Assembly (NCBI GenBank): GCA_951812805.1
Contig: CATOSZ010000003.1
Span: 698,557 to 762,556 of the forward strand
Reading direction: 5' to 3'
DNA: 64,000 nucleotides
Source of the DNA: an uncultured Alphaproteobacteria bacterium
GTDB lineage: Bacteria; Pseudomonadota; Alphaproteobacteria; GCA-2731375
Shown here: positions 1 through 64,000 of the stretch, piece by piece
How positions within the stretch are numbered: position 1 is the stretch's first letter
How the letters are laid out: every line of letters starts with the position of its first letter
Notes under the pieces: generated by a model
The model's database searches: none
The model's input: only the letters and a program-made list of their open reading frames with translations
Told to the model about the DNA's origin: nothing
Position numbers and translations under genes: made by a program

Positions 1-1344
1 AGGCGGATCGTCCGGGCCGCCGTGCCGGCGGGCTCGCGCTTCAAGGGCTATGAAGACTATCTGGTTCAGGACCTGCTCTGCCGGCCGAACACTGTCCTGT
101 TACGCCGCGAGCGCTGGCTGACGCCCGAGGGGGCCACGATCGTGGCGCCGCTGCCGGCGGGGACGCGCGGCCACTTCGGCCCGGCGCTCAGGCGTTTCGT
201 GCTGGCGCTCTATCATGGCGGCCAGACCAGCGCGGAGCGCTTGGCGCGGCTCTTGGACGACCTCGGCATCAAGATCTCCAAGCGCCAGGTGGTGCGGTTG
301 TTGAACGAGGGCCATGACGGCTTCGTCGCCGAGGGCGAGGCGGTGCTGCGCGCCGGCCTGGAGACGGCGCCCTGGATCAGCGTCGACGATACCGGCGCCC
401 GCCACGCCAACCGCAACGGGGTGACGAGCGGGATCGGCAACGACGCCTTCGCTTGGTTCGCCACGACGTTTTCCAAGAGCCGCTTGAACTTCCTGGAACG
501 GCTGCGGGCCGGCCACGCGGACTATGTGCTCAATGCCGCCGCCTTCGCCTACATGGCCGAGCGCGACCTGGCCGCATCGGTGATCGCCCGTCTGGCCGAG
601 GGCTGCCCGCGGCGCTTCACCAACGAAGATGCCTGGCTGGCCCACCTGGGGCGGCTCGCCATCACCGGGCACGGGGACGGGCGCGGGGCCGCGCGGACCG
701 CCACCGAGGGGGCGCTGTGGGGCGCCATCGCCGCGCACGGCCTGCTCAGGGGCACGGCCGCGGGCGCCTGCGTCGTCCTGAGTGACGATGCTGGCCAGTT
801 CAACGTCGGCCGCCACGCGCTCTGCTGGGTCCATGCGGAGCGCTTGATCCACAAGCTGATGACCTTCTCCCGGAGCCAGCGGCGCGAGAAGGAACACATC
901 CAGGCACGGCTCTGGCAACTCTACGCCGATCTCAAAGCCTATCGCGAAAGGCCGGCGCCAGGACGGCGGGCCCACCTGGCATGCCGCTTCGATGCGCTCT
1001 TCGCGACCAAGACCGGATTCCTCCGCCTCGACCGGCTCCTGGCTCGCCTGCATGCCAACCGCGACGAACTGCTCGTCGTCCTCGACCGCCCGGAGGTCCC
1101 GCTCAACACCAACGGCGCGGAACGCGACATCCGCGCCATGGTCACAAGGCGAAAATTCTCCGGCGGCACACGCTCCGAGGACGGCAAGCAGGCCCGAGAC
1201 ACATTCCTCGGCCTCTACAAGACCTGCCAGAAACTTGGCCTCTCCTTCTGGGATTATCTCGGCGACCGCCTCAAGGTCCCCGGCGCCCCACCCGTGCCCC
1301 CACTGCCGATCCTCGTCAGACAACGCTGCATCGAAATGGCTTGA
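1..1344 (+). CDS. IS66-family transposase (TnpC-type), 5' end missing
   Basis: DDE transposase of the IS66 family, identical over the visible part to the complete 532-residue copy at 57883-59481. The reading frame is already open at base 1. Visible catalytic-core signatures are WISVDDTGARH (first Asp), VVLSDDAGQF (second Asp) and NTNGAERDIRAMV (Glu). The leucine-zipper-like N-terminus seen in the full copy lies upstream of the window. No tnpA or tnpB partner is next to the complete copy, so this resembles the single-gene ISBst12-like subgroup; the subgroup is an inference from gene content. Confidence 0.93.
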   Translation, partial: RRIVRAAVPAGSRFKGYEDYLVQDLLCRPNTVLLRRERWLTPEGATIVAPLPAGTRGHFGPALRRFVLALYHGGQTSAERLARLLDDLGIKISKRQVVRLLNEGHDGFVAEGEAVLRAGLETAPWISVDDTGARHANRNGVTSGIGNDAFAWFATTFSKSRLNFLERLRAGHADYVLNAAAFAYMAERDLAASVIARLAEGCPRRFTNEDAWLAHLGRLAITGHGDGRGAARTATEGALWGAIAAHGLLRGTAAGACVVLSDDAGQFNVGRHALCWVHAERLIHKLMTFSRSQRREKEHIQARLWQLYADLKAYRERPAPGRRAHLACRFDALFATKTGFLRLDRLLARLHANRDELLVVLDRPEVPLNTNGAERDIRAMVTRRKFSGGTRSEDGKQARDTFLGLYKTCQKLGLSFWDYLGDRLKVPGAPPVPPLPILVRQRCIEMA

Positions 1345-1369
1345 CCGCCCGGGGTTTTGCCCCTGTTAC
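1..1369 (+). mobile_element. IS66-type insertion sequence, left part outside the window
   Basis: This is the right-hand part of the same element that lies complete at 57736-59506; the two agree from base 1 (equivalent to 58138) to the terminal GTTAC at 1365-1369, and their translations are identical over the shared 440 residues. The right terminal repeat is CCGGGGTTTTGCCCCTGTTAC. The bases after it (GAATAGCC, 1370-1377) would be one copy of the 8-bp target duplication, but the left copy is outside the window. The element ends 12 bases before the stop codon of the convergent NTF2-like gene. Confidence 0.93.
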
Positions 1370-1381
1370 GAATAGCCGCCC

Positions 1382-1765
1382 TCAGGGCGCGAAGGAGGAA
1401 CGCAGCTGCGCCGCCCAGACGCCGTCGAGGCAAGCGATCACCCAGAGCGCGCGAAACCGGCCCAGCACCCCGCCGTCGGCGCGAAAGCGGGTGAAGCGGA
1501 CGTCCAGGTGCACCTTGTCGGCCCCGGCGGCGATCGGTTCCAGAGCGTCCCAGCGGCTGTAATGCCAGCCATCGCCGGCGCGGGCATGGAAGTCGGCGAG
1601 GTAATCCTCCGGCCCTGTCCAGGTCTTCAAGCGCCCGCCGGACAGACGGTAATGGGGAAAGTGCAGCGTGCGGGCGAGCGCCGCGCCGTCGCCGGCGTTC
1701 AACGCCTCGATATGCGCCGCCATGACGACCAACGCCGCGTCGATCGATGCCTGGTGCTCGGTCAT
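1382..1765 (-). CDS. NTF2-like (SnoaL-fold) small protein
   Basis: A 127-residue protein starting MTEHQASIDAALVVMAAH, with ALNAGDGAALARTLHFPHYRLSGG and a closing RALWVIACLDGVWAAQLRSSFAP. Length and pattern fit the NTF2/SnoaL-like cone-barrel families; no specific reaction can be assigned. The ATG at 1765 is chosen because GGGAGG lies 8 bases upstream; the frame is open further upstream but that extension is not protein-like. It probably once followed the large cyclase gene at 4825-8049 directly, since the DNA between them is the IS21-type insert. An IS66 element ends just beyond its 3' end. Confidence 0.72.
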   Translation of the reverse strand: MTEHQASIDAALVVMAAHIEALNAGDGAALARTLHFPHYRLSGGRLKTWTGPEDYLADFHARAGDGWHYSRWDALEPIAAGADKVHLDVRFTRFRADGGVLGRFRALWVIACLDGVWAAQLRSSFAP

Positions 1766-1918
1766 GGGGGCCTCCCAAATGCAGTTCATCCAACAGTGCC
1801 CGGGCCCGGCGTGGCAGCGGCCGATCGTGTCCTTGCCGCAGGGGCTGTCAATCAGCATTTAATTCTGACCCCCTATCGGCGTGCAAAATTGACCCCCCCC
1901 CTCCCTTGCTTCGACGGA

Positions 1919-2025
1919 GGTTGTCCCGGTAGTCCACGGGAGGGCCCCGCGCGGCTTCGTGTAGCGCTTTGCGTTACGCGGAGCGAAGCCGCGTGGGAGG
2001 GGCCTGTGGGCCCACCGGGACAACC
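1919..2025. repeat. Large imperfect palindrome
   Basis: Outer arms GGTTGTCCCGGT (1919-1930) and ACCGGGACAACC (2014-2025) are perfect complements. Inner arms CGCGGCTTCG (1950-1959) and CGAAGCCGCG (1984-1993) are also perfect, with partly paired sequence between. The loop (1960-1983) itself contains the near-palindrome GTAGCGCTTTGCGTTAC. It lies inside the right end of the IS21-type element and overlaps no convincing gene. It could be a transposon end, a recombination site or a strong RNA hairpin; the sequence alone does not decide. Confidence 0.8.
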
Positions 2026-2090
2026 GGGCCGGCGGCGGAACGTGGGGATCAGGTGGGGTTCTTGAAGTGGCAATGAGCTTTTGAAGTAGT

Positions 2091-2385
2091 GTCCAGACTG
2101 TTCTGCAAGTTTGTCATGGCTGCCGATGAGGGCCACCGGCATGCCTGGCGCGGAGATTTCGATTGCTCGGAGCGCCAGGCATGCCGAGCCGCCGTCAGGC
2201 GGCTTTCTGGATGCGTTCGCTTTTGCTCTCCTTGAGATGGATCATGTTGAGCTAGCGGTTGGCATCCAGCCAGTCCTCATGGATTTCGATCGCGAGAGCC
2301 CGGACCAGCCGGAGGCAGCTCATCCACCCCATCGGCCCGGACTTGTGCCCCAGCTACGAAACCCCTTTTGCAGAACAATCTGTAC
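2091..2385 (-). mobile_element. Internally deleted IS256-family element (MITE-like)
   Basis: Inverted ends GTCCAGACTGTTCTGCAA (2091-2108) and its complement at 2368-2385 match at 16 of 18 positions. Between them the minus strand from about 2340 to 2195 reads like the C-terminus of an IS256/mutator-type transposase: VRALAIEIHEDWLDANR, an in-frame stop where a residue such as Tyr is expected, then LNMIHLKESKSERIQKAA and a TGA at 2195-2197. Roughly the first 300 codons are missing. The flanks show no matching target duplication. The family assignment is by recalled similarity. Confidence 0.6.
2138..2185. repeat. Perfect 14-bp inverted repeat
   Basis: GGCATGCCTGGCGC at 2138-2151 and GCGCCAGGCATGCC at 2172-2185 are exact complements separated by 20 bases. 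The pair lies just downstream, in the minus-strand sense, of the IS256-type transposase stop at 2195-2197, a position that suits a transcription-stopping hairpin for that remnant. No T-tract follows. Confidence 0.75.
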
Positions 2386-2418
2386 AGGACCCGTTTTGAT
2401 TTGCCCGCCTTTGCGATG

Positions 2419-2467
2419 AAAGCCCCCAGGCTGATTGGCTCCATATAGCGGATCAGCCTGGGGCTTT
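2419..2467 (-). terminator. Strong stem-loop downstream of istB
   Basis: Arms AAAGCCCCCAGGCTGAT (2419-2435) and ATCAGCCTGGGGCTTT (2452-2467) pair almost perfectly around a 16-base loop. The structure begins 14 bases after the istB stop codon on the minus strand and ends in a short T-run on that strand, which suits a factor-independent terminator. It may instead insulate the element from outside transcription, since it is nearly symmetrical. Confidence 0.65.
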
Positions 2468-2480
2468 GCTTACAGGGCGG

Positions 2481-3212
2481 CTACTTTTGTCGTCGCTGTT
2501 TGCTTTGTGCGAAGCGGTAAGACATGTTGCCTGTTTCGATGATTGCGCAGTGATGCGTTACACGATCCAGCAACGCGGTTGTCATTTTTGCATCTCCGAA
2601 GACGGAGACCCATTCCCCGAACTCCAGATTGGTGGTGATGATGACGCTGGTCTTCTCATAGAGTTTGCTGATCAGGTGGAACAAGAGCGCACCGCCGGAT
2701 TTGGGGAATGGGATATAGCCCAGTTCGTCGATGATGACGCAATCCATGGCCGTCAGTTGCCGGATGATCTTGCCGGCGTTGCCTTCGGCCTGTTCCTTGA
2801 TCAGCGCATTGATCAGATCGACGGCGTTGAAGAAACGGACCTTCTTTCCCTGATTGATCAACAGCGTCCCCAGAGCAATGGCGATGTGGGTTTTGCCCGT
2901 ACCGGTTCCGCCCACCAGAATGAGGTTGTGGGCCTCCTGGGTGAACTGCCCTGAGCAGAAGGGGTCGATTTGCGCTTGGGTGACGGCGGCTAGGCCGTAA
3001 TCGAAAGTGGCGAAGTCCTTATGGTGGGGGAACTTCGAGGCCCGCATTTGGTGCTGGATAGAGCGCACCCGGCGCTCTACAGTCTCGGCGTCGATCAGTT
3101 GCTTTATCGCAGTGGTCAGACTTGGCGGCTTGCGCGCGGCCAGCAAAGCTTCGGCGCAAGCCGCCATTCCATACAGCCTCAGGGCGATCAGTTGGTCTAT
3201 CAAAGCTTTCAT
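2481..3212 (-). CDS. istB: IS21-family helper ATPase IstB
   Basis: A 243-residue AAA+ ATPase that assists the IstA transposase in target selection. Walker A is GGTGTGKTH and Walker B is [12 protein letters not shown], followed by the sensor region [12 protein letters not shown]. The ATG at 3212 overlaps the istA stop as ATGA, the usual arrangement for translational coupling in this family; the frame is open 8 codons further but those codons lie within istA. Length is normal for IstB (about 240-265 residues), so the gene looks intact. A strong stem-loop follows it at 2419-2467. Confidence 0.95.
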
Positions 3213-4735
3213 GCGACGGCCTCCCCGGCAACGCACAGCGTCTCATAGCGCTTGCAGTCCGCTTCGGGCCGCAAGGTCAGTTGCGGATAGGCGTGGCTCT
3301 CGCCCCATGGCGCGATGACCGGCTCCACCAGTTGGTTGATCAGATTGATGATGGCCGGAAGGCGCAGCGTGTTCTGCTCCACGGCCAGTTCACAGGCTAT
3401 CTCGACCACCTCGATCCCGTGATCCTGGGCCAGCAGGAGCAGATCGACAAACTCCCGGTCCCCGCCTTTGCCGGCCATGTAATGCGCCCTGACCCGGTGC
3501 ATCGCCTCAGGCAATTGCCAACCCACAAAGGGCGCGCCATCTCTCAGCGCGCCGGGCTTGCGGTCGAGTAGGGGCAGGTAATGCCAGGGCTCGAAATAGC
3601 TGGCGTTGCGGGTAAAGCGGCGCTTGTGCTCGGCAATCACATTCTGCCCTGACACAACCACGATCCGGTCCGCATAGGCGCGCAGAGAGACAAGCTCCCC
3701 GGCGAACCGGGAGGGGACGCTATAGCGATTGGTGGCATATTGGACCAGACAGGTAGAGCGGACACGAGCGGCCTTCTCAACATAGCCGTCAAAAGCCCGG
3801 CCCAGGGGACGCAGTTCGGCGCACTCGTCTGCGAACACGTCCGAGATCTTGCGATCCGATTGTTCGGGGTGGGCGCGATTCGCCAATTCCTCGCAGCGCA
3901 GACGCAACCAGCCGTTCAGCGCATCCAGATCGTCAAAGGCGGGCTTGGGCGCAAACAGCTGTCCCCGCAGGAACCCAACCTGGTTCTCAATCTGACCCTT
4001 CTCCCACCCCGCCGCGGGTGTGCAAGCAACCGGTTCCATCACATAGTGGTTCATCAACGCCAGAAAGCGCGGATGGAACACACGGTCCTTAGAGCGCGAA
4101 ACATAGGTTACCATCGTCTTGGGGTTGTCGATGATCACCCGGCGCGGTACGCCGCCATAGAAAGACATCGCCCGTGCAAAGGCGTCCAGCACCATCTCCT
4201 GAGATTCGCTGGGATAGGCAACAACAAAGGGCTTGCGGCTATGACATAGGCGGAAGTGGGCAACCTTTACCTTCTGCTCGACACCGCCCAGGACAGCGTA
4301 TTCCGTGCTCCAGTCAAACTGGAGCGCGTCACCTGCCGTAAAGTGCAACGGAATGAACGCATCCCCCGATCCGGCGCCAGAACGCTTCAGGTCGCGGACA
4401 AACCTCTGAACCGTCGAGTAGGATCCGCTATAGCCTTCCGACACAAGCTGCTCATAAAGCTTCTTGGCCGTCCGGCGCTCACGGCGCGGGCGCCCCAGGT
4501 CCTGCTCAAAGAGCGCCCGAAGCCGGCTGGCGAAGCCATCGCTAAGCTTACGCCGGACGGGTGAAACGCGCCGCTGATAGCTCGGTGGATCGCCGTCCTT
4601 CAGATACTTCTTAATCGTGTTCCGCGACAAACCAGTCTGACGAGATACAGATCGGATACTCCGACCCTCCCGTAATATCCAACGTCGGATCTTCAATACG
4701 CTTTCCATCAATACCACCTGCTCTTTCCTCCGCAC
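3209..4735 (-). CDS. istA: IS21-family transposase IstA
   Basis: A 508-residue DDE transposase. The N-terminus carries a helix-turn-helix ([20 protein letters not shown]). The catalytic core follows, with LQFDWS (first Asp), [11 protein letters not shown] (second Asp) and [10 protein letters not shown] (Glu), then the Mu-type C-terminal part. The upstream start [12 protein letters not shown] is kept, although MESVLKIRR (4708) is an alternative. Its stop overlaps the istB start. Length and motifs look intact, so the element may still be able to move if both its ends are functional. Confidence 0.95.
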
Positions 4736-4767
4736 TGTTCCGTGCGGATGCTAGCGTTCCAGGTGGG

Positions 4768-7700
4768 TCAATTCTTACCGCTCATAACCCACCAAAGTGG
4801 GTCAGTTTTGCATGCCGATTCACACCGCAGGGCCTCGACGACCGGCGTCAGGACCGCTCGCGCATCCGCTATTCGGCCGCCGGTGCGGTGCAGGTCGGCA
4901 AGCGACATCGCGGCGGGAAGCGCATGGCCGAGGGCATCTCGTGCCAAGGCGTCGTCGAGGGCGGCCTGGAAGTGTCCGGCGGCAACCTCCGCCGGGCCCC
5001 CGGTCCGGCGGATCAGCTCGCCCCGCAGACGGTCGCCCTCCGCCAAGATCATTCGCTCGCCACTGGTTCGGCGAATATCGTCGAGGATGGCGAGATAGTC
5101 CTGCGCGACGTCGAATATGCCCATGTCGAGCGCAACGCCGATCAGGGCGGCCAGCCGATTGCTGACGTAGCCCCGATATCCGGCTGCCAACCAGCTATCG
5201 ACCCCTTGGCGCAGCCTCGCCAGCCCACCCGGGCCGTCGCCGTCGCGGTGCCGCAGCCAGCCTTCGTGCGTCCAGGCGAGCGGGGCCCAGTAATCGAAGC
5301 CGTAACGCCGGCAGAGATCGCCAGCCTCGACAACGAGCGTGGGCCGGGGTGCCTCCAGTCGCTCCAGCGAGTTGGCGAGCATCAGGGAGATCACCGTGCG
5401 GGTCAGTGGATCTGCATCCGCCAGCTCGGCCAGCGTCTGGTCGACCAGCGCCTCGGCATCGTCGAATTCGCCAATGCCCACGAGGCCGAAGACGCGAACG
5501 GCCAGCGTGCTCACACCTTGGTTGTGACCGAGCCGGTAGGCGAGCGTGCCCTCGGCACCCTCCTGGAACAGGGTCCAGGTCCTGGCGCCTTCCTGTTGCG
5601 CCGCGCCATGGGCGCCACTGGCCCAGTGGTCGGTCGCGCGAACATAGGCCGCGACGATTTCATCCGGGCGCCTCTCCGAAAGTTTCGCCAGACGCCAAAC
5701 CTCCTGCGCGAAGGGGGCGCCATGCTCGACGCCATGACGCCACCAGTTGTGGCGCCAGAGACCGAAATTGGCGGCAAACTGCTCGGCATCGAGCTTGAAG
5801 TCCTTGGCCAGCGACAAGGCGCGGCTATAGGCCGGCCCGACGTCCACCGCGGCCGGGCCTGTCGTCAACTGCAAGGCCCAGGCCTTGCCGAGTTGGAGGG
5901 CGAGTTCGATCCGATTCCTGGCCTCGCCCGTCGGCAGGTGGGCAAGCAGGACGAGCCCGCGTTCGAAATGCGCGAGCGCCTCCGCGCCGGAGGAGGTCCC
6001 GGCCGCCCGCTCCCCCGCCCGACGCAGATGGCGAAGCGCCGCCTCCGCGTTGCCGGCGTTCTCGTAATGATGAGCCAGCAGCTCCGGCTCGGCCTCGACG
6101 GTCTCGGGGAACTCCGCCTCCAATACCATGGCGATCCGGGCGTGCAGCTGCTCGCGCCGACCGCGCAGCAGACTGTCGTAGGCGGTATCCTGCACCAGGG
6201 CATGCTTGAAGACGTAGCGCCCGTCTTCGCTGGCGCCGAGTGGGTGGACCAGCTGGGCCGCGGCGAGCCGCGCGACTCGTTCCGCCAGGCTTTCCACCGC
6301 GCCCTCCATCACCCGTGCCAACAGTCCGAGTGTGAACCCACGGCCGATGACGGCGCCGACCTGGGCGACCTCCTTCGCTTCGCCCAAACGGTCGAGCCTG
6401 GCGAGGAGCGAGGCTTGCAGGGTCTCCGGCACCTCGGAGGCCATGTCGCCATCCCCCTCGGTCAGGGTTTTGGTCAATTCCTCGACGAAGAGGGGGATGC
6501 CGTCGGTGCGCTCGACGATGCGGGCGACCAGGGCCGCGTCGACCTCAATCGCGGCGACGGCGCGTACCAGTTCGGCCACCTCGGCCCGGCCGAGCGCGGC
6601 AAGGGTAAGCTGCGTGACATTGCCGGCGCCGGCGAACGGAACGGTGTATTCGGGCCGATGCGTCAGCAGCATCAGAACGGCGGCCGGTGCCAGGGCGGTG
6701 ACGGCGCGCTCCAGCAGCTCCTGGGTGCTGGGGTCGATCCAGTGCAGATCCTCGACCACCAGCAGGACCGGGCGCACCGTCGCCAGCTGGGCCAGGTGGC
6801 GAAGGAGGGCCTGGATCGCGCGTTCCTTCAGCTGTTGTGGTGTCGTCGCATGAGCCTCGAGACGGGGACCGAGCGGCAGGGCCAGCATGCCGGCAACCGC
6901 TGCCAGGTCGCTCTCGTCTCCAGCCAGCAGGATCTCCAGACGCTCGAGCTTGCGCGCCTCGTCGTCGCCCGGCGCGAAACCGGCCGCGCTCTCCAGTTGC
7001 CGGGCGATCGGATAAAAGGCGCTGTTCGCATGGAAGGGCGAAGCCTGCAGACGAATGGTGAGCGGCGCATCGCCGGCGATCTCAGCCTCCAACGCCGCAA
7101 CCAGGCGTGACTTTCCCATGCCCGCCTCGCCCGAGAGGATTGCCACCTGACCCTCCCCGTCGCGGGCGCGACGCCAGCGGTCGACCAGCAGGCCGCGTTC
7201 CTGGGTACGGCCGACGAAGCGGGCAAGCCGGGCGCCGCGAGCGGCGTCGAACCGGCTTTGTACCCCGCCCTCGCCCCGGACCCTCCAGGCTTCCAGTGGC
7301 ATGGCGAAACCCTTGAGCGGGCGTTCGCCGAGCGACTCCAATTCGAAGGCGGTGCCCAGCATGCGCCGGGTCGTCGAACTGATTACCGTGCCGCCGGGCG
7401 ACGCCAGCTCCTGCAAACGGGCGGCAAGGTTCGGCGTTTCGCCGACGATGGCATCGCGCTCGCCCGAGAGGTCGCCGATCACCACCAGGCCGGTGGCGAT
7501 GCCGACGCGGGCCGCCAGCGCCCCGCCGCCGCCGTCCAGCCGGGCGACCAGGGTCGCGGCCTCGAGTCCGGCGCGCACGGCCTGTTCGGCCTGGTCCTCG
7601 TTTGCGCGAGGCCAGCCGAAATAGGCCAGCACGCCGTCGCCCAGAAACTTGGCGATGTGGCCATCCCAGCGCGTGATCGCGCCTCCTACCGCATCCTGGT

Positions 7701-8049
7701 AGCGGCGGATCACCTCGCGCAGATCCTCGGGGTCGAGCCGGGCGGAGAGCGCGGTCGAGCCGACGAGGTCGGAGAACAGCACGGTGATCTGGCGCCGCTC
7801 GGCGCCCGCCGCCACTTCGGTCGCCACTTCGGTCGCCACGGGGGCTTCGGCCGGCACCGGAGGTCCGACGAGCGCGGCGATGGCGCGCAGCAACGTCTTG
7901 CGATGACCCATGGAGACGACGCCCAAATCCCGCAGGTCGCCGTCGTCGATGTCGGGCAGCAGATCAAGCTCGAGATCGTTCGAAGCGAAGGCCTCGGCAT
8001 ACCGGCCGAGGCCCAGTTCTTCCAACCATCGGCGAACATCATCGGACAT
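4768..8049 (-). CDS. SAM-domain class III adenylate/guanylate cyclase with ATPase and TPR-like region, 3' end replaced by IS
   Basis: A large signalling protein. Residues 1-60 form a SAM domain (RRWLEELGLGRYAEAF). Residues about 86-255 form a class III nucleotide cyclase with metal-binding Asp94 (VLFSDLVGST) and Asp138 in KFLGDG. A STAND-like ATPase follows, with Walker A GEAGMGKSR near residue 307 and LLVVEDLHWIDPSTQELL as Walker B. The rest is helical and TPR-like. The native gene ends at 4825 after residue 1075; the last 18 residues (CESACKTDPLWWVMSGKN) are encoded by the IS21-type end. Only the C-terminal tail is lost, so the catalytic part may still work. It is divergent from the LLM gene at 8101 with only 51 bases between. 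Confidence 0.92.
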   Translation of the reverse strand: MSDDVRRWLEELGLGRYAEAFASNDLELDLLPDIDDGDLRDLGVVSMGHRKTLLRAIAALVGPPVPAEAPVATEVATEVAAGAERRQITVLFSDLVGSTALSARLDPEDLREVIRRYQDAVGGAITRWDGHIAKFLGDGVLAYFGWPRANEDQAEQAVRAGLEAATLVARLDGGGGALAARVGIATGLVVIGDLSGERDAIVGETPNLAARLQELASPGGTVISSTTRRMLGTAFELESLGERPLKGFAMPLEAWRVRGEGGVQSRFDAARGARLARFVGRTQERGLLVDRWRRARDGEGQVAILSGEAGMGKSRLVAALEAEIAGDAPLTIRLQASPFHANSAFYPIARQLESAAGFAPGDDEARKLERLEILLAGDESDLAAVAGMLALPLGPRLEAHATTPQQLKERAIQALLRHLAQLATVRPVLLVVEDLHWIDPSTQELLERAVTALAPAAVLMLLTHRPEYTVPFAGAGNVTQLTLAALGRAEVAELVRAVAAIEVDAALVARIVERTDGIPLFVEELTKTLTEGDGDMASEVPETLQASLLARLDRLGEAKEVAQVGAVIGRGFTLGLLARVMEGAVESLAERVARLAAAQLVHPLGASEDGRYVFKHALVQDTAYDSLLRGRREQLHARIAMVLEAEFPETVEAEPELLAHHYENAGNAEAALRHLRRAGERAAGTSSGAEALAHFERGLVLLAHLPTGEARNRIELALQLGKAWALQLTTGPAAVDVGPAYSRALSLAKDFKLDAEQFAANFGLWRHNWWRHGVEHGAPFAQEVWRLAKLSERRPDEIVAAYVRATDHWASGAHGAAQQEGARTWTLFQEGAEGTLAYRLGHNQGVSTLAVRVFGLVGIGEFDDAEALVDQTLAELADADPLTRTVISLMLANSLERLEAPRPTLVVEAGDLCRRYGFDYWAPLAWTHEGWLRHRDGDGPGGLARLRQGVDSWLAAGYRGYVSNRLAALIGVALDMGIFDVAQDYLAILDDIRRTSGERMILAEGDRLRGELIRRTGGPAEVAAGHFQAALDDALARDALGHALPAAMSLADLHRTGGRIADARAVLTPVVEALRCESACKTDPLWWVMSGKN

Positions 8050-8100
8050 GCCTCCAGTGTAGCACCTCGCTCACGCTTCATACCCGACGGAGAATGCGCT

Positions 8101-9174
8101 ATGCCGGCCTCGCCAAATCCGACGACACGGAGCTTGAGAGCCATGGAATTCGATGTCATGACCCGCGCCGATACCTGGGACAACGTGGCGGCGCTCGCCC
8201 GCGACGTCGAGGCGATGGGCGCCTCCGGCATGCTGTTCACCGAGGGCGCGCAGGTGCCCTGGATGCAGATCGCCGCCGCCGCGCTCGCGGCGCCCGGGCT
8301 GCATTTCTGCACCGGCATCGCGGTCGCCTTCCCGAGAAGCCCCATGGTCTCCGCCCAGATCGCCTGGGAGCTCGCGCGCAACACGCAAGGCCGCTTCCGC
8401 CTCGGCCTCGGCAGCCAGGTGCGCCCGCATATCGTGCGCCGCTACGGTGCCGAATTCGAGCATCCGGCCCGGCGCATGCGCGACTATGTCCTGGCGGTGA
8501 AGGCGGCGTTGCGTGCCTTCCGGGGCGAGGCGCGGCTGGAACACGAGGGGGAGTTCTACCAGCTCACCCTGCTGACGCCGCAATGGGCGCCGGAGCGGCA
8601 CGGGTTCGAAGACGTGAAGGTCGACATGTCGGCGGTCAACCCGCTGATGCTGCGCGCGACGGGCGAGGTGGCGGACGGCCTGCACGTCCATCCCATGCAC
8701 TCCCTGCCCTATATCCACAACCGGGTGCTGCCGGCGCTGGCCGAGGGCGCGGCGCGGGCCGGGCGCAGCGTCGAGGACATCGATCTCATCGTGCCGGTTC
8801 TCGCCGTCGCGGGCGACACGGCGGAGGAACGCGAAGGCCTGGCGCGCGAGGCCAAGACGGCGATCGGCTTCTATGGCGCGACCCCGGTCTATGCCTTCCA
8901 GTTCGACGACCTCGGCTACGAGGGCAAGCGGAACGAGTTGTCCGCGGCCTTGCGCGCCGGCGGCCGCGAAGCCGTGGTCGATCTGGTCGACGACGAGCTG
9001 ATGAGCCATTTCGCCGTGGTCGCGCGCTGGGACGACATGGCCGACGAGTTGATCAAGCGCTACAAGGGCCTGGCCGCACGGCTGGTCATGTATCACACCA
9101 AGCAGTCGATCCGGGAAAACCCCGCCAACCTCGCCAAATGGGGCGAAATCGCCCGCGCCGTCCGCGCGGCGTAA
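8101..9174 (+). CDS. LLM-class flavin-dependent oxidoreductase (TIGR03617-like)
   Basis: A 357-residue luciferase-like TIM-barrel protein using FMN or F420. Characteristic stretches are DNVAALARDVEAMGASGMLFTEG, IAVAFPRSPMVSAQIAWEL, and RFRLGLGSQVRPHIVRRY. The start at 8101 has CGGAGA 8-9 bases upstream; MEFDVMTRADTW at 8143 is a plausible shorter start that matches the usual N-terminus better. The substrate is unknown. It is transcribed away from the cyclase gene and convergently with the cupin gene, ending 8 bases before that gene's stop codon. Confidence 0.88.
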   Translation: MPASPNPTTRSLRAMEFDVMTRADTWDNVAALARDVEAMGASGMLFTEGAQVPWMQIAAAALAAPGLHFCTGIAVAFPRSPMVSAQIAWELARNTQGRFRLGLGSQVRPHIVRRYGAEFEHPARRMRDYVLAVKAALRAFRGEARLEHEGEFYQLTLLTPQWAPERHGFEDVKVDMSAVNPLMLRATGEVADGLHVHPMHSLPYIHNRVLPALAEGAARAGRSVEDIDLIVPVLAVAGDTAEEREGLAREAKTAIGFYGATPVYAFQFDDLGYEGKRNELSAALRAGGREAVVDLVDDELMSHFAVVARWDDMADELIKRYKGLAARLVMYHTKQSIRENPANLAKWGEIARAVRAA

Positions 9175-9182
9175 AGGCGGCG

Positions 9183-9722
9183 CTACCAGGGAATGGGGCC
9201 CTCTTGTCCCGTCGCCAGGTCGTAGACGTAGCGCCTGAGCTTCGCCAGGTCGCGGCCATAGAGGTGGAGGGAATAGGCCGTCTCGGAACCGTTGTTGGCG
9301 ACGTCGTGGATGGTGTCGGACGGCATGGCGACGACCTTGCCCGGGCCGATGTCCCGGGTCTCGATCCGCTCCAACGGCCCGTGCCGGCGCATGCCGTCGC
9401 CCGGATGACGCCAGAGCGTGTTGGTCTCGACCCCGCGGATGCCGGCGACGATGGCCCAGGTGGCGTGATCATGCGCTTCGACCGCGGCCCCCGGCCGCCA
9501 GCCGCAGAGATAGAGCTGGATGCCGCCGTCCGGGTCTTCATACAGCGCCACCTCGCCGTCGCCGCGGGCCTCGTTCCAGACGATCTTGTACCGGCCGATG
9601 AGGTCGGCGCCGGCGGCGAAGCGGGCCATGCGATGGTCGAGGCGATCGAGGATCTGCCGTTCGCCCTCAGCGCTGGCGATCACACGCTCGATCTCGGCGA
9701 CGAAATCCATGAGCGCGCTCAT
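9183..9722 (-). CDS. Cysteine-dioxygenase-type cupin protein
   Basis: A 179-residue cupin. The first metal-binding motif is VEAHDHATWAIVAGIRGVE, supplying two His, and the second contributes His in PSDTIHDVANNG, giving the three-His iron site of bacterial cysteine or thiol dioxygenases. Family members oxidise cysteine or 3-mercaptopropionate to the sulfinic acid; which substrate applies is not decidable here. The ATG at 9722 is chosen because the longer frame upstream is low-complexity Pro/Arg/Ala sequence. It is a single gene between an LLM oxidoreductase and an MFS exporter. Confidence 0.8.
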   Translation of the reverse strand: MSALMDFVAEIERVIASAEGERQILDRLDHRMARFAAGADLIGRYKIVWNEARGDGEVALYEDPDGGIQLYLCGWRPGAAVEAHDHATWAIVAGIRGVETNTLWRHPGDGMRRHGPLERIETRDIGPGKVVAMPSDTIHDVANNGSETAYSLHLYGRDLAKLRRYVYDLATGQEGPIPW

Positions 9723-9966
9723 CGTCCGCGCTCCAGCGGCCGGCCGGCGCGCAGGCGGCGGAGCTGGCCGGCGAGCCAGCGGCAGAGATCGGCAAGCGCA
9801 GCGGCGAGCACCAGGTGCTTGACGCTTCTGGGGATGCCCACGTGGGGCGGCGGCAGAAGGGGTGGGGGCAGACGGGAGGGGGGCGGCATGGCGAAACCTT
9901 CCGGTGGTCGATCCGGGACGGGAAACTAACACGCGTCTATGATGCCGTCAGCGGGGTCGAGACAAA

Positions 9967-11427
9967 GTGACGGAGTGGCGGGTGCGGGGGACGGAGGCGA
10001 CGACGCCCGAAGGCGGGGGCAGCGCGCGGGCGGCGGTCGGGCTGGCGGTGGTCTGCATCGGCGCCTCGATCATGCCGCTCGACACCGCCGTCAACATCTC
10101 CTTTCCCCATATCGCCCGCGATCTCGGGGTCGAGCTGGTCGACATCCAATGGGTGGTGATCTGCTACGTCACCACCTATGCGGCGCTGATGCTGGTCTGC
10201 GGCAAGCTCGGCGACCTGTTCGGCTATCGCCGGGTCTTCGCCATCGGCCTGGCCATGGCGACGGTGGCACTGGCGCTCTGCGCGCTGGCGCCGACCTTCG
10301 GCTGGCTGTTGTTCTTCCGCTTCCTGCAAGGCCTGGCGACCGCCCTGGTGGTGAGCTGCGCCCCGGCGCTGGTGACGTTGATGTACCCGGAATCCTCACG
10401 CGCCCGGGTGCTCGGCATCTACACCATGACCTACGGCCTCGGGAACATGCTCGGCCCCTGGGTCGGCGGCATGATGATCGAGCAGTTCGGCTGGGAAGGC
10501 GTGTTCGGCTTCCGCGCGCCCTTGGCCGGCCTCGCCTTCCTGGCGGTCTGGTTCGTCACCGAGCCGGTACGCGAGCGGACGGCGGGGGAGCGGCTGGACG
10601 TCGTCGGCGCCGTGTTCGCCGTGCTTGCCATGGCGGGCCTGCTGGCGACGGTCAGTCTGCTGCAGGCGGACGGCGCCTTGCGCTGGGGGGCCGTGGCCCT
10701 CGGCCTGGCAGCGGCGGCCGTGATCTACCTGTTCTGGCGGCACGAGGACCGCCATCCCTTCCCCCTCATCCGTCCCGCGGCGTTTCGCGACATGCCCTTC
10801 TCGGTGATCAACGGGGCCAACGTCGTCGTCAACTTCGTCGCCTTCGCCGTGTTGCTGCTGGTGCCCTTCTACCTGGTGCGGGCGACCGAGCTGTCGGCCG
10901 GCTGGGCCGGCGCGGTCCTGGCCGCGGGCACCTTCGGCTGGGTCGTCGCCTCGCCGTTGGGCGGCCGGCTGATCGGGCCGGTCAATCCGCGGCGGATGGC
11001 GGCGCTCGGCCTGGCGCTGGTTGGCTGCGGCCTGCTCGGCACCGCGCAATGGACGGCGGACAGCCCCTTCCCCCTCATGGTCGCGACGCTGTTCGTCCAG
11101 GGCGTCGGCATGGGCCTGTTCCAGGTCGCCTACATGCAGGTCGTCACCGGGACGCTGGCCCGCCGCGACCGGGGTGTGGCCGGCAGCCTCACCATGCTGA
11201 CACGGACCATCGGCGTCGTCGTCGGGGTGCAGATGCTGACCCTGATCCACGACAGCTTCGAGGCCCGCGCACTGGCCGACGGCCTGGTCTCGCTCGACGC
11301 CTTCATGCACGGCTTCCACGTAACCTTCCTCGTCTCCGGCGGCGGCATGCTGGCTTTCCTGGCGCTGACCGCGCTGTCGCCAAAGAACTGGTGGCGCGCG
11401 CCGCCGCCGGGATCCGACTTGGGCTAG
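9967..11427 (+). CDS. MFS transporter, DHA2 (14-TM) drug-exporter family
   Basis: A 486-residue inner-membrane major facilitator with many hydrophobic segments. Family hallmarks are the TM1 region MPLDTAVNISFPHIARDLGV, the motif GKLGDLFGYRRVFAIGL between TM2 and TM3, and YTMTYGLGNMLGPWVGG in TM5. These fit proton-driven multidrug exporters of the EmrB/QacA type. Translation appears to start at GTG 9967. A GATCCGGC-TTTC-GCCGGATC stem-loop begins 5 bases after the stop. The substrate is unknown. Confidence 0.88.
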   Translation: MTEWRVRGTEATTPEGGGSARAAVGLAVVCIGASIMPLDTAVNISFPHIARDLGVELVDIQWVVICYVTTYAALMLVCGKLGDLFGYRRVFAIGLAMATVALALCALAPTFGWLLFFRFLQGLATALVVSCAPALVTLMYPESSRARVLGIYTMTYGLGNMLGPWVGGMMIEQFGWEGVFGFRAPLAGLAFLAVWFVTEPVRERTAGERLDVVGAVFAVLAMAGLLATVSLLQADGALRWGAVALGLAAAAVIYLFWRHEDRHPFPLIRPAAFRDMPFSVINGANVVVNFVAFAVLLLVPFYLVRATELSAGWAGAVLAAGTFGWVVASPLGGRLIGPVNPRRMAALGLALVGCGLLGTAQWTADSPFPLMVATLFVQGVGMGLFQVAYMQVVTGTLARRDRGVAGSLTMLTRTIGVVVGVQMLTLIHDSFEARALADGLVSLDAFMHGFHVTFLVSGGGMLAFLALTALSPKNWWRAPPPGSDLG

Positions 11428-11431
11428 AGAA

Positions 11432-11451
11432 GATCCGGCTTTCGCCGGATC
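11432..11451 (+). terminator. Stem-loop after the MFS gene
   Basis: GATCCGGC (11432-11439) and GCCGGATC (11444-11451) form a perfect 8-bp stem with a TTTC loop, starting 5 bases past the MFS stop codon. There is no long T-tract, so termination strength is uncertain. Confidence 0.5.
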
Positions 11452-11563
11452 GTCCGGCCGCTTGCATGGCCGCGGCAACCACGTGGGCCAAATCGATGAC
11501 GCGGCATGCCGATCGGGACGTCTGAACCTGGAGGCAAACTCACTGTGCGCCCAAAATTTCCAC

Positions 11564-13115
11564 CTAGCAGCCTGTCGGACTTGAGCCGAGTTTCGAGATG
11601 AGATTCACTGTCACGGTCTGATTCTCTCCTGCGCGGTGATTTTGTGATGAGCAACTTTCGACAGGTTGACCGGGAGACCAGCTATCTTCTGCCGCCTTCG
11701 GTGGACGAATGGCTGCCTGATCGTCATCTGGCGCGCTTCGTGGTCGATGTGCTGGAGCAGCTGGATCTCTCTGCGTTCGTGAAGGCCTATCGTGGTTCGG
11801 GCTCGGCGGCGCATCACCCGAGCGTCCTGCTGGGCCTGCTGATCTACGGCTACGCGACGGGGGTGCATTCCAGCCGGAAGCTGGAGCGGGCGAGCTATGA
11901 TTCGGTGGCCTTCCGCTTCATCGCGGCAAACGACCACCCCGACCACGACACGATCGCCACGTTCCGCCGTCGCTTCCTGCCGCTGATCGAGGGGCTGTTC
12001 GTGCAGGTTCTGCTGCTGGCGCGGCAGGCCGGCATGCTGCAACTGGGCACGGTGGCGCTGGACGGGACGAAGATCCATGCCGACGCGAGCCGGCACAGCG
12101 CCCTGTCGTGGCAGCGTGCGGGCGAGATCGAAGCCCGGCTGCGGGCCGAGGTGGCGGAGTTGATGGCGTTGGCGGAAGCGGCGGACCGGTCCGAGGTTCC
12201 CGACGGCATGAGCGTGCCGGAGGAGCTGGCACGGCGCGAGGACCGGCTGGCGGCGATCGCCGCGGCGAAGGCGGAGATCGAGGCGCGGGCGGCCGAGCGT
12301 CATGCGCGGGAGCAGGCGGAGTACGAAGAGAAGCTGGCAGCCCGCGAGGCGAAGGAAACGCGGACCGGCCGCAAGCCGGGCGGGCGGCCACCGAAGCCGC
12401 CGGAGCCGGGGCCACGGGCGAAGGACCAGGTCAACCTGACGGACCCGGACTCGCGCATCATGCCGGTGGCCGGCGGCGGCTTCGAGCAGTGCTACAACGC
12501 CCAGGCTGCGGTGGCCGCCGGCAGCCTGCTGGTGGTCAGCGCCGACGTGGTGCAGGCGGCGAACGACAAGCAGCAGATCGAACCGACGCTCGAAGCACTC
12601 GCCGGCCTGCCGGACGGGCTTGGCGAGGTCGAGACCCTGTTGGCGGACAGCGGCTACTTCAGCCAGGCCAACGTCGAGGCCTGCGGGGAAGCGGAGATCG
12701 CGCCGCTGATCGCGCTCGGCCGGGAGCACCACCATCTTTCCTGGCGGGACCGCTTCGCCGAGGCGCCGCCAGCGCCCGAGGATCCGACGCCGCTCGAGGC
12801 GATGTGCCATCGCCTGGCCACACCCGAGGGCCGGGCGCTCTACGCGCTTCGCAAGCAGACGCCGGAGCCGGTGTTCGGCATCATCAAATCGGTGATGGGC
12901 TTGCGTCAGTTCAGCCTGCGCGGCCTCGACAAGGCGAAGGGGGAATGGACCTTGGCCACGCTCTCCTGGAACATCAAGCGGATGTTCGTCCTCAGCCACG
13001 CCTGAACGGGCGGGCCAACCCGCGTTCGCAACTTCATGGGGGTAAATCCATGACATCGACGCCCGCCAAGCCAATCTTACCAATCCTTGCATGCCCGAGT
13101 CCGACAGGCTGCTAG
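11564..13115 (+). mobile_element. IS1182-family insertion sequence, copy 1
   Basis: The terminal inverted repeats read CTAGCAGCCTGTCGGACTTG at the left end and CCGAGTCCGACAGGCTGCTAG at the right. The element is 1552 bp counting the CTAG at both ends and carries one transposase gene. The second copy at 48612-50163 has the same length and the same CTAG at both ends. CTAG is therefore either a fixed terminal tetranucleotide or a sequence-specific 4-bp target duplication. Removing the element leaves the palindromic site CACCTAGGTG. Both copies have the same orientation. Confidence 0.92.
11647..13005 (+). CDS. IS1182-family transposase
   Basis: A 452-residue DDE transposase. The N-terminus (RQVDRETSYLLPPSVDEWLP) is typical of the family. 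Catalytic residues lie in VALDGTKIHADAS (Asp), LADSGYFSQAN (Asp) and KQTPEPVFGIIKSV (Glu). A long charged, Ala/Glu-rich coiled segment sits in the middle. The ATG at 11647 is used; a GTG directly precedes it. The translation is identical to that of the copy at 48695-50053, which indicates recent transposition or gene conversion. Confidence 0.95.
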   Translation: MSNFRQVDRETSYLLPPSVDEWLPDRHLARFVVDVLEQLDLSAFVKAYRGSGSAAHHPSVLLGLLIYGYATGVHSSRKLERASYDSVAFRFIAANDHPDHDTIATFRRRFLPLIEGLFVQVLLLARQAGMLQLGTVALDGTKIHADASRHSALSWQRAGEIEARLRAEVAELMALAEAADRSEVPDGMSVPEELARREDRLAAIAAAKAEIEARAAERHAREQAEYEEKLAAREAKETRTGRKPGGRPPKPPEPGPRAKDQVNLTDPDSRIMPVAGGGFEQCYNAQAAVAAGSLLVVSADVVQAANDKQQIEPTLEALAGLPDGLGEVETLLADSGYFSQANVEACGEAEIAPLIALGREHHHLSWRDRFAEAPPAPEDPTPLEAMCHRLATPEGRALYALRKQTPEPVFGIIKSVMGLRQFSLRGLDKAKGEWTLATLSWNIKRMFVLSHA

Positions 13116-13154
13116 GTGAATTGTAGCCAGTACCAGCCGCTCATGCGTTGCCAG

Positions 13155-13691
13155 CTAGGCTATTTTTGATTCGATAAAGTCGAGTGCGTCAGCACCAGCT
13201 GATACCTCTGAAATGTAGAAGTGCATGCCCTTTTGTGGCCAGATGAGAATTCCCTTTGGCGTCCGAACGCACTTCTCGATGCCACCCCACGTCATGTGAG
13301 CGGACGAAATTTTGCTTTTTGTCTCGATGCCATCGTCGTCGAACGACATCTCGATCATCGTGTTTGCGGCCTTACTTCTTCCTTGTCTCCGAAGCCAAAA
13401 GAACTTCTTGATTCGGCTACTGAAAAGCTCGAAAACGCCAATGGCAACAAGGGCAAGTGGCAGAGCGGTTGCCCAATTTGCGTACGCGAGAAGCGCCAAA
13501 CCGCAAACAATGAAAAGACCGCCGATAGCAAACTCGATCAGGCGCCATCGGCTCCCGTACCGACGCGCTTGATCGAAGCCCTCGCTCATATAATCTCTGT
13601 CGTAAACCATTTTCGCGGTGTAATTCACGACTTTATTTTCTGACACTAGTTGAAATCCCTCACGATACTTTTGGCTTGAATCGGGAGACAA
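13155..13691 (-). CDS. YcxB-like membrane protein
   Basis: A 178-residue protein with two adjacent membrane segments (LIEFAIGGLFIVCGLALLAY and ALPLALVAIGVFELF), followed by a soluble C-terminal part containing SSAHMTWGGIEKCVRTPKGI. This layout fits the YcxB-like family, whose function is unknown. Translation appears to start at TTG 13691, because AAAGGAG lies 8 bases upstream. Its codon usage is visibly less GC-rich than that of its neighbours, and it lies directly beside an IS1182 copy, both signs of recent acquisition. Confidence 0.7.
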   Translation of the reverse strand: MSPDSSQKYREGFQLVSENKVVNYTAKMVYDRDYMSEGFDQARRYGSRWRLIEFAIGGLFIVCGLALLAYANWATALPLALVAIGVFELFSSRIKKFFWLRRQGRSKAANTMIEMSFDDDGIETKSKISSAHMTWGGIEKCVRTPKGILIWPQKGMHFYISEVSAGADALDFIESKIA

Positions 13692-13788
13692 GTGAGTGTC
13701 TCCTTTGGATCATGTATACACATAAATGGTTCCGATGCCACGTCACCTATCGACCCCAGCCCGGACGTGATCCCGGCAACGGCGGACA

Positions 13789-15012
13789 TCAGCCCAACTC
13801 GTCCGCAATATCGTCCCGGCGCGGGTCGCGCAGGCCGGTGCGGCCGTGGTGGCGGTCGGCTTGTTTGTAGCCGAGCGCGTCTTCGGCGATCAGGATCTTC
13901 TGCACGTTGGCCGTGCCCTCGCCGGTGAAGAACAGGTCGGCATAGGACTTGAGCCACGACACCCGGTATTCGAGGCTGAGGCCGTAGCCGCCGAAGATCT
14001 GCTGCGCCTTGTCCGCGACCAGCTTCGCCGTCCCGGAAGCATGGAACTTGGCGAGCGCCGCGATGCGGTTCGAAGGCAGGTCGGCGTCCAGATGGCGCGC
14101 CGCTTCGTAGACGAGCGCGCGGCTCGCTTCGATCGCCACGGCCATTTCCGCGATGTCGGATTGGATCATCTGAAAGCGGCCGATGGGCCGGCCGTGCAGT
14201 TCGCGCTCGCCCGCATAGCGCACCGCGTCCTCGAAGCAGGCGCGCGCGACGCCGAGCGCCTTGGCCGCCACCGTCACCCGGCCCGGCTGCAGCGCCCGCA
14301 TGACGATGGCGAAACCGTCCCCCTCGTCCCCCAGCCTGTTCTCCACCGGCACGACGAAATCATCGAGGAAGACCGCGCAGGTCCGCAGTGCCTTGGACAG
14401 GCCGTGCATCTCGATCGGCCGGGCTTCGAAGCCAGGGTACTTCTTCGGCTCGACGATGAAGGCGGTGACGCCGCGCGCGCCGGCGTCGGGATCCGTCTTG
14501 GCCAGCAGCACGCCGACGTCCGTCTCGTTCGCCATGGAGGCGAACATCTTGGCCCCGTTCAGGCGGTAGACCGCGCCGTCGCGTACCGCCCGGGTCTGCA
14601 TCTGCCCCAACGCGTCGGAGCCGCCGCCCGCTTCCGTCAGGCTCATCATGCCGATGGTCTCACCGGCCAGCAGCGGCGGCACGTACTTCATCACCTGTTC
14701 GGCGGTGCCGCCCGCATAGATGCACTGCGGGCAGGTCGAGCCCTGCTGGTTGTTGCAGGCGGCGAAGCGCACGTCGGCGCGGGCCAGCTCCTCGCTCACC
14801 ACCGCCGCGGCGACATAGCCGAGGTCGGTGCCACCGACCGATTCGGGAAACACCGCGCCGTAGAAGCCGGCGGCCCCCGCCTGGCGGACCAGCGCGCGGG
14901 GAAACTCGCCCCGCGCCTCGAAATCGTCCATGACCGGCACGACCTCGCGCGCCATGAAGCGGGCCACGGCGTCGCGGACCTGGCGGATTTCGTCGGGCAG
15001 CAATTCGTCCAT
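13789..15012 (-). CDS. Acyl-CoA dehydrogenase
   Basis: A 407-residue flavoprotein that oxidises acyl-CoA thioesters at the alpha-beta bond. N-terminal helical domain: LPDEIRQVRDAVARFMAREVVPV. Middle domain: GMMSLTEAGGGSDALGQMQTRA. C-terminal domain: QQIFGGYGLSLEYRVSWLKSYADLFFTGEGTANVQ, where the Glu of GEGTANVQ matches the usual catalytic base. The ATG at 15012 has GGAGGAG just upstream. It is divergent from the TauD gene with about 100 bases between, so they may share a regulatory region. The acyl substrate is unknown. Confidence 0.93.
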   Translation of the reverse strand: MDELLPDEIRQVRDAVARFMAREVVPVMDDFEARGEFPRALVRQAGAAGFYGAVFPESVGGTDLGYVAAAVVSEELARADVRFAACNNQQGSTCPQCIYAGGTAEQVMKYVPPLLAGETIGMMSLTEAGGGSDALGQMQTRAVRDGAVYRLNGAKMFASMANETDVGVLLAKTDPDAGARGVTAFIVEPKKYPGFEARPIEMHGLSKALRTCAVFLDDFVVPVENRLGDEGDGFAIVMRALQPGRVTVAAKALGVARACFEDAVRYAGERELHGRPIGRFQMIQSDIAEMAVAIEASRALVYEAARHLDADLPSNRIAALAKFHASGTAKLVADKAQQIFGGYGLSLEYRVSWLKSYADLFFTGEGTANVQKILIAEDALGYKQADRHHGRTGLRDPRRDDIADELG

Positions 15013-15115
15013 CGGCCTCCTCCCGTGGCGGTACGGGGGAATGTTATGCTGCGGGCCGGGCCGAAGGCCACGCCCGGCGAGGCGGCAGATGAACAGGAAT
15101 GTGGAGACCGGCGCC

Positions 15116-16057
15116 ATGAGCCAAAACGCGGATGCCATCCAGATCCACCCGCAGACGCTTTCGATCGGGGCCGAGATCACCGGCATCGATCTTTCGCAGC
15201 CGTTGGGTGAGGCGGCGCGGCGCGTCGTCTACGACGCCTTCCTCGAATGGAAGGTGGTGTTCTTCCGCGACCAGAACCTGGACCATGCCGCCCACGTCGC
15301 CTTCGCCCGCCAGATGGGGGAACCGACGATCGGCCATGCCGTCTTCGGCCACGAGACGGGCTTTCCCGAGATCTATTCGATCGCCAAGTTCCGCACCGCC
15401 AACAGCCACCGGGAGGCCCGCATGCAGCGGCCCTGGACCGGCTGGCATACGGACATCACGGCCGCCATCAACCCGCCGCTCGCCTCGATCCTGCGCGGCG
15501 TTACCATTCCGCCCTATGGCGGCGACACGCTGTGGACCGATCTGGCGGCCGCCTATCAGGGGCTTTCCGAAACCTTGCGCGGCTTCGTCGACGGGCTCAC
15601 CGGCATTCACCGTTTCGAGGCCCTGGTGAAGGGCGACGACTACGAGGAGAGCGTGCAGCGCCGCACCATGGAGAGCGAGCATCCGCTGGTTCGCGTGCAT
15701 CCCGAAACCGGCCGGCGCGTGCTCTACGTCAGTCCGTCCTTCCTGAAGTCCATCCCCGGCCTCAGCCCGCGCGAGGGGCAGCAGATCCTGGAGCTGTTGT
15801 GGGAGCATGCGGTGCGCCCGGAATACACGCTGCGTTTCAAGTGGCGGGCCGGCGACATCGCCATGTGGGACAACCGCTCGACCGCGCACCTGGCGCCGAG
15901 CGACATCTTCGAGAGCGATTTCGACCGCCAGCTCTATCGCATCACCCTGGTGGGCGACGTGCCGGTCGGCATCGACGGCCGCACCTCGCGGGCGTTGCAG
16001 GGCGAGCCGATCCTCTCGGCGGCGGCGGAACTGGAGGCGCTGGCCCGTGCCTCGTGA
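15116..16057 (+). CDS. TauD/TfdA-family Fe(II)/2-oxoglutarate dioxygenase
   Basis: A 313-residue non-haem iron dioxygenase. The iron site is visible as WHTDIT (His and Asp) and the distal His in MWDNRSTAHLAPSD; RQLYRITLVGD supplies the Arg that usually holds 2-oxoglutarate. The family hydroxylates sulfonates, phenoxyacetates, sulfate esters and related compounds, so the substrate stays open. The ATG at 15116 follows GGAGACC; an in-frame ATG at 15090 is an alternative. Its stop lies inside the next gene, so it is probably co-translated with the LLM monooxygenase, which could act on the same substrate class. Confidence 0.93.
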   Translation: MSQNADAIQIHPQTLSIGAEITGIDLSQPLGEAARRVVYDAFLEWKVVFFRDQNLDHAAHVAFARQMGEPTIGHAVFGHETGFPEIYSIAKFRTANSHREARMQRPWTGWHTDITAAINPPLASILRGVTIPPYGGDTLWTDLAAAYQGLSETLRGFVDGLTGIHRFEALVKGDDYEESVQRRTMESEHPLVRVHPETGRRVLYVSPSFLKSIPGLSPREGQQILELLWEHAVRPEYTLRFKWRAGDIAMWDNRSTAHLAPSDIFESDFDRQLYRITLVGDVPVGIDGRTSRALQGEPILSAAAELEALARAS

Positions 16058-17360
16058 GTTGCACCTGAACCTGTTCATCCAGAGCCGCGGCCACCACGAG
16101 GCATCCTGGCGCCACCCGAAGGCGACCCCGCACGGACTGACCGAGATCCGCTATTACCAGGAGTTGGCCCGGGCCGCCGAAGCGGCCTGTTTCGATTCGC
16201 TCTTCCTCGCCGACCAGCTGGCGGTGCCGGACGACGCCGCCCGCGCGCCGCGCAACTGGCTGGAGCCGATCACCGCGCTTGCCGCCGTCGCCGCGGTGAC
16301 GGAGCGGATCGGCCTCATCGCCACCGCGTCGTCGACCTATACCGAGCCGTTCAATCTCGCCCGCCAGTTCCAGTCCCTCGACCACATCTCCGGCGGCCGA
16401 GCGGGCTGGAACATCGTCACCTCCTGGTCGGTACCCGCGGCGCGCAACTACGGCGCCGGCGCGCAACTGAGCCACGAGGCGCGCTATGAGCGGGCGGAGG
16501 AATACGTCGGCGTGGTCAAGGCGTTGTGGGACAGTTGGGACGACGACGCGATCCTCGACGACACCGCCAGCGGCGACTACGCCCGCGCCGACGGCATCCG
16601 GGCGGTCGACCATGCGGGCGAACATTATTCGGTGGCCGGGCCGCTCAACGTGCCGCGCGGGCCGCAGGGCCGGCCGGTGCTGGTGCAGGCCGGCTCGTCC
16701 GACACCGGCCGCGCCTTCGCCGCCCGCCACGCCGAGGCGGTATTCACCGCGCATATGCAGCTGGAGACGGCGAAAGCCTTCTATGTCGACCTGAAGGCCC
16801 GGGTCGCCGCCGCCGGCCGCAAGCCCGAACACGTGCTGATCCTGCCCGGCCTCTCGCCGATGATCGGCTCGACCGAGGCCGAGGCGAAATGCTTCGCCGA
16901 GGAACTCGCCGATCTCGCGGATCCGGAGACCGGGCGCAAGCGGCTGTCAAACCGTTTCGGCGGGCACGACTTTTCCCATCTGCACCTCGACGTGCCGCTA
17001 CGGGCGGAGGATTTCCCGGCGCCCGAAACCGTCGAGGCGGCGCGCAGCCGGACCGAGGTCATCGTCGGCCTGGTCGAGCGCGAAGGCCTCACGCTCCGCC
17101 AGCTGCTCGGCCGCCTGGCCGGCGCGCGGGGCCATTTCACCTTCGCCGGCACCCCCGACCAGGTCTGCGACCTGATGGTGCGCTGGGCCGAGGCCGGCGC
17201 CTGCGACGGCTTCAACATGATGCCGCCGGTGCTGCCCTGGATGGCCGACGCGCTGGCCGAGGAGGTGATCCCCCGCTTGCAGGCCCGCGGGCTGTTCCGC
17301 AAGGCCTATGGCGGCGCCACCCTGCGCGATCACTTCGGGCTGCCGCGGCCCGGCTGTTGA
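16047..17360 (+). CDS. LLM-class FMN-dependent monooxygenase (NtaA/SnaA/DszA type)
   Basis: A 437-residue luciferase-like monooxygenase, which needs reduced FMN from a separate reductase. Subfamily marks include LHLNLFIQSRGHHEASWRHP, FDSLFLADQL, ISGGRAGWNIVTSW and GRPVLVQAGSSDTGRAFAARHAEAVF. These match enzymes that cleave nitrilotriacetate, EDTA or dibenzothiophene sulfone. Translation starts at GTG 16047, overlapping the end of the TauD gene by 11 bases. No FMN reductase gene is visible in the window, so a distant reductase must serve it. Confidence 0.9.
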   Translation: MPRELHLNLFIQSRGHHEASWRHPKATPHGLTEIRYYQELARAAEAACFDSLFLADQLAVPDDAARAPRNWLEPITALAAVAAVTERIGLIATASSTYTEPFNLARQFQSLDHISGGRAGWNIVTSWSVPAARNYGAGAQLSHEARYERAEEYVGVVKALWDSWDDDAILDDTASGDYARADGIRAVDHAGEHYSVAGPLNVPRGPQGRPVLVQAGSSDTGRAFAARHAEAVFTAHMQLETAKAFYVDLKARVAAAGRKPEHVLILPGLSPMIGSTEAEAKCFAEELADLADPETGRKRLSNRFGGHDFSHLHLDVPLRAEDFPAPETVEAARSRTEVIVGLVEREGLTLRQLLGRLAGARGHFTFAGTPDQVCDLMVRWAEAGACDGFNMMPPVLPWMADALAEEVIPRLQARGLFRKAYGGATLRDHFGLPRPGC

Positions 17361-17364
17361 GTGG

Positions 17365-18447
17365 TCAGGCCGCCATTCGGCCGGGGTTGCGCTCGACGAG
17401 CAGGGGCCGCACGAGGCGGCCGAAACGCTCCGCCTCCGCATCGTGCAGGTAGCCGGAGAGGCAGAAGGAGTGGCAGCCGGCGTCGATGAAGCGTTGCAGA
17501 GTCGCGGCGCATTGTTCGGGGTTGCCGACGACGGCGATGCCGGCGCCCGGACGGAACCGGGTGAGGCCGGTCCACAGGTGCGGGGCGATCCACAGGCCCT
17601 TCTCCGCCGCCAGCTGCTGCACCCGGCGGTTGGCCATGGAAGTCTGCGTGCGCCGCTTCAGCATCTCGCGCGCCGCTTCCGGCATGTCGCGGATCAGCCG
17701 GTCCGCCGCCTCCAGCGCTTCCGCCTCGCTCTCCCGGCAGATGATCTGCAGGCGCATGCCGAAGCCGATGTCGTCCGCCCGGCCGTGTTCGGCGGCACGG
17801 GCGCGGATGTCGGCGATGTTCTCCGCGATCCGTTCCGGCAGGTCGCCCCAGAAGAGATGCACGTCGGAATGCTTGGCCGAGAGGTTCCAGGCGTCTTCCG
17901 AACCGCCGCCGAGATAGAAGCGCGGGTGCGGCCGCTGCACCGGTTTCGGCGTGATGGAGGCGCCCTCGAGCTTGTGGAAGCGGCCCTCGAAATCGAGCGG
18001 GCCGTCCGCGGTCCACAGCGCTTTCAGGATCTCCACCTCTTCGTCCATCAGGGCATAGCGGTCTTCCTTGGCGTAAGTGATGCCTTCCGCCGCGAGTTCG
18101 GTTTCCGCCTGACCGGCGATCAGGTTGACGCAGATCCGCCCCCCGGACATGGCATCGAAGGTGGCGATCATCTTGGCCAGCAGGACCGGATTGACGTAGC
18201 CGGGACGCGCCGCGATCAGCGGCGCGATGCGGCTGGTCCGCGCGGCCATGAAGGCGCCGGCGATATAGGCTTCCCAGCAGCGCCGGTCGACCGGGATCAA
18301 CATGTAGGTGAAGCCCGCCGCCTCCGCCGCCTCGACCACCCGCAGCAGGTATTCGGGCGTGACCTCGACGCTCGCCTCGCGAACGCCGTACGCCGTGGTA
18401 TCGCCACTGGTCGGCAGGAACCAGCCGAATTCGAGCGCGCGCGTCAT
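17365..18447 (-). CDS. LLM-class flavin monooxygenase (SsuD-like)
   Basis: A 360-residue luciferase-like enzyme resembling alkanesulfonate monooxygenase: EFGWFLPTSGDTTAYG, LIAARPGYVNPVLLAKMIAT, FDAMSGGRICVNLIAG and PRFYLGGGSEDAWNLSAKH. The ATG at 18447 has GGAGGTGAGG immediately upstream. It converges on the NtaA-type gene with 4 bases between the stop codons. It shares little sequence with the two other LLM enzymes of the window, so they are not recent duplicates. The substrate could be an organosulfonate but that is inferred from the family. Confidence 0.88.
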   Translation of the reverse strand: MTRALEFGWFLPTSGDTTAYGVREASVEVTPEYLLRVVEAAEAAGFTYMLIPVDRRCWEAYIAGAFMAARTSRIAPLIAARPGYVNPVLLAKMIATFDAMSGGRICVNLIAGQAETELAAEGITYAKEDRYALMDEEVEILKALWTADGPLDFEGRFHKLEGASITPKPVQRPHPRFYLGGGSEDAWNLSAKHSDVHLFWGDLPERIAENIADIRARAAEHGRADDIGFGMRLQIICRESEAEALEAADRLIRDMPEAAREMLKRRTQTSMANRRVQQLAAEKGLWIAPHLWTGLTRFRPGAGIAVVGNPEQCAATLQRFIDAGCHSFCLSGYLHDAEAERFGRLVRPLLVERNPGRMAA

Positions 18448-18472
18448 CCTCACCTCCGTCCCTTCGGGCCGA

Positions 18473-19777
18473 CTATACGGCCTCGTCCGCATCGACCGCC
18501 AGCAGGTTGACCGCCGCATCGCGGCCCTTGACCCGCTGCGCGCCGACCGGGCGGAGCGCGAAGCCCGCGGGCAATCGCGCCGCCACCGCGTCGGAAATCA
18601 GCAGGCTTTCGCCCAGTTCCTTGCAGGCGTCCTGGATGCGGCTCGCGGTGTTCACCACGTCGCCGACGACGGTGTATTCCAGCCGCGCCTCGGTACCGAT
18701 GTTGCCGGCGACGACGGTGCCATGGTGGATGCCGATCCCGTGGCGGATCGGCGGCTGGCCCGCCCCGGCCCGCTCCGCGTTCAACACGGCGAGCGCCCGG
18801 TTCATGGCCAGGGCCGCACGCACGGCCCGTTCGGCGTCGTCGGCGGCCGGCTCCGGCGTGCCGAAGGTCACCATGATGCCGTCGCCGATGAACTTGTCGA
18901 TCGTGCCCTCGAAGGTGAAGACCGCGTCCAGCATCGCCGTGTGATAGCGCGAGAGGAAGGCGACGACGTCGGCCGGCGGCAGAGTTTCGGTCAGTGTCGT
19001 GAAGTCGCGGATGTCGGAGAACAGCACCGCCACCTCCTGCGCCCGCCCGCCGATCTGCGAGATGTCCTCGCCGCCGCCGGCGATGCGCGCGACGACGCCG
19101 GGCGAGAAATAGCGCCCCAGCCGGGCGTTGGCGACCTCCAGGCCGACCGCCTGGATCACCGTCTGGCGGGCGAGATGGGTGAGATAGGCGAGCGCCAGGC
19201 CGCTCGCCGCCACGATCAGCATGGCGATGGCGACGAACTCGACGCTGAGCGCCGGGCCCAGCGCCGAGGCGACGAAATCGGAAGAAACCTGGGTGCGCGG
19301 GTCGGCAAGGGCGAAATGGAGAAGGCCGCCGTGTACGGCGACCCCGCCGAGGGCGACGAGAAGCGGATAGAGCGGGCGCATCGCTAGCGCGTTCAGCGCC
19401 ACCACACCGAGGGTGAGCACCGTCGCCTGGGTCTTCAGCATGTAGGCGGGCGCGACCTCCGCCCCGCCGACGGAGAGGTACCAGACCACCGGCAGGGTCG
19501 CGAGCACGCCGATATCGACCAGGACGCCGGCAAGGCCGACGGCGGACACCGCGCGGCGCTGGCCGAGCAGATGGAGCGAGACGAGAATCACGGCCAGAAC
19601 CAGCAGCGCGAGCCCGGTCGTCACCAGCTTCTCGAATAGGTTGACGCCGATCACCCAGACCGTGCTCGCGACGAGGACGACGAAACCGGCGCGGACCAGC
19701 GACAGCGTCCGCACGCCGCGCCGTTCCCGCTCGAACAGCAGGGCCTCGGCGCGGGGCGGCAGGTGGGACACGGTCAT
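18473..19777 (-). CDS. Membrane-anchored class III adenylate/guanylate cyclase
   Basis: A 434-residue protein with about six hydrophobic segments in residues 25-215, followed by a cytoplasmic class III cyclase domain: VAVLFSDIRDFTTLTETL (metal Asp), FEGTIDKFIGDGIMVTFG (second metal Asp and Lys), and GDVVNTASRIQDACKEL. It should make cAMP or cGMP in response to a membrane or envelope signal. No HAMP or other known sensor module is visible. It is the second class III cyclase in the window and has a quite different architecture from the one at 4768-8049. Confidence 0.92.
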   Translation of the reverse strand: MTVSHLPPRAEALLFERERRGVRTLSLVRAGFVVLVASTVWVIGVNLFEKLVTTGLALLVLAVILVSLHLLGQRRAVSAVGLAGVLVDIGVLATLPVVWYLSVGGAEVAPAYMLKTQATVLTLGVVALNALAMRPLYPLLVALGGVAVHGGLLHFALADPRTQVSSDFVASALGPALSVEFVAIAMLIVAASGLALAYLTHLARQTVIQAVGLEVANARLGRYFSPGVVARIAGGGEDISQIGGRAQEVAVLFSDIRDFTTLTETLPPADVVAFLSRYHTAMLDAVFTFEGTIDKFIGDGIMVTFGTPEPAADDAERAVRAALAMNRALAVLNAERAGAGQPPIRHGIGIHHGTVVAGNIGTEARLEYTVVGDVVNTASRIQDACKELGESLLISDAVAARLPAGFALRPVGAQRVKGRDAAVNLLAVDADEAV

Positions 19778-19857
19778 GGCCGCAAGACTACCCGCTTTTT
19801 CCCGCCGCCGCCGGAGCCGTGCTATGGAGGGGGATCGACGGTTCGAGGCGAGACGCC

Positions 19858-21066
19858 ATGCCGCTCAACGCCATTCACCCGGGCGATCCGGAACTCTACC
19901 GCTCCGATTCCTGGCGGCCGGCCTTCGCCCGGCTGCGCGCCGAGGCGCCGCTGCATCGCTGTGCCGACAGTCCCTACGGCCCGTATTGGTCGGTCACCAG
20001 CCATGCGCTGGTCACCGAAGTGGAACTCCAGCCCGTGATCTTTTCCAACCGGGCCGATCTCGGCGGCATCCAGCTGCAGGACATCGCCGCCGGCATGGAC
20101 CGGCCGAGCTTTGTCGGCATGGACCCACCCGAGCATACGCCCCGGCGCCGTGCCGTGGCCCCGATGACCAACAGGTCCAGCCTGAACGGCTTTACGGAGG
20201 TGATCCGCGAGCGGACGGCCCGGGTGCTCGACGCGTTGCCGCGCGGTGAGACCTTCGATTGGGCCGACCGGGTGGCGACGGAGCTGACGGGCATGATGCT
20301 CGCCACCATGTTCAATTGGCCGCAGGCGCGCCGGCGCGAGCTCATCCACTGGTCCGACGTCGCCACGGCCAATATCCAGGCCGCGGATGCCCCTGTGCGA
20401 TCGGAAGATGCGCGCTATGCCGAATTGCAGCGCATGGCCGACGCCTTCGCACCACTCTGGGCGGAGCGCCGGGACGGGCGCGGCGGCTTCGACCTGATCT
20501 CCATGCTGGCCAATGCCGAGGCGACCCGCGACATGGACCGGGAGGAGTTCATCGGCACCCTGTTCCTGCTGATCGTCGGCGGCAACGACACGACGCGCAA
20601 TTCCATGTCGGGCGGGCTGCTGGCCCTGGACCGCAACCCGGCGGAGTGGGAGAAGCTCCGCGCCGATCCGACCCTCGTCCCCAACATGGTGAGCGAGAGT
20701 ATTCGCTGGCAGACGCCGGTCCTGCACATGCGCCGCACCGCGCTCGCCGAGACGGAGATCGCCGGCCACGCCATCGCCCAGGGCGACAAGGTCGTGATGT
20801 GGTACGTCTCCGCCAATCGGGACGAAACGGTGTTCGAGGACGCGGACGACTTCCGGGTCGACCGGGCCAACGCGCGGCGCCATCTCTCGTTCGGCGCCGG
20901 CATCCATCGTTGCGTCGGCGACAAGCTGGCCGAGCTGCAACTCCGCATCCTTTGGGAAGAAGTGCTGGCCCGCGACCTCCGCATCGACGTGGTGGGCGAG
21001 CCGGAGCGGCTCTATTCCAATTTCATCCGGGGTTTTACCTCGCTACCGGCCCGAATCCGGGCTTGA
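19858..21066 (+). CDS. Cytochrome P450, CYP153-like
   Basis: A 402-residue haem monooxygenase. I-helix GGNDTTRNSMSGG, ExxR motif ESIRW, and haem loop LSFGAGIHRCVGDKLAELQL with axial Cys352. The segments NMVSESIRWQTP, MRRTALAETEIAGH and VVMWYVSANRDETVF closely resemble the CYP153 family of terminal alkane and fatty-acid hydroxylases; this assignment is from memory. CYP153 enzymes need a ferredoxin and its reductase, neither of which is encoded nearby. It leads a coupled run: a VOC protein 18 bases downstream, then the carotenoid oxygenase and GST, each overlapping the previous gene. Confidence 0.92.
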   Translation: MPLNAIHPGDPELYRSDSWRPAFARLRAEAPLHRCADSPYGPYWSVTSHALVTEVELQPVIFSNRADLGGIQLQDIAAGMDRPSFVGMDPPEHTPRRRAVAPMTNRSSLNGFTEVIRERTARVLDALPRGETFDWADRVATELTGMMLATMFNWPQARRRELIHWSDVATANIQAADAPVRSEDARYAELQRMADAFAPLWAERRDGRGGFDLISMLANAEATRDMDREEFIGTLFLLIVGGNDTTRNSMSGGLLALDRNPAEWEKLRADPTLVPNMVSESIRWQTPVLHMRRTALAETEIAGHAIAQGDKVVMWYVSANRDETVFEDADDFRVDRANARRHLSFGAGIHRCVGDKLAELQLRILWEEVLARDLRIDVVGEPERLYSNFIRGFTSLPARIRA

Positions 21067-21084
21067 AACGACAGGACATTCGCC

Positions 21085-21492
21085 ATGAAGGAAATCACCG
21101 GCATCAATCACGTGGGCATCCGGGTGCGCGACCTGGCCACCACACGGGCATTCTACGAGAAGCTCGGCTTCGACTTCATCGTCGGCCCGATCGGGCCGGA
21201 ACCGGTGGCGGTGATGGAGCATCCCTCGGGCGTGAACCTGAACTTCATCCTGAACACCACCGACGACGCCGCGGCGGAGAACCTGCTGATGGACGTCGCC
21301 GTGAAGCACACCGGCTATACCCACATGGCGTTGGAAATCACCGACCGCGCGGCGGTGAAGGCGCGGCTGGCGGAACTCGGCCTGCCGATCACCGAGACGG
21401 TCGATCTGCCGGACGGCGCCCAGTTCTTCTTCGTCCGCGACCCCGACGGCAACGTCATCGAGCTGCATCACCCGGCCGAGCCGACGGTATGA
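21085..21492 (+). CDS. VOC (glyoxalase/bleomycin-resistance/dioxygenase) superfamily protein
   Basis: A 135-residue protein with a paired beta-alpha-beta-beta-beta layout: INHVGIRVRDLATTRAFYEKL opens the first half (potential metal His), GYTHMALEITDRAAVKARL the second, and FVRDPDGNVIELHHP closes it with the usual metal-binding Glu. The family includes lyases, dioxygenases and binding proteins. Its stop overlaps the start of the next gene as ATGA, so it is translated together with a carotenoid-oxygenase-type enzyme. Confidence 0.85.
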   Translation: MKEITGINHVGIRVRDLATTRAFYEKLGFDFIVGPIGPEPVAVMEHPSGVNLNFILNTTDDAAAENLLMDVAVKHTGYTHMALEITDRAAVKARLAELGLPITETVDLPDGAQFFFVRDPDGNVIELHHPAEPTV

Positions 21493-22955
21493 GCGGCACC
21501 GAGACGGCCTATCCGGTCAACCGCTACCTCGCCGGCAATTTCGCCCCGGTCGAGGACGGGCGGGACATCGATGACACCGAAATGACAGTGATAGGCGAGC
21601 TGCCGGGCGATCTCGACGGCGTCTTCGTGCGCAATGGGCCGAACCAGCGCCATGCGCCGCCCGGCAACTATCACCGCTACGACGGCGACGGGATGCTGCA
21701 TGCGATCCACTTCGAAGGTGGCCGGGCGCGCTATCGCAACCGCTGGATCCGCACCCGCTGTTTCGAGGAGGAAGCGGCGGCGGGGCATGCGCTCTGGGGC
21801 GGCATGCTGGATCCCCGGCGCGACGACCGCCCGGATATGCCGCTGAAGGACACGGCGAACACCGACGTGATGCTGCACGCCGGGCGCCTGGTCACCATGT
21901 GGTACATGTCGGGCCAACCCTATCTCGTCGATCCCGTCACCTTGGAAACCCTCGGCCCGGCCCCCCTCGGCGGCGACGGGCCACGGCGGATTTCCGCCCA
22001 CGCCAAAACCGACGAGGCGAACGGCGACTTCGTCTTCTTCGATTACGGGCGCGAGCCGCCCTACATGCACATGGGCGTCGTCGACGCGGCGGGCAGGCTC
22101 ACCGCGTCGACGCCGATCGCGCTGCCGGGGCCGCGTCTGCCGCACGACATGTGGATGTCGCGCCGTCACACTGTGCTGCACGACCTGCCGCTGATCTGGG
22201 ACGAGGAGGCCTATCATAACGGCCGGGTGAAGCTGCGCTTCGAGGCCGACTGGCCGACCCGCTTCGGCGTCATTCCCCGCCACGGCACGGCGGACGAACT
22301 GCGCTGGTACGAGTTCGAGCCCTGCTACCTGCTGCACACCATCAACGCCTGGGAGGCGGGCGACTGGCTGCACCTCACCGGTTGCCGCATCCAGCCCTTC
22401 ACCGATGCCCACGGCCAGCCCGACCTGCAATCGATCGTCACCATCATGGGCCGCCACAAGCTGAACGCCCGGCTCTATAAATGGTCGATCAACCTGGCGA
22501 CCGGCGAAACCCGCGAAGGCCTGCTGGACGATCGCTGGAACGCGGAGTTCCCGGCCTGGAACAACGCGTTGATGGGAACGCCGATGCGCAATGCCTACTG
22601 CGCCGAGATCGAGGTCGAGCCCACGATCCGCTTCGCCGGCCTGCTGAAGTTCGATCTCGAAACCGGTGCGGCCGAGCATTTCGCCGGCCCCGCCGACTGC
22701 GCCTATGGCGAGGTGGCCTTCGCGCCGGCGAGCGGCGGCGGCGACGAGGATGCGGGCTATCTGATCGGCTTCGCGCGCAACGAGGCCGAGGCCCGCTCGG
22801 AGGTCCATATCTTCGACGCCCGCAATCTCCCGGACGGCCCGATCTGCAAGCTGCTGCTGCCCTGCCGCGTGCCGGAAGGCTTCCACGCCACCTGGGCCCG
22901 GGGCGACCTGCTGAGCGCGGCGGCGGCAACTTCACAGGGAGGATACACGGCATGA
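21489..22955 (+). CDS. Carotenoid-cleavage-oxygenase family protein
   Basis: A 488-residue seven-blade-propeller iron oxygenase of the retinal pigment epithelial/lignostilbene dioxygenase family. Four iron-binding His are seen in RRISAHAKTD, RLPHDMWMS, CYLLHTINAWE and EGFHATWARG; ELPGDLDGVFVRNGPNQ and YHRYDGDGMLHAI are family motifs near the N-terminus. Members cleave double bonds in carotenoids, apocarotenoids or stilbenoid and phenylpropenoid compounds. No carotenoid synthesis gene is nearby, so a stilbene or terpenoid substrate seems at least as likely. Start and stop overlap the neighbouring genes as ATGA. Confidence 0.92.
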   Translation: MSGTETAYPVNRYLAGNFAPVEDGRDIDDTEMTVIGELPGDLDGVFVRNGPNQRHAPPGNYHRYDGDGMLHAIHFEGGRARYRNRWIRTRCFEEEAAAGHALWGGMLDPRRDDRPDMPLKDTANTDVMLHAGRLVTMWYMSGQPYLVDPVTLETLGPAPLGGDGPRRISAHAKTDEANGDFVFFDYGREPPYMHMGVVDAAGRLTASTPIALPGPRLPHDMWMSRRHTVLHDLPLIWDEEAYHNGRVKLRFEADWPTRFGVIPRHGTADELRWYEFEPCYLLHTINAWEAGDWLHLTGCRIQPFTDAHGQPDLQSIVTIMGRHKLNARLYKWSINLATGETREGLLDDRWNAEFPAWNNALMGTPMRNAYCAEIEVEPTIRFAGLLKFDLETGAAEHFAGPADCAYGEVAFAPASGGGDEDAGYLIGFARNEAEARSEVHIFDARNLPDGPICKLLLPCRVPEGFHATWARGDLLSAAAATSQGGYTA

Positions 22956-23575
22956 TCCTGTACACCGACGCCACCACGCCGTTCGGGCGCAAGTGCCTCG
23001 TCGCCGCGTTGGAGCGCGCCATCGTGCTGGAGGAGTGTTTCGTCAGCCTCGCCGATCCCGGCGAGTTCCTCGAGATCAACCCACTGAACCAGATCCCAGC
23101 CCTCGCGGCCGAGGCGGACGTCTGCCACTTCGACAGCGACGTGATCCTGCAGTATCTCGATACCCGGCACGACGGCCCGTCCCTGATCCCGGCGACGGAG
23201 CGCTTTCGCCATCTGACGGCGATCCACCTGGCCAACGGCGTGATCGAGAGCACGCTGCTCCGGATCATGGAAACCCGGCGCCCGGCGGGGGAGAAGAGTC
23301 CGGGCTTCATCGCCCACCTCGAGGCGCGAATCGCCCGCGGCATCGACCGGATGGCGCGGGATCGGACGGCACCGACCAGCGGCCCCTTGAGCGCCGAGGA
23401 AATCACCACGGCCGTCGCGCTCGACTATGTCGATTTCCGCCATCCCCACGACTGGCGCTCGACCGCGCCGAACCTCGCGGCCTGGCACGAGGCGATCGCC
23501 GCCCGGCCGTCCTTCTCGCTCAGCCGGCCGACGCGGGACGCGCCGACCCATTCGCCGCCGCGCTTCGCCGCCTGA
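22952..23575 (+). CDS. Glutathione S-transferase family protein
   Basis: A 207-residue protein with a thioredoxin-like N-terminal domain (MILYTDATTPFGRKCLVAAL; NPLNQIPAL with the conserved cis-Pro; DSDVILQYLD) and an all-helical C-terminal domain. It could add glutathione to a reactive product or break an ether link, as in lignin-type catabolism. Its ATG overlaps the carotenoid oxygenase stop as ATGA, making it the last of four coupled genes. GGGAGGA lies about 10 bases upstream. Confidence 0.88.
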   Translation: MILYTDATTPFGRKCLVAALERAIVLEECFVSLADPGEFLEINPLNQIPALAAEADVCHFDSDVILQYLDTRHDGPSLIPATERFRHLTAIHLANGVIESTLLRIMETRRPAGEKSPGFIAHLEARIARGIDRMARDRTAPTSGPLSAEEITTAVALDYVDFRHPHDWRSTAPNLAAWHEAIAARPSFSLSRPTRDAPTHSPPRFAA

Positions 23576-23580
23576 ACGCG

Positions 23581-23814
23581 CTATTCGCCATCCGCCCGGC
23601 AGGTCCGGGTGAAGCCGGCGTTGCCGCCCGGCACGAAGCGGGCGATGAGGGCCGCGGCCGCATAGGCGCCGAAGGCAAGGGCCAGAATCACGTAGAACAT
23701 CGTCGGCGACCAGGCGGTCCACAACAGCAGCGCACCGACCAACGAGAAGATCCGCAAGCCCGCGACCGCCGGCGGGGCCCAGGGGTTGGGCGGCCGCTCG
23801 TCCGCGAGGCTCAC
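23581..23814 (-). CDS. Small membrane protein after hyuB
   Basis: A 77-residue protein with two hydrophobic segments (IFSLVGALLLWTAWSP and FYVILALAFGAYAAAALIARFV). It begins 10 bases after the hyuB stop codon and is the last gene of a six-gene minus-strand run. It converges on the GST gene with 5 bases between stop codons. I do not recognise a family; the position suggests an accessory of the transporter or hydantoinase in this run. Confidence 0.6.
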   Translation of the reverse strand: MSLADERPPNPWAPPAVAGLRIFSLVGALLLWTAWSPTMFYVILALAFGAYAAAALIARFVPGGNAGFTRTCRADGE

Positions 23815-23824
23815 GTCGCCGTCC

Positions 23825-25483
23825 CTACTCCGCTGCAGGCATGCGGATCTTGCCGTCGGCGAGATCGCGGGCCCGGGCCGCGTCGGCGCGGGCCGCGGGA
23901 TCGCCGTGGCCGCCGCCGCCCGCCGTTTCGACGCGGATGCGGTCGCCTCGGTTCAACACGGTCTGCAGCTTGGAGGGTACCTCCTCCTCCCGCCCGTCGG
24001 CGCGGATGATGACGGAACGGGCCGCCTGTCCGGCACCGCCGCCCGCCAGGCCCGGCGCCTGGCTGAAGTGACGCTCACCGCGATGGCTGAGGGTGATGCC
24101 GTCGGCCAGCATTTCGTATTCCCGCACGATGCCGAGGCCACCGCGGTTCGTACCCTCCCCGCCCGAACCGGTGCGGAGCGAGTTGTCCAGCAGGCGGATC
24201 GGCGCCTCCATCTCCAGCGCCTCGGCGGGCAGGTTCATGCAGTTGGTCGCGTCGCTCTCGACCACGTCGACCCCGTCGGCGCCGGGCCCGGCGCCGGAGC
24301 CGCCGGCGATCAGGTCGCCGACCACGAAGGTGCCGTGCGTCGCATCCGCGCCGCCGAAGGCCAGCACCAGCAGGGCACCCGAATTGGCGGCGGGCATGCG
24401 CTCGGGCGCCGCCTCGGCCAGCGCGCCGAGGATGGTGTTGGTGATCGCCTTGATCGTCGCCGTGCGCGCGTTCACCGGGGCGGGCGCGCGCGGATTGACG
24501 AGCGAGCCTTCGGGCAGATGCAGCGACACGGGGCGGAAACAGCCGCCGTTGGTCGGGATCTCCGGGTCGGTCACCGCGCGGACCGCGTAATAGGCGGCCG
24601 CCGCACTGCCCGAGGGCACGCAGTTCATCGGGCCCTTGGCCTGGTCGCTGGTGCCGGTGAAGTCGAAATGCACCGTGCCGTCGCCGACCACCGCCTCGAC
24701 CTCGATGCGCAACGGCCTGTCCAGCTCCACCCCGTCGTTGTCCATGTGGCCGACATGGCGGTAGCGCCCGGCCGGCAGACGGGCCAGCGCATCGCGGGTC
24801 ATCGCCTCGGACCGGTGGATCAGCTCATCGAACATCGCCCCGAGGTGGTTGTCGCCGTAACGCTCCGCCAGGTCGCCGAGGCGGCGGGCGCCGACGGTAC
24901 AGGCGGCGATCTGCGCGTTGAGGTCGCCCATGAAGACCTCGGGCATGCGCACGTTCTGGCGCAGCATGCGCACCAGCGTGTCATCGAACACCTCGCCCCG
25001 GCGAAGCTGCACCGGCGGGATGCGGATGCCTTCCTGGAAGATCTCCGTGGCGTTGGTCGGCACCGAGCCGGGCGCCATGCCGCCGACGTCCTGGTGATGG
25101 GTCATCGCCGCGCTGAGTGCGACGACCCGGCCGCCGCGCAGCACCGGCATGACGACGGCGATGTCGGGCAGGTGGGTGCCGCCGCAATAGGGATCGTTCA
25201 GGATATAGACGTCGCCCTCGCCCATGGTGGCGAGGGGGAAATCGGTCAGGATCCGGCCCACCGCCGGAATCAGCGTCGCCAGGTGGATCGGGATGGCGCA
25301 GGCCTGGGCGAGCGTCGTGCCGTCGGGCAGGAACAGGCTGGCGGAGGCGTCCAGGCCTTCCTTCACGATCGGCGAGAAGGAACTGCGCAGCAGCGCATCC
25401 TCCATCTCGTCGGCGATGCCGTCGATCTTGTGGCGCACGACCTCAACGGTGATGGGGTCGAGCGGGGCGTCGTGCTCAGCCAT
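23825..25483 (-). CDS. hyuB: Hydantoinase/5-oxoprolinase subunit B (HyuB family)
   Basis: A 552-residue protein beginning LDPITVEVVRHKIDGIADEMEDALLRSSFSP, cut here by family habit at the conserved VRHKIDGIADEM motif. Other family signatures are DVYILNDPYCGGTHLPDI and MNLPAEALEMEAPIRL near the C-terminus. With HyuA it forms an ATP-dependent amidase opening a cyclic amide such as a hydantoin or 5-oxoproline. Its start overlaps the hyuA stop by 8 bases, so both subunits are translated together. The length is normal. Confidence 0.93.
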   Translation of the reverse strand: MAEHDAPLDPITVEVVRHKIDGIADEMEDALLRSSFSPIVKEGLDASASLFLPDGTTLAQACAIPIHLATLIPAVGRILTDFPLATMGEGDVYILNDPYCGGTHLPDIAVVMPVLRGGRVVALSAAMTHHQDVGGMAPGSVPTNATEIFQEGIRIPPVQLRRGEVFDDTLVRMLRQNVRMPEVFMGDLNAQIAACTVGARRLGDLAERYGDNHLGAMFDELIHRSEAMTRDALARLPAGRYRHVGHMDNDGVELDRPLRIEVEAVVGDGTVHFDFTGTSDQAKGPMNCVPSGSAAAAYYAVRAVTDPEIPTNGGCFRPVSLHLPEGSLVNPRAPAPVNARTATIKAITNTILGALAEAAPERMPAANSGALLVLAFGGADATHGTFVVGDLIAGGSGAGPGADGVDVVESDATNCMNLPAEALEMEAPIRLLDNSLRTGSGGEGTNRGGLGIVREYEMLADGITLSHRGERHFSQAPGLAGGGAGQAARSVIIRADGREEEVPSKLQTVLNRGDRIRVETAGGGGHGDPAARADAARARDLADGKIRMPAAE

Positions 25484-27548
25484 GGGGCGCCGCCTTCCGT
25501 TCCAGGATCAAATTGCCGTCGTCGTCCACGATGCCATGCCAGTCGGGCGGAACCAAGGTCGTGGTGTCCGCCTGCTCGACGATCGCGGCGCCGGAAATCA
25601 TCGCGCCCGGCGTCAGCGCGTCGCGGGAATGGACCGAGGCGCGGACCCGGCCCCAGGGGGCCGGCAGCAGGATCTCCCGCGTCTCGGGGATGGAGGCGCG
25701 CCGCCCGGGCGAGCGCGCGGCGACCTCGCCCCGCCCGGCCCCGCCGGCACCATGTACCGCGCGCAGATTGACGATGCGGGCCGGCGCCTCGGCGGCATAG
25801 CCGTGAATACGGTCGTGCAGAACGAGAAAATCCCGGTAGAGGTCGCCCAACGGGTCCGCCGCCGCCAGGTCGACGGCGACCTCGAGGTGGTAACCCTGGC
25901 CGATGTAGCAGACGTCGGCGAAGTGGCGAACCTCAATGCCGCCGTCGGGCAGCGCCTCGCGCGCCATCAACGCGCCGCAGCGGGCGTCGAGGTCGCCGTA
26001 GGCCGCCGTCAGCGCAGCCATGTCGAGCCCCTCGAGCGGCCGCGCGAAGGCGGTCGAGAGTTCCTGCTCGACCGGGGCGGCCAACAGGCCGTCGGCCGAC
26101 AGCACGCCTGGATGGCGCGGCACGATCACTTTGGTGATCGCCAGGTCCTCGGCCAGTGCGCAGGCATGCACCGGCCCGCCGCCGCCGAGCCCGACCAGGG
26201 CGAAACGGCGCGGATCGTGGCCGCGCCGGATCGAGACCAGGCGGATCCCCTCCGCCATCGCGGCGTTCAGGACCCGGTGGATGCCGAGCGCCGCCTCCTC
26301 CGCCGTAAGACCCATCGGCTCGGCGATGGTCTCGGTCAACACGGTGCGGGCGCGATCCGCGTCGAGCGGCAGAGTGCCGCCAGCGAACGTCTCGGGATTG
26401 AGGTAGCCCAGCACCAGGGACGCGTCGGTCACCGTCGCCTCCGCCCCGCCCCGGCCGTAGCAGGCCGGGCCCGGCTCGGCGCCGGCCGAGCGTGGGCCGA
26501 CATGCAGGCCGCCGGCCGCGTCGAGCCAGGCGATGGAGCCGCCACCGGCACCGATCGCGTTGACGTCGATCATCGGCACCCGGATCGGATAGCCGGCGAT
26601 GACGCCCTCGGTGCGCACCACCGGCCGCCCCGCTTCGACCAGCGCGATATCGCAGCTGGTCCCGCCGATGTCGACGGTGATGACGTCGGGGGTGCCCGCC
26701 GCCGTGCCGGCCCGCATGCCGCCGACGACGCCCGCGGCCGGGCCGGAGAGCAGCAGGCGCACCGGGCGTTCCCGCGCGACGGCGGCCGAGGCGACGCCGC
26801 CCCGCGACATCATCACCTGCAGAGGCGCGGCGATACCGGCCTCGGCCAGGCTTTCACCCATGTCGTGCAGGTAGCGGTCCAGCACCGGCTTCACATAGCC
26901 GTCGAACGCCGTCACCGCCGTGCGTTCGTATTCCCGGTAGGCCGGATCGACCTCCGAGGAGAGGGAGAGCGGCAGACCCGGATGGCGCGCGCGGACGATC
27001 TCGCCCGCGCGCCGCTCGTGCGCCGGATTGGCGAAGGAAAACAGGAAGACGATGGCGATCGCCTCGACCCCGTCCGCGACCAGCGCGTCGGCAGCGGCTT
27101 CGACGGCGGCTTCGTCCAAGGGTTCGATCTCCGCACCGTCGGCGGCGATGCGCCCGCCGATCTCGCGCCGGCGCGCGCCCGGCGCCAAAAAGCCGGGCGT
27201 CTCTTGGTCGAGGACCAGGTCGTACATCCGGGTGCGTTTCTGCCGGCCGATCTCGAGCACGTCCTTGAAGCCCGTGGTGGTCAGCAGGCCGAGACGGGCG
27301 CCCCGGCGTTCCAGCACCGCGTTGGTCGCGACCGTGGTGCCATGGACGAAGCGCTGGACGCTCTCCGGCCGGACGTTCCAGGCGGCGACGGCGCGGCGGA
27401 TCGCCTCGGCGACGCCCTCGGACGGATTGGCCCTGGTGCTGGGTACTTTCAGGACACCGACCGTCTTCGAGCCCCGCCGACAGACGAGATCGGTGAAGGT
27501 GCCGCCGACGTCGACGGCCAGCCAGGGTCCGGTTTCCTCTCCACTCAT
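25476..27548 (-). CDS. hyuA: Hydantoinase/5-oxoprolinase subunit A (HyuA family)
   Basis: A 690-residue ATP-binding subunit of the acetate kinase/actin-like fold. Visible motifs are LAVDVGGTFTDLVC near the N-terminus, RFVHGTTVATNAVLERRGA, ITVDIGGTSCDIALVEAG for the second phosphate loop, and NAIGAGGGSIAW. The ATG at 27548 has AAGGGAG 6 bases upstream. It follows the MFS gene with an 11-base gap and overlaps hyuB. The likely reaction is ATP-dependent hydrolysis of a cyclic imide or lactam; the neighbouring UxaA-like and SDR genes may handle other steps. Confidence 0.93.
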   Translation of the reverse strand: MSGEETGPWLAVDVGGTFTDLVCRRGSKTVGVLKVPSTRANPSEGVAEAIRRAVAAWNVRPESVQRFVHGTTVATNAVLERRGARLGLLTTTGFKDVLEIGRQKRTRMYDLVLDQETPGFLAPGARRREIGGRIAADGAEIEPLDEAAVEAAADALVADGVEAIAIVFLFSFANPAHERRAGEIVRARHPGLPLSLSSEVDPAYREYERTAVTAFDGYVKPVLDRYLHDMGESLAEAGIAAPLQVMMSRGGVASAAVARERPVRLLLSGPAAGVVGGMRAGTAAGTPDVITVDIGGTSCDIALVEAGRPVVRTEGVIAGYPIRVPMIDVNAIGAGGGSIAWLDAAGGLHVGPRSAGAEPGPACYGRGGAEATVTDASLVLGYLNPETFAGGTLPLDADRARTVLTETIAEPMGLTAEEAALGIHRVLNAAMAEGIRLVSIRRGHDPRRFALVGLGGGGPVHACALAEDLAITKVIVPRHPGVLSADGLLAAPVEQELSTAFARPLEGLDMAALTAAYGDLDARCGALMAREALPDGGIEVRHFADVCYIGQGYHLEVAVDLAAADPLGDLYRDFLVLHDRIHGYAAEAPARIVNLRAVHGAGGAGRGEVAARSPGRRASIPETREILLPAPWGRVRASVHSRDALTPGAMISGAAIVEQADTTTLVPPDWHGIVDDDGNLILERKAAPHG

Positions 27549-27559
27549 CAGTAACTCCC

Positions 27560-28792
27560 TTACCGCCACAAAGCCCGGCGCCAACGCACCACGACCCAGA
27601 GACTAGCCGCGATGCCGACCGCACAATAGACGATGACGGCCAGCGCGTAGCCGAACAGGTCGATCAGCGCGCCCGACGCTAGCAGGCCGATTGGCAGGCC
27701 GTAGACCGCCAGCATCCGCACGCCCATGACGCGGGCCCGGAAGGCGGGATCCGCGGTCTCCAGCAAGGCGACCGCCATCGCCACCATGCCGAGGCTCTGC
27801 ACCACGCCGATGATGAACAGCAAGGTCATCCCCGCCGGCATGCCGTCGAGCTGGCCGAACAGCGCGAGCACCAGATACCACAACACGATGTTGATCACGG
27901 TAACCCGGGTCGGGTGGCGGACATGGCGCGAGAGGGCGAGCGCCAGCGATCCGGCGAAAGCGCCCGCCGCATGCACCGCCACCAGATGGCCAAGGCCGGT
28001 CTCGCCGACCCCGTAGACGTCGCGGGCGACGTAAGGCAGCAGGCCGTGGCTCACCGGAAAGGCGGTCAGGTTGACGAGGAAGGCGAGCCACATCAGGGCT
28101 TGCAGACGCGGCGTGTTCCAGACGTAGGCGAACCCTTCCCTGAGATCGCGCCAGGGGGTCGGGCCGACTTCGCCCGCGGGCACGACGGCGCGGGCCGGGC
28201 GAACGGCGGAGACGCCGAAGGTCAAGGCCAGGCTGACGGCATAGAAGACGGCGACGACGGCATAGCTGGCGCCGAGGCCGAAGACGGCGAAGATACCGGC
28301 GCCGGCGAGCGCGCCGAAGATCCGGGCCGAGTCCATCGTCGTGCGGGAAACGCCCATGGCGTTCATCAACAATCCCGGCGTCATGGTATCGCCGATGAGC
28401 GCGTTGCGCATGACCAGGTCGGAAGGCCGGAACAGGCCGGCGACGAAGGCGATGGCCAGGACGAACTCGATCCGGACGCTGTCGGTCAGGGCGAGGACCA
28501 TCAGCGTCGTCGCCATGGCGACGAAGATCGCCCGCAGCACGAGCAGCAGCACGCGGCGGCCGATCCGATCCGCCAGCACGCCGATGATCGGCGCCAGCAG
28601 GGTGCCGAGATGGGCGAGGGAGGCAACGACGGTCAGCAGGAAGACCGAATCGGTCGCGACCAGCACGTACCAGCCGAGGATCAGGGTCTCCATCTCGAAG
28701 GCCCAGGCGGTCAACAGGTCCGCCGGCCACTGGTAGCGGAAACTCTTGACGCTGAAGGGGGCGGTGAGGGTGCTGGCAACGGGGAGGGGCAA
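27560..28792 (-). CDS. MFS transporter (EntS-like, MFS_3 family)
   Basis: A 410-residue inner-membrane protein with about twelve hydrophobic segments. Segment one follows FRYQWPADLLTAWAFEMETL; IIGVLADRIGRRVLLL is the conserved motif between TM2 and TM3. The open frame begins at TTG 28792; a clear ribosome-binding site is not seen, so the start is uncertain. It lies between an SDR gene and hyuA in one minus-strand run, which makes uptake of the cyclic amide, or export of an end product, a reasonable guess. Confidence 0.83.
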   Translation of the reverse strand: MPLPVASTLTAPFSVKSFRYQWPADLLTAWAFEMETLILGWYVLVATDSVFLLTVVASLAHLGTLLAPIIGVLADRIGRRVLLLVLRAIFVAMATTLMVLALTDSVRIEFVLAIAFVAGLFRPSDLVMRNALIGDTMTPGLLMNAMGVSRTTMDSARIFGALAGAGIFAVFGLGASYAVVAVFYAVSLALTFGVSAVRPARAVVPAGEVGPTPWRDLREGFAYVWNTPRLQALMWLAFLVNLTAFPVSHGLLPYVARDVYGVGETGLGHLVAVHAAGAFAGSLALALSRHVRHPTRVTVINIVLWYLVLALFGQLDGMPAGMTLLFIIGVVQSLGMVAMAVALLETADPAFRARVMGVRMLAVYGLPIGLLASGALIDLFGYALAVIVYCAVGIAASLWVVVRWRRALWR

Positions 28793-28878
28793 GGACGCAA
28801 ACCTCGATACGGCGCCGACGGCGTGCGCGGGCCGCGGTCACCATAGCGGTTGTGCCCCCCCGGATGCCAGGACCGGCG

Positions 28879-29637
28879 CTAGAACGCCGCCGTCATGCCG
28901 CCGTCGATCGCCAGCGTGGCGCCGGTGATATAGGCCGCCTCCTCGGAGGCGAGGAAGACCACCGCGTGGCCCAGTTCGTCCGGCGCGCCCCAGCGGCCGA
29001 CCGGGGTACGGCCGCGGACCATGGCGTCGAAGTCGGGGTCCGCCTTCAGGCCGGCGTTGAACTCGGTGGCGAAGAAGCCGGGGGCGAGCGTGTTGACGGT
29101 GACGCCCGCGGGCGCCAGCTCCACCGCGAGCGCCTTGGCCAGGCCGGCGAGGCCGTGTTTGGCGGCGACATAGCCGGGAATATTGCCGCGCGCGATCAGG
29201 CTGAAGACCGAGCCGATGTTGACGATCCGGCCCCAGCCCGCCTCGGTCATCGGCCGCGAGGCTTCCCGCGCCAGGGCGAAACAGGCGATGAGGTCGAGTT
29301 CGACGACACGACGGAAATCATCGTCGGTATGTTCGGGCAAGGCTTCACGGTGGATGATGCCGGCGTTGTTGACCAGGATATCGAGGCGGCCGTGCGCGGC
29401 CAGGATGCCGGCGATCCCATCGGCGGGCGCGCCGGCCTCCGTGGCATCGAAAGCCAGGACATGGGCCCGGTGCCCGGCGGCCTCCAGCGCCGCCGCCTTT
29501 TCCGCCAGTGCCGCCTCGCCCCGCGCGTTCAGCATCACCGTCGCGCCCGCCTCGGCGAGCGCCCGGGCCGCCGACCAGCCGAGCCCGCGGCTCGCCCCCG
29601 TCACCAGGGCCACCCGGCCCGTCAGATCGAACGCCAT
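28879..29637 (-). CDS. SDR-family oxidoreductase
   Basis: A 252-residue classical short-chain dehydrogenase. Cofactor motif TGASRGLG near residue 14, NNAG in ILVNNAGIIH, catalytic Ser and Tyr in GSVFSLIARGNIPGYVAAKHGLAGLAKAL (YxxxK as YVAAK), and SEEAAYITGATLAIDGG at the end. It resembles gluconate 5-dehydrogenases and 3-oxoacyl-ACP reductases; the substrate is probably a sugar acid given the UxaA-like gene 37 bases upstream. The ATG at 29637 is the first usable start. Confidence 0.92.
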   Translation of the reverse strand: MAFDLTGRVALVTGASRGLGWSAARALAEAGATVMLNARGEAALAEKAAALEAAGHRAHVLAFDATEAGAPADGIAGILAAHGRLDILVNNAGIIHREALPEHTDDDFRRVVELDLIACFALAREASRPMTEAGWGRIVNIGSVFSLIARGNIPGYVAAKHGLAGLAKALAVELAPAGVTVNTLAPGFFATEFNAGLKADPDFDAMVRGRTPVGRWGAPDELGHAVVFLASEEAAYITGATLAIDGGMTAAF

Positions 29638-29674
29638 GCCCGTCCGTCCTCCCCGCTGCCAGGCGGCATGCCTC

Positions 29675-31198
29675 TCACATCACCGCGCCGATGGTCCAGG
29701 GCACGAACTCGTCGTCGCCGAAGCCGAGCGCCTCGCTCTTGCTCGGCGCACCCGAGGCGGTCGCCAGGATGGTGTTGAAGATCTGCTCGCCCATTTCCGC
29801 CACGCTCGCCTCGCCGTCGACCACCAGGCCGCAGTTGACGTCCATGTCCTCCTCCATGCGGTGGTACATGGTGCTGTTGGTGGCGAGCTTGAGGGAGGGT
29901 ACCGGCTTGCAGCCGAAGACCGAGCCGCGCCCGGTGGTGAAGCAGACGATGTTGGCGCCGCCCGCCACCATGCCGGTGACCGAGGCGGGATCGTAGCCGG
30001 GCGTGTCCATGAAGACGAAGCCCTTGGCCGTCATTTCCTCTGCATATGCGTAGACATCGACCAGGTTGGTGGTCCCGCCCTTGGCCGCCGCGCCCAGCGA
30101 CTTCTCCAGGATGGTCGTGAGGCCACCCGCCTTGTTGCCGGGGGAGGGGTTGTTGTTCATCTCCCCCTTGTTGCGCCGGGTATAGTCCTCCCACCAGCGG
30201 ATCTTCTCGACCAGCTTGCGGCCGACCTCCTCGCTCACGGCACGGCGGGTCAGCAGATGTTCCGCACCATAGATCTCCGGCGTCTCGGCGAGGCAGGCGG
30301 TGCCGCCGTGGCGGACCAGCAGATCGGCCGCCGCGCCCAGCGAGGGATTGGCGCTGATCCCGGAATAGGCGTCCGAGCCGCCGCATTCGAGGCCGAGCTT
30401 CAATTCGCTCGCCGGCACCGTCTCGCGGGCGAAGCGGTTCGCTTCGGGCAGCATCTCGCGCACCCGGGCGACGCCTTCGCGCACGGTCTTGGTGGTACCG
30501 CCGGTGTCCTGGATGGTCATGGCGTGCATCGTTTCACTTTGCGCCAGGCCCGTATTCTCGAACAGGGCGCCGATCTGATTGGCCTCGCACCCGAGGCCGA
30601 CCATCAACACGCCATGGAAATTGGCGTGCCGCGAATAGCCGGCGAGCGTGCGCTGCAGGGCGTCGTAGCCTTCACCCGAGGCGGCCATGCCGCACCCGGT
30701 GCCGTGCGTCAGCGCCACGACCCCGTCGACGTTCGGAAACTCCTCCAGCACGGGGCCGCGGAACTGGTCGGCGATATAGCGGGCGACGGTGGCCGAGCAG
30801 TTCACCGAGGTCAGGATGCCGATGTAGTTGCGCGTCGCCGCCCGGCCGTCGGGGCGCCGGTAGCCCTGGAAGGTCGCGCGGGCCGCCTCCGGCACCATTT
30901 CGACATTGCGCATGTCCTGGCAGAAGAGATAGTCGCGCTCGAAGTCGCGCACCTCGACATTGTGGGTGTGCACGTGTTCACCGGGCGCGATGTCCGCGGT
31001 GGCGAAGCCGATGATCTGGTCGTATTTGAGGACTGCCTCGCCCGCCGCAATGGCCCGGGTGGCGATCTTGTGGCCGGCTGGGACATCGCCTGTCGTGGCC
31101 ACGTCGGCGACGGCGACACCCGGCAGAATCTCGCTTCGCGCCACGACCACGTTGTCGTTGTCGTGCAGTCGAATTACCAAGGGCCCATGCGCCGTCAT
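29675..31198 (-). CDS. UxaA/GarD-family sugar-acid dehydratase
   Basis: A 507-residue protein combining the N-terminal SAF domain (LVIRLHDNDNVVVARSEIL; AGEHVHTHNVEV region) with the large C-terminal domain of altronate and galactarate dehydratases. Signatures include GYRRPDGRAATRNYIGILTS, HGTGCGM, LGLECGGSDAYSGI, NPSPGNKAGGLTTILEKSLG and FTTGRGSVFGCKP. These are iron-dependent enzymes that remove water from sugar acids. Single-chain length suits the UxaA family. It is the first gene of the run ending at 23581, preceded by a 186-base divergent gap that probably holds the promoter. Confidence 0.92.
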   Translation of the reverse strand: MTAHGPLVIRLHDNDNVVVARSEILPGVAVADVATTGDVPAGHKIATRAIAAGEAVLKYDQIIGFATADIAPGEHVHTHNVEVRDFERDYLFCQDMRNVEMVPEAARATFQGYRRPDGRAATRNYIGILTSVNCSATVARYIADQFRGPVLEEFPNVDGVVALTHGTGCGMAASGEGYDALQRTLAGYSRHANFHGVLMVGLGCEANQIGALFENTGLAQSETMHAMTIQDTGGTTKTVREGVARVREMLPEANRFARETVPASELKLGLECGGSDAYSGISANPSLGAAADLLVRHGGTACLAETPEIYGAEHLLTRRAVSEEVGRKLVEKIRWWEDYTRRNKGEMNNNPSPGNKAGGLTTILEKSLGAAAKGGTTNLVDVYAYAEEMTAKGFVFMDTPGYDPASVTGMVAGGANIVCFTTGRGSVFGCKPVPSLKLATNSTMYHRMEEDMDVNCGLVVDGEASVAEMGEQIFNTILATASGAPSKSEALGFGDDEFVPWTIGAVM

Positions 31199-31384
31199 AT
31201 CGATCCCTCCCCGGGGAAATCATCCATTGCGAAACCGCGCGCAGTCTCGGGAGGGCGGGTCGTGCCGTCAACCGCTTTTCCGCGCGGGGTTGACAGCTCC
31301 CGTCCGCTCACCAAATCGTGTCGGAGTTTGACGTGACGATTCGCGCGGTTGACGCATAGTCGGCGGATCTTGAGGAGACGTGCA

Positions 31385-31882
31385 ATGAGCTGGAAATATT
31401 CAATTCTTCTCACGATCGCCATCGCCGTCAGTCCCGTCGCGGCCCCCACCGCCTGGGCGGTCGGCGGCGAGAAATCCAAGTCGACTACCGCCGGCAAGGG
31501 CGACAGCTGGCTGAAGGCCAAGCGGGCGATCGCCGCGCGGGAATATGAGAAAGCCATACCGCACCTGTTCAAGACCGTGGAGGCCAATCCGAGGAATGCA
31601 GACGCCTTCAACTACCTCGGCTACAGCCACGCGCGCGCCGGCAAGACGAAAATGGCGCTGGCTTTCTATCAGAACGCCTTGAAGATCGATCCGGCCCACA
31701 AGGGCGCCAACGAGTATTTGGGCGAGCTGCATCTGATGCTGGGCGACGTCGCCGCGGCGGAAGAACGGCTGGCGGCGCTCGACAAGGCCTGCAGCTTCGG
31801 CTGCGTCGAGTTCGACCTGTTGAAAGACGCACTGAAGGAATACAAGGCGAACGGCAAATACGTCACGTCGAAGGGATTCTAG
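31385..31882 (+). CDS. TPR-repeat periplasmic protein
   Basis: A 165-residue protein with a signal peptide (WKYSILLTIAIAVSPVAAPTAWA, cut around Ala-Val-Gly) and about three tetratricopeptide-type repeats: EYEKAIPHLFKTVEANPRNA, FNYLGYSHARAGKTKMALAF and ANEYLGELHLMLGDVAAAEE. TPR domains mediate protein contacts, here in the periplasm. The ATG at 31385 is preferred over 31349 because GAGGAG lies 8-9 bases upstream and it begins the signal peptide. Its end overlaps the convergent GNAT gene by 4 bases. Confidence 0.85.
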   Translation: MSWKYSILLTIAIAVSPVAAPTAWAVGGEKSKSTTAGKGDSWLKAKRAIAAREYEKAIPHLFKTVEANPRNADAFNYLGYSHARAGKTKMALAFYQNALKIDPAHKGANEYLGELHLMLGDVAAAEERLAALDKACSFGCVEFDLLKDALKEYKANGKYVTSKGF

Positions 31883-32685
31883 CGCCGGGGCGGCGCGAAG
31901 TTCAGACGGGTCGCCTCGGGCGTGAAGCCGGTGCGCAGGATGTTGGAATAGGAATGCTGCGGGTCGCCCGGCACCTCTTCGCCGGTCGTCGTCGACAGAA
32001 GGTCGCAGCCCGCCTCGAGGGCGTGCACGACCCGGGCGCGCAGCATCGCACTTTGGCAGCCCCTTCCGCGCGCCGCCGGCGCCGTCGCCCCCCAGTCGAA
32101 AAAACCGACGCCGTCCCGGGTGAAGAGCGCACCGGAGCCGACCACCTCGCCCCGATCCAGGCCGCAGTAAATGAACCAACCCGGTCGGCCGACGAGGGCG
32201 GCGATCCAGGGCGCCCCTTCGGGCCCGAGGTCGAAGGCGTCGGCGGTGATGCGGCCGATCGCCGCCGCCTCTCCCGGGCCGGCGAGGCGGATTTCCAGAT
32301 CGCTCGCAGCCTCGGGCGGCGCCGCCCGGCCCCGGGTGAACTTGACCCAGGCCCGCGCGCGCTCCAGCCCCTGTGTCGCGGCCCAGTCCGCGATGTCGTC
32401 CGGCCGGGCGTCGGGGTGGAGATGCAGGAACCAGCGCGCGATGTTCGCCTCGCGATAAAGGGCGGCGATCTCCGCCACCTCCTCCGTCCGGGCCGGCGCC
32501 TGCAGGCCGAGGCCGATCGTGCGGTTGACGACCACGGCGCTTGCCGGCAGGCCGGCCGCACGACCGACGAAGGCCGATCCGACACGTCGCCCCTCGATCC
32601 CCAGACGCATCGCCAGATCGGCCGGCACGGCGGCGAACATGTCCTCCAACGCCGCCCGTTCGACGGCTTCGATCCGCGGCACCAT
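31879..32685 (-). CDS. GNAT-family N-acetyltransferase
   Basis: A 268-residue protein. The C-terminal half carries a GNAT fold: LEIRLAGPGEAAAIGRITADAF, GEVVGSGALFTRDGVGFFDWG, and the acetyl-CoA loop TAPAARGRGCQSAMLRARV, which has the expected RGRGxxxA pattern. The N-terminal half (AASAVVVNRTIGLGLQAPA) resembles a second, degenerate acetyltransferase-like unit. The substrate is unknown. It is the last gene of a minus-strand group with the alpha/beta hydrolase and DUF3750 genes. Confidence 0.85.
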   Translation of the reverse strand: MVPRIEAVERAALEDMFAAVPADLAMRLGIEGRRVGSAFVGRAAGLPASAVVVNRTIGLGLQAPARTEEVAEIAALYREANIARWFLHLHPDARPDDIADWAATQGLERARAWVKFTRGRAAPPEAASDLEIRLAGPGEAAAIGRITADAFDLGPEGAPWIAALVGRPGWFIYCGLDRGEVVGSGALFTRDGVGFFDWGATAPAARGRGCQSAMLRARVVHALEAGCDLLSTTTGEEVPGDPQHSYSNILRTGFTPEATRLNFAPPRR

Positions 32686-32714
32686 ATACGTCCCTCCCCC
32701 GCTTCGCGGCGAGC

Positions 32715-33512
32715 TTACAGGGCCGGCAGGGCGTCGAGGAAGCCTCGAAGCGCGGCGTTCGTCGCCGCCGGCTTCTCGATTTGCGGATAATGACCGGCGC
32801 CGGGGACGATCTCCACGGCGAGATCGCCGACATGGGCGCGAAGCAGGTCGAGATAGGGCGAGCTGTCACCGGCTGCCAGCCGGTGGCGCCGGCCGTCGGG
32901 ATCGATCCGGGTGCTCTGGATCGCCAGCACCGGCACGGTGAGAGCGGCGAGCAGACGTTCCATCTCCACGCCGTCGTGGCGGCCGATGTCGGCCAGCAGG
33001 GCGAGGCCGATCGCCGCCGGCACCCGGGTCGCCCGCGCCGTCATCGCCGCCGCCGTCGCGGGGTCGATATCCGGCCCGAACATCTGGGCGAACATGGCAC
33101 GAACCGTCGCCTCGAATCGCTCGGGCGTCGCCCCGCCGCCGAGCGCCCCGTGGATGCCGTCGCCGCCCGAGGCGAGCCGGCTGCCGTCGACCAGCACGAC
33201 ACCCCGAACGGGCATCCGCGCCGCCACCTCCAGCGCGACGCGGCAGCCGAGGGAATTGCCCACCACGACCGGGAGCGCGATATTGAGCGCCCGCAGCAGC
33301 GCGACCACGTCTTCGCCATGTTCTTCGACGATGCCGTGCCGCACCTCGGCGGCCGTGTCGCCGTGCCCGCCGAGGTCGACGGCCAGGCAGCGATGCGCCG
33401 GTGCGAAATGCGCGAGCTGCGCGGCCCAATCGCTGCCGTCGCAGCCGAAGGCATGGATGAAGACCAGCGCCGGCGCGCCACCGGCCGCCTCCCGGTACGA
33501 CAGAACGGTCAT
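32715..33512 (-). CDS. Alpha/beta-fold hydrolase
   Basis: A 265-residue hydrolase. Oxyanion region VFIHAFGCDGSDW, strand LAVDLGGHGDT, nucleophile Ser in VVVGNSLGCRVAL (GNSLG elbow), and catalytic His in EIVPGAGHYPQIEKP. The layout fits esterases or C-C hydrolases of aromatic pathways; the substrate is unknown. Its ATG overlaps the stop of the DUF3750 gene by 4 bases, so the two are co-translated. Confidence 0.9.
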   Translation of the reverse strand: MTVLSYREAAGGAPALVFIHAFGCDGSDWAAQLAHFAPAHRCLAVDLGGHGDTAAEVRHGIVEEHGEDVVALLRALNIALPVVVGNSLGCRVALEVAARMPVRGVVLVDGSRLASGGDGIHGALGGGATPERFEATVRAMFAQMFGPDIDPATAAAMTARATRVPAAIGLALLADIGRHDGVEMERLLAALTVPVLAIQSTRIDPDGRRHRLAAGDSSPYLDLLRAHVGDLAVEIVPGAGHYPQIEKPAATNAALRGFLDALPAL

Positions 33513-34324
33513 TTGGCCTCGCTGCCCTCCGCCGCCGAGCGCGGCATGCCGAGGCGGCCGATCCCCGGCAGCTTCAGGGCCGGCGGCGTCGCATCGAGGC
33601 CGAAGGTGAGGCCGAGCAGGTTGAGTTCCAACCCTTCCTCCCGGGCGACGGTGAGGCCGGCCAGGCCGCCGAGGGAGAGCTGGTAGCGGGTACCGCTCGG
33701 CGCGGTGTCGATCACGCGACCATCCGGCAGATAGTCCTTGCCGATGGCGAGCGCCGGCAGGTCGAGGCCGAGTTCCGGCACCTCGCGGGCGACGAAGGCG
33801 ATGAAGGTGTTGGAGTTCGGGCCGGGCCAGACCCGGTACTGGTCGGGATAGGGATAGCGCGTCGCGGCCGCCTGGACCTCGGCGATCAGGGCTTCGGCCG
33901 CCGGGCCGCGCCGGCTCATCAGTTTATCGGGGCGGGAGCCGAACCAATGCCCGTCCGGGACGCCGGGGCGCACCGCGACGGCGGACTGGCCCCGGTAGAG
34001 CCGCCAGCCGATCACCTCGTAGCGGATGTAATGGTCGGCGCCGGCCGCCTTGCTGGCGATCCAGGTGTGCACGCCGAAGGCGCCGCGCCAGCCGAAGGCG
34101 CGGGCGGCATAGACTTCGAGAACGGCCTCGGGCGTGGCGGCGGGATCCGGGGCCTGGTGCGTCGTGTCGTTGCGGGCTTCCCACCAGTTCATGCCGCGTG
34201 CCTCCCCGATGGTTCGCCCGCCGAGGCCGATAGCGGTCGGCAACAGGAACAGGACGACGAACGCCGTGGCCGGCCAGCGCAGCCGGCGCGCGGTTCCCGT
34301 CAGCAGTTTCCAGATCCGTCGCAT
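33509..34324 (-). CDS. DUF3750-family protein
   Basis: A 271-residue protein with one N-terminal membrane segment (WPATAFVVLFLLPTAIGLGG), then a region typical of DUF3750: AFGVHTWIASKAAGADHYIRYEV, DGHWFGSRPDKLMSRRGPAA, and YRVWPGPNSNTFIAFVAREV. The His, Asn and Ser residues in these stretches could be catalytic, but no function is established that I know of. It is upstream of and overlaps the alpha/beta hydrolase. Confidence 0.78.
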   Translation of the reverse strand: MRRIWKLLTGTARRLRWPATAFVVLFLLPTAIGLGGRTIGEARGMNWWEARNDTTHQAPDPAATPEAVLEVYAARAFGWRGAFGVHTWIASKAAGADHYIRYEVIGWRLYRGQSAVAVRPGVPDGHWFGSRPDKLMSRRGPAAEALIAEVQAAATRYPYPDQYRVWPGPNSNTFIAFVAREVPELGLDLPALAIGKDYLPDGRVIDTAPSGTRYQLSLGGLAGLTVAREEGLELNLLGLTFGLDATPPALKLPGIGRLGMPRSAAEGSEAK

Positions 34325-34413
34325 CGTTCCGCTGTGGCCCCTTGTATCGACTTGTGAATGTGGCGTCTCGGGGTCCGGTATTCCACCCCCGATCCGTACG
34401 CTTCACGTAGACG

Positions 34414-35361
34414 TCAAGTGTCAGTCTCCGGCGGCTTTTGGGCGCGAATATGGCCAAGCCAACTCTGTGCCTCGACGAAGACCCGGGTGACCTCCGGCGC
34501 GCGTTGCTTGATCCGGGCTTCCAGGGTGGAGACCGTATGCTCGACCTCCTCCACCCCGACGCCGTCCTCGAAATCCAGGCTGAGGTTCACCAGCACGTCC
34601 TTCGGCCCCATGTGCATGGTCAGCATTTCGTTGACCCGCAGGACCCGGCCCTGTTCGCCGATCGCCGCCTCGATTTCACTGATCGTGGCGGGCGACGCCG
34701 CCTCGCCGATCAGCAGGCCCTTGCTTTCGTAAGCCAGCAGCGCGGCGGTCACGGCCAGGATCAGGCCGATCAGGATCAAGGCCAGCGCGTCGATCTCCGG
34801 GATGTCCAGAAGCTGGGCGAGGGCGATGGCGACGAAGGCGACGATCAATCCGGCCATCGCCGCGGTGTCTTCGAACAGCACGGTCACCACCGTCGGGTCC
34901 TTGGCGTCGCGAATCGCCTGAACGAGGCCCTGGCGGCCCTTGATCACCTTGAATTCCTTGTAGGCGATCCACCAGGCGCCGGCCTCGAAGACCATGGCGA
35001 CGCCGAGCACGATGTAATTGACCATCGGGTTCTCGACCGGGTTCGGCGCCGACAGCTTGTGCAGGCCCTCGTAGATCGAAACCCCGGCACCGACGGCGAA
35101 GATCAGGATGGCGACGACGAAGGTCCAGAAATACAGCTCCATACCGTAGCCGAAGGGATGGCGGGCGTCAGCCGGCCGGCCGGCGCGTTTCAGGCCGTGC
35201 AGCAGCAGGCCCTGATTGCCGGTGTCAACCAGGGAATGGATCGCCTCGCTCAGCATCGCGGAGGAGCCGGTATAGGCCGCGGCGCCGAACTTGGTGACGG
35301 CGATCAGCGCGTTGCCGGCGAGGGCGGCGAAGATCACCTTCTTCGAACCGGATGCGGCCAT
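34414..35361 (-). CDS. Cation diffusion facilitator (CDF) family transporter
   Basis: A 315-residue inner-membrane metal/proton antiporter. Six hydrophobic segments; TM2 metal site in MLSEAIHSLVDTGNQ (HxxxD), DARHPFGYGMELYFW after it, and FEDTAAMAGLIVAFVAI in TM5. The cytoplasmic C-terminal domain begins at ISEIEAAIGEQGRVLRVNEM. The family exports zinc, iron, manganese or cobalt; the metal cannot be read from sequence alone. The ATG at 35361 follows GGAGAG. It is divergent from the large ACP-ligase-acyltransferase gene with 84 bases between. Confidence 0.9.
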   Translation of the reverse strand: MAASGSKKVIFAALAGNALIAVTKFGAAAYTGSSAMLSEAIHSLVDTGNQGLLLHGLKRAGRPADARHPFGYGMELYFWTFVVAILIFAVGAGVSIYEGLHKLSAPNPVENPMVNYIVLGVAMVFEAGAWWIAYKEFKVIKGRQGLVQAIRDAKDPTVVTVLFEDTAAMAGLIVAFVAIALAQLLDIPEIDALALILIGLILAVTAALLAYESKGLLIGEAASPATISEIEAAIGEQGRVLRVNEMLTMHMGPKDVLVNLSLDFEDGVGVEEVEHTVSTLEARIKQRAPEVTRVFVEAQSWLGHIRAQKPPETDT

Positions 35362-35445
35362 GACGGCTCTCCTTGACGGGACGACGGGTCGAATCACTAT
35401 AGTGCATCGAGGCGCGCGGTCGGGCGCGCGAGATCGGGACGCCGC

Positions 35446-38312
<2,867 letters not shown>

Positions 38313-38316
<4 letters not shown>

Positions 38317-39215
38317 GCGACACAATCGGCTATCTCGGCCTCGGCAACATGGGCCAGCCCATGGCCGGCCGCCTGCTCGACGCGGGCCATCCGCTGATCG
38401 TGCGCGACGTGAACCCGGCGGCGATGGCCCCGCTGCTCGACCGCCAGGCCCGCGCCGCCACCACGCCCCGCGAGCTGGCCGATGCCGCCGACGTGGTCAT
38501 TGCCTCGCTGCCGACCAACGGCGCTATTCGCGAGGCACTGCTGGGCGCCGACGGCCTGGTCGAGGGCGGCCGCATGGCGGTCTATGTCAACGCGGGCACC
38601 ACCGGCACGCCGTTCGCCATCGAGATGACCGAACGGCTGGCCGAGAAGGGCGTCGCCACGCTGGAAGCACCGATCAGCGGCGGCCCGTCCGGCGCCCGCG
38701 ACGGTACCCTCTCGGTCATGGTCTCGGGCCCGCGCGACGCCTATGAGCGGGTGCGGCCCTGTTTCGAGGCCTTCGGCCGCCGCATCGTCTATTGCGGCGA
38801 CAAACCGGGCCAGGCCCAGGTCCTCAAGCTCGCCAACAACATCCTGAACGCCGTCTCGGTCGTCGCCACGGCGGAAGCCCTGGCGATGGGGGTGAAGGCC
38901 GGGCTGGATCCCGCCATCATGGTCGAGGCGATCGAGGCCGGCTCCGGGCGCAATGCGGCCATCGACGAGATCGTGCCACGCCACGTCATGACGCGGACCT
39001 TCGATTACGGGGCGGCGCTGGCGACGCTCGCCAAGGACGTCGACCTGGCGCTGGCCGAGGGTGACGCCCAGGGAGTGCCCCTGCTGGTCGGCGAACAGGC
39101 CCGCCAGATCGTCAAGATCGCCATGCACAAGGGCTGGGGCGAGCGCGACGTCAGCGAACTTTCGCGCCTGATCGAGGAATGGGCCGGCGTCGAGATCAAG
39201 GCGGGCGACCGCTAA
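38313..39215 (+). CDS. 3-hydroxyisobutyrate-dehydrogenase-family oxidoreductase
   Basis: A 300-residue beta-hydroxyacid dehydrogenase. Cofactor motif GYLGLGNMGQPMAGRLLDAG, substrate motif APISGGPSGARDGTLSVMVSG, and catalytic Lys in GQAQVLKLANNILNA. These reduce or oxidise 3-hydroxy acids, or imines in some subgroups, with NAD(P). The ATG overlaps the fusion gene stop as ATGA, so a shared pathway is likely. Its end overlaps the convergent MmgE/PrpD gene by 4 bases. Confidence 0.92.
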
Positions 39216-40513
39216 AGCAGATCGACCAGGGGCGTCGTCAGCGGCGCTTGCAGCAACGGTCCGCCATCGAGCGTGCCGCCGGCATAACGGGTGAACTTGG
39301 CCAGGACCGCCTCGGCCGACAGGGGCTGTGCCCGGTCCCCGGGAACGTCCTCGACGTTAATCGTCCGCGGCCCTGTGGCGTCGCTCACGGTCAGTCGGGC
39401 CGCCCGGGTGCCGGCCGCGTCCCACCCGGGAGCCTCGACCAACTCCACCAGGGCCTCGAGGCGTCGGACTTCCGGGTCCGCCAGGCTCTCGGTCCGGTAG
39501 GCGTCCGCCCCGAGATCGCCGTCGACCAACGCCCAGGCGAGGCCATAGCTGAGCGAGAACTGCGCCTGGATCGCCGTCGCCGGCGCCCGGTTGCCGCAAT
39601 ATTTGATCGCCTCGCCATAGACCTCGAGGCGAAGTGCGGTGATCGCCCGGGTATCGGGCGCCGAGGCCGCGTCCCGCCGCCAGCGGCACGCGGCCTCGGC
39701 GCCGTAATGGACATGGCGGACGGCGGCGAAAGGCTTCAGATAGCCCTCCGCGATCAGCCACTGCCCCGGCGTCGCGAGCGATGGCGCCTCCCCCTCGCCG
39801 CCGAGCGCCAGGCGATGGAAGGTCGAGATCGCCGCCTCGGGCGCGGTGATGCCGGCGGCGGCGGCGAGCGCCTGGGACAGGCCGCGTCGGGCCGCCTCGC
39901 CGACATAGCTGTTGCGCGCCGTCGCCCCCTCCGCGATCGGCAGGTAGAGGCTCCAGGGCAGCTGGCAGGCGGCGCCGAGCAGCGCGGTTCCCGTCGTCCC
40001 GGGCGAAAGCCCGAGCAGCCGGGCCGCGGCGGCGACCGCGCCGAAGCTGCCCCAGGTCCCGTCGACATGCATGCCGGGCGGAATACGCAGCATTTCGCCG
40101 AGCCGGCCGGCGACCTCGAACCCGGTGACGAGGGCGCAGAGAACCTCACCCAGGCTGGCGCCGCGGGCGAGGCCCAGGGCGAGCGCCGGGCCGAAGGCGT
40201 GCAGGCCCGGGCGGCCGTGCGCGCGGGGCAGGCCCTCGCAGGCCTCGTCCCAGCAGGCCGCCAGGCCCGCGACATAGGCCGCATCGCCGAGCGAGAGAGG
40301 GTGCGCCGCGCCCGGCAGCCGCACAGGGCCCGGTTGCAACGCCGCCATGGCCGCGACCAATGCGCCCGGCTCCGGCTTACGCAAGCCGGCGATCATGCAG
40401 CCGAGCGTGTCGAGGAACAGCAGTCGTGCCTTGGCCTCGATCTCCGGCGGGGTCCGATGCGCGTCGGCCCAGAGCCAGTCGAGCAGCGGGCCGAGCGGCG
40501 GCGCCTCAGCCAC
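39212..40513 (-). CDS. MmgE/PrpD-family protein
   Basis: A 433-residue protein of the 2-methylcitrate dehydratase/cis-aconitate decarboxylase/iminodisuccinate epimerase superfamily. Typical stretches are KARLLFLDTLGCMIAGLRKPE, CWDEACEGLPRAHGRPGLHAFGPALALGLA, and MHVDGTWGSFGAVAAAARLLGL. Translation is taken from GTG 40513, since the YaiI gene ends at 40506 and the 8-base overlap suits coupling; the frame is open 10 codons further. The exact reaction is not assignable. Confidence 0.88.
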   Translation of the reverse strand: MAEAPPLGPLLDWLWADAHRTPPEIEAKARLLFLDTLGCMIAGLRKPEPGALVAAMAALQPGPVRLPGAAHPLSLGDAAYVAGLAACWDEACEGLPRAHGRPGLHAFGPALALGLARGASLGEVLCALVTGFEVAGRLGEMLRIPPGMHVDGTWGSFGAVAAAARLLGLSPGTTGTALLGAACQLPWSLYLPIAEGATARNSYVGEAARRGLSQALAAAAGITAPEAAISTFHRLALGGEGEAPSLATPGQWLIAEGYLKPFAAVRHVHYGAEAACRWRRDAASAPDTRAITALRLEVYGEAIKYCGNRAPATAIQAQFSLSYGLAWALVDGDLGADAYRTESLADPEVRRLEALVELVEAPGWDAAGTRAARLTVSDATGPRTINVEDVPGDRAQPLSAEAVLAKFTRYAGGTLDGGPLLQAPLTTPLVDLL

Positions 40514-40964
40514 CGGCCTTGCCCGTCGCGCGGCGCACCGCACTCTCCAGCGCTTCCAGAAAGCGGGATTTGTCGCGCCGGTCCATAGCCCGGCCGCCGC
40601 CGCGAATCTCGCCGGTTTCGCGCAAATGCGCCATCAGGTCCCGGGTCGCCAGCACGGCACCGATATTCTCGGCCGTGAAGGGCTTGCCGGTCGGCCCCAG
40701 CACCGCGGCGCCCGCCTTCACGCAACGGTCGGCGAGCGGGATGTCCGCGGTCACCGCGACATCACCCGCGCCGATATGCTCGGCGATCCAGTCGTCGGCG
40801 GCGTCCGGCGTCGGCGGCACCATCACCGGGTTCACCAGGGCATGGCCGCGCGGGTTGTAGCCCTGGTTGGAGACCATATGGACGCGCAGGCGATGGCGCT
40901 CGGCCACGCGCAGCACCTCGTCCTTCACCGGGCAGGCATCGGCGTCGACGTAGATCTCCGTCAT
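40506..40964 (-). CDS. YaiI/YqxD (DUF188) family protein
   Basis: A 152-residue protein with the full family pattern: IYVDADACPVKDEVLRVAERH, VSNQGYNPR, DDWIAEHIGAGDVAVTADIPLADRCV, and FTAENIGAVLATRDLMAHLRE. The acidic residues resemble a PIN-like nuclease fold; a biochemical role is not firmly known to me. It lies 4 bases after the GDSL hydrolase stop and overlaps the MmgE/PrpD start. Confidence 0.93.
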   Translation of the reverse strand: MTEIYVDADACPVKDEVLRVAERHRLRVHMVSNQGYNPRGHALVNPVMVPPTPDAADDWIAEHIGAGDVAVTADIPLADRCVKAGAAVLGPTGKPFTAENIGAVLATRDLMAHLRETGEIRGGGRAMDRRDKSRFLEALESAVRRATGKAGG

Positions 40965-40968
40965 CGCG

Positions 40969-41616
40969 TCAATCGAGCAGGGCGCGCCAGGCCGGCCATT
41001 CGCCGATCCGGGCGCACATGATCTCGTAGCCGGCGGTCACCGGATGCAGGCCGTCGTTGGCCTGAAGTGCGGCGGTGAAGTCCGCGTCGTCGCGAAGCGC
41101 CGCGAAGAGATTGAGATAGGGCACCCCCAGCTCCGCCGCCCGGGCCGCATAGGCCGCGCCGTATTCGGCGATGGTCGCGTTGGAAAAGCCGAAACTCAGC
41201 CCCGGAAAGGGGGCCAGCGGCATCATCGCATCGACCACCGGCGTCGGCCCGACCCAGAACACCGGGCCCCATTGCCGGGCGGTTTCGGCCATGCCGGCGA
41301 TGATCTCGACCGAGGCCTCGAGAGGCACCCGCCGGCCCTTGCGCTGGGTGCTGTCCTCGTCGGCGCTGTCGTTGATGCCGATCGCCAGCATGGTGGCGCA
41401 ACTGAAGGCCGGTTGCAGACGCGCGCCGCATTCGACCTCGAAGCGGGCCGCGGCCATCTCGCTGGTGTCGGCGCGGACACCGAGGTTGTAGACGGTGACG
41501 TCATGGCCGCGCGCGCCCTCCGCCTGGCCGAGACGCAACGTCCAGCCGAGCAGGGTGGCATCGCCCGTGCCGTTGGTGATGCTGTCGCCGACGAAGCCGA
41601 CGCGAAGCTGTGTCAT
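40969..41616 (-). CDS. SGNH/GDSL-family hydrolase
   Basis: A 215-residue esterase-like protein. Block I is VGFVGDSITNGTGD with the nucleophile Ser; block III is MLAIGINDSADEDS with Asn; block V supplies Asp and His in NDGLHPVTAGYEIM. No signal peptide is visible, so it acts in the cytoplasm. Substrate is probably an ester or acetylated sugar. It is the first gene of a minus-strand set with YaiI and MmgE/PrpD. Confidence 0.9.
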   Translation of the reverse strand: MTQLRVGFVGDSITNGTGDATLLGWTLRLGQAEGARGHDVTVYNLGVRADTSEMAAARFEVECGARLQPAFSCATMLAIGINDSADEDSTQRKGRRVPLEASVEIIAGMAETARQWGPVFWVGPTPVVDAMMPLAPFPGLSFGFSNATIAEYGAAYAARAAELGVPYLNLFAALRDDADFTAALQANDGLHPVTAGYEIMCARIGEWPAWRALLD

Positions 41617-41678
41617 GGAACCCCCTCCCCGATCTGACCGGCGGGGATCTTAACCGAAAACTCGCAAGTACGGAGGCA

Positions 41679-41796
41679 GGCTCGATGCCCGGCGCTAGGG
41701 CGGCGCCGGCCCGTTCAGGCCGACGCCGCCCCGCGGCCCGAACCACCGTCGCCCGCACACAAGCTCACGTCGGCGGGCGGCGGTGGCGCTCGAGCC
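41679..41796. ncRNA. Candidate structured RNA in a gene-free stretch
   Basis: The 440-base gap between the GDSL gene and the enoyl-CoA hydratase has no credible gene. It holds an outer pair GGCTCGA (41679-41685) and TCGAGCC (41790-41796) enclosing two strong hairpins. One is GGCGGCGCCGGCC (41699-41711) with GGCCGACGCCGCC (41718-41730). The other is CCACCGTCGCCCGC (41743-41756) with GCGGGCGGCGGTGG (41773-41786), which pairs completely if one G-U wobble is allowed. I do not recognise a known RNA family. High GC content raises the chance of accidental stems. Confidence 0.35.
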
Positions 41797-42080
41797 GAAC
41801 TAACGGCCGCACGCACGGCGAGCCGGTTGCATCGTCACTTCGATGGATGAATGGACGAGGGCCATCGACGCCATCACTTGTCGCTATCACCGCGTCGCGC
41901 ATCTTTCCGGCGCTTGATCGCGGGAAGGGTCGAGCCCTCAACCCAGCTTCCCATATGGGCCCCCGGGGCGGCGATTACACCCCCCAGGGCCACCCATGGT
42001 CTTGGATCGCGCGGGGGATACGGGCTACGGTCCGCCGCGGCGAGCCATTTCACGATGAATGAAGACGGGGGAGACGACGG

Positions 42081-42860
42081 GTGAGCGAGTACGAACATAT
42101 CCTGGTCGAGAAGACCGAAGGCGTGGCGATCATCACCATGAACCGGCCGGAGGTTCTGAACGCGATGAACTTCCGCCTGACCACGGAGTTGCACGACGCG
42201 GTCCGCCGCATGGGGCGCGACGACGAGGTCGGCTGCATCGTCGTCACCGGCGCGGGCGAGCGGGCCTTCTCCGCCGGCGGCGATATCCACGAGCAGCGCG
42301 AAAACGACAAGAACCTCGAGCGGTCGGAACTCGACCGCCGCGGCGTGCTGCTGGCCGAGGGCACCTACGACGTGGCGACCTGCCCCAAGCCGACGATCGG
42401 CATGGTGAACGGCCTCGCCTATGGCGGCGCCAGCGTGCTGGTCACCGCCCTCGACATGCGGATCGGTTGCGAGGGCTCGAAGTTCCGCTTTCTCGCCGCC
42501 GCCTACGGGCGGATCAACGCGACCTGGACTTTGCCGAACCAGGTCGGCTGGCCGATGGCGAAGGAATTGCTGTTCAGCGGCCGCGTCGTCGAGGCGGAGG
42601 AAGCCCATCGCATCGGCCTGCTGAACCACCTGGTGCCCCGCGGCGAACTGCACGCCAAGACCATGGAGCTGGCGACGACGATCGCCGGCAACCAGGCCGC
42701 CTCCGTCCAGGGCGTGAAACAGCTGCTGCTGCGCGATGTCGGCGACAGCCTGAAGGAGCAATGGAGCAACGAAAAGGTCTACACCCGGGACGTCGTCCGC
42801 GGCGCCAAGGCGGAAGACGCCTTCCCGGACTTCATCGCGCGGCGCGGCCGGCCGCTTTGA
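42081..42860 (+). CDS. Enoyl-CoA hydratase/isomerase family protein
   Basis: A 259-residue crotonase-fold protein: ITMNRPEVLNAMNFRLTTEL, oxyanion strand VVTGAGERAFSAGGDI, and MVNGLAYGGASVLVTALDMRI. Where true hydratases have two catalytic Glu, this protein has AAAYGRINATWTLPNQVGW, so neither Glu is clearly present at the second site. It may therefore be an isomerase, hydrolase or other crotonase. Translation starts at GTG 42081 after GGGGGAG. Confidence 0.88.
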   Translation: MSEYEHILVEKTEGVAIITMNRPEVLNAMNFRLTTELHDAVRRMGRDDEVGCIVVTGAGERAFSAGGDIHEQRENDKNLERSELDRRGVLLAEGTYDVATCPKPTIGMVNGLAYGGASVLVTALDMRIGCEGSKFRFLAAAYGRINATWTLPNQVGWPMAKELLFSGRVVEAEEAHRIGLLNHLVPRGELHAKTMELATTIAGNQAASVQGVKQLLLRDVGDSLKEQWSNEKVYTRDVVRGAKAEDAFPDFIARRGRPL

Positions 42861-42945
42861 GACGAAACCCGTCGTGAGGTTGCCGGGTCGGGGGTGCACG
42901 GCCATAATCCGGCACGACCGGCGGCGGTGAAGCGAGGTGAGCGCG

Positions 42946-43521
42946 ATGCGGTGGTTTGGCGGAATTTGTGCAGTCGTGCTGGCGGCGGGCCTGATCGGAC
43001 CGCTTGCGGCACAACCGAAACCGGTGGCCGAGGCGCCGACGGCGACGAGCCATGCGCCCGGTCTCGCGGTCGACTATTACTTCGAAATCTTCAACGAGAT
43101 CGAGGAACTGGTCGACTGGATGGAGAGCGCCGGACCCCGGGCCGGACCGGCGATAGCCAAGCTCGACTACAAGGTCGGGATCGGCAAGGTGTTGACCAGC
43201 GATTCGAACGATTTCGTCGGCGCGCACATCCGGGGCCTGCTGCATCTCGAACAGGCCGGGGCCTATGCCTTCGAGGTGACCTCGAACGACGGGGTGCGCA
43301 TCGATCTCGGCGGCGAGCCGTTGTTCGAGGACCCGAGCGTGCACCCCGACACGACCTCGGACCCGATCCCCTTCCAGGCCGCGAGCGCGGGTTGGTATCC
43401 TCTCGAAATCCTCTATTTCGAAAAGAAGAACACGTCGACCTTGATCTTGAAATGGCGCCCGCCCGGCGCCGCGGGATTTTCGCTGGTGCCTGAAACGGCC
43501 TTCATGCACACCAAGCGATAG
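42946..43521 (+). CDS. Exported PA14-domain protein
   Basis: A 191-residue protein with a signal peptide (MRWFGGICAVVLAAGLIGPLAA) and one PA14-like beta-barrel: GLLHLEQAGAYAFEVTSNDGVRIDLGG, then SAGWYPLEILYFEKKNTSTLILKW. PA14 domains bind carbohydrates or act as modules in adhesins and glycosidases; here it stands alone, which is uncommon. The ATG at 42946 is chosen; GTG 42937 is also possible. It precedes bolA by 21 bases. Confidence 0.78.
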   Translation: MRWFGGICAVVLAAGLIGPLAAQPKPVAEAPTATSHAPGLAVDYYFEIFNEIEELVDWMESAGPRAGPAIAKLDYKVGIGKVLTSDSNDFVGAHIRGLLHLEQAGAYAFEVTSNDGVRIDLGGEPLFEDPSVHPDTTSDPIPFQAASAGWYPLEILYFEKKNTSTLILKWRPPGAAGFSLVPETAFMHTKR

Positions 43522-43542
43522 CGCGTTGGAAAGGTGACCCGG

Positions 43543-43863
43543 ATGAGCGTCCAGTCCCGCATCGAAGAAAAGCTGATGGCCGGCCTCACGCCGGCGCATC
43601 TCGAGGTGCTGAACGAGAGTTACAAGCACAGCGTCCCGCCCGGCTCCGAATCCCATTTCAAGCTGGTCATCGTCGCCGGCGCCTTCGAGGGCAAGCGCCT
43701 GGTCGGCCGGCACCAGGCGGTGAACGCCTTGCTGGCCGACGAGCTTGCCGGCCCTGTCCATGCCCTCTCGATGGAAACCCTGACGGCCGAGGAATGGCAA
43801 AAGCGGGGCGGGCGCGTCATGCAGACCCCCGACTGCCTCGGCGGCGGCAAGACCGACGCCTGA
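43543..43863 (+). CDS. bolA: BolA-family protein
   Basis: A 106-residue protein with the BolA fold: SRIEEKLMAGLTPAHLEVLNES, SHFKLVIVAGAFEGKRLVGRHQAVNALLADEL, and VHALSMETLTAEEWQ. The invariant His of the RHQ motif is present. BolA proteins bind iron-sulfur clusters with monothiol glutaredoxins and some act in transcription. The ATG at 43543 follows AAAGG; no glutaredoxin gene is adjacent. Confidence 0.93.
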   Translation: MSVQSRIEEKLMAGLTPAHLEVLNESYKHSVPPGSESHFKLVIVAGAFEGKRLVGRHQAVNALLADELAGPVHALSMETLTAEEWQKRGGRVMQTPDCLGGGKTDA

Positions 43864-43875
43864 CCCTTCGACCAC

Positions 43876-45339
43876 CTAACCCGTGAGCGGGTAGACCCCG
43901 GCCCGGGCATGGCGATAGGGCAAAGTGGCGAGGTCGGCCGGGCCCCAGTCCGGCGTTTCGGCGATCAGGATCCTGTCCGCGATGGCCTCATAGGCGGCGC
44001 GGAAGTGGGTCTTCGAGCGCAGCACGATGATGTCGAAATCGAGCGGGTCGAGGCCGAATTGGTGGAAGGGGTCGAGATCGATCGCCGAAATCTGGCGGCT
44101 GGTCGCGACAATGGTGATCAAGCCCGCCACCAGCACCGCGCAATCGCCGAGGTCCACCGGCGCGCCCTTGCGCATCGGCCCGGTGCCGGTGAAGCGTTTC
44201 GGCCCGGCGAAGGCGACCCGGGCGCGGAGCGGGACCGGCCCGCCGGCCCGCGCCGAGGACGTGCCGCCGAGCTGCAGGTCGATTTCCGCGCCGGGGCCGG
44301 CGGCAAGCGCGGCCGCAACGCTTTCGGGGTCCCAGAGATAGGGCACGGCGACCCGCGGTCCGGGCCGGCGGGCAAGCGCCCGCAGCACATAGGTCGAATC
44401 GTTCATCCGGTCCGCATGTTCCAGCAGCACGACCGGGCGGGAAGCCTCCGCCGCCCGGACCACGGCCTGCGCGACCGCCGTCTCGTGGTCCAGAATGAGC
44501 TCGCGCTTGAAGAGGTCGTCGCGGGCGGCGCGGATCATGGCGGCGAGTTCGCCCACCGCCGCCTCGGCACGGGCTTTGTCGCCGTCGGCGACGGCGACGA
44601 CCGCGAAGCCGATCGCGGGCACGTCGGCATAGGCGAAGCCGGTGAAGACGGAAATGTCGAGCAGCCCGGTCTCCGCCTCCAGCGCTTTGGCCCGGGCCTT
44701 GATCGAGGCCAGCGGCTCCAGCGCCGTCGCGGTGAAGATCGAGGGCAGGACCAGCGGCGGCTTGGCGATGGCCATCACCGGCCGGATCTCGCCTCGGAGT
44801 TTGCCGATCATCAGGCGGGCGGTGCGCCTGCCGGTCTCGTTCATGTCGACGTGCGGGCTTTGATGGAAGCCGCACACCAGATCGGCGCCCGCCAGCATTT
44901 CCACCGACACGTTGGCGTGCAGGTCGAGGGCGAGGGCGATCGGAAACTCAGGGCCCAGCGCCGCGCGCAGCGCCGCCAGAAAATCCGCTTCGGGATCGAG
45001 ACGGGTGGGCGTCGCCATGGCGCCGTGCAGGTGCAGCAACAGGCCGTCGATCCGATGCGCATCGGCGCGCAGGCCCTCAATGATTTCGGCGAGGAAGGCG
45101 TCGAACGCCGCGTCCGTCACCGGGCCGGAAGGGGAGACGTCGCTCCAGACCAGGCCCTGGGTCTCGACCCCTGCCGCGGCGACGGCGTCGATGAAGCCGC
45201 CGGCCACCGTCGCCGAGCCGGCGAGGTCCGACAGCAGCGCCCCGCCCCGCAGAGCCTGGGCCTCGAACAGCGCCAGCGGCGTCTCCTCGGGCAGGAAGGT
45301 CACGGTTTCGTGGATGAAACCGGCGATGGCGAGGCGCAT
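43876..45339 (-). CDS. M81-family (MlrC-like) metallohydrolase
   Basis: A 487-residue protein of the MlrC family, first known from microcystin breakdown. Zinc-binding candidates are GFIHETVTF, LLLHLHGAMATPTRLDPEADF, LALDLHANVSVEML, and CGFHQSPHVDMNETG. The C-terminal part (VVLLEHADRMNDSTYVLRAL; SKTHFRAAYEAIADRILIAETP) matches the MlrC_C domain. Most members are of unknown substrate and act on small amides or peptides. The ATG at 45339 is chosen because the upstream frame is low-complexity. It is divergent from the N-formylglutamate amidohydrolase gene with 80 bases between. Confidence 0.9.
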   Translation of the reverse strand: MRLAIAGFIHETVTFLPEETPLALFEAQALRGGALLSDLAGSATVAGGFIDAVAAAGVETQGLVWSDVSPSGPVTDAAFDAFLAEIIEGLRADAHRIDGLLLHLHGAMATPTRLDPEADFLAALRAALGPEFPIALALDLHANVSVEMLAGADLVCGFHQSPHVDMNETGRRTARLMIGKLRGEIRPVMAIAKPPLVLPSIFTATALEPLASIKARAKALEAETGLLDISVFTGFAYADVPAIGFAVVAVADGDKARAEAAVGELAAMIRAARDDLFKRELILDHETAVAQAVVRAAEASRPVVLLEHADRMNDSTYVLRALARRPGPRVAVPYLWDPESVAAALAAGPGAEIDLQLGGTSSARAGGPVPLRARVAFAGPKRFTGTGPMRKGAPVDLGDCAVLVAGLITIVATSRQISAIDLDPFHQFGLDPLDFDIIVLRSKTHFRAAYEAIADRILIAETPDWGPADLATLPYRHARAGVYPLTG

Positions 45340-45419
45340 GGGCAGGCTCCCCCGGGTTTGGCGCGGCGGCCTTATCCTATAGACTCCCGCCGCCCGAGGG
45401 CAGTGAGGCGGGAGGAGAG

Positions 45420-46289
45420 ATGAACGAGCTGGCACCACCGGAGGCCCCGGTCCTGCGCCACTATGCGCCGGCGACCGCGCCCGTGCCCCTGGTCTTCGAT
45501 TCCCCCCACAGCGGTCAGCACTTCCCCGCCGACTTCCGCCCGGCCCAACCCGAATCGATGATCCGCCTTGCCGCCGACACCTTCGTCGACGAGCTGTTCG
45601 CCGGCGCACCGGCGGCCGGCGCGACGCTGATCGCCGCCGAGTTCTCGCGCGTCTATATCGATCCCAACCGGGACGAGACCGACGTCGACCTGAAGCTGGT
45701 CTCGGACGACTGGACCGGCCCGCACGTGCCGAGCCACAAGCAGCGCTTCGGCAAGTCGCTGATCTGGCGCAACCTCGGCATGGACATGCCGATGTACGAC
45801 CGCCCGCTCACCGCCGCGGAGGTACGCCACCGCATCGACCATTACTGGCGGCCCTATCACGACGCGGTGGTCGAGGCGCTGGATGCGGCACATGCCGAAT
45901 CCGGCGCCGTCTGGCACGTCAACTGCCATTCGATGGCCTCCTACGCCGGATCCTCCCACCCGGACGCCGGCAAGCGGCGCCCCGACATGACCGTCAGCGA
46001 CCGTGACGGTACCAGCGCCGGGGCGGAGTTCGTCGCCTTCGTCGTCGAGGTCCTGGGCGGCATGGGCTACGACGTGCGCGTCAACGACCCCTACAAGGGC
46101 ATGGCGCTGATCGAGCGTTACAGCGATCCCGACGCCGAGCGTCACAGCCTGCAGATCGAGCTGCGCCGCGGCCTCTATCTGGACGAGCGCAATCGGCGCA
46201 AAAGTGACGGTTTCGACGGCCTGAAGACGGACCTCGACCGGCTCTGCGTCGCGCTCGCCGATTTCGCCCGCGCCCGCGTCGACCCGTGA
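45420..46289 (+). CDS. N-formylglutamate amidohydrolase
   Basis: A 289-residue zinc amidohydrolase. Marks of the family are VFDSPHSGQHFPADFRP, VYIDPNRDETDVD, VWHVNCHSMASYAG (metal His), DGTSAGAEFVAFV and HSLQIELRRGLYLDE (Glu). It deformylates N-formylglutamate in histidine breakdown, or a related formyl or acyl amide. No hut genes are nearby, so a different substrate is likely. Its stop overlaps the next gene, which starts at GTG 46286. Confidence 0.92.
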   Translation: MNELAPPEAPVLRHYAPATAPVPLVFDSPHSGQHFPADFRPAQPESMIRLAADTFVDELFAGAPAAGATLIAAEFSRVYIDPNRDETDVDLKLVSDDWTGPHVPSHKQRFGKSLIWRNLGMDMPMYDRPLTAAEVRHRIDHYWRPYHDAVVEALDAAHAESGAVWHVNCHSMASYAGSSHPDAGKRRPDMTVSDRDGTSAGAEFVAFVVEVLGGMGYDVRVNDPYKGMALIERYSDPDAERHSLQIELRRGLYLDERNRRKSDGFDGLKTDLDRLCVALADFARARVDP

Positions 46290-47374
46290 GCGCGCCGGCC
46301 CCGCCGTTCAGCCGCGACTTTACCGCGGCCCGGGCCCGCTTCCGGGCGGCGGCCGAGGTGGCGGGCGCCGAGCTGGAAGCCTTTCCCCACCCGCTCACCG
46401 GCCCCGACGGCGGACCGCTTGCCTGCGATGTCGCCCGGCTCGGCCCGGCGGATGCCGAACGGGTTCTGCTCACCGTCTCCGCCACGCATGGGGTGGAGGG
46501 CTTCGCCGGCTCCGCCCTGCAAAGCGATTGGTTCGCCGATCCCGGCGCCAGCGGATTGCCCGCGGGCGTCGCCCTGATGGCCCTGCATGCGGTCAACCCG
46601 CATGGCTTCGCTCATGGCCGGCGGGCGAACGAGGACAATGTCGACCTCAACCGCAATTTCATCGATTTCACGGCCGACCTGCCGGAGAACGCAGGCTGGC
46701 GCCGGCTGGCGCCGGTGGTCTGTCCCGACCTCTGGGACGAGGGGGCGGACGCGGCCTACCGGGCGCTCAGCCGGGATTTCATCGAGCGGTACGGCGAGCG
46801 CGACTATGTCGTGGCCGTCTCCGGCGGGCAGTACACCCATCCCGACGCCATCTTCTATGGCGGCAGCGGGCCGGTCTGGTCGCACGATCTGCTGCACACG
46901 CTCACCGCGGGCCGGCTGGCCTCGGTACGGCACCTGGCGGTGATCGATTTCCACACCGGCCTCGGCCCCTGGGGGCATGGCGAGTTGATCTGCCGCCATC
47001 CGCCGGAGAGTGAGGGGCTGCACCGCGCACGCCGCTGGTACGGCGACGGCGTCACCAGCCCCGAATTGGGCGAGAGCGTTTCCGCCGTCGTCACCGGCAA
47101 CCTGCGCATGGCCTTCGCGCTTTGGCGCACGGACATCGAACTCACTTCGGTCGGGCTGGAGTTCGGCACCTATCCGGCCGAGCGGGTGTTCGAGGCCCTG
47201 CGCGCGGAGAACTGGCTGCACCACCACGGTCGCTCCGACAGCCGGGGCGGGCGGGCGATGCTTGCGGAAATGCGCGAGATGTTCGATCCCGACGACGACG
47301 GCTGGCGGGCCCTGGTGTTGGCCCGCGGGCGCGAGGTGCAGCGCCGGGCGCTGGCCGGCCTGGCGCAGACCTGA
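46286..47374 (+). CDS. DUF2817-family M14-like metallopeptidase
   Basis: A 362-residue protein of the carboxypeptidase-like DUF2817 family: LLTVSATHGVEGFAGSALQ with metal His and Glu, ALHAVNPHGFAHGRRANEDNVDLNRNF, AVSGGQYTHPDAIFYGG and LAVIDFHTGLGPWGHGEL. It should hydrolyse a peptide or amide bond in the cytoplasm. It begins at GTG with a 4-base overlap with the preceding amidohydrolase, so both probably act on the same compound. Confidence 0.9.
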   Translation: MSAPAPPFSRDFTAARARFRAAAEVAGAELEAFPHPLTGPDGGPLACDVARLGPADAERVLLTVSATHGVEGFAGSALQSDWFADPGASGLPAGVALMALHAVNPHGFAHGRRANEDNVDLNRNFIDFTADLPENAGWRRLAPVVCPDLWDEGADAAYRALSRDFIERYGERDYVVAVSGGQYTHPDAIFYGGSGPVWSHDLLHTLTAGRLASVRHLAVIDFHTGLGPWGHGELICRHPPESEGLHRARRWYGDGVTSPELGESVSAVVTGNLRMAFALWRTDIELTSVGLEFGTYPAERVFEALRAENWLHHHGRSDSRGGRAMLAEMREMFDPDDDGWRALVLARGREVQRRALAGLAQT

Positions 47375-47392
47375 GCAGAAGGAGGCGAAACG

Positions 47393-48118
47393 ATGGCGAC
47401 GATCGATTTCTCGGGCCACCGGGTGGTGGTGACGGGCGGCTCCAACGGCATCGGCAACGCGATGGCGCGGGCCTTTCGCGATTCGGGCGCCGACGTGCTG
47501 GTGACCGGCACCCGGGCGCGGGAGGATTACGACAGCGATCTCGACGCCATGGACTATCGCCGGCTCGACCTCGGCGACGACGATGCCATCCAGGCCTTCG
47601 CGGCGGAGATCGACCGGCTCGACGTGCTGGTCAACTGCGCCGGCATGGTCGCCTACCGGGGAAAGGAGTTTGAGGCGGAAACCTTTCGCAAGGTCATGGA
47701 CGTGAACCTGACGGCGATTTTGCAGCTGGGCGGCGCGCTGCGCCCGAAACTCGCCGCGCGGCCCGGCAGCATGATCAACGTCACCTCCCTCACCGCCTTC
47801 TTCTCCAGCCGCGGCAACCCGGCCTACGGCGCCTCCAAGGCGGCGATGGTGCAGCTGACCAAAACCCTGGCCGTGGCCTGGGCCAAGGACGGCATCCGCG
47901 TGAACGCCATCGCACCCGGCTGGGTCAAGACGAAGATGACCGAAGTGTCCTGGGGCAACGAAGACATCGACGAAGCGATCCTCAAACGCACGCCCATGCG
48001 CCGCTGGGCGGGACCGGAGGACATGGCGGGCCCGGCGCTGTTCCTGGCGTCCGATCTCGCGCAATACGTCACCGGCGAGACGATCCTGGTCGACGGCGGG
48101 TTCTCCCTGGTGATTTGA
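47393..48118 (+). CDS. SDR-family oxidoreductase
   Basis: A 241-residue classical short-chain dehydrogenase. Cofactor motif VVTGGSNGIGNAMARAF, acidic VTGTRAR region suggesting NADP preference, NCAG in LVNCAGMVAY, catalytic Ser in NVTSLTAFF, YxxxK in NPAYGASKAAMVQLTK, and YVTGETILVDGGFS at the end. It starts 18 bases after the DUF2817 gene with AGAAGGAGG upstream, so it belongs to the same transcript. Confidence 0.92.
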   Translation: MATIDFSGHRVVVTGGSNGIGNAMARAFRDSGADVLVTGTRAREDYDSDLDAMDYRRLDLGDDDAIQAFAAEIDRLDVLVNCAGMVAYRGKEFEAETFRKVMDVNLTAILQLGGALRPKLAARPGSMINVTSLTAFFSSRGNPAYGASKAAMVQLTKTLAVAWAKDGIRVNAIAPGWVKTKMTEVSWGNEDIDEAILKRTPMRRWAGPEDMAGPALFLASDLAQYVTGETILVDGGFSLVI

Positions 48119-48295
48119 GAACCGGAGCATTTCCATAGAAGAATTTGCCCTCCGGAGCCGTCTTGACACATGATCTGAATATACATTTCCATTCAGATCT
48201 TTACGTGCCATTCTTTGGCAAGACTGGTAATTAGTCTGGGATTCTGAAAAATTTGTTTCGATATCGAAATAATACGTCAAGCTTGAAAGGACCAC

Positions 48296-48490
48296 ATGGA
48301 GAAGGGCGTTATCCGTCAAGTTGAGGAATTGAGGCAACGTGCGAGCGAACTTCGTTGGGAGGCGCAGCAGCGCTCGCATTTGGCTGATATCCTTCTTTCG
48401 GAAGCAGACCACTTGGAGCTGCGGGCAGATGAACTCAAGCAGGATGGTGTGACGGCAGCGCCGTCCAAAGCTGTCAGGCAGCAGCCGTGA
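48296..48490 (+). CDS. Small helical protein of unknown function
   Basis: A 64-residue protein, highly charged and predicted helical (VEELRQRASELRWEAQQRSH), probably a short coiled coil. The ATG at 48296 has AAAGGA 5 bases upstream. Its base composition is clearly lower in GC than the metabolic genes before it, and it sits between a change of composition at about 48.12 kb and an IS1182 copy. I recognise no family. Confidence 0.5.
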   Translation: MEKGVIRQVEELRQRASELRWEAQQRSHLADILLSEADHLELRADELKQDGVTAAPSKAVRQQP

Positions 48491-48611
48491 CGGGTGCTTG
48501 GACTTCGAATGTGGTAATATACTACTATCGTCTGCGTTTGCTGCGGCTGTAGTTGCCAAAGCTTGAAGTGCAGGTCGATCACGGAAACTTGATCGGACTC
48601 CAAGAGAGTGC

Positions 48612-50163
48612 CTAGCAGCCTGTCGGACTTGAGCCGAGTTTCGAGATGAGATTCACTGTCACGGTCTGATTCTCTCCTGCGCGGTGATTTTGTGATGAGC
48701 AACTTTCGACAGGTTGACCGGGAGACCAGCTATCTTCTGCCGCCTTCGGTGGACGAATGGCTGCCTGATCGTCATCTGGCGCGCTTCGTGGTCGATGTGC
48801 TGGAGCAGCTGGATCTCTCTGCGTTCGTGAAGGCCTATCGTGGTTCGGGCTCGGCGGCGCATCACCCGAGCGTCCTGCTGGGCCTGCTGATCTACGGCTA
48901 CGCGACGGGGGTGCATTCCAGCCGGAAGCTGGAGCGGGCGAGCTATGATTCGGTGGCCTTCCGCTTCATCGCGGCAAACGACCACCCCGACCACGACACG
49001 ATCGCCACGTTCCGCCGTCGCTTCCTGCCGCTGATCGAGGGGCTGTTCGTGCAGGTTCTGCTGCTGGCGCGGCAGGCCGGCATGCTGCAACTGGGCACGG
49101 TGGCGCTGGACGGGACGAAGATCCATGCCGACGCGAGCCGGCACAGCGCCCTGTCGTGGCAGCGTGCGGGCGAGATCGAAGCCCGGCTGCGGGCCGAGGT
49201 GGCGGAGTTGATGGCGTTGGCGGAAGCGGCGGACCGGTCCGAGGTTCCCGACGGCATGAGCGTGCCGGAGGAGCTGGCACGGCGCGAGGACCGGCTGGCG
49301 GCGATCGCCGCGGCGAAGGCGGAGATCGAGGCGCGGGCGGCCGAGCGTCATGCGCGGGAGCAGGCGGAGTACGAAGAGAAGCTGGCAGCCCGCGAGGCGA
49401 AGGAAACGCGGACCGGCCGCAAGCCGGGCGGGCGGCCACCGAAGCCGCCGGAGCCGGGGCCACGGGCGAAGGACCAGGTCAACCTGACGGACCCGGACTC
49501 GCGCATCATGCCGGTGGCCGGCGGCGGCTTCGAGCAGTGCTACAACGCCCAGGCTGCGGTGGCCGCCGGCAGCCTGCTGGTGGTCAGCGCCGACGTGGTG
49601 CAGGCGGCGAACGACAAGCAGCAGATCGAACCGACGCTCGAAGCACTCGCCGGCCTGCCGGACGGGCTTGGCGAGGTCGAGACCCTGTTGGCGGACAGCG
49701 GCTACTTCAGCCAGGCCAACGTCGAGGCCTGCGGGGAAGCGGAGATCGCGCCGCTGATCGCGCTCGGCCGGGAGCACCACCATCTTTCCTGGCGGGACCG
49801 CTTCGCCGAGGCGCCGCCAGCGCCCGAGGATCCGACGCCGCTCGAGGCGATGTGCCATCGCCTGGCCACACCCGAGGGCCGGGCGCTCTACGCGCTTCGC
49901 AAGCAGACGCCGGAGCCGGTGTTCGGCATCATCAAATCGGTGATGGGCTTGCGTCAGTTCAGCCTGCGCGGCCTCGACAAGGCGAAGGGGGAATGGACCT
50001 TGGCCACGCTCTCCTGGAACATCAAGCGGATGTTCGTCCTCAGCCACGCCTGAACGGGCGGGCCAACCCGCGTTCGCAACTTCATGGGGGTAAATCCATG
50101 ACATCGACGCCCGCCAAGCCAATCTTACCAATCCTTGCATGCCCGAGTCCGACAGGCTGCTAG
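48612..50163 (+). mobile_element. IS1182-family insertion sequence, copy 2
   Basis: Same length, ends and orientation as the copy at 11564-13115, exactly 37048 bases further along. CTAG is present at both ends; the outer flanks (GAGTGC and AAGTAAG) differ from those of copy 1. It marks the boundary between the GC-rich metabolic block and the accessory region that follows. Confidence 0.92.
48695..50053 (+). CDS. IS1182-family transposase
   Basis: Its 452-residue translation is identical to that of copy 1 at 11647-13005, with the same DDE residues (VALDGTKIHADAS, LADSGYFSQAN, KQTPEPVFGIIKSV). It looks intact and could act on either copy. Confidence 0.95.
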   Translation: MSNFRQVDRETSYLLPPSVDEWLPDRHLARFVVDVLEQLDLSAFVKAYRGSGSAAHHPSVLLGLLIYGYATGVHSSRKLERASYDSVAFRFIAANDHPDHDTIATFRRRFLPLIEGLFVQVLLLARQAGMLQLGTVALDGTKIHADASRHSALSWQRAGEIEARLRAEVAELMALAEAADRSEVPDGMSVPEELARREDRLAAIAAAKAEIEARAAERHAREQAEYEEKLAAREAKETRTGRKPGGRPPKPPEPGPRAKDQVNLTDPDSRIMPVAGGGFEQCYNAQAAVAAGSLLVVSADVVQAANDKQQIEPTLEALAGLPDGLGEVETLLADSGYFSQANVEACGEAEIAPLIALGREHHHLSWRDRFAEAPPAPEDPTPLEAMCHRLATPEGRALYALRKQTPEPVFGIIKSVMGLRQFSLRGLDKAKGEWTLATLSWNIKRMFVLSHA

Positions 50164-50218
50164 AAGTAAGGGATTTTAGAGGATGCGCTCGCAGTTTTGA
50201 TGTGAGGAGGCGCGAGAG

Positions 50219-50419
50219 ATGGCTCGTGTAGACTGTCCGGTATGTGAGAACTCGATAATTGTCTTGCCAGAAGGCGGCACGTACCGTGTGTCGGGCGTGT
50301 TTGATGCGAGCAAATGTCTTGAGTTGAAGGCTGTTGAGGGGGTCGACGATCCGCTCGAATGCGTCGTACTGGAGGCGACCGTGGACGAGGTGATGGCGAG
50401 TGGTTCGGGAGGCGGGTAA
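50219..50419 (+). CDS. Small CxxC protein of unknown function
   Basis: A 66-residue protein with one CPVC pair near the start (RVDCPVCENSIIVLPEGG) and a further Cys in KCLEL; a full zinc finger would need another pair. The ATG at 50219 follows GAGGAGG at a good distance. It overlaps the frame of the next gene's upstream extension but not its preferred start. Moderate GC content, in accessory DNA just past IS1182 copy 2. Confidence 0.5.
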   Translation: MARVDCPVCENSIIVLPEGGTYRVSGVFDASKCLELKAVEGVDDPLECVVLEATVDEVMASGSGGG

Positions 50420-50447
50420 CTCGATCAAGTCATTCAAGAGGTGGGCT

Positions 50448-50720
50448 ATGCGCGTGTTGTCACCGGTCCTCTTGGCGCTCATGACGGCTTGTGGCGCCGT
50501 TGAGACGAGTGACGTACAGGACATCGACGCGGATTCGGGCCCTCGGATCGAGGCCGCAAGCCCACTCAGCGTTGTCATCGTCAATGTCGCCTCGAAAGAT
50601 GACCCACGCGCGCGGCAGTTGGCAGAGGCGCATTGTCGCAAGTTTGATGAAAAGGCCCAATTGCCTCGAATGATCGGCGTGAACCTCGTTCTGTACCAGT
50701 GTTTGCCGCTCGCAGGCTAA
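50448..50720 (+). CDS. Small putative lipoprotein
   Basis: A 90-residue protein with an N-terminal hydrophobic stretch ending in a lipobox-like LALMTACG, suggesting lipid attachment at Cys. The mature part (LSVVIVNVASKDDPRARQLAEAHCRKF; VNLVLYQCLPLAG) is not recognised. The ATG at 50448 is preferred to 50400 because it begins the signal sequence and has AGAGGTGG upstream. Confidence 0.5.
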   Translation: MRVLSPVLLALMTACGAVETSDVQDIDADSGPRIEAASPLSVVIVNVASKDDPRARQLAEAHCRKFDEKAQLPRMIGVNLVLYQCLPLAG

Positions 50721-50827
50721 AGACGTGATGCTGTGTTGGGCGAATAAAGTGGCTTCGCAACCATTGAAAGTGTGCTGAGGATGCTGTAGATCAGCATCCT
50801 GTCACTTAAGGGCGTTAGGTCGTCGTA

Positions 50828-51349
50828 ATGCCTCTTCCGACTGAAAAACATTGGTATGCCGTGGCGACCAAGGCGCGTCGGGAGCTTTGGGCGCGGAGTA
50901 ATCTTTGGGAACGGGAGATCGAGGTATATTTGCCGCTGGTGCGGCGGTGGCGGCGCCATTCCGGCAAGCGTGACTTGGTAAGCTACCCCCTGTTTCCTGG
51001 CTATCTGTTCGTCGAGGCCGACCTTCAAATCACCAGCTCGCGGGCGATCGATATGGCGCAGGGGGTGCGCGGGTTGGTCCGCTTCGGCGAGCGCTTGCCG
51101 ACGGTCCCTGGCGGCGTCATTGAAGGAATTCGTCAGCTCGAGGACGAAAGCGGTCATATCGACCTCGATGCATGGCGCGGTGGCTTTCGCCCGGGTGATC
51201 TGGTGCAGATTGCCAAGGGTGTGATGGCCGATGTGACGGCCATTGTCGAAAGCATCGACGCAAAGATGCGAATTGTCGTGTTGTTGGAGCTCCTCGGCCG
51301 GCAAGTTCGTGCACGGGTGGACCGCGATCAAATCATCCGTGAGGGCTGA
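50828..51349 (+). CDS. NusG/RfaH-type specialised antiterminator
   Basis: A 173-residue NusG paralogue. The NGN domain is visible as HWYAVATKARRELWARSNLWERE, VYLPLVRRWRRHSGK and YPLFPGYLFVEADL; a KOW segment follows (FRPGDLVQIAKGVMADVTAIVESI). Such paralogues (RfaH, LoaP, UpxY) bind paused RNA polymerase and let it read through long polysaccharide operons. It is short relative to housekeeping NusG, and it is not beside secE or ribosomal genes. The polysaccharide genes begin about 8.4 kb downstream, and an ops-like 12-mer lies at 62784. Confidence 0.85.
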   Translation: MPLPTEKHWYAVATKARRELWARSNLWEREIEVYLPLVRRWRRHSGKRDLVSYPLFPGYLFVEADLQITSSRAIDMAQGVRGLVRFGERLPTVPGGVIEGIRQLEDESGHIDLDAWRGGFRPGDLVQIAKGVMADVTAIVESIDAKMRIVVLLELLGRQVRARVDRDQIIREG

Positions 51350-51375
51350 GTGCCGGCTATCTGTGGTTCCGCAGG

Positions 51376-51624
51376 TCATGCGGCTGGGCTTTCGCGGCGA
51401 TGGCATTGCCAAAGTTCGTTTGCGATGCTTTCGGGATCAAGGTCTCTTCCCACCCACAAGCTGCGCTCGTCGCCGGCCTCGTGGAGTTCGCGATGGTGCA
51501 GGGCGCAGAGGGGGACGGTCCATTGATCTCCAGCCTTGCGGCCGATGGCCTTGGGTTGCGCGATGGTCAGATGGTGAACCTGCACCGGCGTGCGGTCACA
51601 GATGAGGCAGGGTTGCGTGGCCAC
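51376..51624 (-). CDS. C-terminal HNH-like (DUF968) part of a split Rad52-HNH gene
   Basis: An 82-codon frame from GTG 51624, with a zinc-finger-like nuclease motif: CLICDRTPVQVHHLTIAQP, then VPLCALHHRELHEAGDE. It is in the same frame as the Rad52-type gene upstream, separated only by a TAA at 51688-51690 and 21 sense codons that read VAPDPRPEQPRRLRDKGHLA and onward. Related alphaproteobacterial proteins, as I recall, carry both parts in one chain, so this is probably a detached domain and may not be made on its own. Confidence 0.6.
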   Translation of the reverse strand: MATQPCLICDRTPVQVHHLTIAQPKAIGRKAGDQWTVPLCALHHRELHEAGDERSLWVGRDLDPESIANELWQCHRRESPAA

Positions 51625-51687
51625 ATAGGCGAGGTGTCCCTTATCCCGGAGGCGGCGGGGTTGCTCTGGTCTCGGGTCGGGGGCGAC

Positions 51688-52464
51688 TTATCCGTCGTCT
51701 GGCCTACAGGTTGCCGGCGGAGGCGGTGCGTCCGTCGGGATCGCAGCACGGTGTTGCGCGAGCCGATTGCGGTGTTCGGCGGCGAGTTGGAGCAGGCGGT
51801 CGACGTAATGACGGCTCTGTGAATCGGTTAGGCTGGGAGCGAGCAGCCGGAGGCGAGTGAGGACATGTTGGTTTTGGGCGAGGAGTTGATCGATCTCGCC
51901 GGCATCGCCAACCGCCTCGATCGCTTCGCGAAACCGAGAGCAGAAGCGTGCGGGGTCTTCGAAACGCCCCATCCCGTCGGCGGAGATGAACGGCCAGAGC
52001 AGAGGGCGCGGCTCTTCGCCCGCGAGGTGGCCGGCGAGCCCGCGCCGTGCAGGATCATAGAGGGCGAGGCCGTATGGGTTGCCGAAGGTGATGAGGGCCC
52101 GTTTGGTCGCATCAGTTTCCGCGGCCTTCAGAGCCATGTCATGCGCTTCGGCTGGATCGGTGGCGTCACCGGTGCCCGTACCATGGCCCTCACGGCAGAT
52201 CTGTCGGGCGCCGGCATGGACGGTAATTCGAACTTTCACGCTATAGAGACAGTGGCTGCGGCCATGCTGCGATCGTTGCAACAGGCAGCTCATCTCCAAG
52301 GTTTCGCGGTCCCAGCCGTCGAAGCCGAAGATCCGATTCGCTTCCGAGATGGCGTGCCAGCCCTCGACATAGGGCAGCGTTGCTGCGCCCTGACGACGGA
52401 GGCGAACGTGTTTCAGTTTGAGCTTCGCGGAGAGGCCCGCGATTTGCTCCGGCGTGAAGGTCAT
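51688..52464 (-). CDS. Rad52/22-family DNA-annealing protein, ended by an in-frame TAA
   Basis: A 258-residue protein of the Rad52/22 single-strand annealing family: LKLKHVRLRRQG, YVEGWHAISEANRIFGFDGWDRET, CREGHGTGTGDA and HDMALKAAETDATKRALITFGNPYGLALYD. It anneals complementary strands in recombination and repair, often phage-borne. The ATG at 52464 overlaps the Gp157 stop as TGATG. The stop codon TAA at 51688-51690 appears to be a point change, because the frame continues into the HNH-like part. The annealing domain itself is complete, so partial function is possible. Confidence 0.83.
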   Translation of the reverse strand: MTFTPEQIAGLSAKLKLKHVRLRRQGAATLPYVEGWHAISEANRIFGFDGWDRETLEMSCLLQRSQHGRSHCLYSVKVRITVHAGARQICREGHGTGTGDATDPAEAHDMALKAAETDATKRALITFGNPYGLALYDPARRGLAGHLAGEEPRPLLWPFISADGMGRFEDPARFCSRFREAIEAVGDAGEIDQLLAQNQHVLTRLRLLAPSLTDSQSRHYVDRLLQLAAEHRNRLAQHRAAIPTDAPPPPATCRPDDG

Positions 52465-52697
52465 CACTTGGTCCTCACGGTCAGGCTGCGGCCCGGTTCC
52501 GAAAGGGATGCTCCCGGGATGGAAGTTCCGGACTTGAGGGCGTCAAGCAATGCGCGGCGGTCGAGTTTGGGTGGCTGAGGTACAAAGTAGTGATCGGGGA
52601 TTTGCGCTTCATCATCGACAAGCAGCGAAGCCGGCGTGGCTCGAAGCGAGAGGGTGAAGTCGGCTTCGCGCAGACGGGGGATCTCAGCGCGTTCCAT
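52464..52697 (-). pseudogene. C-terminal part of the split Gp157-type gene
   Basis: A 77-codon frame (EIPRLREADFTLSLRATPAS; DHYFVPQPPKLDRRALLDAL) matching the C-terminal half of siphovirus Gp157-family proteins. It lies in the same frame as the N-terminal half at 52758-52967; the only break is a TAA at 52758-52760, followed by 20 sense codons reading ARLQRFGHAADTKRQILTIV. Its own ATG at 52697 may or may not be used. It ends at the Rad52 start. Confidence 0.65.
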
Positions 52698-52757
52698 GAC
52701 GATTGTCAGGATCTGCCGTTTCGTATCAGCCGCGTGGCCGAAGCGCTGGAGACGGGC

Positions 52758-52967
52758 TTACATGTCGTCGATGCGGGCGCGAAGGGCCTGAACCATAGAC
52801 TTGTCGTCGAGGTACGAGCGTGTGACCTGGACGATCATTTCGTTGAGATCGGTCAAGCCTTCGAGCGTATCTGCTAGGATCTCCTCGTCGGCGTCTGGGA
52901 AGCGCTCGGCGAGTTGCTGGCGGAAGAACTCGTGATGCGCCAGTTCGCGGAGAATCGGGGCGCTCAT
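52758..52967 (-). CDS. N-terminal part of a siphovirus Gp157-family protein, ended by an in-frame TAA
   Basis: A 69-residue frame starting MSAPILRELAHHEFFRQQLA and containing EEILADTLEGLTDLNEMIVQ, the typical helical N-terminus of Gp157 (a phage protein linked with host resistance or recombination cassettes). The ATG at 52967 follows GGGGAGA. The TAA at 52758-52760 replaces what is probably a Lys codon (AAG or AAA); the remaining half follows in frame to 52464. The open frame also extends upstream without a stop to the ISAs1 element. Confidence 0.7.
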   Translation of the reverse strand: MSAPILRELAHHEFFRQQLAERFPDADEEILADTLEGLTDLNEMIVQVTRSYLDDKSMVQALRARIDDM

Positions 52968-53110
52968 GAGGCGTCTCCCCGCAGATCCAACGAATCTAGC
53001 GTGGTCGTCCCCGCGGATGAGGTCTCTACGTCTTGTTTCTCCATCGCCTTCTGTCGCGGGATTTGCGTCGGGCGCCGCCCGATCGGCGCGCCAGACTTGG
53101 TGTTCTTTCC

Positions 53111-54319
53111 CAGGGCAATCGCATTTCAGAATTTGCCGAGGAGTGACAGGAGATAGTCGTTGTTCCAAGCGGCGATTTTGAACTTGGCGCGCAGCGAGTC
53201 TTTTCGTGGATCCTTTCGCATGACATTGAGCGCCATGTGGCGCAGGACGGCGAGATTGTGCGGTCCATTGTCCTTGCGGGTTCTGTCTTGGTCTTCGTTC
53301 ATTTGGACATCGAGGCACCAGTGCAGGCGGTTTTCGACCCCCCAGTGCGCCCGGGCAACGGGATTGAAGCGCTCGGCGTCGAGCGGCTGGCTGAGCAGGT
53401 AGTAGGCGGTTTCGCTCGACGTCTTCTCCGCGCACTCGCGGGTCCGGGTGACTTTGGCGACCGCCTTCAGGCCCGGCCAATGATGGCGCTCTTGCAGCCA
53501 CTCGACGTGGCTGGAGACGAGAGCGGCACGGGTCTCGATGCGGCCATGATCGCCATCGACCGTGGTGTCGGTGGTGGTCGCTTCGGCTTTCGGATCGTCG
53601 AGGAAGGTTCTCACGTCGTCATGCAGCGTGCCTTGATTGCCCTTCAACGCCAGGGCGTAGTCACCCCCCTGCTCGATAATCTGGCTGGCGATGGCGCGCT
53701 GGCAATTGAGGGCGTCCACGGTCACGATCGTCCCCTCGAGGCTCAATAGTTTCAACAGCTTCGGCACGGCGGTGATCTCGTTGGACTTGGCGTCGGTGGC
53801 GACTTGCCCCAACACCAGCCGCTGATCACAGCCCCAGGCCGAGACCATATGCAGCGCCGACGTGCCGCTCGCCTTGTCGTAGGATCGCCGCACCACCTTG
53901 CCGTCGATCGCAATGACCCCTTGGCAGGTCTCGGAAAAGCGCGCCATGAAGCGCTGGAAGCAGGCGCCGAACGCCTCCGGATCCAGCAACCGGAACACCC
54001 GGCTGAAGGTGTCGTGGCTCGGCACGCCATGTTCGAGTACGAGAAATTCCCGCAGGAACGCCTCCTTTTCACGCGCGAAGATCGCCATGTCGACCGCCGT
54101 CTGACCGCCCGAGAGGACCGTGCACAGGGCGATCGTCAAGATCTCCAGCAGATCGTGACGCCCGGCATTGCCAGTCCGCGGATCCTCGAGACCCTCAAAG
54201 CACTCCAGAAAGCCTTCCATCGCAACCTCCACCCGTGAAAAGACCGGGTAGAATCGATTCGCGCCAATACCTCAAGATCAAACACGCACGTCAAGGCAAT
54301 TCCAAATGCGATTCCCCTG
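53111..54319 (-). mobile_element. ISAs1-family insertion sequence
   Basis: Inverted ends CAGGGCAATCGCATTT (53111-53126) and, inward from 54319, CAGGGGAATCGCATTT differ by one base. Length 1209 bp with a single transposase gene. The flanks TGTTCTTTCC (53101-53110) and TGTTCTTCCC (54320-54329) form a 10-bp target duplication with one mismatch, so the insertion is not brand new. It splits the gene that begins at 54558. Confidence 0.92.
53126..54220 (-). CDS. ISAs1-family transposase
   Basis: A 364-residue DDE transposase. Family motifs: ECFEGLEDPRTGNAGRHDLLEI, VLEHGVPSHDTFSRVFRLLDP, VIAIDGKVVRRSYDK (first Asp), GTIVTVDALNCQR (second Asp), and ARAHWGVENRLHWCLDVQMNED (Glu). The ATG at 54220 follows GGAGG; the frame opens 4 codons earlier with a GTG. 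The C-terminal codons reach the inverted repeat itself, which is normal in this family. It appears intact. Confidence 0.95.
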   Translation of the reverse strand: MEGFLECFEGLEDPRTGNAGRHDLLEILTIALCTVLSGGQTAVDMAIFAREKEAFLREFLVLEHGVPSHDTFSRVFRLLDPEAFGACFQRFMARFSETCQGVIAIDGKVVRRSYDKASGTSALHMVSAWGCDQRLVLGQVATDAKSNEITAVPKLLKLLSLEGTIVTVDALNCQRAIASQIIEQGGDYALALKGNQGTLHDDVRTFLDDPKAEATTTDTTVDGDHGRIETRAALVSSHVEWLQERHHWPGLKAVAKVTRTRECAEKTSSETAYYLLSQPLDAERFNPVARAHWGVENRLHWCLDVQMNEDQDRTRKDNGPHNLAVLRHMALNVMRKDPRKDSLRAKFKIAAWNNDYLLSLLGKF

Positions 54320-54558
54320 TGTTCTTCCCAGAGCCGGATTGCCTCGCGGCGGACGGTCAGGTGGCGGTCGAGGTAATAGTCGAGGAGGCGCTCGAGGTTC
54401 GCAGCGAGGGCGTCGAGGAGCTCACGCAGTCCCGGCCGGAGGCTGGCGTGGCCGTTCACCGTGGCGGTGAGCGAAACACCGGCATCGACGATTTCATCGA
54501 GGGCCAGGAGCTCCCGCCGACGTTCTTGGTAGCTGGTTTGGTCATTCAGCACGATCAT
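54320..54558 (-). pseudogene. 5' part of an unknown cassette gene split by ISAs1
   Basis: About 80 native codons from ATG 54558 (GGGAGGA upstream): RRELLALDEIVDAGVSLTAT, LRELLDALAANLERLLDYYL, VRREAIRLWEEH. Beyond that the frame runs on into IS DNA. Joining the flanks after removal of the IS and one target copy gives RLWEEHQVWRADRAAPD in frame, showing that the rest of the gene lies at 52968-53100. I recognise no family; position next to Gp157 and Rad52 suggests a phage-type recombination cassette. Confidence 0.65.
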
Positions 54559-54599
54559 GGGCTGCGTCCTCCCAATGAACGGTATCGAAGGACAGCCCT

Positions 54600-54609
54600 G
54601 ACGTATGCA
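54600..54609 (-). promoter_or_regulatory. Shared upstream motif, site 1
   Basis: On the minus strand TGCATACGTC lies 42 bases upstream of the ATG at 54558; TGTATACGTC lies 69 bases upstream of the ATG at 55382. The surrounding 120 bases are unusually AT-rich for the window and include the hairpin AACATTTTTAATGTT. The motif could be part of a promoter or an operator for the S24-type repressor encoded next door; two copies are weak evidence. Confidence 0.25.
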
Positions 54610-54728
54610 TATCCATCGATATATCTGATTTATGCCTATTACGGCGGATTATTGACGAATATCAACATTTTTAATGTTTTTCCGGTGTTCAATGGATTAT
54701 CGAGGAAAATGCGGCGATTTTGGCCTGT

Positions 54729-55382
54729 TCAGATCTCAGGCACTGCTGGCGCGGGATCGACCTCAATCGTCGCCCGGGCTCCGGCGTGCGGCGTGTTGCT
54801 CGCGGAGTTGGTTGAGCAGGCGGAGGGTCGACCGTTCGAGGGCGGCTTCGTAACGGCTGAGTTTGCCGAAGGCACCGCGCCGGCGCCATCTTCCGTAAAG
54901 GCTTGGCCAAGCATAACGTCCGGTGCGGAGCGCTGTTCTTGCGTCTCGACGAGATCGGCTTTGGCGGCGGCAAAGGCTTCGTCGTCGAGGATTCTTGTCT
55001 CGTGGACGTAATAATACTTGGAGGGTAGTCGTTCTTCGAGATCATTCATTGTCTGGGTCGCGTTGGTCGCTTGGATGGACAACTGCTGGTGGGCGAAGAT
55101 CGCCGCCTCGACATGGCCAGCGCGTCGCAGGCGCCACATGTTGAAGGCGATGCGAAAGACCAACTCCTCCTCGAAAGCACCCTCGGGCGCCAAAGAAGCA
55201 ACGATATCGGTGTAAAAGGCGTCGAAGTCGGCCACAGACTCGGTTCTGAGCAACAAACGATGCGCCGTAAGGCCATGTTTGAGGGCGTTTCGGCGTGACT
55301 TGGATTTTCCGTCTGGTGTCCGAGGGCCGGTGCTGCGTTGGGCGTTGCTTCGATTGGCGGCGATTTGAGCGTTGGAGGCCAT
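54729..55382 (-). pseudogene. Frameshifted gene of a common alphaproteobacterial family of unknown function
   Basis: It begins ANRSNAQRSTGPRTPDGKSK and SRRNALKHGLTAHRLLLRTE, the signature of an unnamed family widely seen beside mobile DNA, followed by a helical region (FRIAFNMWRLRRAGHVEAAI). After FTEDGAGA the present frame becomes Ser/Ala/Pro-rich. Another frame of the same strand continues with GAFGKLSRYEAALERSTLRL and LNQLREQHAARRSPGDD to a TGA at 54763-54765, which resembles the expected C-terminus. A one-base deletion near 54870-54890 explains this. Confidence 0.65.
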
Positions 55383-55450
55383 GGATCCACCCGACGATGC
55401 GTGAGTGACGTTGTAAATATAGGTGCTTTGGCGCCAGCGTCAATGAATTC

Positions 55451-55460
55451 GACGTATACA
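55451..55460 (-). promoter_or_regulatory. Shared upstream motif, site 2
   Basis: GACGTATACA on the plus strand (TGTATACGTC on the minus strand), 9 of 10 bases identical to site 1 at 54600-54609. It lies in the short gap between the repressor stop and the gene at 55382, upstream of the latter. Confidence 0.25.
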
Positions 55461-55496
55461 ATGGATATTATGGATTGGGTACGTGCTGAGGTGTCC

Positions 55497-56219
55497 TCAA
55501 CGGAGGGCATGGCCGCGCCAGACGACACGCCCGAAAACTTGCAGCGTTGTTGCGGGGACATCGCGGATTGGCGGGTAATGGGGATCTTCGCTGAGAATGC
55601 TGACCGTCTCGCGGCCCAAGTCGAGCTGCAGGCGGCGGATCGTCAGGTTGTTTCGGTGAGTGAGGACATAGAGACCATCATCCGTCACCTGAGTTTGTCC
55701 GTGGTCGACGAGGATCAAGTCGCCACGCATAAATGTTGGGGCCAATGCGTGGTCGGTTATCCGAAAGCAGATCGGGTCTTCGGCGTCGAGATCGCGCGCA
55801 AGACTTGGCGGCAAGATGAAGTGTTCTGATGCCTCGGTGTCGTGGTCGATGACCGCGGTCGCGGCGCCGAATTCCATGATGGGAATGTGGTACTGGGCCC
55901 CGACGTCGGTCATTGGGCTGGCGAGCGGGAGATCCGCATCACCATGGTAACGCGGCGGCGGCTCGGACATTGCTGTTGAAGCCGTCAGAGGCGCGAGCTT
56001 CGGTTCGTCGACGCGCGATTGTGTCAACGCTTCGATGGAGATGCCCAGCACCTCGGCAATGCGGTATAGCGTCTGATAGCGCGGGCGGGTCGAGCGGCCT
56101 GAGAGGATATCACCCACAGCGGTTGGGCTGAGTCCGGCGGCGAGGGAAAGAGATCGCGGGCTATGGCCGGCGGCAGCGATCCGTTTCTTGAGGCCATTGC
56201 GCCAGTTGTCGTCAGCCAT
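55497..56219 (-). CDS. Phage-type repressor: XRE helix-turn-helix plus degenerate S24 domain
   Basis: A 240-residue regulator. N-terminal DNA-binding helix-turn-helix: SPRSLSLAAGLSPTAVGDIL with SGRSTRPRYQTLYRIAEVLG. The C-terminal half has the LexA/CI fold (ICFRITDHALAPTFMRGDLI; DDGLYVLTHRNNLTIRRLQL). Active members have Ser in the DSM motif and a Lys in the later strand; here these positions read DHAL and TIRR, so self-cleavage is unlikely. The ATG at 56219 is chosen because upstream sequence is transposase remnant. It probably controls the adjacent minus-strand cassette and is relieved by something other than RecA. Confidence 0.83.
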   Translation of the reverse strand: MADDNWRNGLKKRIAAAGHSPRSLSLAAGLSPTAVGDILSGRSTRPRYQTLYRIAEVLGISIEALTQSRVDEPKLAPLTASTAMSEPPPRYHGDADLPLASPMTDVGAQYHIPIMEFGAATAVIDHDTEASEHFILPPSLARDLDAEDPICFRITDHALAPTFMRGDLILVDHGQTQVTDDGLYVLTHRNNLTIRRLQLDLGRETVSILSEDPHYPPIRDVPATTLQVFGRVVWRGHALR

Positions 56220-56374
56220 CAACCACTCCACCTCGTGTCTGGGAGTGAAGGTAGCCCAAAATGTGGTGATGATGCGAGAGTCTTGCCGACTGCAGCCAAG
56301 GATTGGCTTCGTTTCGCAGAAAATGGCGATTGCCCAACAAGGCGGCGCGCTGTGCAAGCCATCAACCGTCTCGG

Positions 56375-56897
56375 TTAGGCGCAGGTGTCGAAGACGAGAA
56401 TAACGTCGACGCGTTTGAGGCCGCGGATGAGTGCTCGGGCCTTGCCGGCGCTCCCCTTGGTCCAGCCGAAGACGTCTTCGATGCGCTTGCATGCCGTCTG
56501 GCTTAGCGCGCGTCCCTCGACCGCCGCCGCGTCGTGGGCAATCGCCGAGCAGCGCTCGGTGATGTACTGCGCGGCGTGCACCACGATACCGTTGGCCCGG
56601 CCGTCGGCGACGAAGTCCTTCGTGACGTAGGCCTTGATCGCGCTGGGCGTGATCGCACACTCGCGCTCGGGCCGCCGGCTCGCCAGATCCAGGCCACCTC
56701 CCTCTTCGACGGGATCGACGGCCGACCCGTCGACGCAGACATCGCGTCGAAGCCAGCCGGTATCTCCGCTCGCACCTCGCTGATGGTCTCCCGAGTTTGC
56801 CGAAGCGGATGACGCCTCGGGCTGAGGCATCAAAGTCGACGTAGCTGAACAGACGGCCGCCCGTCCCGTCCGAGCGGCGCACCAGCCCCTCCATCAC
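56375..56897 (-). pseudogene. Decayed, internally deleted IS5-family transposase
   Basis: Minus-strand fragments in two frames. One frame gives RRSDGTGGRLFSYVDFDA near 56880, like the N-terminus of IS5-type transposases. Another gives AYVTKDFVADGRANGIVVHA, GRALSQTACKRIEDVFGWTK and GKARALIRGLKRVDVILVFD, like the C-terminal third, ending at a TAA at 56375-56377. The central catalytic part is missing and frames are disrupted, so it is inactive. The 140 bases between it and the repressor start hold nothing recognisable. Confidence 0.6.
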
Positions 56898-57074
56898 ATG
56901 GCTGGCATCAGAGAATCATGACGATCGTCAATTGGCCGGAACTTTCCGGCCGTATGTAAAGCTCTCCAAGCGATTCCTCTGATCGATTACTTTGCTGTCG
57001 TCCTATATGCTGTATATAGTTAAGTGTCGAATGACTCGTTGTATTGCTGAATGCATATCTTGAGAGAGTGGACG

Positions 57075-57617
57075 ATGCCTCTGAAGCTTGTACCAGATGA
57101 CAAGGCCTGGCCTAATGACGAGCCCGTGAAACGACGGCTACGGCGATGGTCGGTAACCTTCCAAGCCGTCCTCTGGCTGGGGGGAAATGATAACAGTTGT
57201 TTGGTTCGAGATATCTCCCCAGGCGGAGCGCGGATTGAACTCGACGAACCGCTCAGTCTCATGGTAGGAGCATCAGCAGAACTGGCCTTTAGCGGCTATG
57301 ATCCGATCGCGGCAGAAATTCGCCACGTCGACGGGAACACTGTTGGGCTGATGTTCACACTTGATAGTGATGGCGAAGCGGCACTCGGTCGGCATTTGGT
57401 AGAGTTGAGACCTGATCGCACGGAGCCTCGACGGACGGTCCAGATCAATGGGATGCTAACTCCAAGGCCTGCCCGCCAATCATGCATGATTACGAATATT
57501 CCCAAAATGGGAGCCCGTATCACCGGTTTGAATTTGGAAGGTCTATCTGAAGGCGACGAGGTTTCGCTTCACATTGATGGTCATGGCGATGTCGATGCGG
57601 TGATTCGAAGAATCTAG
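57075..57617 (+). CDS. Double PilZ-domain protein
   Basis: A 180-residue protein with two tandem PilZ-like domains. The first has RRLRRW followed by VRDISPGGARIELDEPL, the RxxxR and D/NxSxxG residues that bind cyclic di-GMP. The second has TEPRRTVQINGML and MITNIPKMGARITGLN, where the DxSxxG motif is changed to NIPKMG, so binding there is doubtful. It may link cyclic di-GMP to polysaccharide production encoded downstream. The ATG at 57075 is preferred over 57051. GC content is below the window average. Confidence 0.82.
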   Translation: MPLKLVPDDKAWPNDEPVKRRLRRWSVTFQAVLWLGGNDNSCLVRDISPGGARIELDEPLSLMVGASAELAFSGYDPIAAEIRHVDGNTVGLMFTLDSDGEAALGRHLVELRPDRTEPRRTVQINGMLTPRPARQSCMITNIPKMGARITGLNLEGLSEGDEVSLHIDGHGDVDAVIRRI

Positions 57618-57735
57618 GAAGGTGAAGTCGGCTTGATGTTTCGCAAAGCCTTGATAGGCTCTTTGCCAAAGGCTCAAGAATGAATAAGAGAATGAGTAAG
57701 GTCAGCAAATGAATAAATTTCGCAGGCGACCAAGG

Positions 57736-59506
57736 GTAACCGGGGCAAAAGGCCGGGCCTGGGGACGGGGGGATCTGGCCTGGGTATAGGGGTGAGTCTC
57801 AACGGCCACATCTTGTGAGGCTTCCGCGTCAAGTGACCAGATATCGATGTTCGCGGCGGGAGGTCTGTGATTCGATCCCGTCATGGCCGAATCGCTTCCG
57901 GATCTCGACGATCTTGATGTCGCCGCCCTGAAGGCGCTGGTTCTGACGCTGCTTGAGGAGCAGGCGGCCCTGCGTGCCGAGAACGCGACATTGCGCGAAG
58001 AGATCCGCCGTCTCAAAGGCCTTTCCGGGCCACCGGATATCAAGCCGAGCGGCATGGACAAGCAGGCCGTATCCCGGGGCCGGACGGGGCGGAAGGCGGG
58101 ACGGCGGGCCAAGAAGGGCCGGGTTCCCATCGACGAGAGGCGGATCGTCCGGGCCGCCGTGCCGGCGGGCTCGCGCTTCAAGGGCTATGAAGACTATCTG
58201 GTTCAGGACCTGCTCTGCCGGCCGAACACTGTCCTGTTACGCCGCGAGCGCTGGCTGACGCCCGAGGGGGCCACGATCGTGGCGCCGCTGCCGGCGGGGA
58301 CGCGCGGCCACTTCGGCCCGGCGCTCAGGCGTTTCGTGCTGGCGCTCTATCATGGCGGCCAGACCAGCGCGGAGCGCTTGGCGCGGCTCTTGGACGACCT
58401 CGGCATCAAGATCTCCAAGCGCCAGGTGGTGCGGTTGTTGAACGAGGGCCATGACGGCTTCGTCGCCGAGGGCGAGGCGGTGCTGCGCGCCGGCCTGGAG
58501 ACGGCGCCCTGGATCAGCGTCGACGATACCGGCGCCCGCCACGCCAACCGCAACGGGGTGACGAGCGGGATCGGCAACGACGCCTTCGCTTGGTTCGCCA
58601 CGACGTTTTCCAAGAGCCGCTTGAACTTCCTGGAACGGCTGCGGGCCGGCCACGCGGACTATGTGCTCAATGCCGCCGCCTTCGCCTACATGGCCGAGCG
58701 CGACCTGGCCGCATCGGTGATCGCCCGTCTGGCCGAGGGCTGCCCGCGGCGCTTCACCAACGAAGATGCCTGGCTGGCCCACCTGGGGCGGCTCGCCATC
58801 ACCGGGCACGGGGACGGGCGCGGGGCCGCGCGGACCGCCACCGAGGGGGCGCTGTGGGGCGCCATCGCCGCGCACGGCCTGCTCAGGGGCACGGCCGCGG
58901 GCGCCTGCGTCGTCCTGAGTGACGATGCTGGCCAGTTCAACGTCGGCCGCCACGCGCTCTGCTGGGTCCATGCGGAGCGCTTGATCCACAAGCTGATGAC
59001 CTTCTCCCGGAGCCAGCGGCGCGAGAAGGAACACATCCAGGCACGGCTCTGGCAACTCTACGCCGATCTCAAAGCCTATCGCGAAAGGCCGGCGCCAGGA
59101 CGGCGGGCCCACCTGGCATGCCGCTTCGATGCGCTCTTCGCGACCAAGACCGGATTCCTCCGCCTCGACCGGCTCCTGGCTCGCCTGCATGCCAACCGCG
59201 ACGAACTGCTCGTCGTCCTCGACCGCCCGGAGGTCCCGCTCAACACCAACGGCGCGGAACGCGACATCCGCGCCATGGTCACAAGGCGAAAATTCTCCGG
59301 CGGCACACGCTCCGAGGACGGCAAGCAGGCCCGAGACACATTCCTCGGCCTCTACAAGACCTGCCAGAAACTTGGCCTCTCCTTCTGGGATTATCTCGGC
59401 GACCGCCTCAAGGTCCCCGGCGCCCCACCCGTGCCCCCACTGCCGATCCTCGTCAGACAACGCTGCATCGAAATGGCTTGACCGCCCGGGGTTTTGCCCC
59501 TGTTAC
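57736..59506 (+). mobile_element. IS66-type insertion sequence, complete copy
   Basis: 1771 bp. The left end is GTAACCGGGGCAAAAGGCCG from 57736 and the right end, read inward from 59506, is GTAACAGGGGCAAAACCCCG. The flanks are a perfect 8-bp direct repeat GACCAAGG (57728-57735 and 59507-59514), the target duplication size known for IS66. It carries a single transposase gene and no tnpA or tnpB. It separates the PilZ gene from the glycosyltransferase gene. Confidence 0.96.
57883..59481 (+). CDS. IS66-family transposase (TnpC-type), complete
   Basis: A 532-residue DDE transposase. N-terminal leucine-zipper-like helix (LEEQAALRAENATLREEIRR), a basic linker (GRTGRKAGRRAKKGR), then the catalytic core: WISVDDTGARH, VVLSDDAGQF and NTNGAERDIRAMVTRRKFSG. 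The C-terminus is the usual short domain. Its last 440 residues are identical to the partial copy at the window start. The ATG at 57883 is the only sensible start. Confidence 0.96.
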   Translation: MAESLPDLDDLDVAALKALVLTLLEEQAALRAENATLREEIRRLKGLSGPPDIKPSGMDKQAVSRGRTGRKAGRRAKKGRVPIDERRIVRAAVPAGSRFKGYEDYLVQDLLCRPNTVLLRRERWLTPEGATIVAPLPAGTRGHFGPALRRFVLALYHGGQTSAERLARLLDDLGIKISKRQVVRLLNEGHDGFVAEGEAVLRAGLETAPWISVDDTGARHANRNGVTSGIGNDAFAWFATTFSKSRLNFLERLRAGHADYVLNAAAFAYMAERDLAASVIARLAEGCPRRFTNEDAWLAHLGRLAITGHGDGRGAARTATEGALWGAIAAHGLLRGTAAGACVVLSDDAGQFNVGRHALCWVHAERLIHKLMTFSRSQRREKEHIQARLWQLYADLKAYRERPAPGRRAHLACRFDALFATKTGFLRLDRLLARLHANRDELLVVLDRPEVPLNTNGAERDIRAMVTRRKFSGGTRSEDGKQARDTFLGLYKTCQKLGLSFWDYLGDRLKVPGAPPVPPLPILVRQRCIEMA

Positions 59507-59514
59507 GACCAAGG

Positions 59515-59778
59515 GACCTATGGATGCTTGCCCTACGGTAAGAGTAGATACGTGGAGGATGACACGGAGAAAAATGGCCGCACCAAGAGAAGAGACAGCT
59601 TCATGGAAAGCTTCGTGATACCCGGCACGACCTCTACTTCGTGCATTCAGAGGACACTATTAGGAAAATATTGGATGGGCTTGTAGGATGGCTACTCAGT
59701 CACATAAAGTTAAATTATAATGATATGTTGATATGACAATTTTACACAAGATTCCCGGCCGTAAATTTGGTGTCAGAG
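59515..59778. other. Gap after the IS66 element with a possible coding remnant
   Basis: No convincing gene. A plus-strand frame without a start codon is open from 59563 to a TGA at 59734-59736 and reads sensibly near its end (RHDLYFVHSEDTIRKILDGL, VGWLLSHIKLNYND). It could be the C-terminal remnant of a gene disrupted before or by the IS insertion. The last 60 bases are AT-rich and may hold the promoter of the glycosyltransferase gene. Confidence 0.3.
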
Positions 59779-61020
59779 ATGATAAAAAATGAAGGCCGAA
59801 GCTATATCTTCATAAATCGCTTCTTTTATCCTGATCATTCTGCGACGAGCCAAATGCTTACTGATTTGGCATTTCATTTGGCATCTCAGAATTTGAACGT
59901 ATTAGTGATTTCATCACGTCAGGTTTATGACGATCCACTCAAGATGTTGCCAGAATATCAGCAGATCAATGGCGTCGTGATCTATCGACTTAGAACGACC
60001 CGATTCGGCCGACGTACGTTGATAGGAAAAGTAATCGACTTTCTGTCCTTCTATATTCTCATGTTCAGGGAGTTGCGGCGACAAGGCCGTGCGGGGGATA
60101 TCGTGGTCGTAAAGACAGACCCTCCTTTGGCATCTGTTGTAGCCATGCTCGCCTGTCGCGACGCCGTCATCCAAGTGACTTGGCTGCAGGACCTCTACCC
60201 AGAAGTCGCGGCTGCGCTCGGAATAAGCGTTCTTAAGGGGGCGCTGGGCAAGGGCTTGATGCGGCTGCGGGATCGGTCTCTTAGGCGTGCAAAAATGAAT
60301 ATCGCTATTTCCGAAGGCATGCGGAGCCGGCTGATGAAAAGGGGGATTCCCGAGGCAATTATCGATGTTATACCAAACTGGGCTGACGACTCAGCGATCC
60401 ACCCTATGCCACATGCTAGCAATCCAGCTCGCCAATCATGGGGCTTGGTGGACAAGTTCATTATTTGCTATTCGGGAAACCTTGGACGCGCACACGAAGC
60501 TGATACAATTCTTTCTGCAGCCGAGGCCCTAATCCGACGGGATGACATATTTTTCCTATTTATTGGTGGTGGGAATGGCTTTTCGAAGCTTGAAAAAGAT
60601 GCTGCCGTTAAGAATATCAGAAACTTTAAATTTAAACCATATCAGCCTCGGGACAATCTCATCAACACCCTCGGCGTGGCCGATTTGCACTTGGTTTCCT
60701 TGTTACCTACCGTCGAGGGTCTGATCATGCCAAGCAAGCTGTACGGAATAGCTGCTGCGGGTCGGCCTATAATAGCAATCACGGCAACTGACGGCGAGAT
60801 TGCTGGGTTGTTGAAGGAACACGATTGCGGCGTAACGATCATGCCGGGCGATGGGCAGCGCCTCGCCGAAGTGATTAGCTCCCTCGCAGGTGATCCGGCC
60901 CAATGTGCACTATACGGCGCCAATGCTCGCCGCATGCTGGAGGGCAAGTTTCTGCAGAGTACCAGCCTTAACCGTTGGTATAACCTCCTAACTTCATTAC
61001 CCAGGGACAATCAAAGATGA
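59779..61020 (+). CDS. GT4-family glycosyltransferase (WbuB-like)
   Basis: A 413-residue sugar transferase with two Rossmann-like halves: IFINRFFYPDHSATSQMLTD at the N-terminus, VTWLQDLYPEVAAALGI, IPNWADDSAIHPM, FIICYSGNLGRAHEADTIL for nucleotide-sugar binding, and LPTVEGLIMPSKLYGIAAAG near the end. It is probably cytoplasmic and membrane-associated, adding a sugar to a lipid-linked surface polysaccharide. TTG 59767, GTG 59770 and ATG 59779 are possible starts; none has a strong ribosome-binding site. Lower GC than the metabolic block. Its stop overlaps the next gene as ATGA. Confidence 0.88.
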   Translation: MIKNEGRSYIFINRFFYPDHSATSQMLTDLAFHLASQNLNVLVISSRQVYDDPLKMLPEYQQINGVVIYRLRTTRFGRRTLIGKVIDFLSFYILMFRELRRQGRAGDIVVVKTDPPLASVVAMLACRDAVIQVTWLQDLYPEVAAALGISVLKGALGKGLMRLRDRSLRRAKMNIAISEGMRSRLMKRGIPEAIIDVIPNWADDSAIHPMPHASNPARQSWGLVDKFIICYSGNLGRAHEADTILSAAEALIRRDDIFFLFIGGGNGFSKLEKDAAVKNIRNFKFKPYQPRDNLINTLGVADLHLVSLLPTVEGLIMPSKLYGIAAAGRPIIAITATDGEIAGLLKEHDCGVTIMPGDGQRLAEVISSLAGDPAQCALYGANARRMLEGKFLQSTSLNRWYNLLTSLPRDNQR

Positions 61021-62432
61021 ACCCAATTTATCCTGTCATTCTTTCAGGCGGGTCCGGCAGCCGCCTTTGGCCGCTGTCGCGCACGACCTTTCCGAAACAA
61101 TTCCAGGCCCTTGTCGATCACGAATCTTTGCTCCAGTCGACGGCACGACGCGTGGCGTCGAGCTATGGTTTTGCACCGCCGCTGATCATCTGCAACCAAG
61201 ACCACCGTTTTCTCGTCGCAGAGCAGCTTGAGGCGATTGGTATTACACCATCTGATGTCGTGCTGGAGCCTTTCGGACGCAACACGGCCCCTGCTATCGC
61301 TATCGCAGCACTTCGTGTCGCAAGTGAAGGTAGAGGCGGCATCGTCGCTTCACTTGCGTCCGACCATGTCATTCGCGATGAAGCTGGCTTCCGTGCCGCT
61401 GTCCATCAAGCGTCAACGGTGGCGCGCGATGACGGTCGCATCGTGACCCTTGGGGTTCGTCCGACCTCTGCCCATACTGGTTATGGATACATTCAACGAG
61501 GCGCGCCGCTAGAAGGACCGGCCGATGCCTATGCCGTTACGGCCTTTATTGAAAAGCCGGATGCCGCGACAGCCGAGGACTTCCTTGCTAGAGGCCTTCA
61601 CCTTTGGAACGCGTCGATCTTCGTGTTTCGCGCAGATGTCATGCTGGAAGAGATGGCGCGCCATGCACCTGAAGTTTTGAGTGCGGCCCAGGCATCGTTT
61701 GAGGGCGCCAAGCGTGACCTGGATTTTCTCCGGCTCGAGGCAACGGGCTTCGACGCCGCCCCCGATATATCGCTCGACCATGCAATAATGGAAAAGACCG
61801 AGCGGGCAGCGGTCATACCGCTTGATGTCGGCTGGAGCGATCTTGGCGCATGGGACGAACTTTGGGCCGGTAGCGAGGACGATACTGTGACCCGGGGTGA
61901 CGTTGTCGCCCTGGATGTGCGCAACAGTTACATCCGATCTGAAAGCCGTCTCGTCGCCGTGCTCGACGTCGAAGAATTGGTGGTGGTCGAAACCTCGGAT
62001 GCCGTCTTGGTGACGCGACGCGGCGCTGGCCAGGATATCCGCCGTTTGATCGCGGCAATGCAGGAGCAGGCGCGCGATGAGGTCGATAACCATCCCGTGC
62101 ATCGTCGTCCCTGGGGGCATTTCCAGAGTTTGACTTCCGGCGATGGCCATCAAGTTAAGCGTCTGACCCTGAAGCCCGGTGCCGGGATCTCCTTGCAGCG
62201 CCACCATCACAGGGCGGAGCATTGGGTCATTGTCTCCGGTACGGCGCAGATCACCCTCGACGAGGAGGTTCGCACCCTGGGGCAAAACGAAAGCATTTTT
62301 GTGCCCCTAGGTGCCACCCACCGATTGGAAAACCCGGGCGACGTGCCACTGGTGGTAATCGAGGTACAGACAGGTGACTACCTGGGCGAGGACGATATCG
62401 AGCGCCTAGAAGACCGTTACAATCGAATCTAG
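61017..62432 (+). CDS. manC: Mannose-1-phosphate guanylyltransferase / mannose-6-phosphate isomerase
   Basis: A 471-residue bifunctional enzyme making GDP-mannose. The guanylyltransferase part begins ILSGGSGSRLWPLSRTTFPK (GTP-binding loop and catalytic Lys) and contains RPTSAHTGYGYIQRG, FIEKPD and LWNASIFVF. The C-terminal cupin isomerase part has HRRPWGHFQSLTSGDGHQVK, ISLQRHHHRAEHWVIVSGTA and GATHRLENPG. Length and order match AlgA/ManC-type proteins. It overlaps the glycosyltransferase stop, so GDP-mannose supply and sugar transfer are co-expressed for a mannose- or fucose-containing surface polymer. Confidence 0.96.
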   Translation: MNPIYPVILSGGSGSRLWPLSRTTFPKQFQALVDHESLLQSTARRVASSYGFAPPLIICNQDHRFLVAEQLEAIGITPSDVVLEPFGRNTAPAIAIAALRVASEGRGGIVASLASDHVIRDEAGFRAAVHQASTVARDDGRIVTLGVRPTSAHTGYGYIQRGAPLEGPADAYAVTAFIEKPDAATAEDFLARGLHLWNASIFVFRADVMLEEMARHAPEVLSAAQASFEGAKRDLDFLRLEATGFDAAPDISLDHAIMEKTERAAVIPLDVGWSDLGAWDELWAGSEDDTVTRGDVVALDVRNSYIRSESRLVAVLDVEELVVVETSDAVLVTRRGAGQDIRRLIAAMQEQARDEVDNHPVHRRPWGHFQSLTSGDGHQVKRLTLKPGAGISLQRHHHRAEHWVIVSGTAQITLDEEVRTLGQNESIFVPLGATHRLENPGDVPLVVIEVQTGDYLGEDDIERLEDRYNRI

Positions 62433-62878
62433 CAGGCCGCTGGAAGTTATTTCTCAAGTTTCCTAACTGGAGTCGCCCCGGTACCGTGGACGGTCAGGGA
62501 TCCTCCACGGACGGGTCGACGCCAGGCCGGTTGAGGAGCGCGCAACCCCGCCCGCGGGTCGCCCTATAGACCAACAAAGCAATTCTACCGGGTCTCCAGT
62601 GCTCGGCCAGAGCAGCGGCGCAAATTACACGCCGAAACGGGATGGAGGTTTAATGGCCATTGACCGTACAAACCCGAAATCTCTGAGGCTTGCCATATAC
62701 CGCTTCAGCGTGATAGCTTTCTAACGCCGCGGCAGTGAGTCTGAAGAGCGCATTTAGGACATTAGTTTGTGCTTAAATGAGGTGGCGGTAGCGTGTCCCC
62801 ACTGTATTGACACGCCATCTGGGTGTCTTGAGGTCTCCAAACTTGAAGAGCTACCCCTAAGTAAATGACGCTGCACGA
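62433..62878. other. Gene-free stretch after manC
   Basis: No supportable gene. It contains the hairpin CCGTGGA (62484-62490) with TCCACGG (62504-62510), 50 bases after the manC stop and without a T-tract. It also contains the ops-like 12-mer at 62784-62795, which overlaps a second hairpin (GCGTGTC with GACACGC). A 23-codon frame at 62653 is too short to support. Confidence 0.5.
62784..62795 (+). promoter_or_regulatory. ops-like element (RfaH recruitment site motif)
   Basis: GGCGGTAGCGTG, identical to the 12-base ops core of enterobacterial JUMPstart sequences as I remember it, where RNA polymerase pauses and RfaH loads. It lies on the same strand as the polysaccharide genes, 95 bases before the galU stub. 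A NusG/RfaH-type protein is encoded at 50828-51349. Whether alphaproteobacterial paralogues use this motif is not known to me. Confidence 0.4.
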
Positions 62879-63001
62879 ATGACAGCAAGAATAAGAAAAG
62901 CTGTCTTCCCGGTAGCGGGCTTAGAGACACGGTTCTTGCCAGCGACCAAGGCAATTCCAAAGGAAATGCTACCAGTTGTTGACAAGCCCCTGATCCAGTA
63001 A
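62879..63001 (+). pseudogene. galU: 5' stub of UTP-glucose-1-phosphate uridylyltransferase
   Basis: Forty codons reading [20 protein letters not shown] then [15 protein letters not shown], the unmistakable GalU N-terminus, ended by TAA at 62999-63001 where the family continues with Tyr-Ala-Val. The following 700 bases contain no continuation in any frame, so the remainder has been lost. The nucleotide-binding loop reads GLETRF rather than the expected GLGTRF, another sign of decay. The cell must carry galU elsewhere. Confidence 0.85.
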
Positions 63002-63703
63002 GGTCAGAGATCGGCTCAACAGATCGGTAATCGTCGACTTACGTAACATCCTCCGCCCTGCAGATATGGCTGAAATTGGCTTCGTATACCATTCCGTTGG
63101 CAGGTAATGTGATGAGCGATAAGGGCCATTATCACTTCGGGTGGTGTGCATTAGGGGAATCGTTGATTCGCTTGTTGGGGTAAAGACGGGGTTTCTCGGG
63201 AATGATCATAAGGTTGTAAACGATATGTATTTTAACAAGTATATACACCTATATCATTTCTTAAGTCATTGTATTTCATTAGAAACTACCCCTCCCCTCC
63301 TGAGTACCGAGCCTGTATTCTGTTGATCTCTGATAATCGATATTTTTGGCTCCAGGTTATTCAAGCTGTCTCCATCTCGATCGTCAGTGCAGCCACTGTG
63401 ATCTCGTATTTGGTGGGTACCTCGCTGCTTTGGAGTTTGCGCTCTGTCTCACGACGGCTAAGGGCCGATAGCTTCGGTTTTTGCTGGTGACTAGTGTTAG
63501 ATTCCTTGCCGTCGCATATACGATGAACCACAGGTCGAAGACGTCATCATGCGCTTCGGGGCCGAGCATGGCTGGCCCGTTCGCGCTGTTCACGGCGTCG
63601 CTGTGTGAATGTCGGAGTCAATGCGGAATGCATCCCAGGGCGGGATGGCGCCGCGACCCGAAACGCTCCCGTGCCATGAAATTGAGGATCATTCAGTAAT
63701 CGA
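63002..63703. other. Gene-free, AT-richer stretch before the UXS gene
   Basis: No gene is supported on either strand. Short open frames lack ribosome-binding sites and family features. Base composition drops markedly around 63200-63300. The stretch appears to be remnant DNA left after loss of most of galU, and probably holds the promoter of the gene at 63704, although no clear -35/-10 pair stands out. Confidence 0.5.
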
Positions 63704-64000
63704 ATGCCCCGCTTCTACGACAGTCGCAAACGCATTTTGGTGACCGGCGGCGCCGGATTTCTCGGCTCCCACTTGGTTGACCGTCTGCTCGACCAGGGCC
63801 ACGAGGTGTTGTGCGTCGATAATCTCTTCACGGGCACAAAACGAAACATCGACCATCTCCATAACCATCCGCGCTTCGAGTTTATGCGCCACGATGTCTG
63901 CTTTACGCTCTACGTGGAAGTTGACGAAATTTACAATTTGGCCTGTCCGGCTTCGCCCATTCACTACCAGCATGATCCGGTGCAGACGACCAAGACCTCA
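63704..64000 (+). CDS. UDP-glucuronate decarboxylase (UXS)-like SDR, 3' end outside the window
   Basis: The first 99 residues of an extended short-chain dehydrogenase. The NAD loop is [37 protein letters not shown] and [20 protein letters not shown] follow, then [18 protein letters not shown]. This set is specific for UDP-xylose synthase (UDP-glucuronate decarboxylase). The catalytic YxxxK lies beyond the window edge. It would supply UDP-xylose for the surface polysaccharide whose other genes precede it. Confidence 0.92.

Follow-up and report, generated by a model that had tools for sequence, protein, structure and literature searches.

Do the neighbouring genes for a cytochrome P450, a VOC-family enzyme, a carotenoid-oxygenase-family protein (CCD) and a glutathione S-transferase (GST) at positions 19858-23575 of the window (the whole stretch of 64,000 nucleotides analyzed here) act together, and if so, in what pathway? 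The first-pass annotation had described the gene order P450-VOC-CCD-GST with an 18-base gap and ATGA joins, all of which were confirmed in the DNA, and its family names agree with Pfam (P450, PF00067; VOC, PF00903; CCD, PF03055; N- and C-terminal domains of GST). Open reading frames and direct reading of the DNA place the end of the P450 stop codon TGA at 21066 and the ATG of the VOC gene at 21085. The features of the locus are as follows.

19858..21066, + strand: CYP153-like cytochrome P450, 402 aa; 52.5% identity to CYP153A7 over 400 columns
21067..21084, + strand: P450/VOC intergenic gap, 18 bases
21085..21492, + strand: VOC-family metal enzyme, 135 aa; predicted triad His9, His80, Glu126
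21489..21492, + strand: VOC/CCD overlap, ATGA
21489..22955, + strand: carotenoid-oxygenase (RPE65) family CCD, 488 aa; member of the Asp126 clade, lacking the second-sphere Glu at the Glu135 place
22952..22955, + strand: CCD/GST overlap, ATGA
22952..23575, + strand: YibF-like glutathione S-transferase (GST), 207 aa

The two ATGA overlaps and the 18-base gap argue for joint expression of the four genes in the source genome, as far as this can be judged from gene spacing.

Membership in a CYP family is assigned at more than 40% identity to a member. The operon P450 exceeds this threshold, being 52.5% identical over its full length to the CYP153 alkane hydroxylase CYP153A7 (3rwl), and hence the label "CYP153-like" given in the first pass holds. 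The motifs GGNDTT, ESIRW and FGAGIHRCVG are kept, which we take to be intact motifs of the haem enzyme. Close family copies of this P450 (67-71%) adjoin other genes. CYP153 genes usually, if not universally, have their own ferredoxin and reductase genes beside them; the four-gene cluster contains neither of these redox partners. Fer2 matches are found in the source genome outside the cluster, the nearest one on the same contig starting about 37 kb past the window.

The CCD scores 371 bits against PF03055 (cut-off 27) and is the sole match to this family in the source genome. Its predicted model (pLDDT 94.3) is a seven-bladed propeller with Z scores of 40-45 to solved CCDs, and all four iron-binding histidines (His171, His219, His283 and His466) are present in the alignment. 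The fold, the Pfam score and the histidines together identify it as a member of the RPE65 / carotenoid cleavage oxygenase superfamily. The best solved relative by sequence is CCD1 of Osmanthus fragrans (7vud, 9m6z). The plant enzyme shares with the operon CCD about 31% identity, the propeller fold (Z 42) and the four histidines; however, it retains the Glu and carries Ala in the position of Asp126, whereas the operon CCD has Asp126 and no Glu, and plant CCD1 belongs to no bacterial operon of the P450-VOC-CCD-GST kind.

The second-sphere acidic residues of LSD4 are given as Glu135, Glu353 and Glu418 in PMC8191317. Two of these three Glu are kept in the operon CCD (Glu353 and Glu408), and the place of Glu135 is taken by Tyr139, near which lies Asp126, a possible stand-in for the absent Glu. 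Among 166 CCDs, absence of the Glu and presence of an Asp beside the occluding Thr co-occur without exception (116 vs 50), and the 116 Asp-bearing, Glu-less CCDs form one clade, spread over Pseudomonadota, Actinomycetota, Chloroflexota, Bacillota and Myxococcota; for a table of 30 extra CCDs, reading frames were chosen by BLAST. In the tree this clade joins five alphaproteobacterial CCDs and the plant enzyme CCD1 (support 98) and not LsdA, which sits on a long branch. Activity of the operon CCD on (apo)carotenoids is a possibility towards which this tree position leans. The occluding Thr, called invariable in the stilbenoid-cleaving clade in PMC12051055, is kept in the operon CCD and in 38 of the 50 CCDs outside the Asp clade. 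Being so common in other CCDs, it does not decide whether the operon CCD is a lignostilbene-type enzyme.

Our reading of the alignment is that the second-sphere carboxylate may have moved from the usual Glu to the Asp126 place, a shift that we did not find in print. If so, the clade would be a natural experiment in how O2 activation at a four-histidine iron depends on the charge of the second sphere.

The two remaining proteins, VOC and GST, both fall well short of the cut-offs of all NCBIfam models that they match. The best solved relatives of the VOC protein are FosA and glyoxalase I of the VOC superfamily; its His-His-Glu triad (His9, His80 and Glu126), predicted to bind metal, is conserved in all homologues shown. 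It has a close homologue set of its own (members 53-78%), and the neighbours of these homologues elsewhere show no shared partner by eye, except in two genomes of one genus. The N- and C-terminal domains of the GST score above the Pfam cut-offs and its best solved relatives are YibF-type GSTs; a search of 60 relatives gave no relative of the GST above 41%.

Next we consider the gene order. The first-pass annotation had stated that the proposal would fall if the four genes were never neighbours in other genomes, and on this point the proposal fared badly: in large, non-exhaustive samples, no other genome, plasmid or locus examined has P450-VOC-CCD-GST as neighbours. A conserved four-gene system was rejected for this reason, and the locus is a lineage-specific operon, so far seen in one genome only among the genomes and plasmids examined, rather than a known conserved pathway. 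A plasmid source of the whole block was also rejected: in a distant DNA search of plasmids no record covered 80% of it, and only separate P450 or CCD pieces matched. The first pass knew of no described pathway with this combination, and our literature search likewise found no such pathway and nothing on the CCD clade, the Glu loss or the gene set; this search, which covered few subscription journals, is weak evidence.

The CCD has different partners in relatives. Copies 66-68% identical to it occur in five sister-genus genomes, adjoined by a TPP enzyme gene in all five and by genes of a luciferase-like monooxygenase and an MFS transporter in three. In the source genome the TPP enzyme and the monooxygenase have their best homologues away from the operon. 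It appears that the CCD has switched partners. In the wider clade, whose neighbourhoods were annotated by TBLASTN with annotated plasmid proteins, the neighbours often are acyl-CoA ligase, thiolase and nitronate-monooxygenase (NMO)-like genes, which indicates catabolism. For example, the CCDs of two Cupriavidus plasmid loci (L223 and L274) lie beside a nitronate monooxygenase, an adenylate-forming enzyme, a hydrolase, a thiolase and a porin, not beside P450, VOC or GST; the L223 protein belongs to the same Asp126, Glu-less clade and is about 41% identical to the operon CCD. Such neighbourhoods could serve as a starting point for tracing how bacteria of several phyla break down some conjugated compound. 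In the window, queries from the clade detected neither a CoA ligase nor a thiolase.

We propose, with a probability of about 0.42, that re-partnering in the source lineage produced this locus as a small operon for catabolism or detoxification. The CCD, accompanied in the sister genus by the TPP enzyme and often by the luciferase-like monooxygenase, would have come to lie with a P450 of the CYP153 type, a metal-dependent VOC enzyme and a YibF-like GST. The P450 would hydroxylate a hydrophobic substrate, probably an isoprenoid-like one; O2-dependent cleavage of a conjugated C=C bond at the four-histidine iron of the CCD would follow; and VOC and GST may process the reactive aldehyde or enone so formed, with glutathione as the probable co-substrate. 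The analysis itself shows the gene structure, the families, the intact iron and haem motifs and the different partners in relatives; substrate class, step order and glutathione chemistry are inferred, and the chain of hydroxylation, splitting and conjugation suggested in the first pass is plausible in the same sense. We count in favor of re-partnering the ATGA overlaps, the retention in the CCD of all four His and of two second-sphere Glu out of three, the CYP153 identity, the conserved VOC triad, the grouping with CCD1 (support 98), the catabolic neighbours in the clade, and the location of the TPP enzyme and monooxygenase homologues elsewhere in the genome; and against it the uniqueness of the order among the genomes examined, the cluster without ferredoxin or reductase, the window without CoA ligase or thiolase by clade queries, and the VOC homologues without a shared partner by eye. 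An operon of this origin would show how a CCD-type enzyme gains a new use through changed neighbours. A broader reading, which we hold tentatively and at somewhat under even odds, is that the CCD represents a large, little-studied bacterial branch in which an invariant Asp, next to the Thr occluding the open iron site, took over as second-sphere carboxylate from the usual Glu; acyl-CoA ligase, thiolase and an FMN-dependent nitronate-monooxygenase-like enzyme would be the partners of many members in a catabolic route not yet described, and the operon would be a re-partnered offshoot.

The four enzymes could instead be a loose grouping of broad-specificity or detoxifying proteins, which share one promoter and act on different compounds in no sequence. 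The unrepeated order, the isolated GST, the other neighbours of VOC elsewhere and a 1553-base IS, found on both sides of the region by a repeat search and BLASTN, are in line with this, but the overlaps and the short gap suggest fixed co-expression, and we regard such a grouping as rather unlikely. Less probable still is that the CCD cleavage products, as acids, enter acyl-CoA breakdown, with P450, VOC and GST as helpers and the upstream genes in the same catabolic set. The window does contain acyl-CoA dehydrogenase, luciferase-like and TauD-like genes, at 13.8-18.5 kb, and the clade neighbours are of the CoA type; however, the upstream genes are separate units, some of them on the opposite strand, the closest CCD orthologues (66-68%) have no adjoining CoA ligase, and the thiolase near two of them is only 31-32% identical to the query.

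Compared with re-partnering, a lignin route, in which the CCD would be a lignostilbene-type dioxygenase of plant stilbenes and the GST would handle an aryl-ether or reduction step, appears very improbable. LsdA, NOV1 and LSD4 share with the operon CCD the predicted fold (Z 43-44.5, a close match for LsdA and LSD4), the four His, two second-sphere Glu and the occluding Thr. Yet PMC8191317 gives Phe59, Tyr101 and Lys134 as the substrate residues of lignostilbene dioxygenase, and the operon CCD has Tyr64, Met106 and Trp138 there; together with Tyr139 for Glu135, the comparison proposed in the first pass thus speaks against stilbenes, as does the place of the clade in the tree. The lignostilbene dioxygenase NCBIfam model yields 217 bits (cut-off 800), and that of the 8'-apo-carotenoid 13,14-cleaving dioxygenase (NF052295) 229 bits (cut-off 675). 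Both the substrate residues and the curated scores fail, and on these grounds the predicted enzyme was rejected as a lignostilbene dioxygenase.

The four genes stand in a compact group, with a divergent cyclase gene 80 bases away on the 5' side and a convergent hydantoinase B gene on the 3' side:

19858-21066, plus strand, P450 (Pfam p450)
21085-21492, plus strand, VOC protein (Pfam Glyoxalase)
21489-22955, plus strand, carotenoid oxygenase, CCD (Pfam RPE65)
22952-23575, plus strand, GST (Pfam GST)

The coordinates and the DNA of the window agree with the first-pass annotation in the gene order, in the 18 bases between the P450 stop and the VOC start, and in the ATGA overlaps that join VOC to CCD and CCD to GST; its CYP153-like label for the P450 is borne out by 52.5% identity to CYP153A7 over the full length. 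The candidate metal residues of the VOC protein are His9, His80 and Glu126. On the minus strand, the space that separates GST from hydantoinase B holds an open frame (approximately 23590-23815, about 75 residues) that reads like a small membrane protein.

All four proteins were searched in the source genome and 60 relatives, VOC and CCD additionally in 385 genomes of the class and in plasmids, and at least 80 CCD loci were obtained by scanning one genome per species in 84,980 species. Among 273 loci (E 1e-8), two of the four core genes were found together outside the source genome in three loose cases only: 33% CCD and 33% GST homologues on opposite strands, 1.4 kb apart (L034); 67% P450 and 32% CCD, 7.5 kb apart (L212); and 72% VOC and 30% P450, 7.7 kb apart (L214). 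None of the 80 loci from the species-wide scan had P450, VOC or GST matches near the CCD (E 1e-4), and a second core gene was absent from the six inspected plasmid loci (L221-L224 by tblastn, L274 and L275 by annotation). The four-gene order is thus confined to the source genome among the samples examined, an outcome that the first-pass annotation had named as the mark of a chance grouping. This makes a conserved pathway less likely, and leaves the operon status in the source organism untouched, because the latter is based on the overlap of the genes.

The partners of the CCD seem to have changed. Five genomes of a single sister genus encode CCDs that are 66-68% identical to that of the window, and the other three genes do not adjoin there: a divergent thiamine-pyrophosphate (TPP) enzyme stands beside the CCD at all five loci (L025-L029), and a luciferase-like monooxygenase and an MFS transporter follow it at three (L025, L026, L027); these two were not matched near L028, and L029 is too short to tell. 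In the source genome, with the CCD at C3:720045, the best homologue of the TPP enzyme (58%) is at C3:2190444 and that of the sister-genus monooxygenase (56%) at C1:226915, away from the CCD. P450 relatives of 67-71% in the sister genus adjoin other genes, and no GST relative exceeds 41%, both among the matches listed for the 60 relatives. A close VOC homologue is absent from the 14 same-family genomes (best E 8.9e-6); homologues of 53-78% were found in other families of the class in the 385-genome search, and a solitary one of 67% is carried by a conjugative Acaryochloris plasmid (L221:8001-8408), near LuxR-type and AraC-type regulators. We infer that the operon was put together in the source lineage from genes of different history.

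The comparison with lignostilbene enzymes proposed in the first-pass annotation argues against stilbenes. The window CCD shares four His and two second-sphere Glu with the lignostilbene dioxygenase LsdA, whereas the third Glu is replaced (MWYMSGQP, one residue more, versus MK-EDSP in LsdA). According to PMC8191317, the corresponding Glu135 of a second such enzyme, LSD4, is hydrogen-bonded to His218, and Tyr101 and Lys134 hold the phenol; the aligned residues of the window CCD are Met106 and Trp138. The predicted CCD model is confident (pLDDT 94.3, pTM 0.93) and places residues 126-130 and 133-137 in neighbouring strands.

We aligned 166 CCDs (the window protein, 133 from loci, two from solved structures and 30 from a family search in the phylum). 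Most of them had been retrieved for their similarity to the window CCD, and the following proportions are therefore no measure of abundance. The Glu is missing in 116, all of which have Asp126; it is present in the other 50 (49 in register, L312 shifted by one column), none of which has Asp at 126. Asp126 directly follows the occluding Thr125, both being invariant in the 116, while position 139 holds Tyr (108 rows), Ser (three), Trp (three) or Phe (two); as aligned, one row is short of two of the four His and one carries Gln at 408. Since residue 139 varies while Asp126 stays fixed, Asp126 may have taken over the carboxylate role of the lost Glu. In a tree of 113 rows, built by a quick method and with several long branches flagged, all 85 Asp126 rows lacking the Glu lie on one side of a single branch (SH-aLRT 100). 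As far as the tree shows, the change therefore happened once, and the perfect association amounts to a single event. No solved member of this clade was found, because solved relatives reach at most about 31% identity, below the 37% minimum for clade members in the alignment.

The enzyme families are known; the grouping, not seen elsewhere, and the departure of the CCD from a feature described as conserved appear to be new, and neither the four-gene order nor the change at the iron site was found in print in a literature search at the level of listings and abstract openings. Two or more CCD genes from different sub-branches lie close together at several clade loci (L042, L058, L060, L062, L067, L080, L089, L108, L224). 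Another CCD subfamily, which keeps the Glu, is conserved in two sister-genus genomes (about 82% identity between L035:1-8644 and L037:7119-15888); its gene diverges there from a set made up of a 312-residue gene, genes for hydantoinase B and A, and a TPP enzyme other than the one named above.

Gene neighbourhoods of the clade were searched with protein queries from two annotated plasmid neighbourhoods (E 1e-30) at 78 of the 80 species-scan loci, 13 of them under 10 kb, the two closest orthologues (L039, L040) being left out. Matches to an acyl-CoA ligase came from 39 loci, to a thiolase from 31, to a nitronate-monooxygenase-like (NMO-like) gene from 24 and to the regulator from 32. The three enzymes are represented by at least one gene in 55 loci, by two in 30 and by all three in nine; the share with at least one was 36/41 for full-length loci and 2/23 for controls, which were fewer and from other taxa. 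At one Bacillota locus, L069, Pfam bears out all three enzyme families (NMO, AMP-binding, thiolase).

Gene structure, families and motifs are shown directly; the most likely reading, with a probability of roughly 0.4, adds to them an inferred substrate and order of steps, in which the P450 would oxygenate a hydrophobic compound, the CCD would cut a conjugated double bond, and the carbonyl product would be treated with glutathione by the VOC enzyme and the GST. The substrate may be an isoprenoid, because the clade joins plant CCD1 (carotenoid cleavage dioxygenase 1) and five alphaproteobacterial CCDs with support 98. This place in the tree leans away from stilbenes, and stilbene cleavage appears very improbable.

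Grouping of the four genes without a common pathway, in line with their occurrence in one genome only, is unlikely though a serious competitor, the overlapping genes standing on the other side. The frequency of ligase, thiolase and NMO-like genes near clade CCDs points to putative breakdown of the cleavage product via CoA esters; the same queries found none of the three in the window, and we regard this route as rather improbable for the operon.

The operon lies within approximately 35.5 kb between two direct repeats (11563-13115 and 48611-50163), which are 100% identical copies of an element of 1553 bases that has inverted ends and encodes a DDE transposase. The whole is possibly a composite mobile unit; no target duplication was identified. 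A 1371-base identical repeat with open reading frames (1-1371 and 58138-59508) is probably another mobile element. Next to the operon, consecutive genes on both strands (13789-18519) encode an acyl-CoA dehydrogenase, a TauD-like dioxygenase and two luciferase-like monooxygenases.

Follow-up and report, generated by a model that had tools for sequence, protein, structure and literature searches.

The Gp157-type and Rad52-type recombination genes of the window, the whole 64,000-nucleotide stretch of DNA analysed here, are each interrupted by a single in-frame TAA, and the gene preceding them is split by an insertion sequence (IS). This pattern is very probably the recent decay, by ordinary mutation, of a redundant phage-type recombination cassette, not a special reading of stop codons. 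The cassette thereby presents a clean, young case of a duplicated phage-type recombination module that is starting to decay amid a recent IS expansion.

Results

Two recombination genes carry one nonsense codon each

The two TAAs described by the first-pass annotation are present where it placed them, on the minus strand (Table 1). Its claim that each gene contains one in-frame stop and no frameshift is likewise borne out: the TAA at codon 70 is the sole internal stop of Gp157, with 97 codons downstream of it, and the Rad52-DUF968/HNH gene has exactly one internal stop before its final TGA. The terminal TGA of Gp157 overlaps the start of the Rad52-DUF968/HNH gene.

Table 1. Features of the recombination cassette and its surroundings (positions in the window)
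Feature	Position	Strand	Remarks
Second DDE element	48610-50163		
RfaH/NusG-like antiterminator	50828-51349	plus	convergent with the cassette; 66% identical to the paralog at L074
Rad52 fused to DUF968/HNH	51376-52467	minus	one TAA in the inter-domain linker; overlaps the Gp157 stop codon
In-frame TAA, Rad52 codon 260	51688-51690	minus	between the Rad52 domain (residues 11-140) and the HNH domain (271-330)
Gp157 gene (Sipho_Gp157, PF05565; PHROG 253)	52464-52967	minus	one internal TAA
In-frame TAA, Gp157 codon 70	52758-52760	minus	R, K or Q aligned in 16/16 cellular homologues
ISAs1-type IS, 1209 bp	53111-54319	minus	16-nt terminal inverted repeats; 10-bp target duplication (one mismatch); transposase 53126-54232
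gene1, 5' part (small unnamed gene split by the ISAs1-type IS)	54320-54558	minus	43% identical to the paralog preceding C6 Gp157
HTH + S24-type (CI-like) repressor, intact	55497-56219	minus	38% identical to its counterpart at the head of the C6 cassette

Translated through its TAA, Gp157 matches PF05565 over residues 18-165 (E 5.2e-23, 82.3 bits against a curated Pfam cut-off of 28.6); PHROGs labels the family "Mu Gam-like end protection". The nonsense change leaves 69 of its 167 residues. For the fusion gene, the open reading frame (ORF) before the TAA scores 111 bits against Rad52_Rad22 (PF04098; curated Pfam cut-off 20.3), and the Rad52 domain is complete in the truncated product. The stop falls in the variable linker that joins the Rad52 and HNH domains, leaving HNH downstream of the TAA and outside the Rad52 ORF. 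From the 103 post-TAA residues alone, Pfam recognises DUF968 (E 2.4e-11, 44.4 bits), confirming the HNH-like domain proposed earlier, and the Cys and His residues of the HNH motif are retained (C287, C290, H298, H299, C321, H324 and H325). Because of these matches, across the TAA in Gp157 and after it in the fusion gene, the roughly 100 codons that follow each stop are homologous protein and not a chance frame. The initial description of sensible protein after the stops thus stands, but its 20-21 codons understate the tails, which are 97 codons in Gp157 and 103 in Rad52.

Homologues are open at both positions

A search across bacterial and archaeal genomes returned relatives that are mostly alphaproteobacterial, many of them from Rhodospirillales, Beijerinckiaceae and Bradyrhizobiaceae bins, in which Gp157 directly precedes Rad52-HNH. 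Gp157 is open across the TAA site in 16/16 of these cellular relatives and in 40/40 relatives from viral contigs. These 56 open genes rule out a Gp157 that naturally ends at the TAA; the window copy alone lacks the uninterrupted ORF of about 165 aa, and we infer that its Gp157 is functionally lost. Rad52-HNH is a single ORF in 15 of the 16 cellular relatives, the exception (L009) being broken at a different place, and the HNH motif lies within the Rad52 ORF in every one of the 12 cellular relatives examined for it. The first-pass annotation had named homologues that normally end at the TAA positions as evidence against its reading; in both genes the cellular relatives instead read on. None of the 13 viral Rad52 relatives has the HNH domain, and they span 209-277 aa, counted from the start of the match. 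From these sequences, HNH-fused Rad52 seems to characterise the cellular set and HNH-less Rad52 the phages. A Rad52 that naturally ends at the TAA was rejected as well, as the HNH-less form is found in phages and is absent among the cellular relatives. A search that covered one genome in the genus and 15 genomes in the family and order yielded no close ortholog with these stops. A DNA search of a plasmid collection gave no match.

A paralogous cassette in the genome is intact

Contig C6 of the genome (7.42 Mb, 19 contigs, 98.5% complete) bears another such cassette, whose genes are all intact and follow the order of the window copy: S24 repressor, gene1, Gp157 and Rad52-HNH. Its Gp157 is 73% identical to that of the window and has Q at the TAA site; its Rad52-HNH, 58% identical to the window copy, is a single 360-aa ORF.

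Polysaccharide genes and an RfaH/NusG-like antiterminator lie near both cassettes. Near the second one, the antiterminator paralog lies at 13065-13571 of locus L074, with a UDP-glucose dehydrogenase gene between the two. The shared surroundings suggest that a larger block, extending beyond the recombination genes, may have arisen by duplication or been taken up on two occasions. In the relatives tested, the 3 kb on either side of the cassette contained no RfaH-like or S24 gene. A general link between such cassettes and polysaccharide genes was considered and dropped: this neighbourhood, present at both copies here, does not recur within 3 kb of the cassette in those relatives.

Between gene1 and the repressor of the window, an unnamed protein gene (54729-55382, minus strand) starts MASNAQIAANRSNAQRSTGPRTPDGKSKSRRNALKHGLTA. 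Relatives of its N-terminal part lie a few kb from the cassette in L005, L010, L012, L016 and L020.

An insertion sequence splits the gene upstream

The gene row bears a third lesion, which the first-pass annotation overlooked: gene1, which adjoins Gp157 upstream, contains an IS with a DDE transposase bearing a DDE_Tnp_1-associated domain, inverted repeats and a target duplication. We take it to belong to the ISAs1 family. Its transposase has 63 equal-scoring copies in the genome. Among 20 copies of the element compared over 1209 bp, 19 are identical, including the window's own, and one has two base differences; this near-complete identity indicates that the IS spread recently. A second DDE transposase is present in at least 82 copies.

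When the flanks of the IS are joined (52968-53110 and 54320-54558, minus strand), gene1 runs in the frame of Gp157. In the C6 paralog, gene1 ends at an ATGA overlap, outside the Gp157 frame. Judging from the sequence, gene1 may have suffered another small indel, or the target duplication may be imprecise; other copies of the element likewise have target duplications one base out.

The lesions appear young

Downstream of the stops, 24 columns of Rad52-HNH and 11 of Gp157 are invariant among the other homologues; the window copy departs from them at one and at none, respectively. Counted either before or after the TAAs, departures at invariant columns leave the window copies no worse than intact relatives. 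Post-stop erosion, which would mark old decay, was thus not seen, and the uneroded sequence argues that the stops are young. This lack of erosion, and the absence of frameshifts in both genes, also count to some degree against decay. In a rough neutral model, about 20-30 substitutions best fit two stops with little other damage, the joint probability then being ~8% at best, a figure to be read with the case having been selected for its oddity from a long window. Two nonsense changes with so little other damage are therefore moderately unlikely under neutral drift, and this rarity suggests that the loss either happened very recently or was selected.

Taken together, the open homologues, the intact C6 paralog and the IS-split upstream gene support the earlier suggestion that the cassette is decaying and has acquired two ochre mutations. 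The cassette, comprising a CI/S24 repressor, a small unknown gene, Gp157 and the Rad52-HNH fusion, would be a redundant copy, with selection on it probably relaxed by the intact paralog. One nonsense substitution shortens Gp157 and a second detaches the HNH nuclease domain from Rad52; the recently amplified ISAs1-type element breaks the gene upstream of Gp157. Since Gp157 and Rad52 overlap, the premature stop in Gp157 probably reduces Rad52 translation as well.

Alternative explanations

The Rad52 stop might have been tolerated or favoured, with a 259-aa annealing protein working without HNH and only Gp157, and perhaps the HNH function, being lost. We consider this improbable as an account in its own right; it overlaps with decay and is not a replacement for it. 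The HNH-less viral relatives provide a precedent, and the Rad52 domain is whole in the truncated product, which matches the naturally HNH-less Rad52 proteins of phages in length and might, judging by its sequence, retain DNA annealing. The retention of HNH by every cellular relative checked speaks against such trimming, as do the truncation of Gp157 just upstream and the IS in the gene before it.

Both TAA bases are taken from the assembly consensus, and one or both could be consensus errors. This is unlikely, and more so than functional trimming of Rad52 as a separate account: errors would have had to create the same stop twice, by independent substitutions, in reading frames without other flaws and beside a real IS.

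Full-length proteins could also be made from both genes by programmed readthrough, a suppressor tRNA or reassignment of TAA, as the first-pass annotation had proposed; we found no support for these routes and judge them very improbable. The frame and the conserved residues are maintained downstream of both TAAs, as recoding would have it. TAA is also the rarest stop in the automated gene calls of the region (8/64). Both TAAs are followed by G and not by U, which lowers readthrough when it follows a stop, according to PMC5289835. Against recoding, neither site holds a stop in the homologues, so that no in-frame TAA is conserved. No tRNA with a TTA anticodon occurs among the 44 tRNAs detected by a genome-wide tRNA family search with ARAGORN run on the matches, a catalogue that is imperfect in that some expected tRNAs are missing; a genome search with an anticodon-loop pattern for the TTA anticodon also gave no match. 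The repressor gene of the intact C6 cassette ends in TAA, and the cassette lineage therefore appears not to read TAA as sense. RNA structure downstream of the TAAs (z -1.7 and +0.9) is neither strong nor common to both. Finally, across 286 matches to sampled families (ABC ATPases, LysR regulators, integrases and transposases), the only in-frame stop is a TAA in an ABC gene, and it lies inside inserted IS sequence. The genetic code is thus unchallenged here; readthrough, if true, would be a rare bacterial case of TAA recoding.

Two observations from these searches concern other loci. The ABC transporter ATPase gene (L148, G000:C2:108800-112000) is interrupted by one copy of the second IS, to which its TAA belongs, and it was rejected as a parallel case of recoding. 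ARAGORN also called a 96-nt tRNA-Pro(cgg) at 47114-47209 of the window, within likely coding sequence; this is probably a false call, the normal tRNA-Pro(cgg) being on contig C8.

Least probable of all is that leaky readthrough of the TAAs keeps Gp157 and Rad52-HNH at a low full-length level, the stops acting as a paired dimmer on the cassette.

Comparison with known systems

The cassette shares its families (PF05565/PHROG 253 and PF04098) with phage recombination modules built on Rad52 and Gp157/Gam-like proteins. Rad52 relatives occur in phage records, and a CI-like repressor lies near the window cassette; the order of Gp157 followed by Rad52 is common to the window and its cellular relatives. 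Unlike phage modules, the window cassette has a Rad52 gene with a C-terminal HNH fusion, two nonsense mutations and an IS nearby, and its setting is a bacterial chromosome, next to polysaccharide genes and without recognised phage structural genes in the vicinity. Rad52 with DUF968/HNH is a fusion type already described (PMC4118853), from which the window fusion differs by the stop in its linker. Among known systems, the nonsense pseudogenes of IS-rich bacterial genomes offer a parallel without essential difference: the window cassette shares with them stops that arise by single substitutions, an intact paralog and the recent spread of IS elements.
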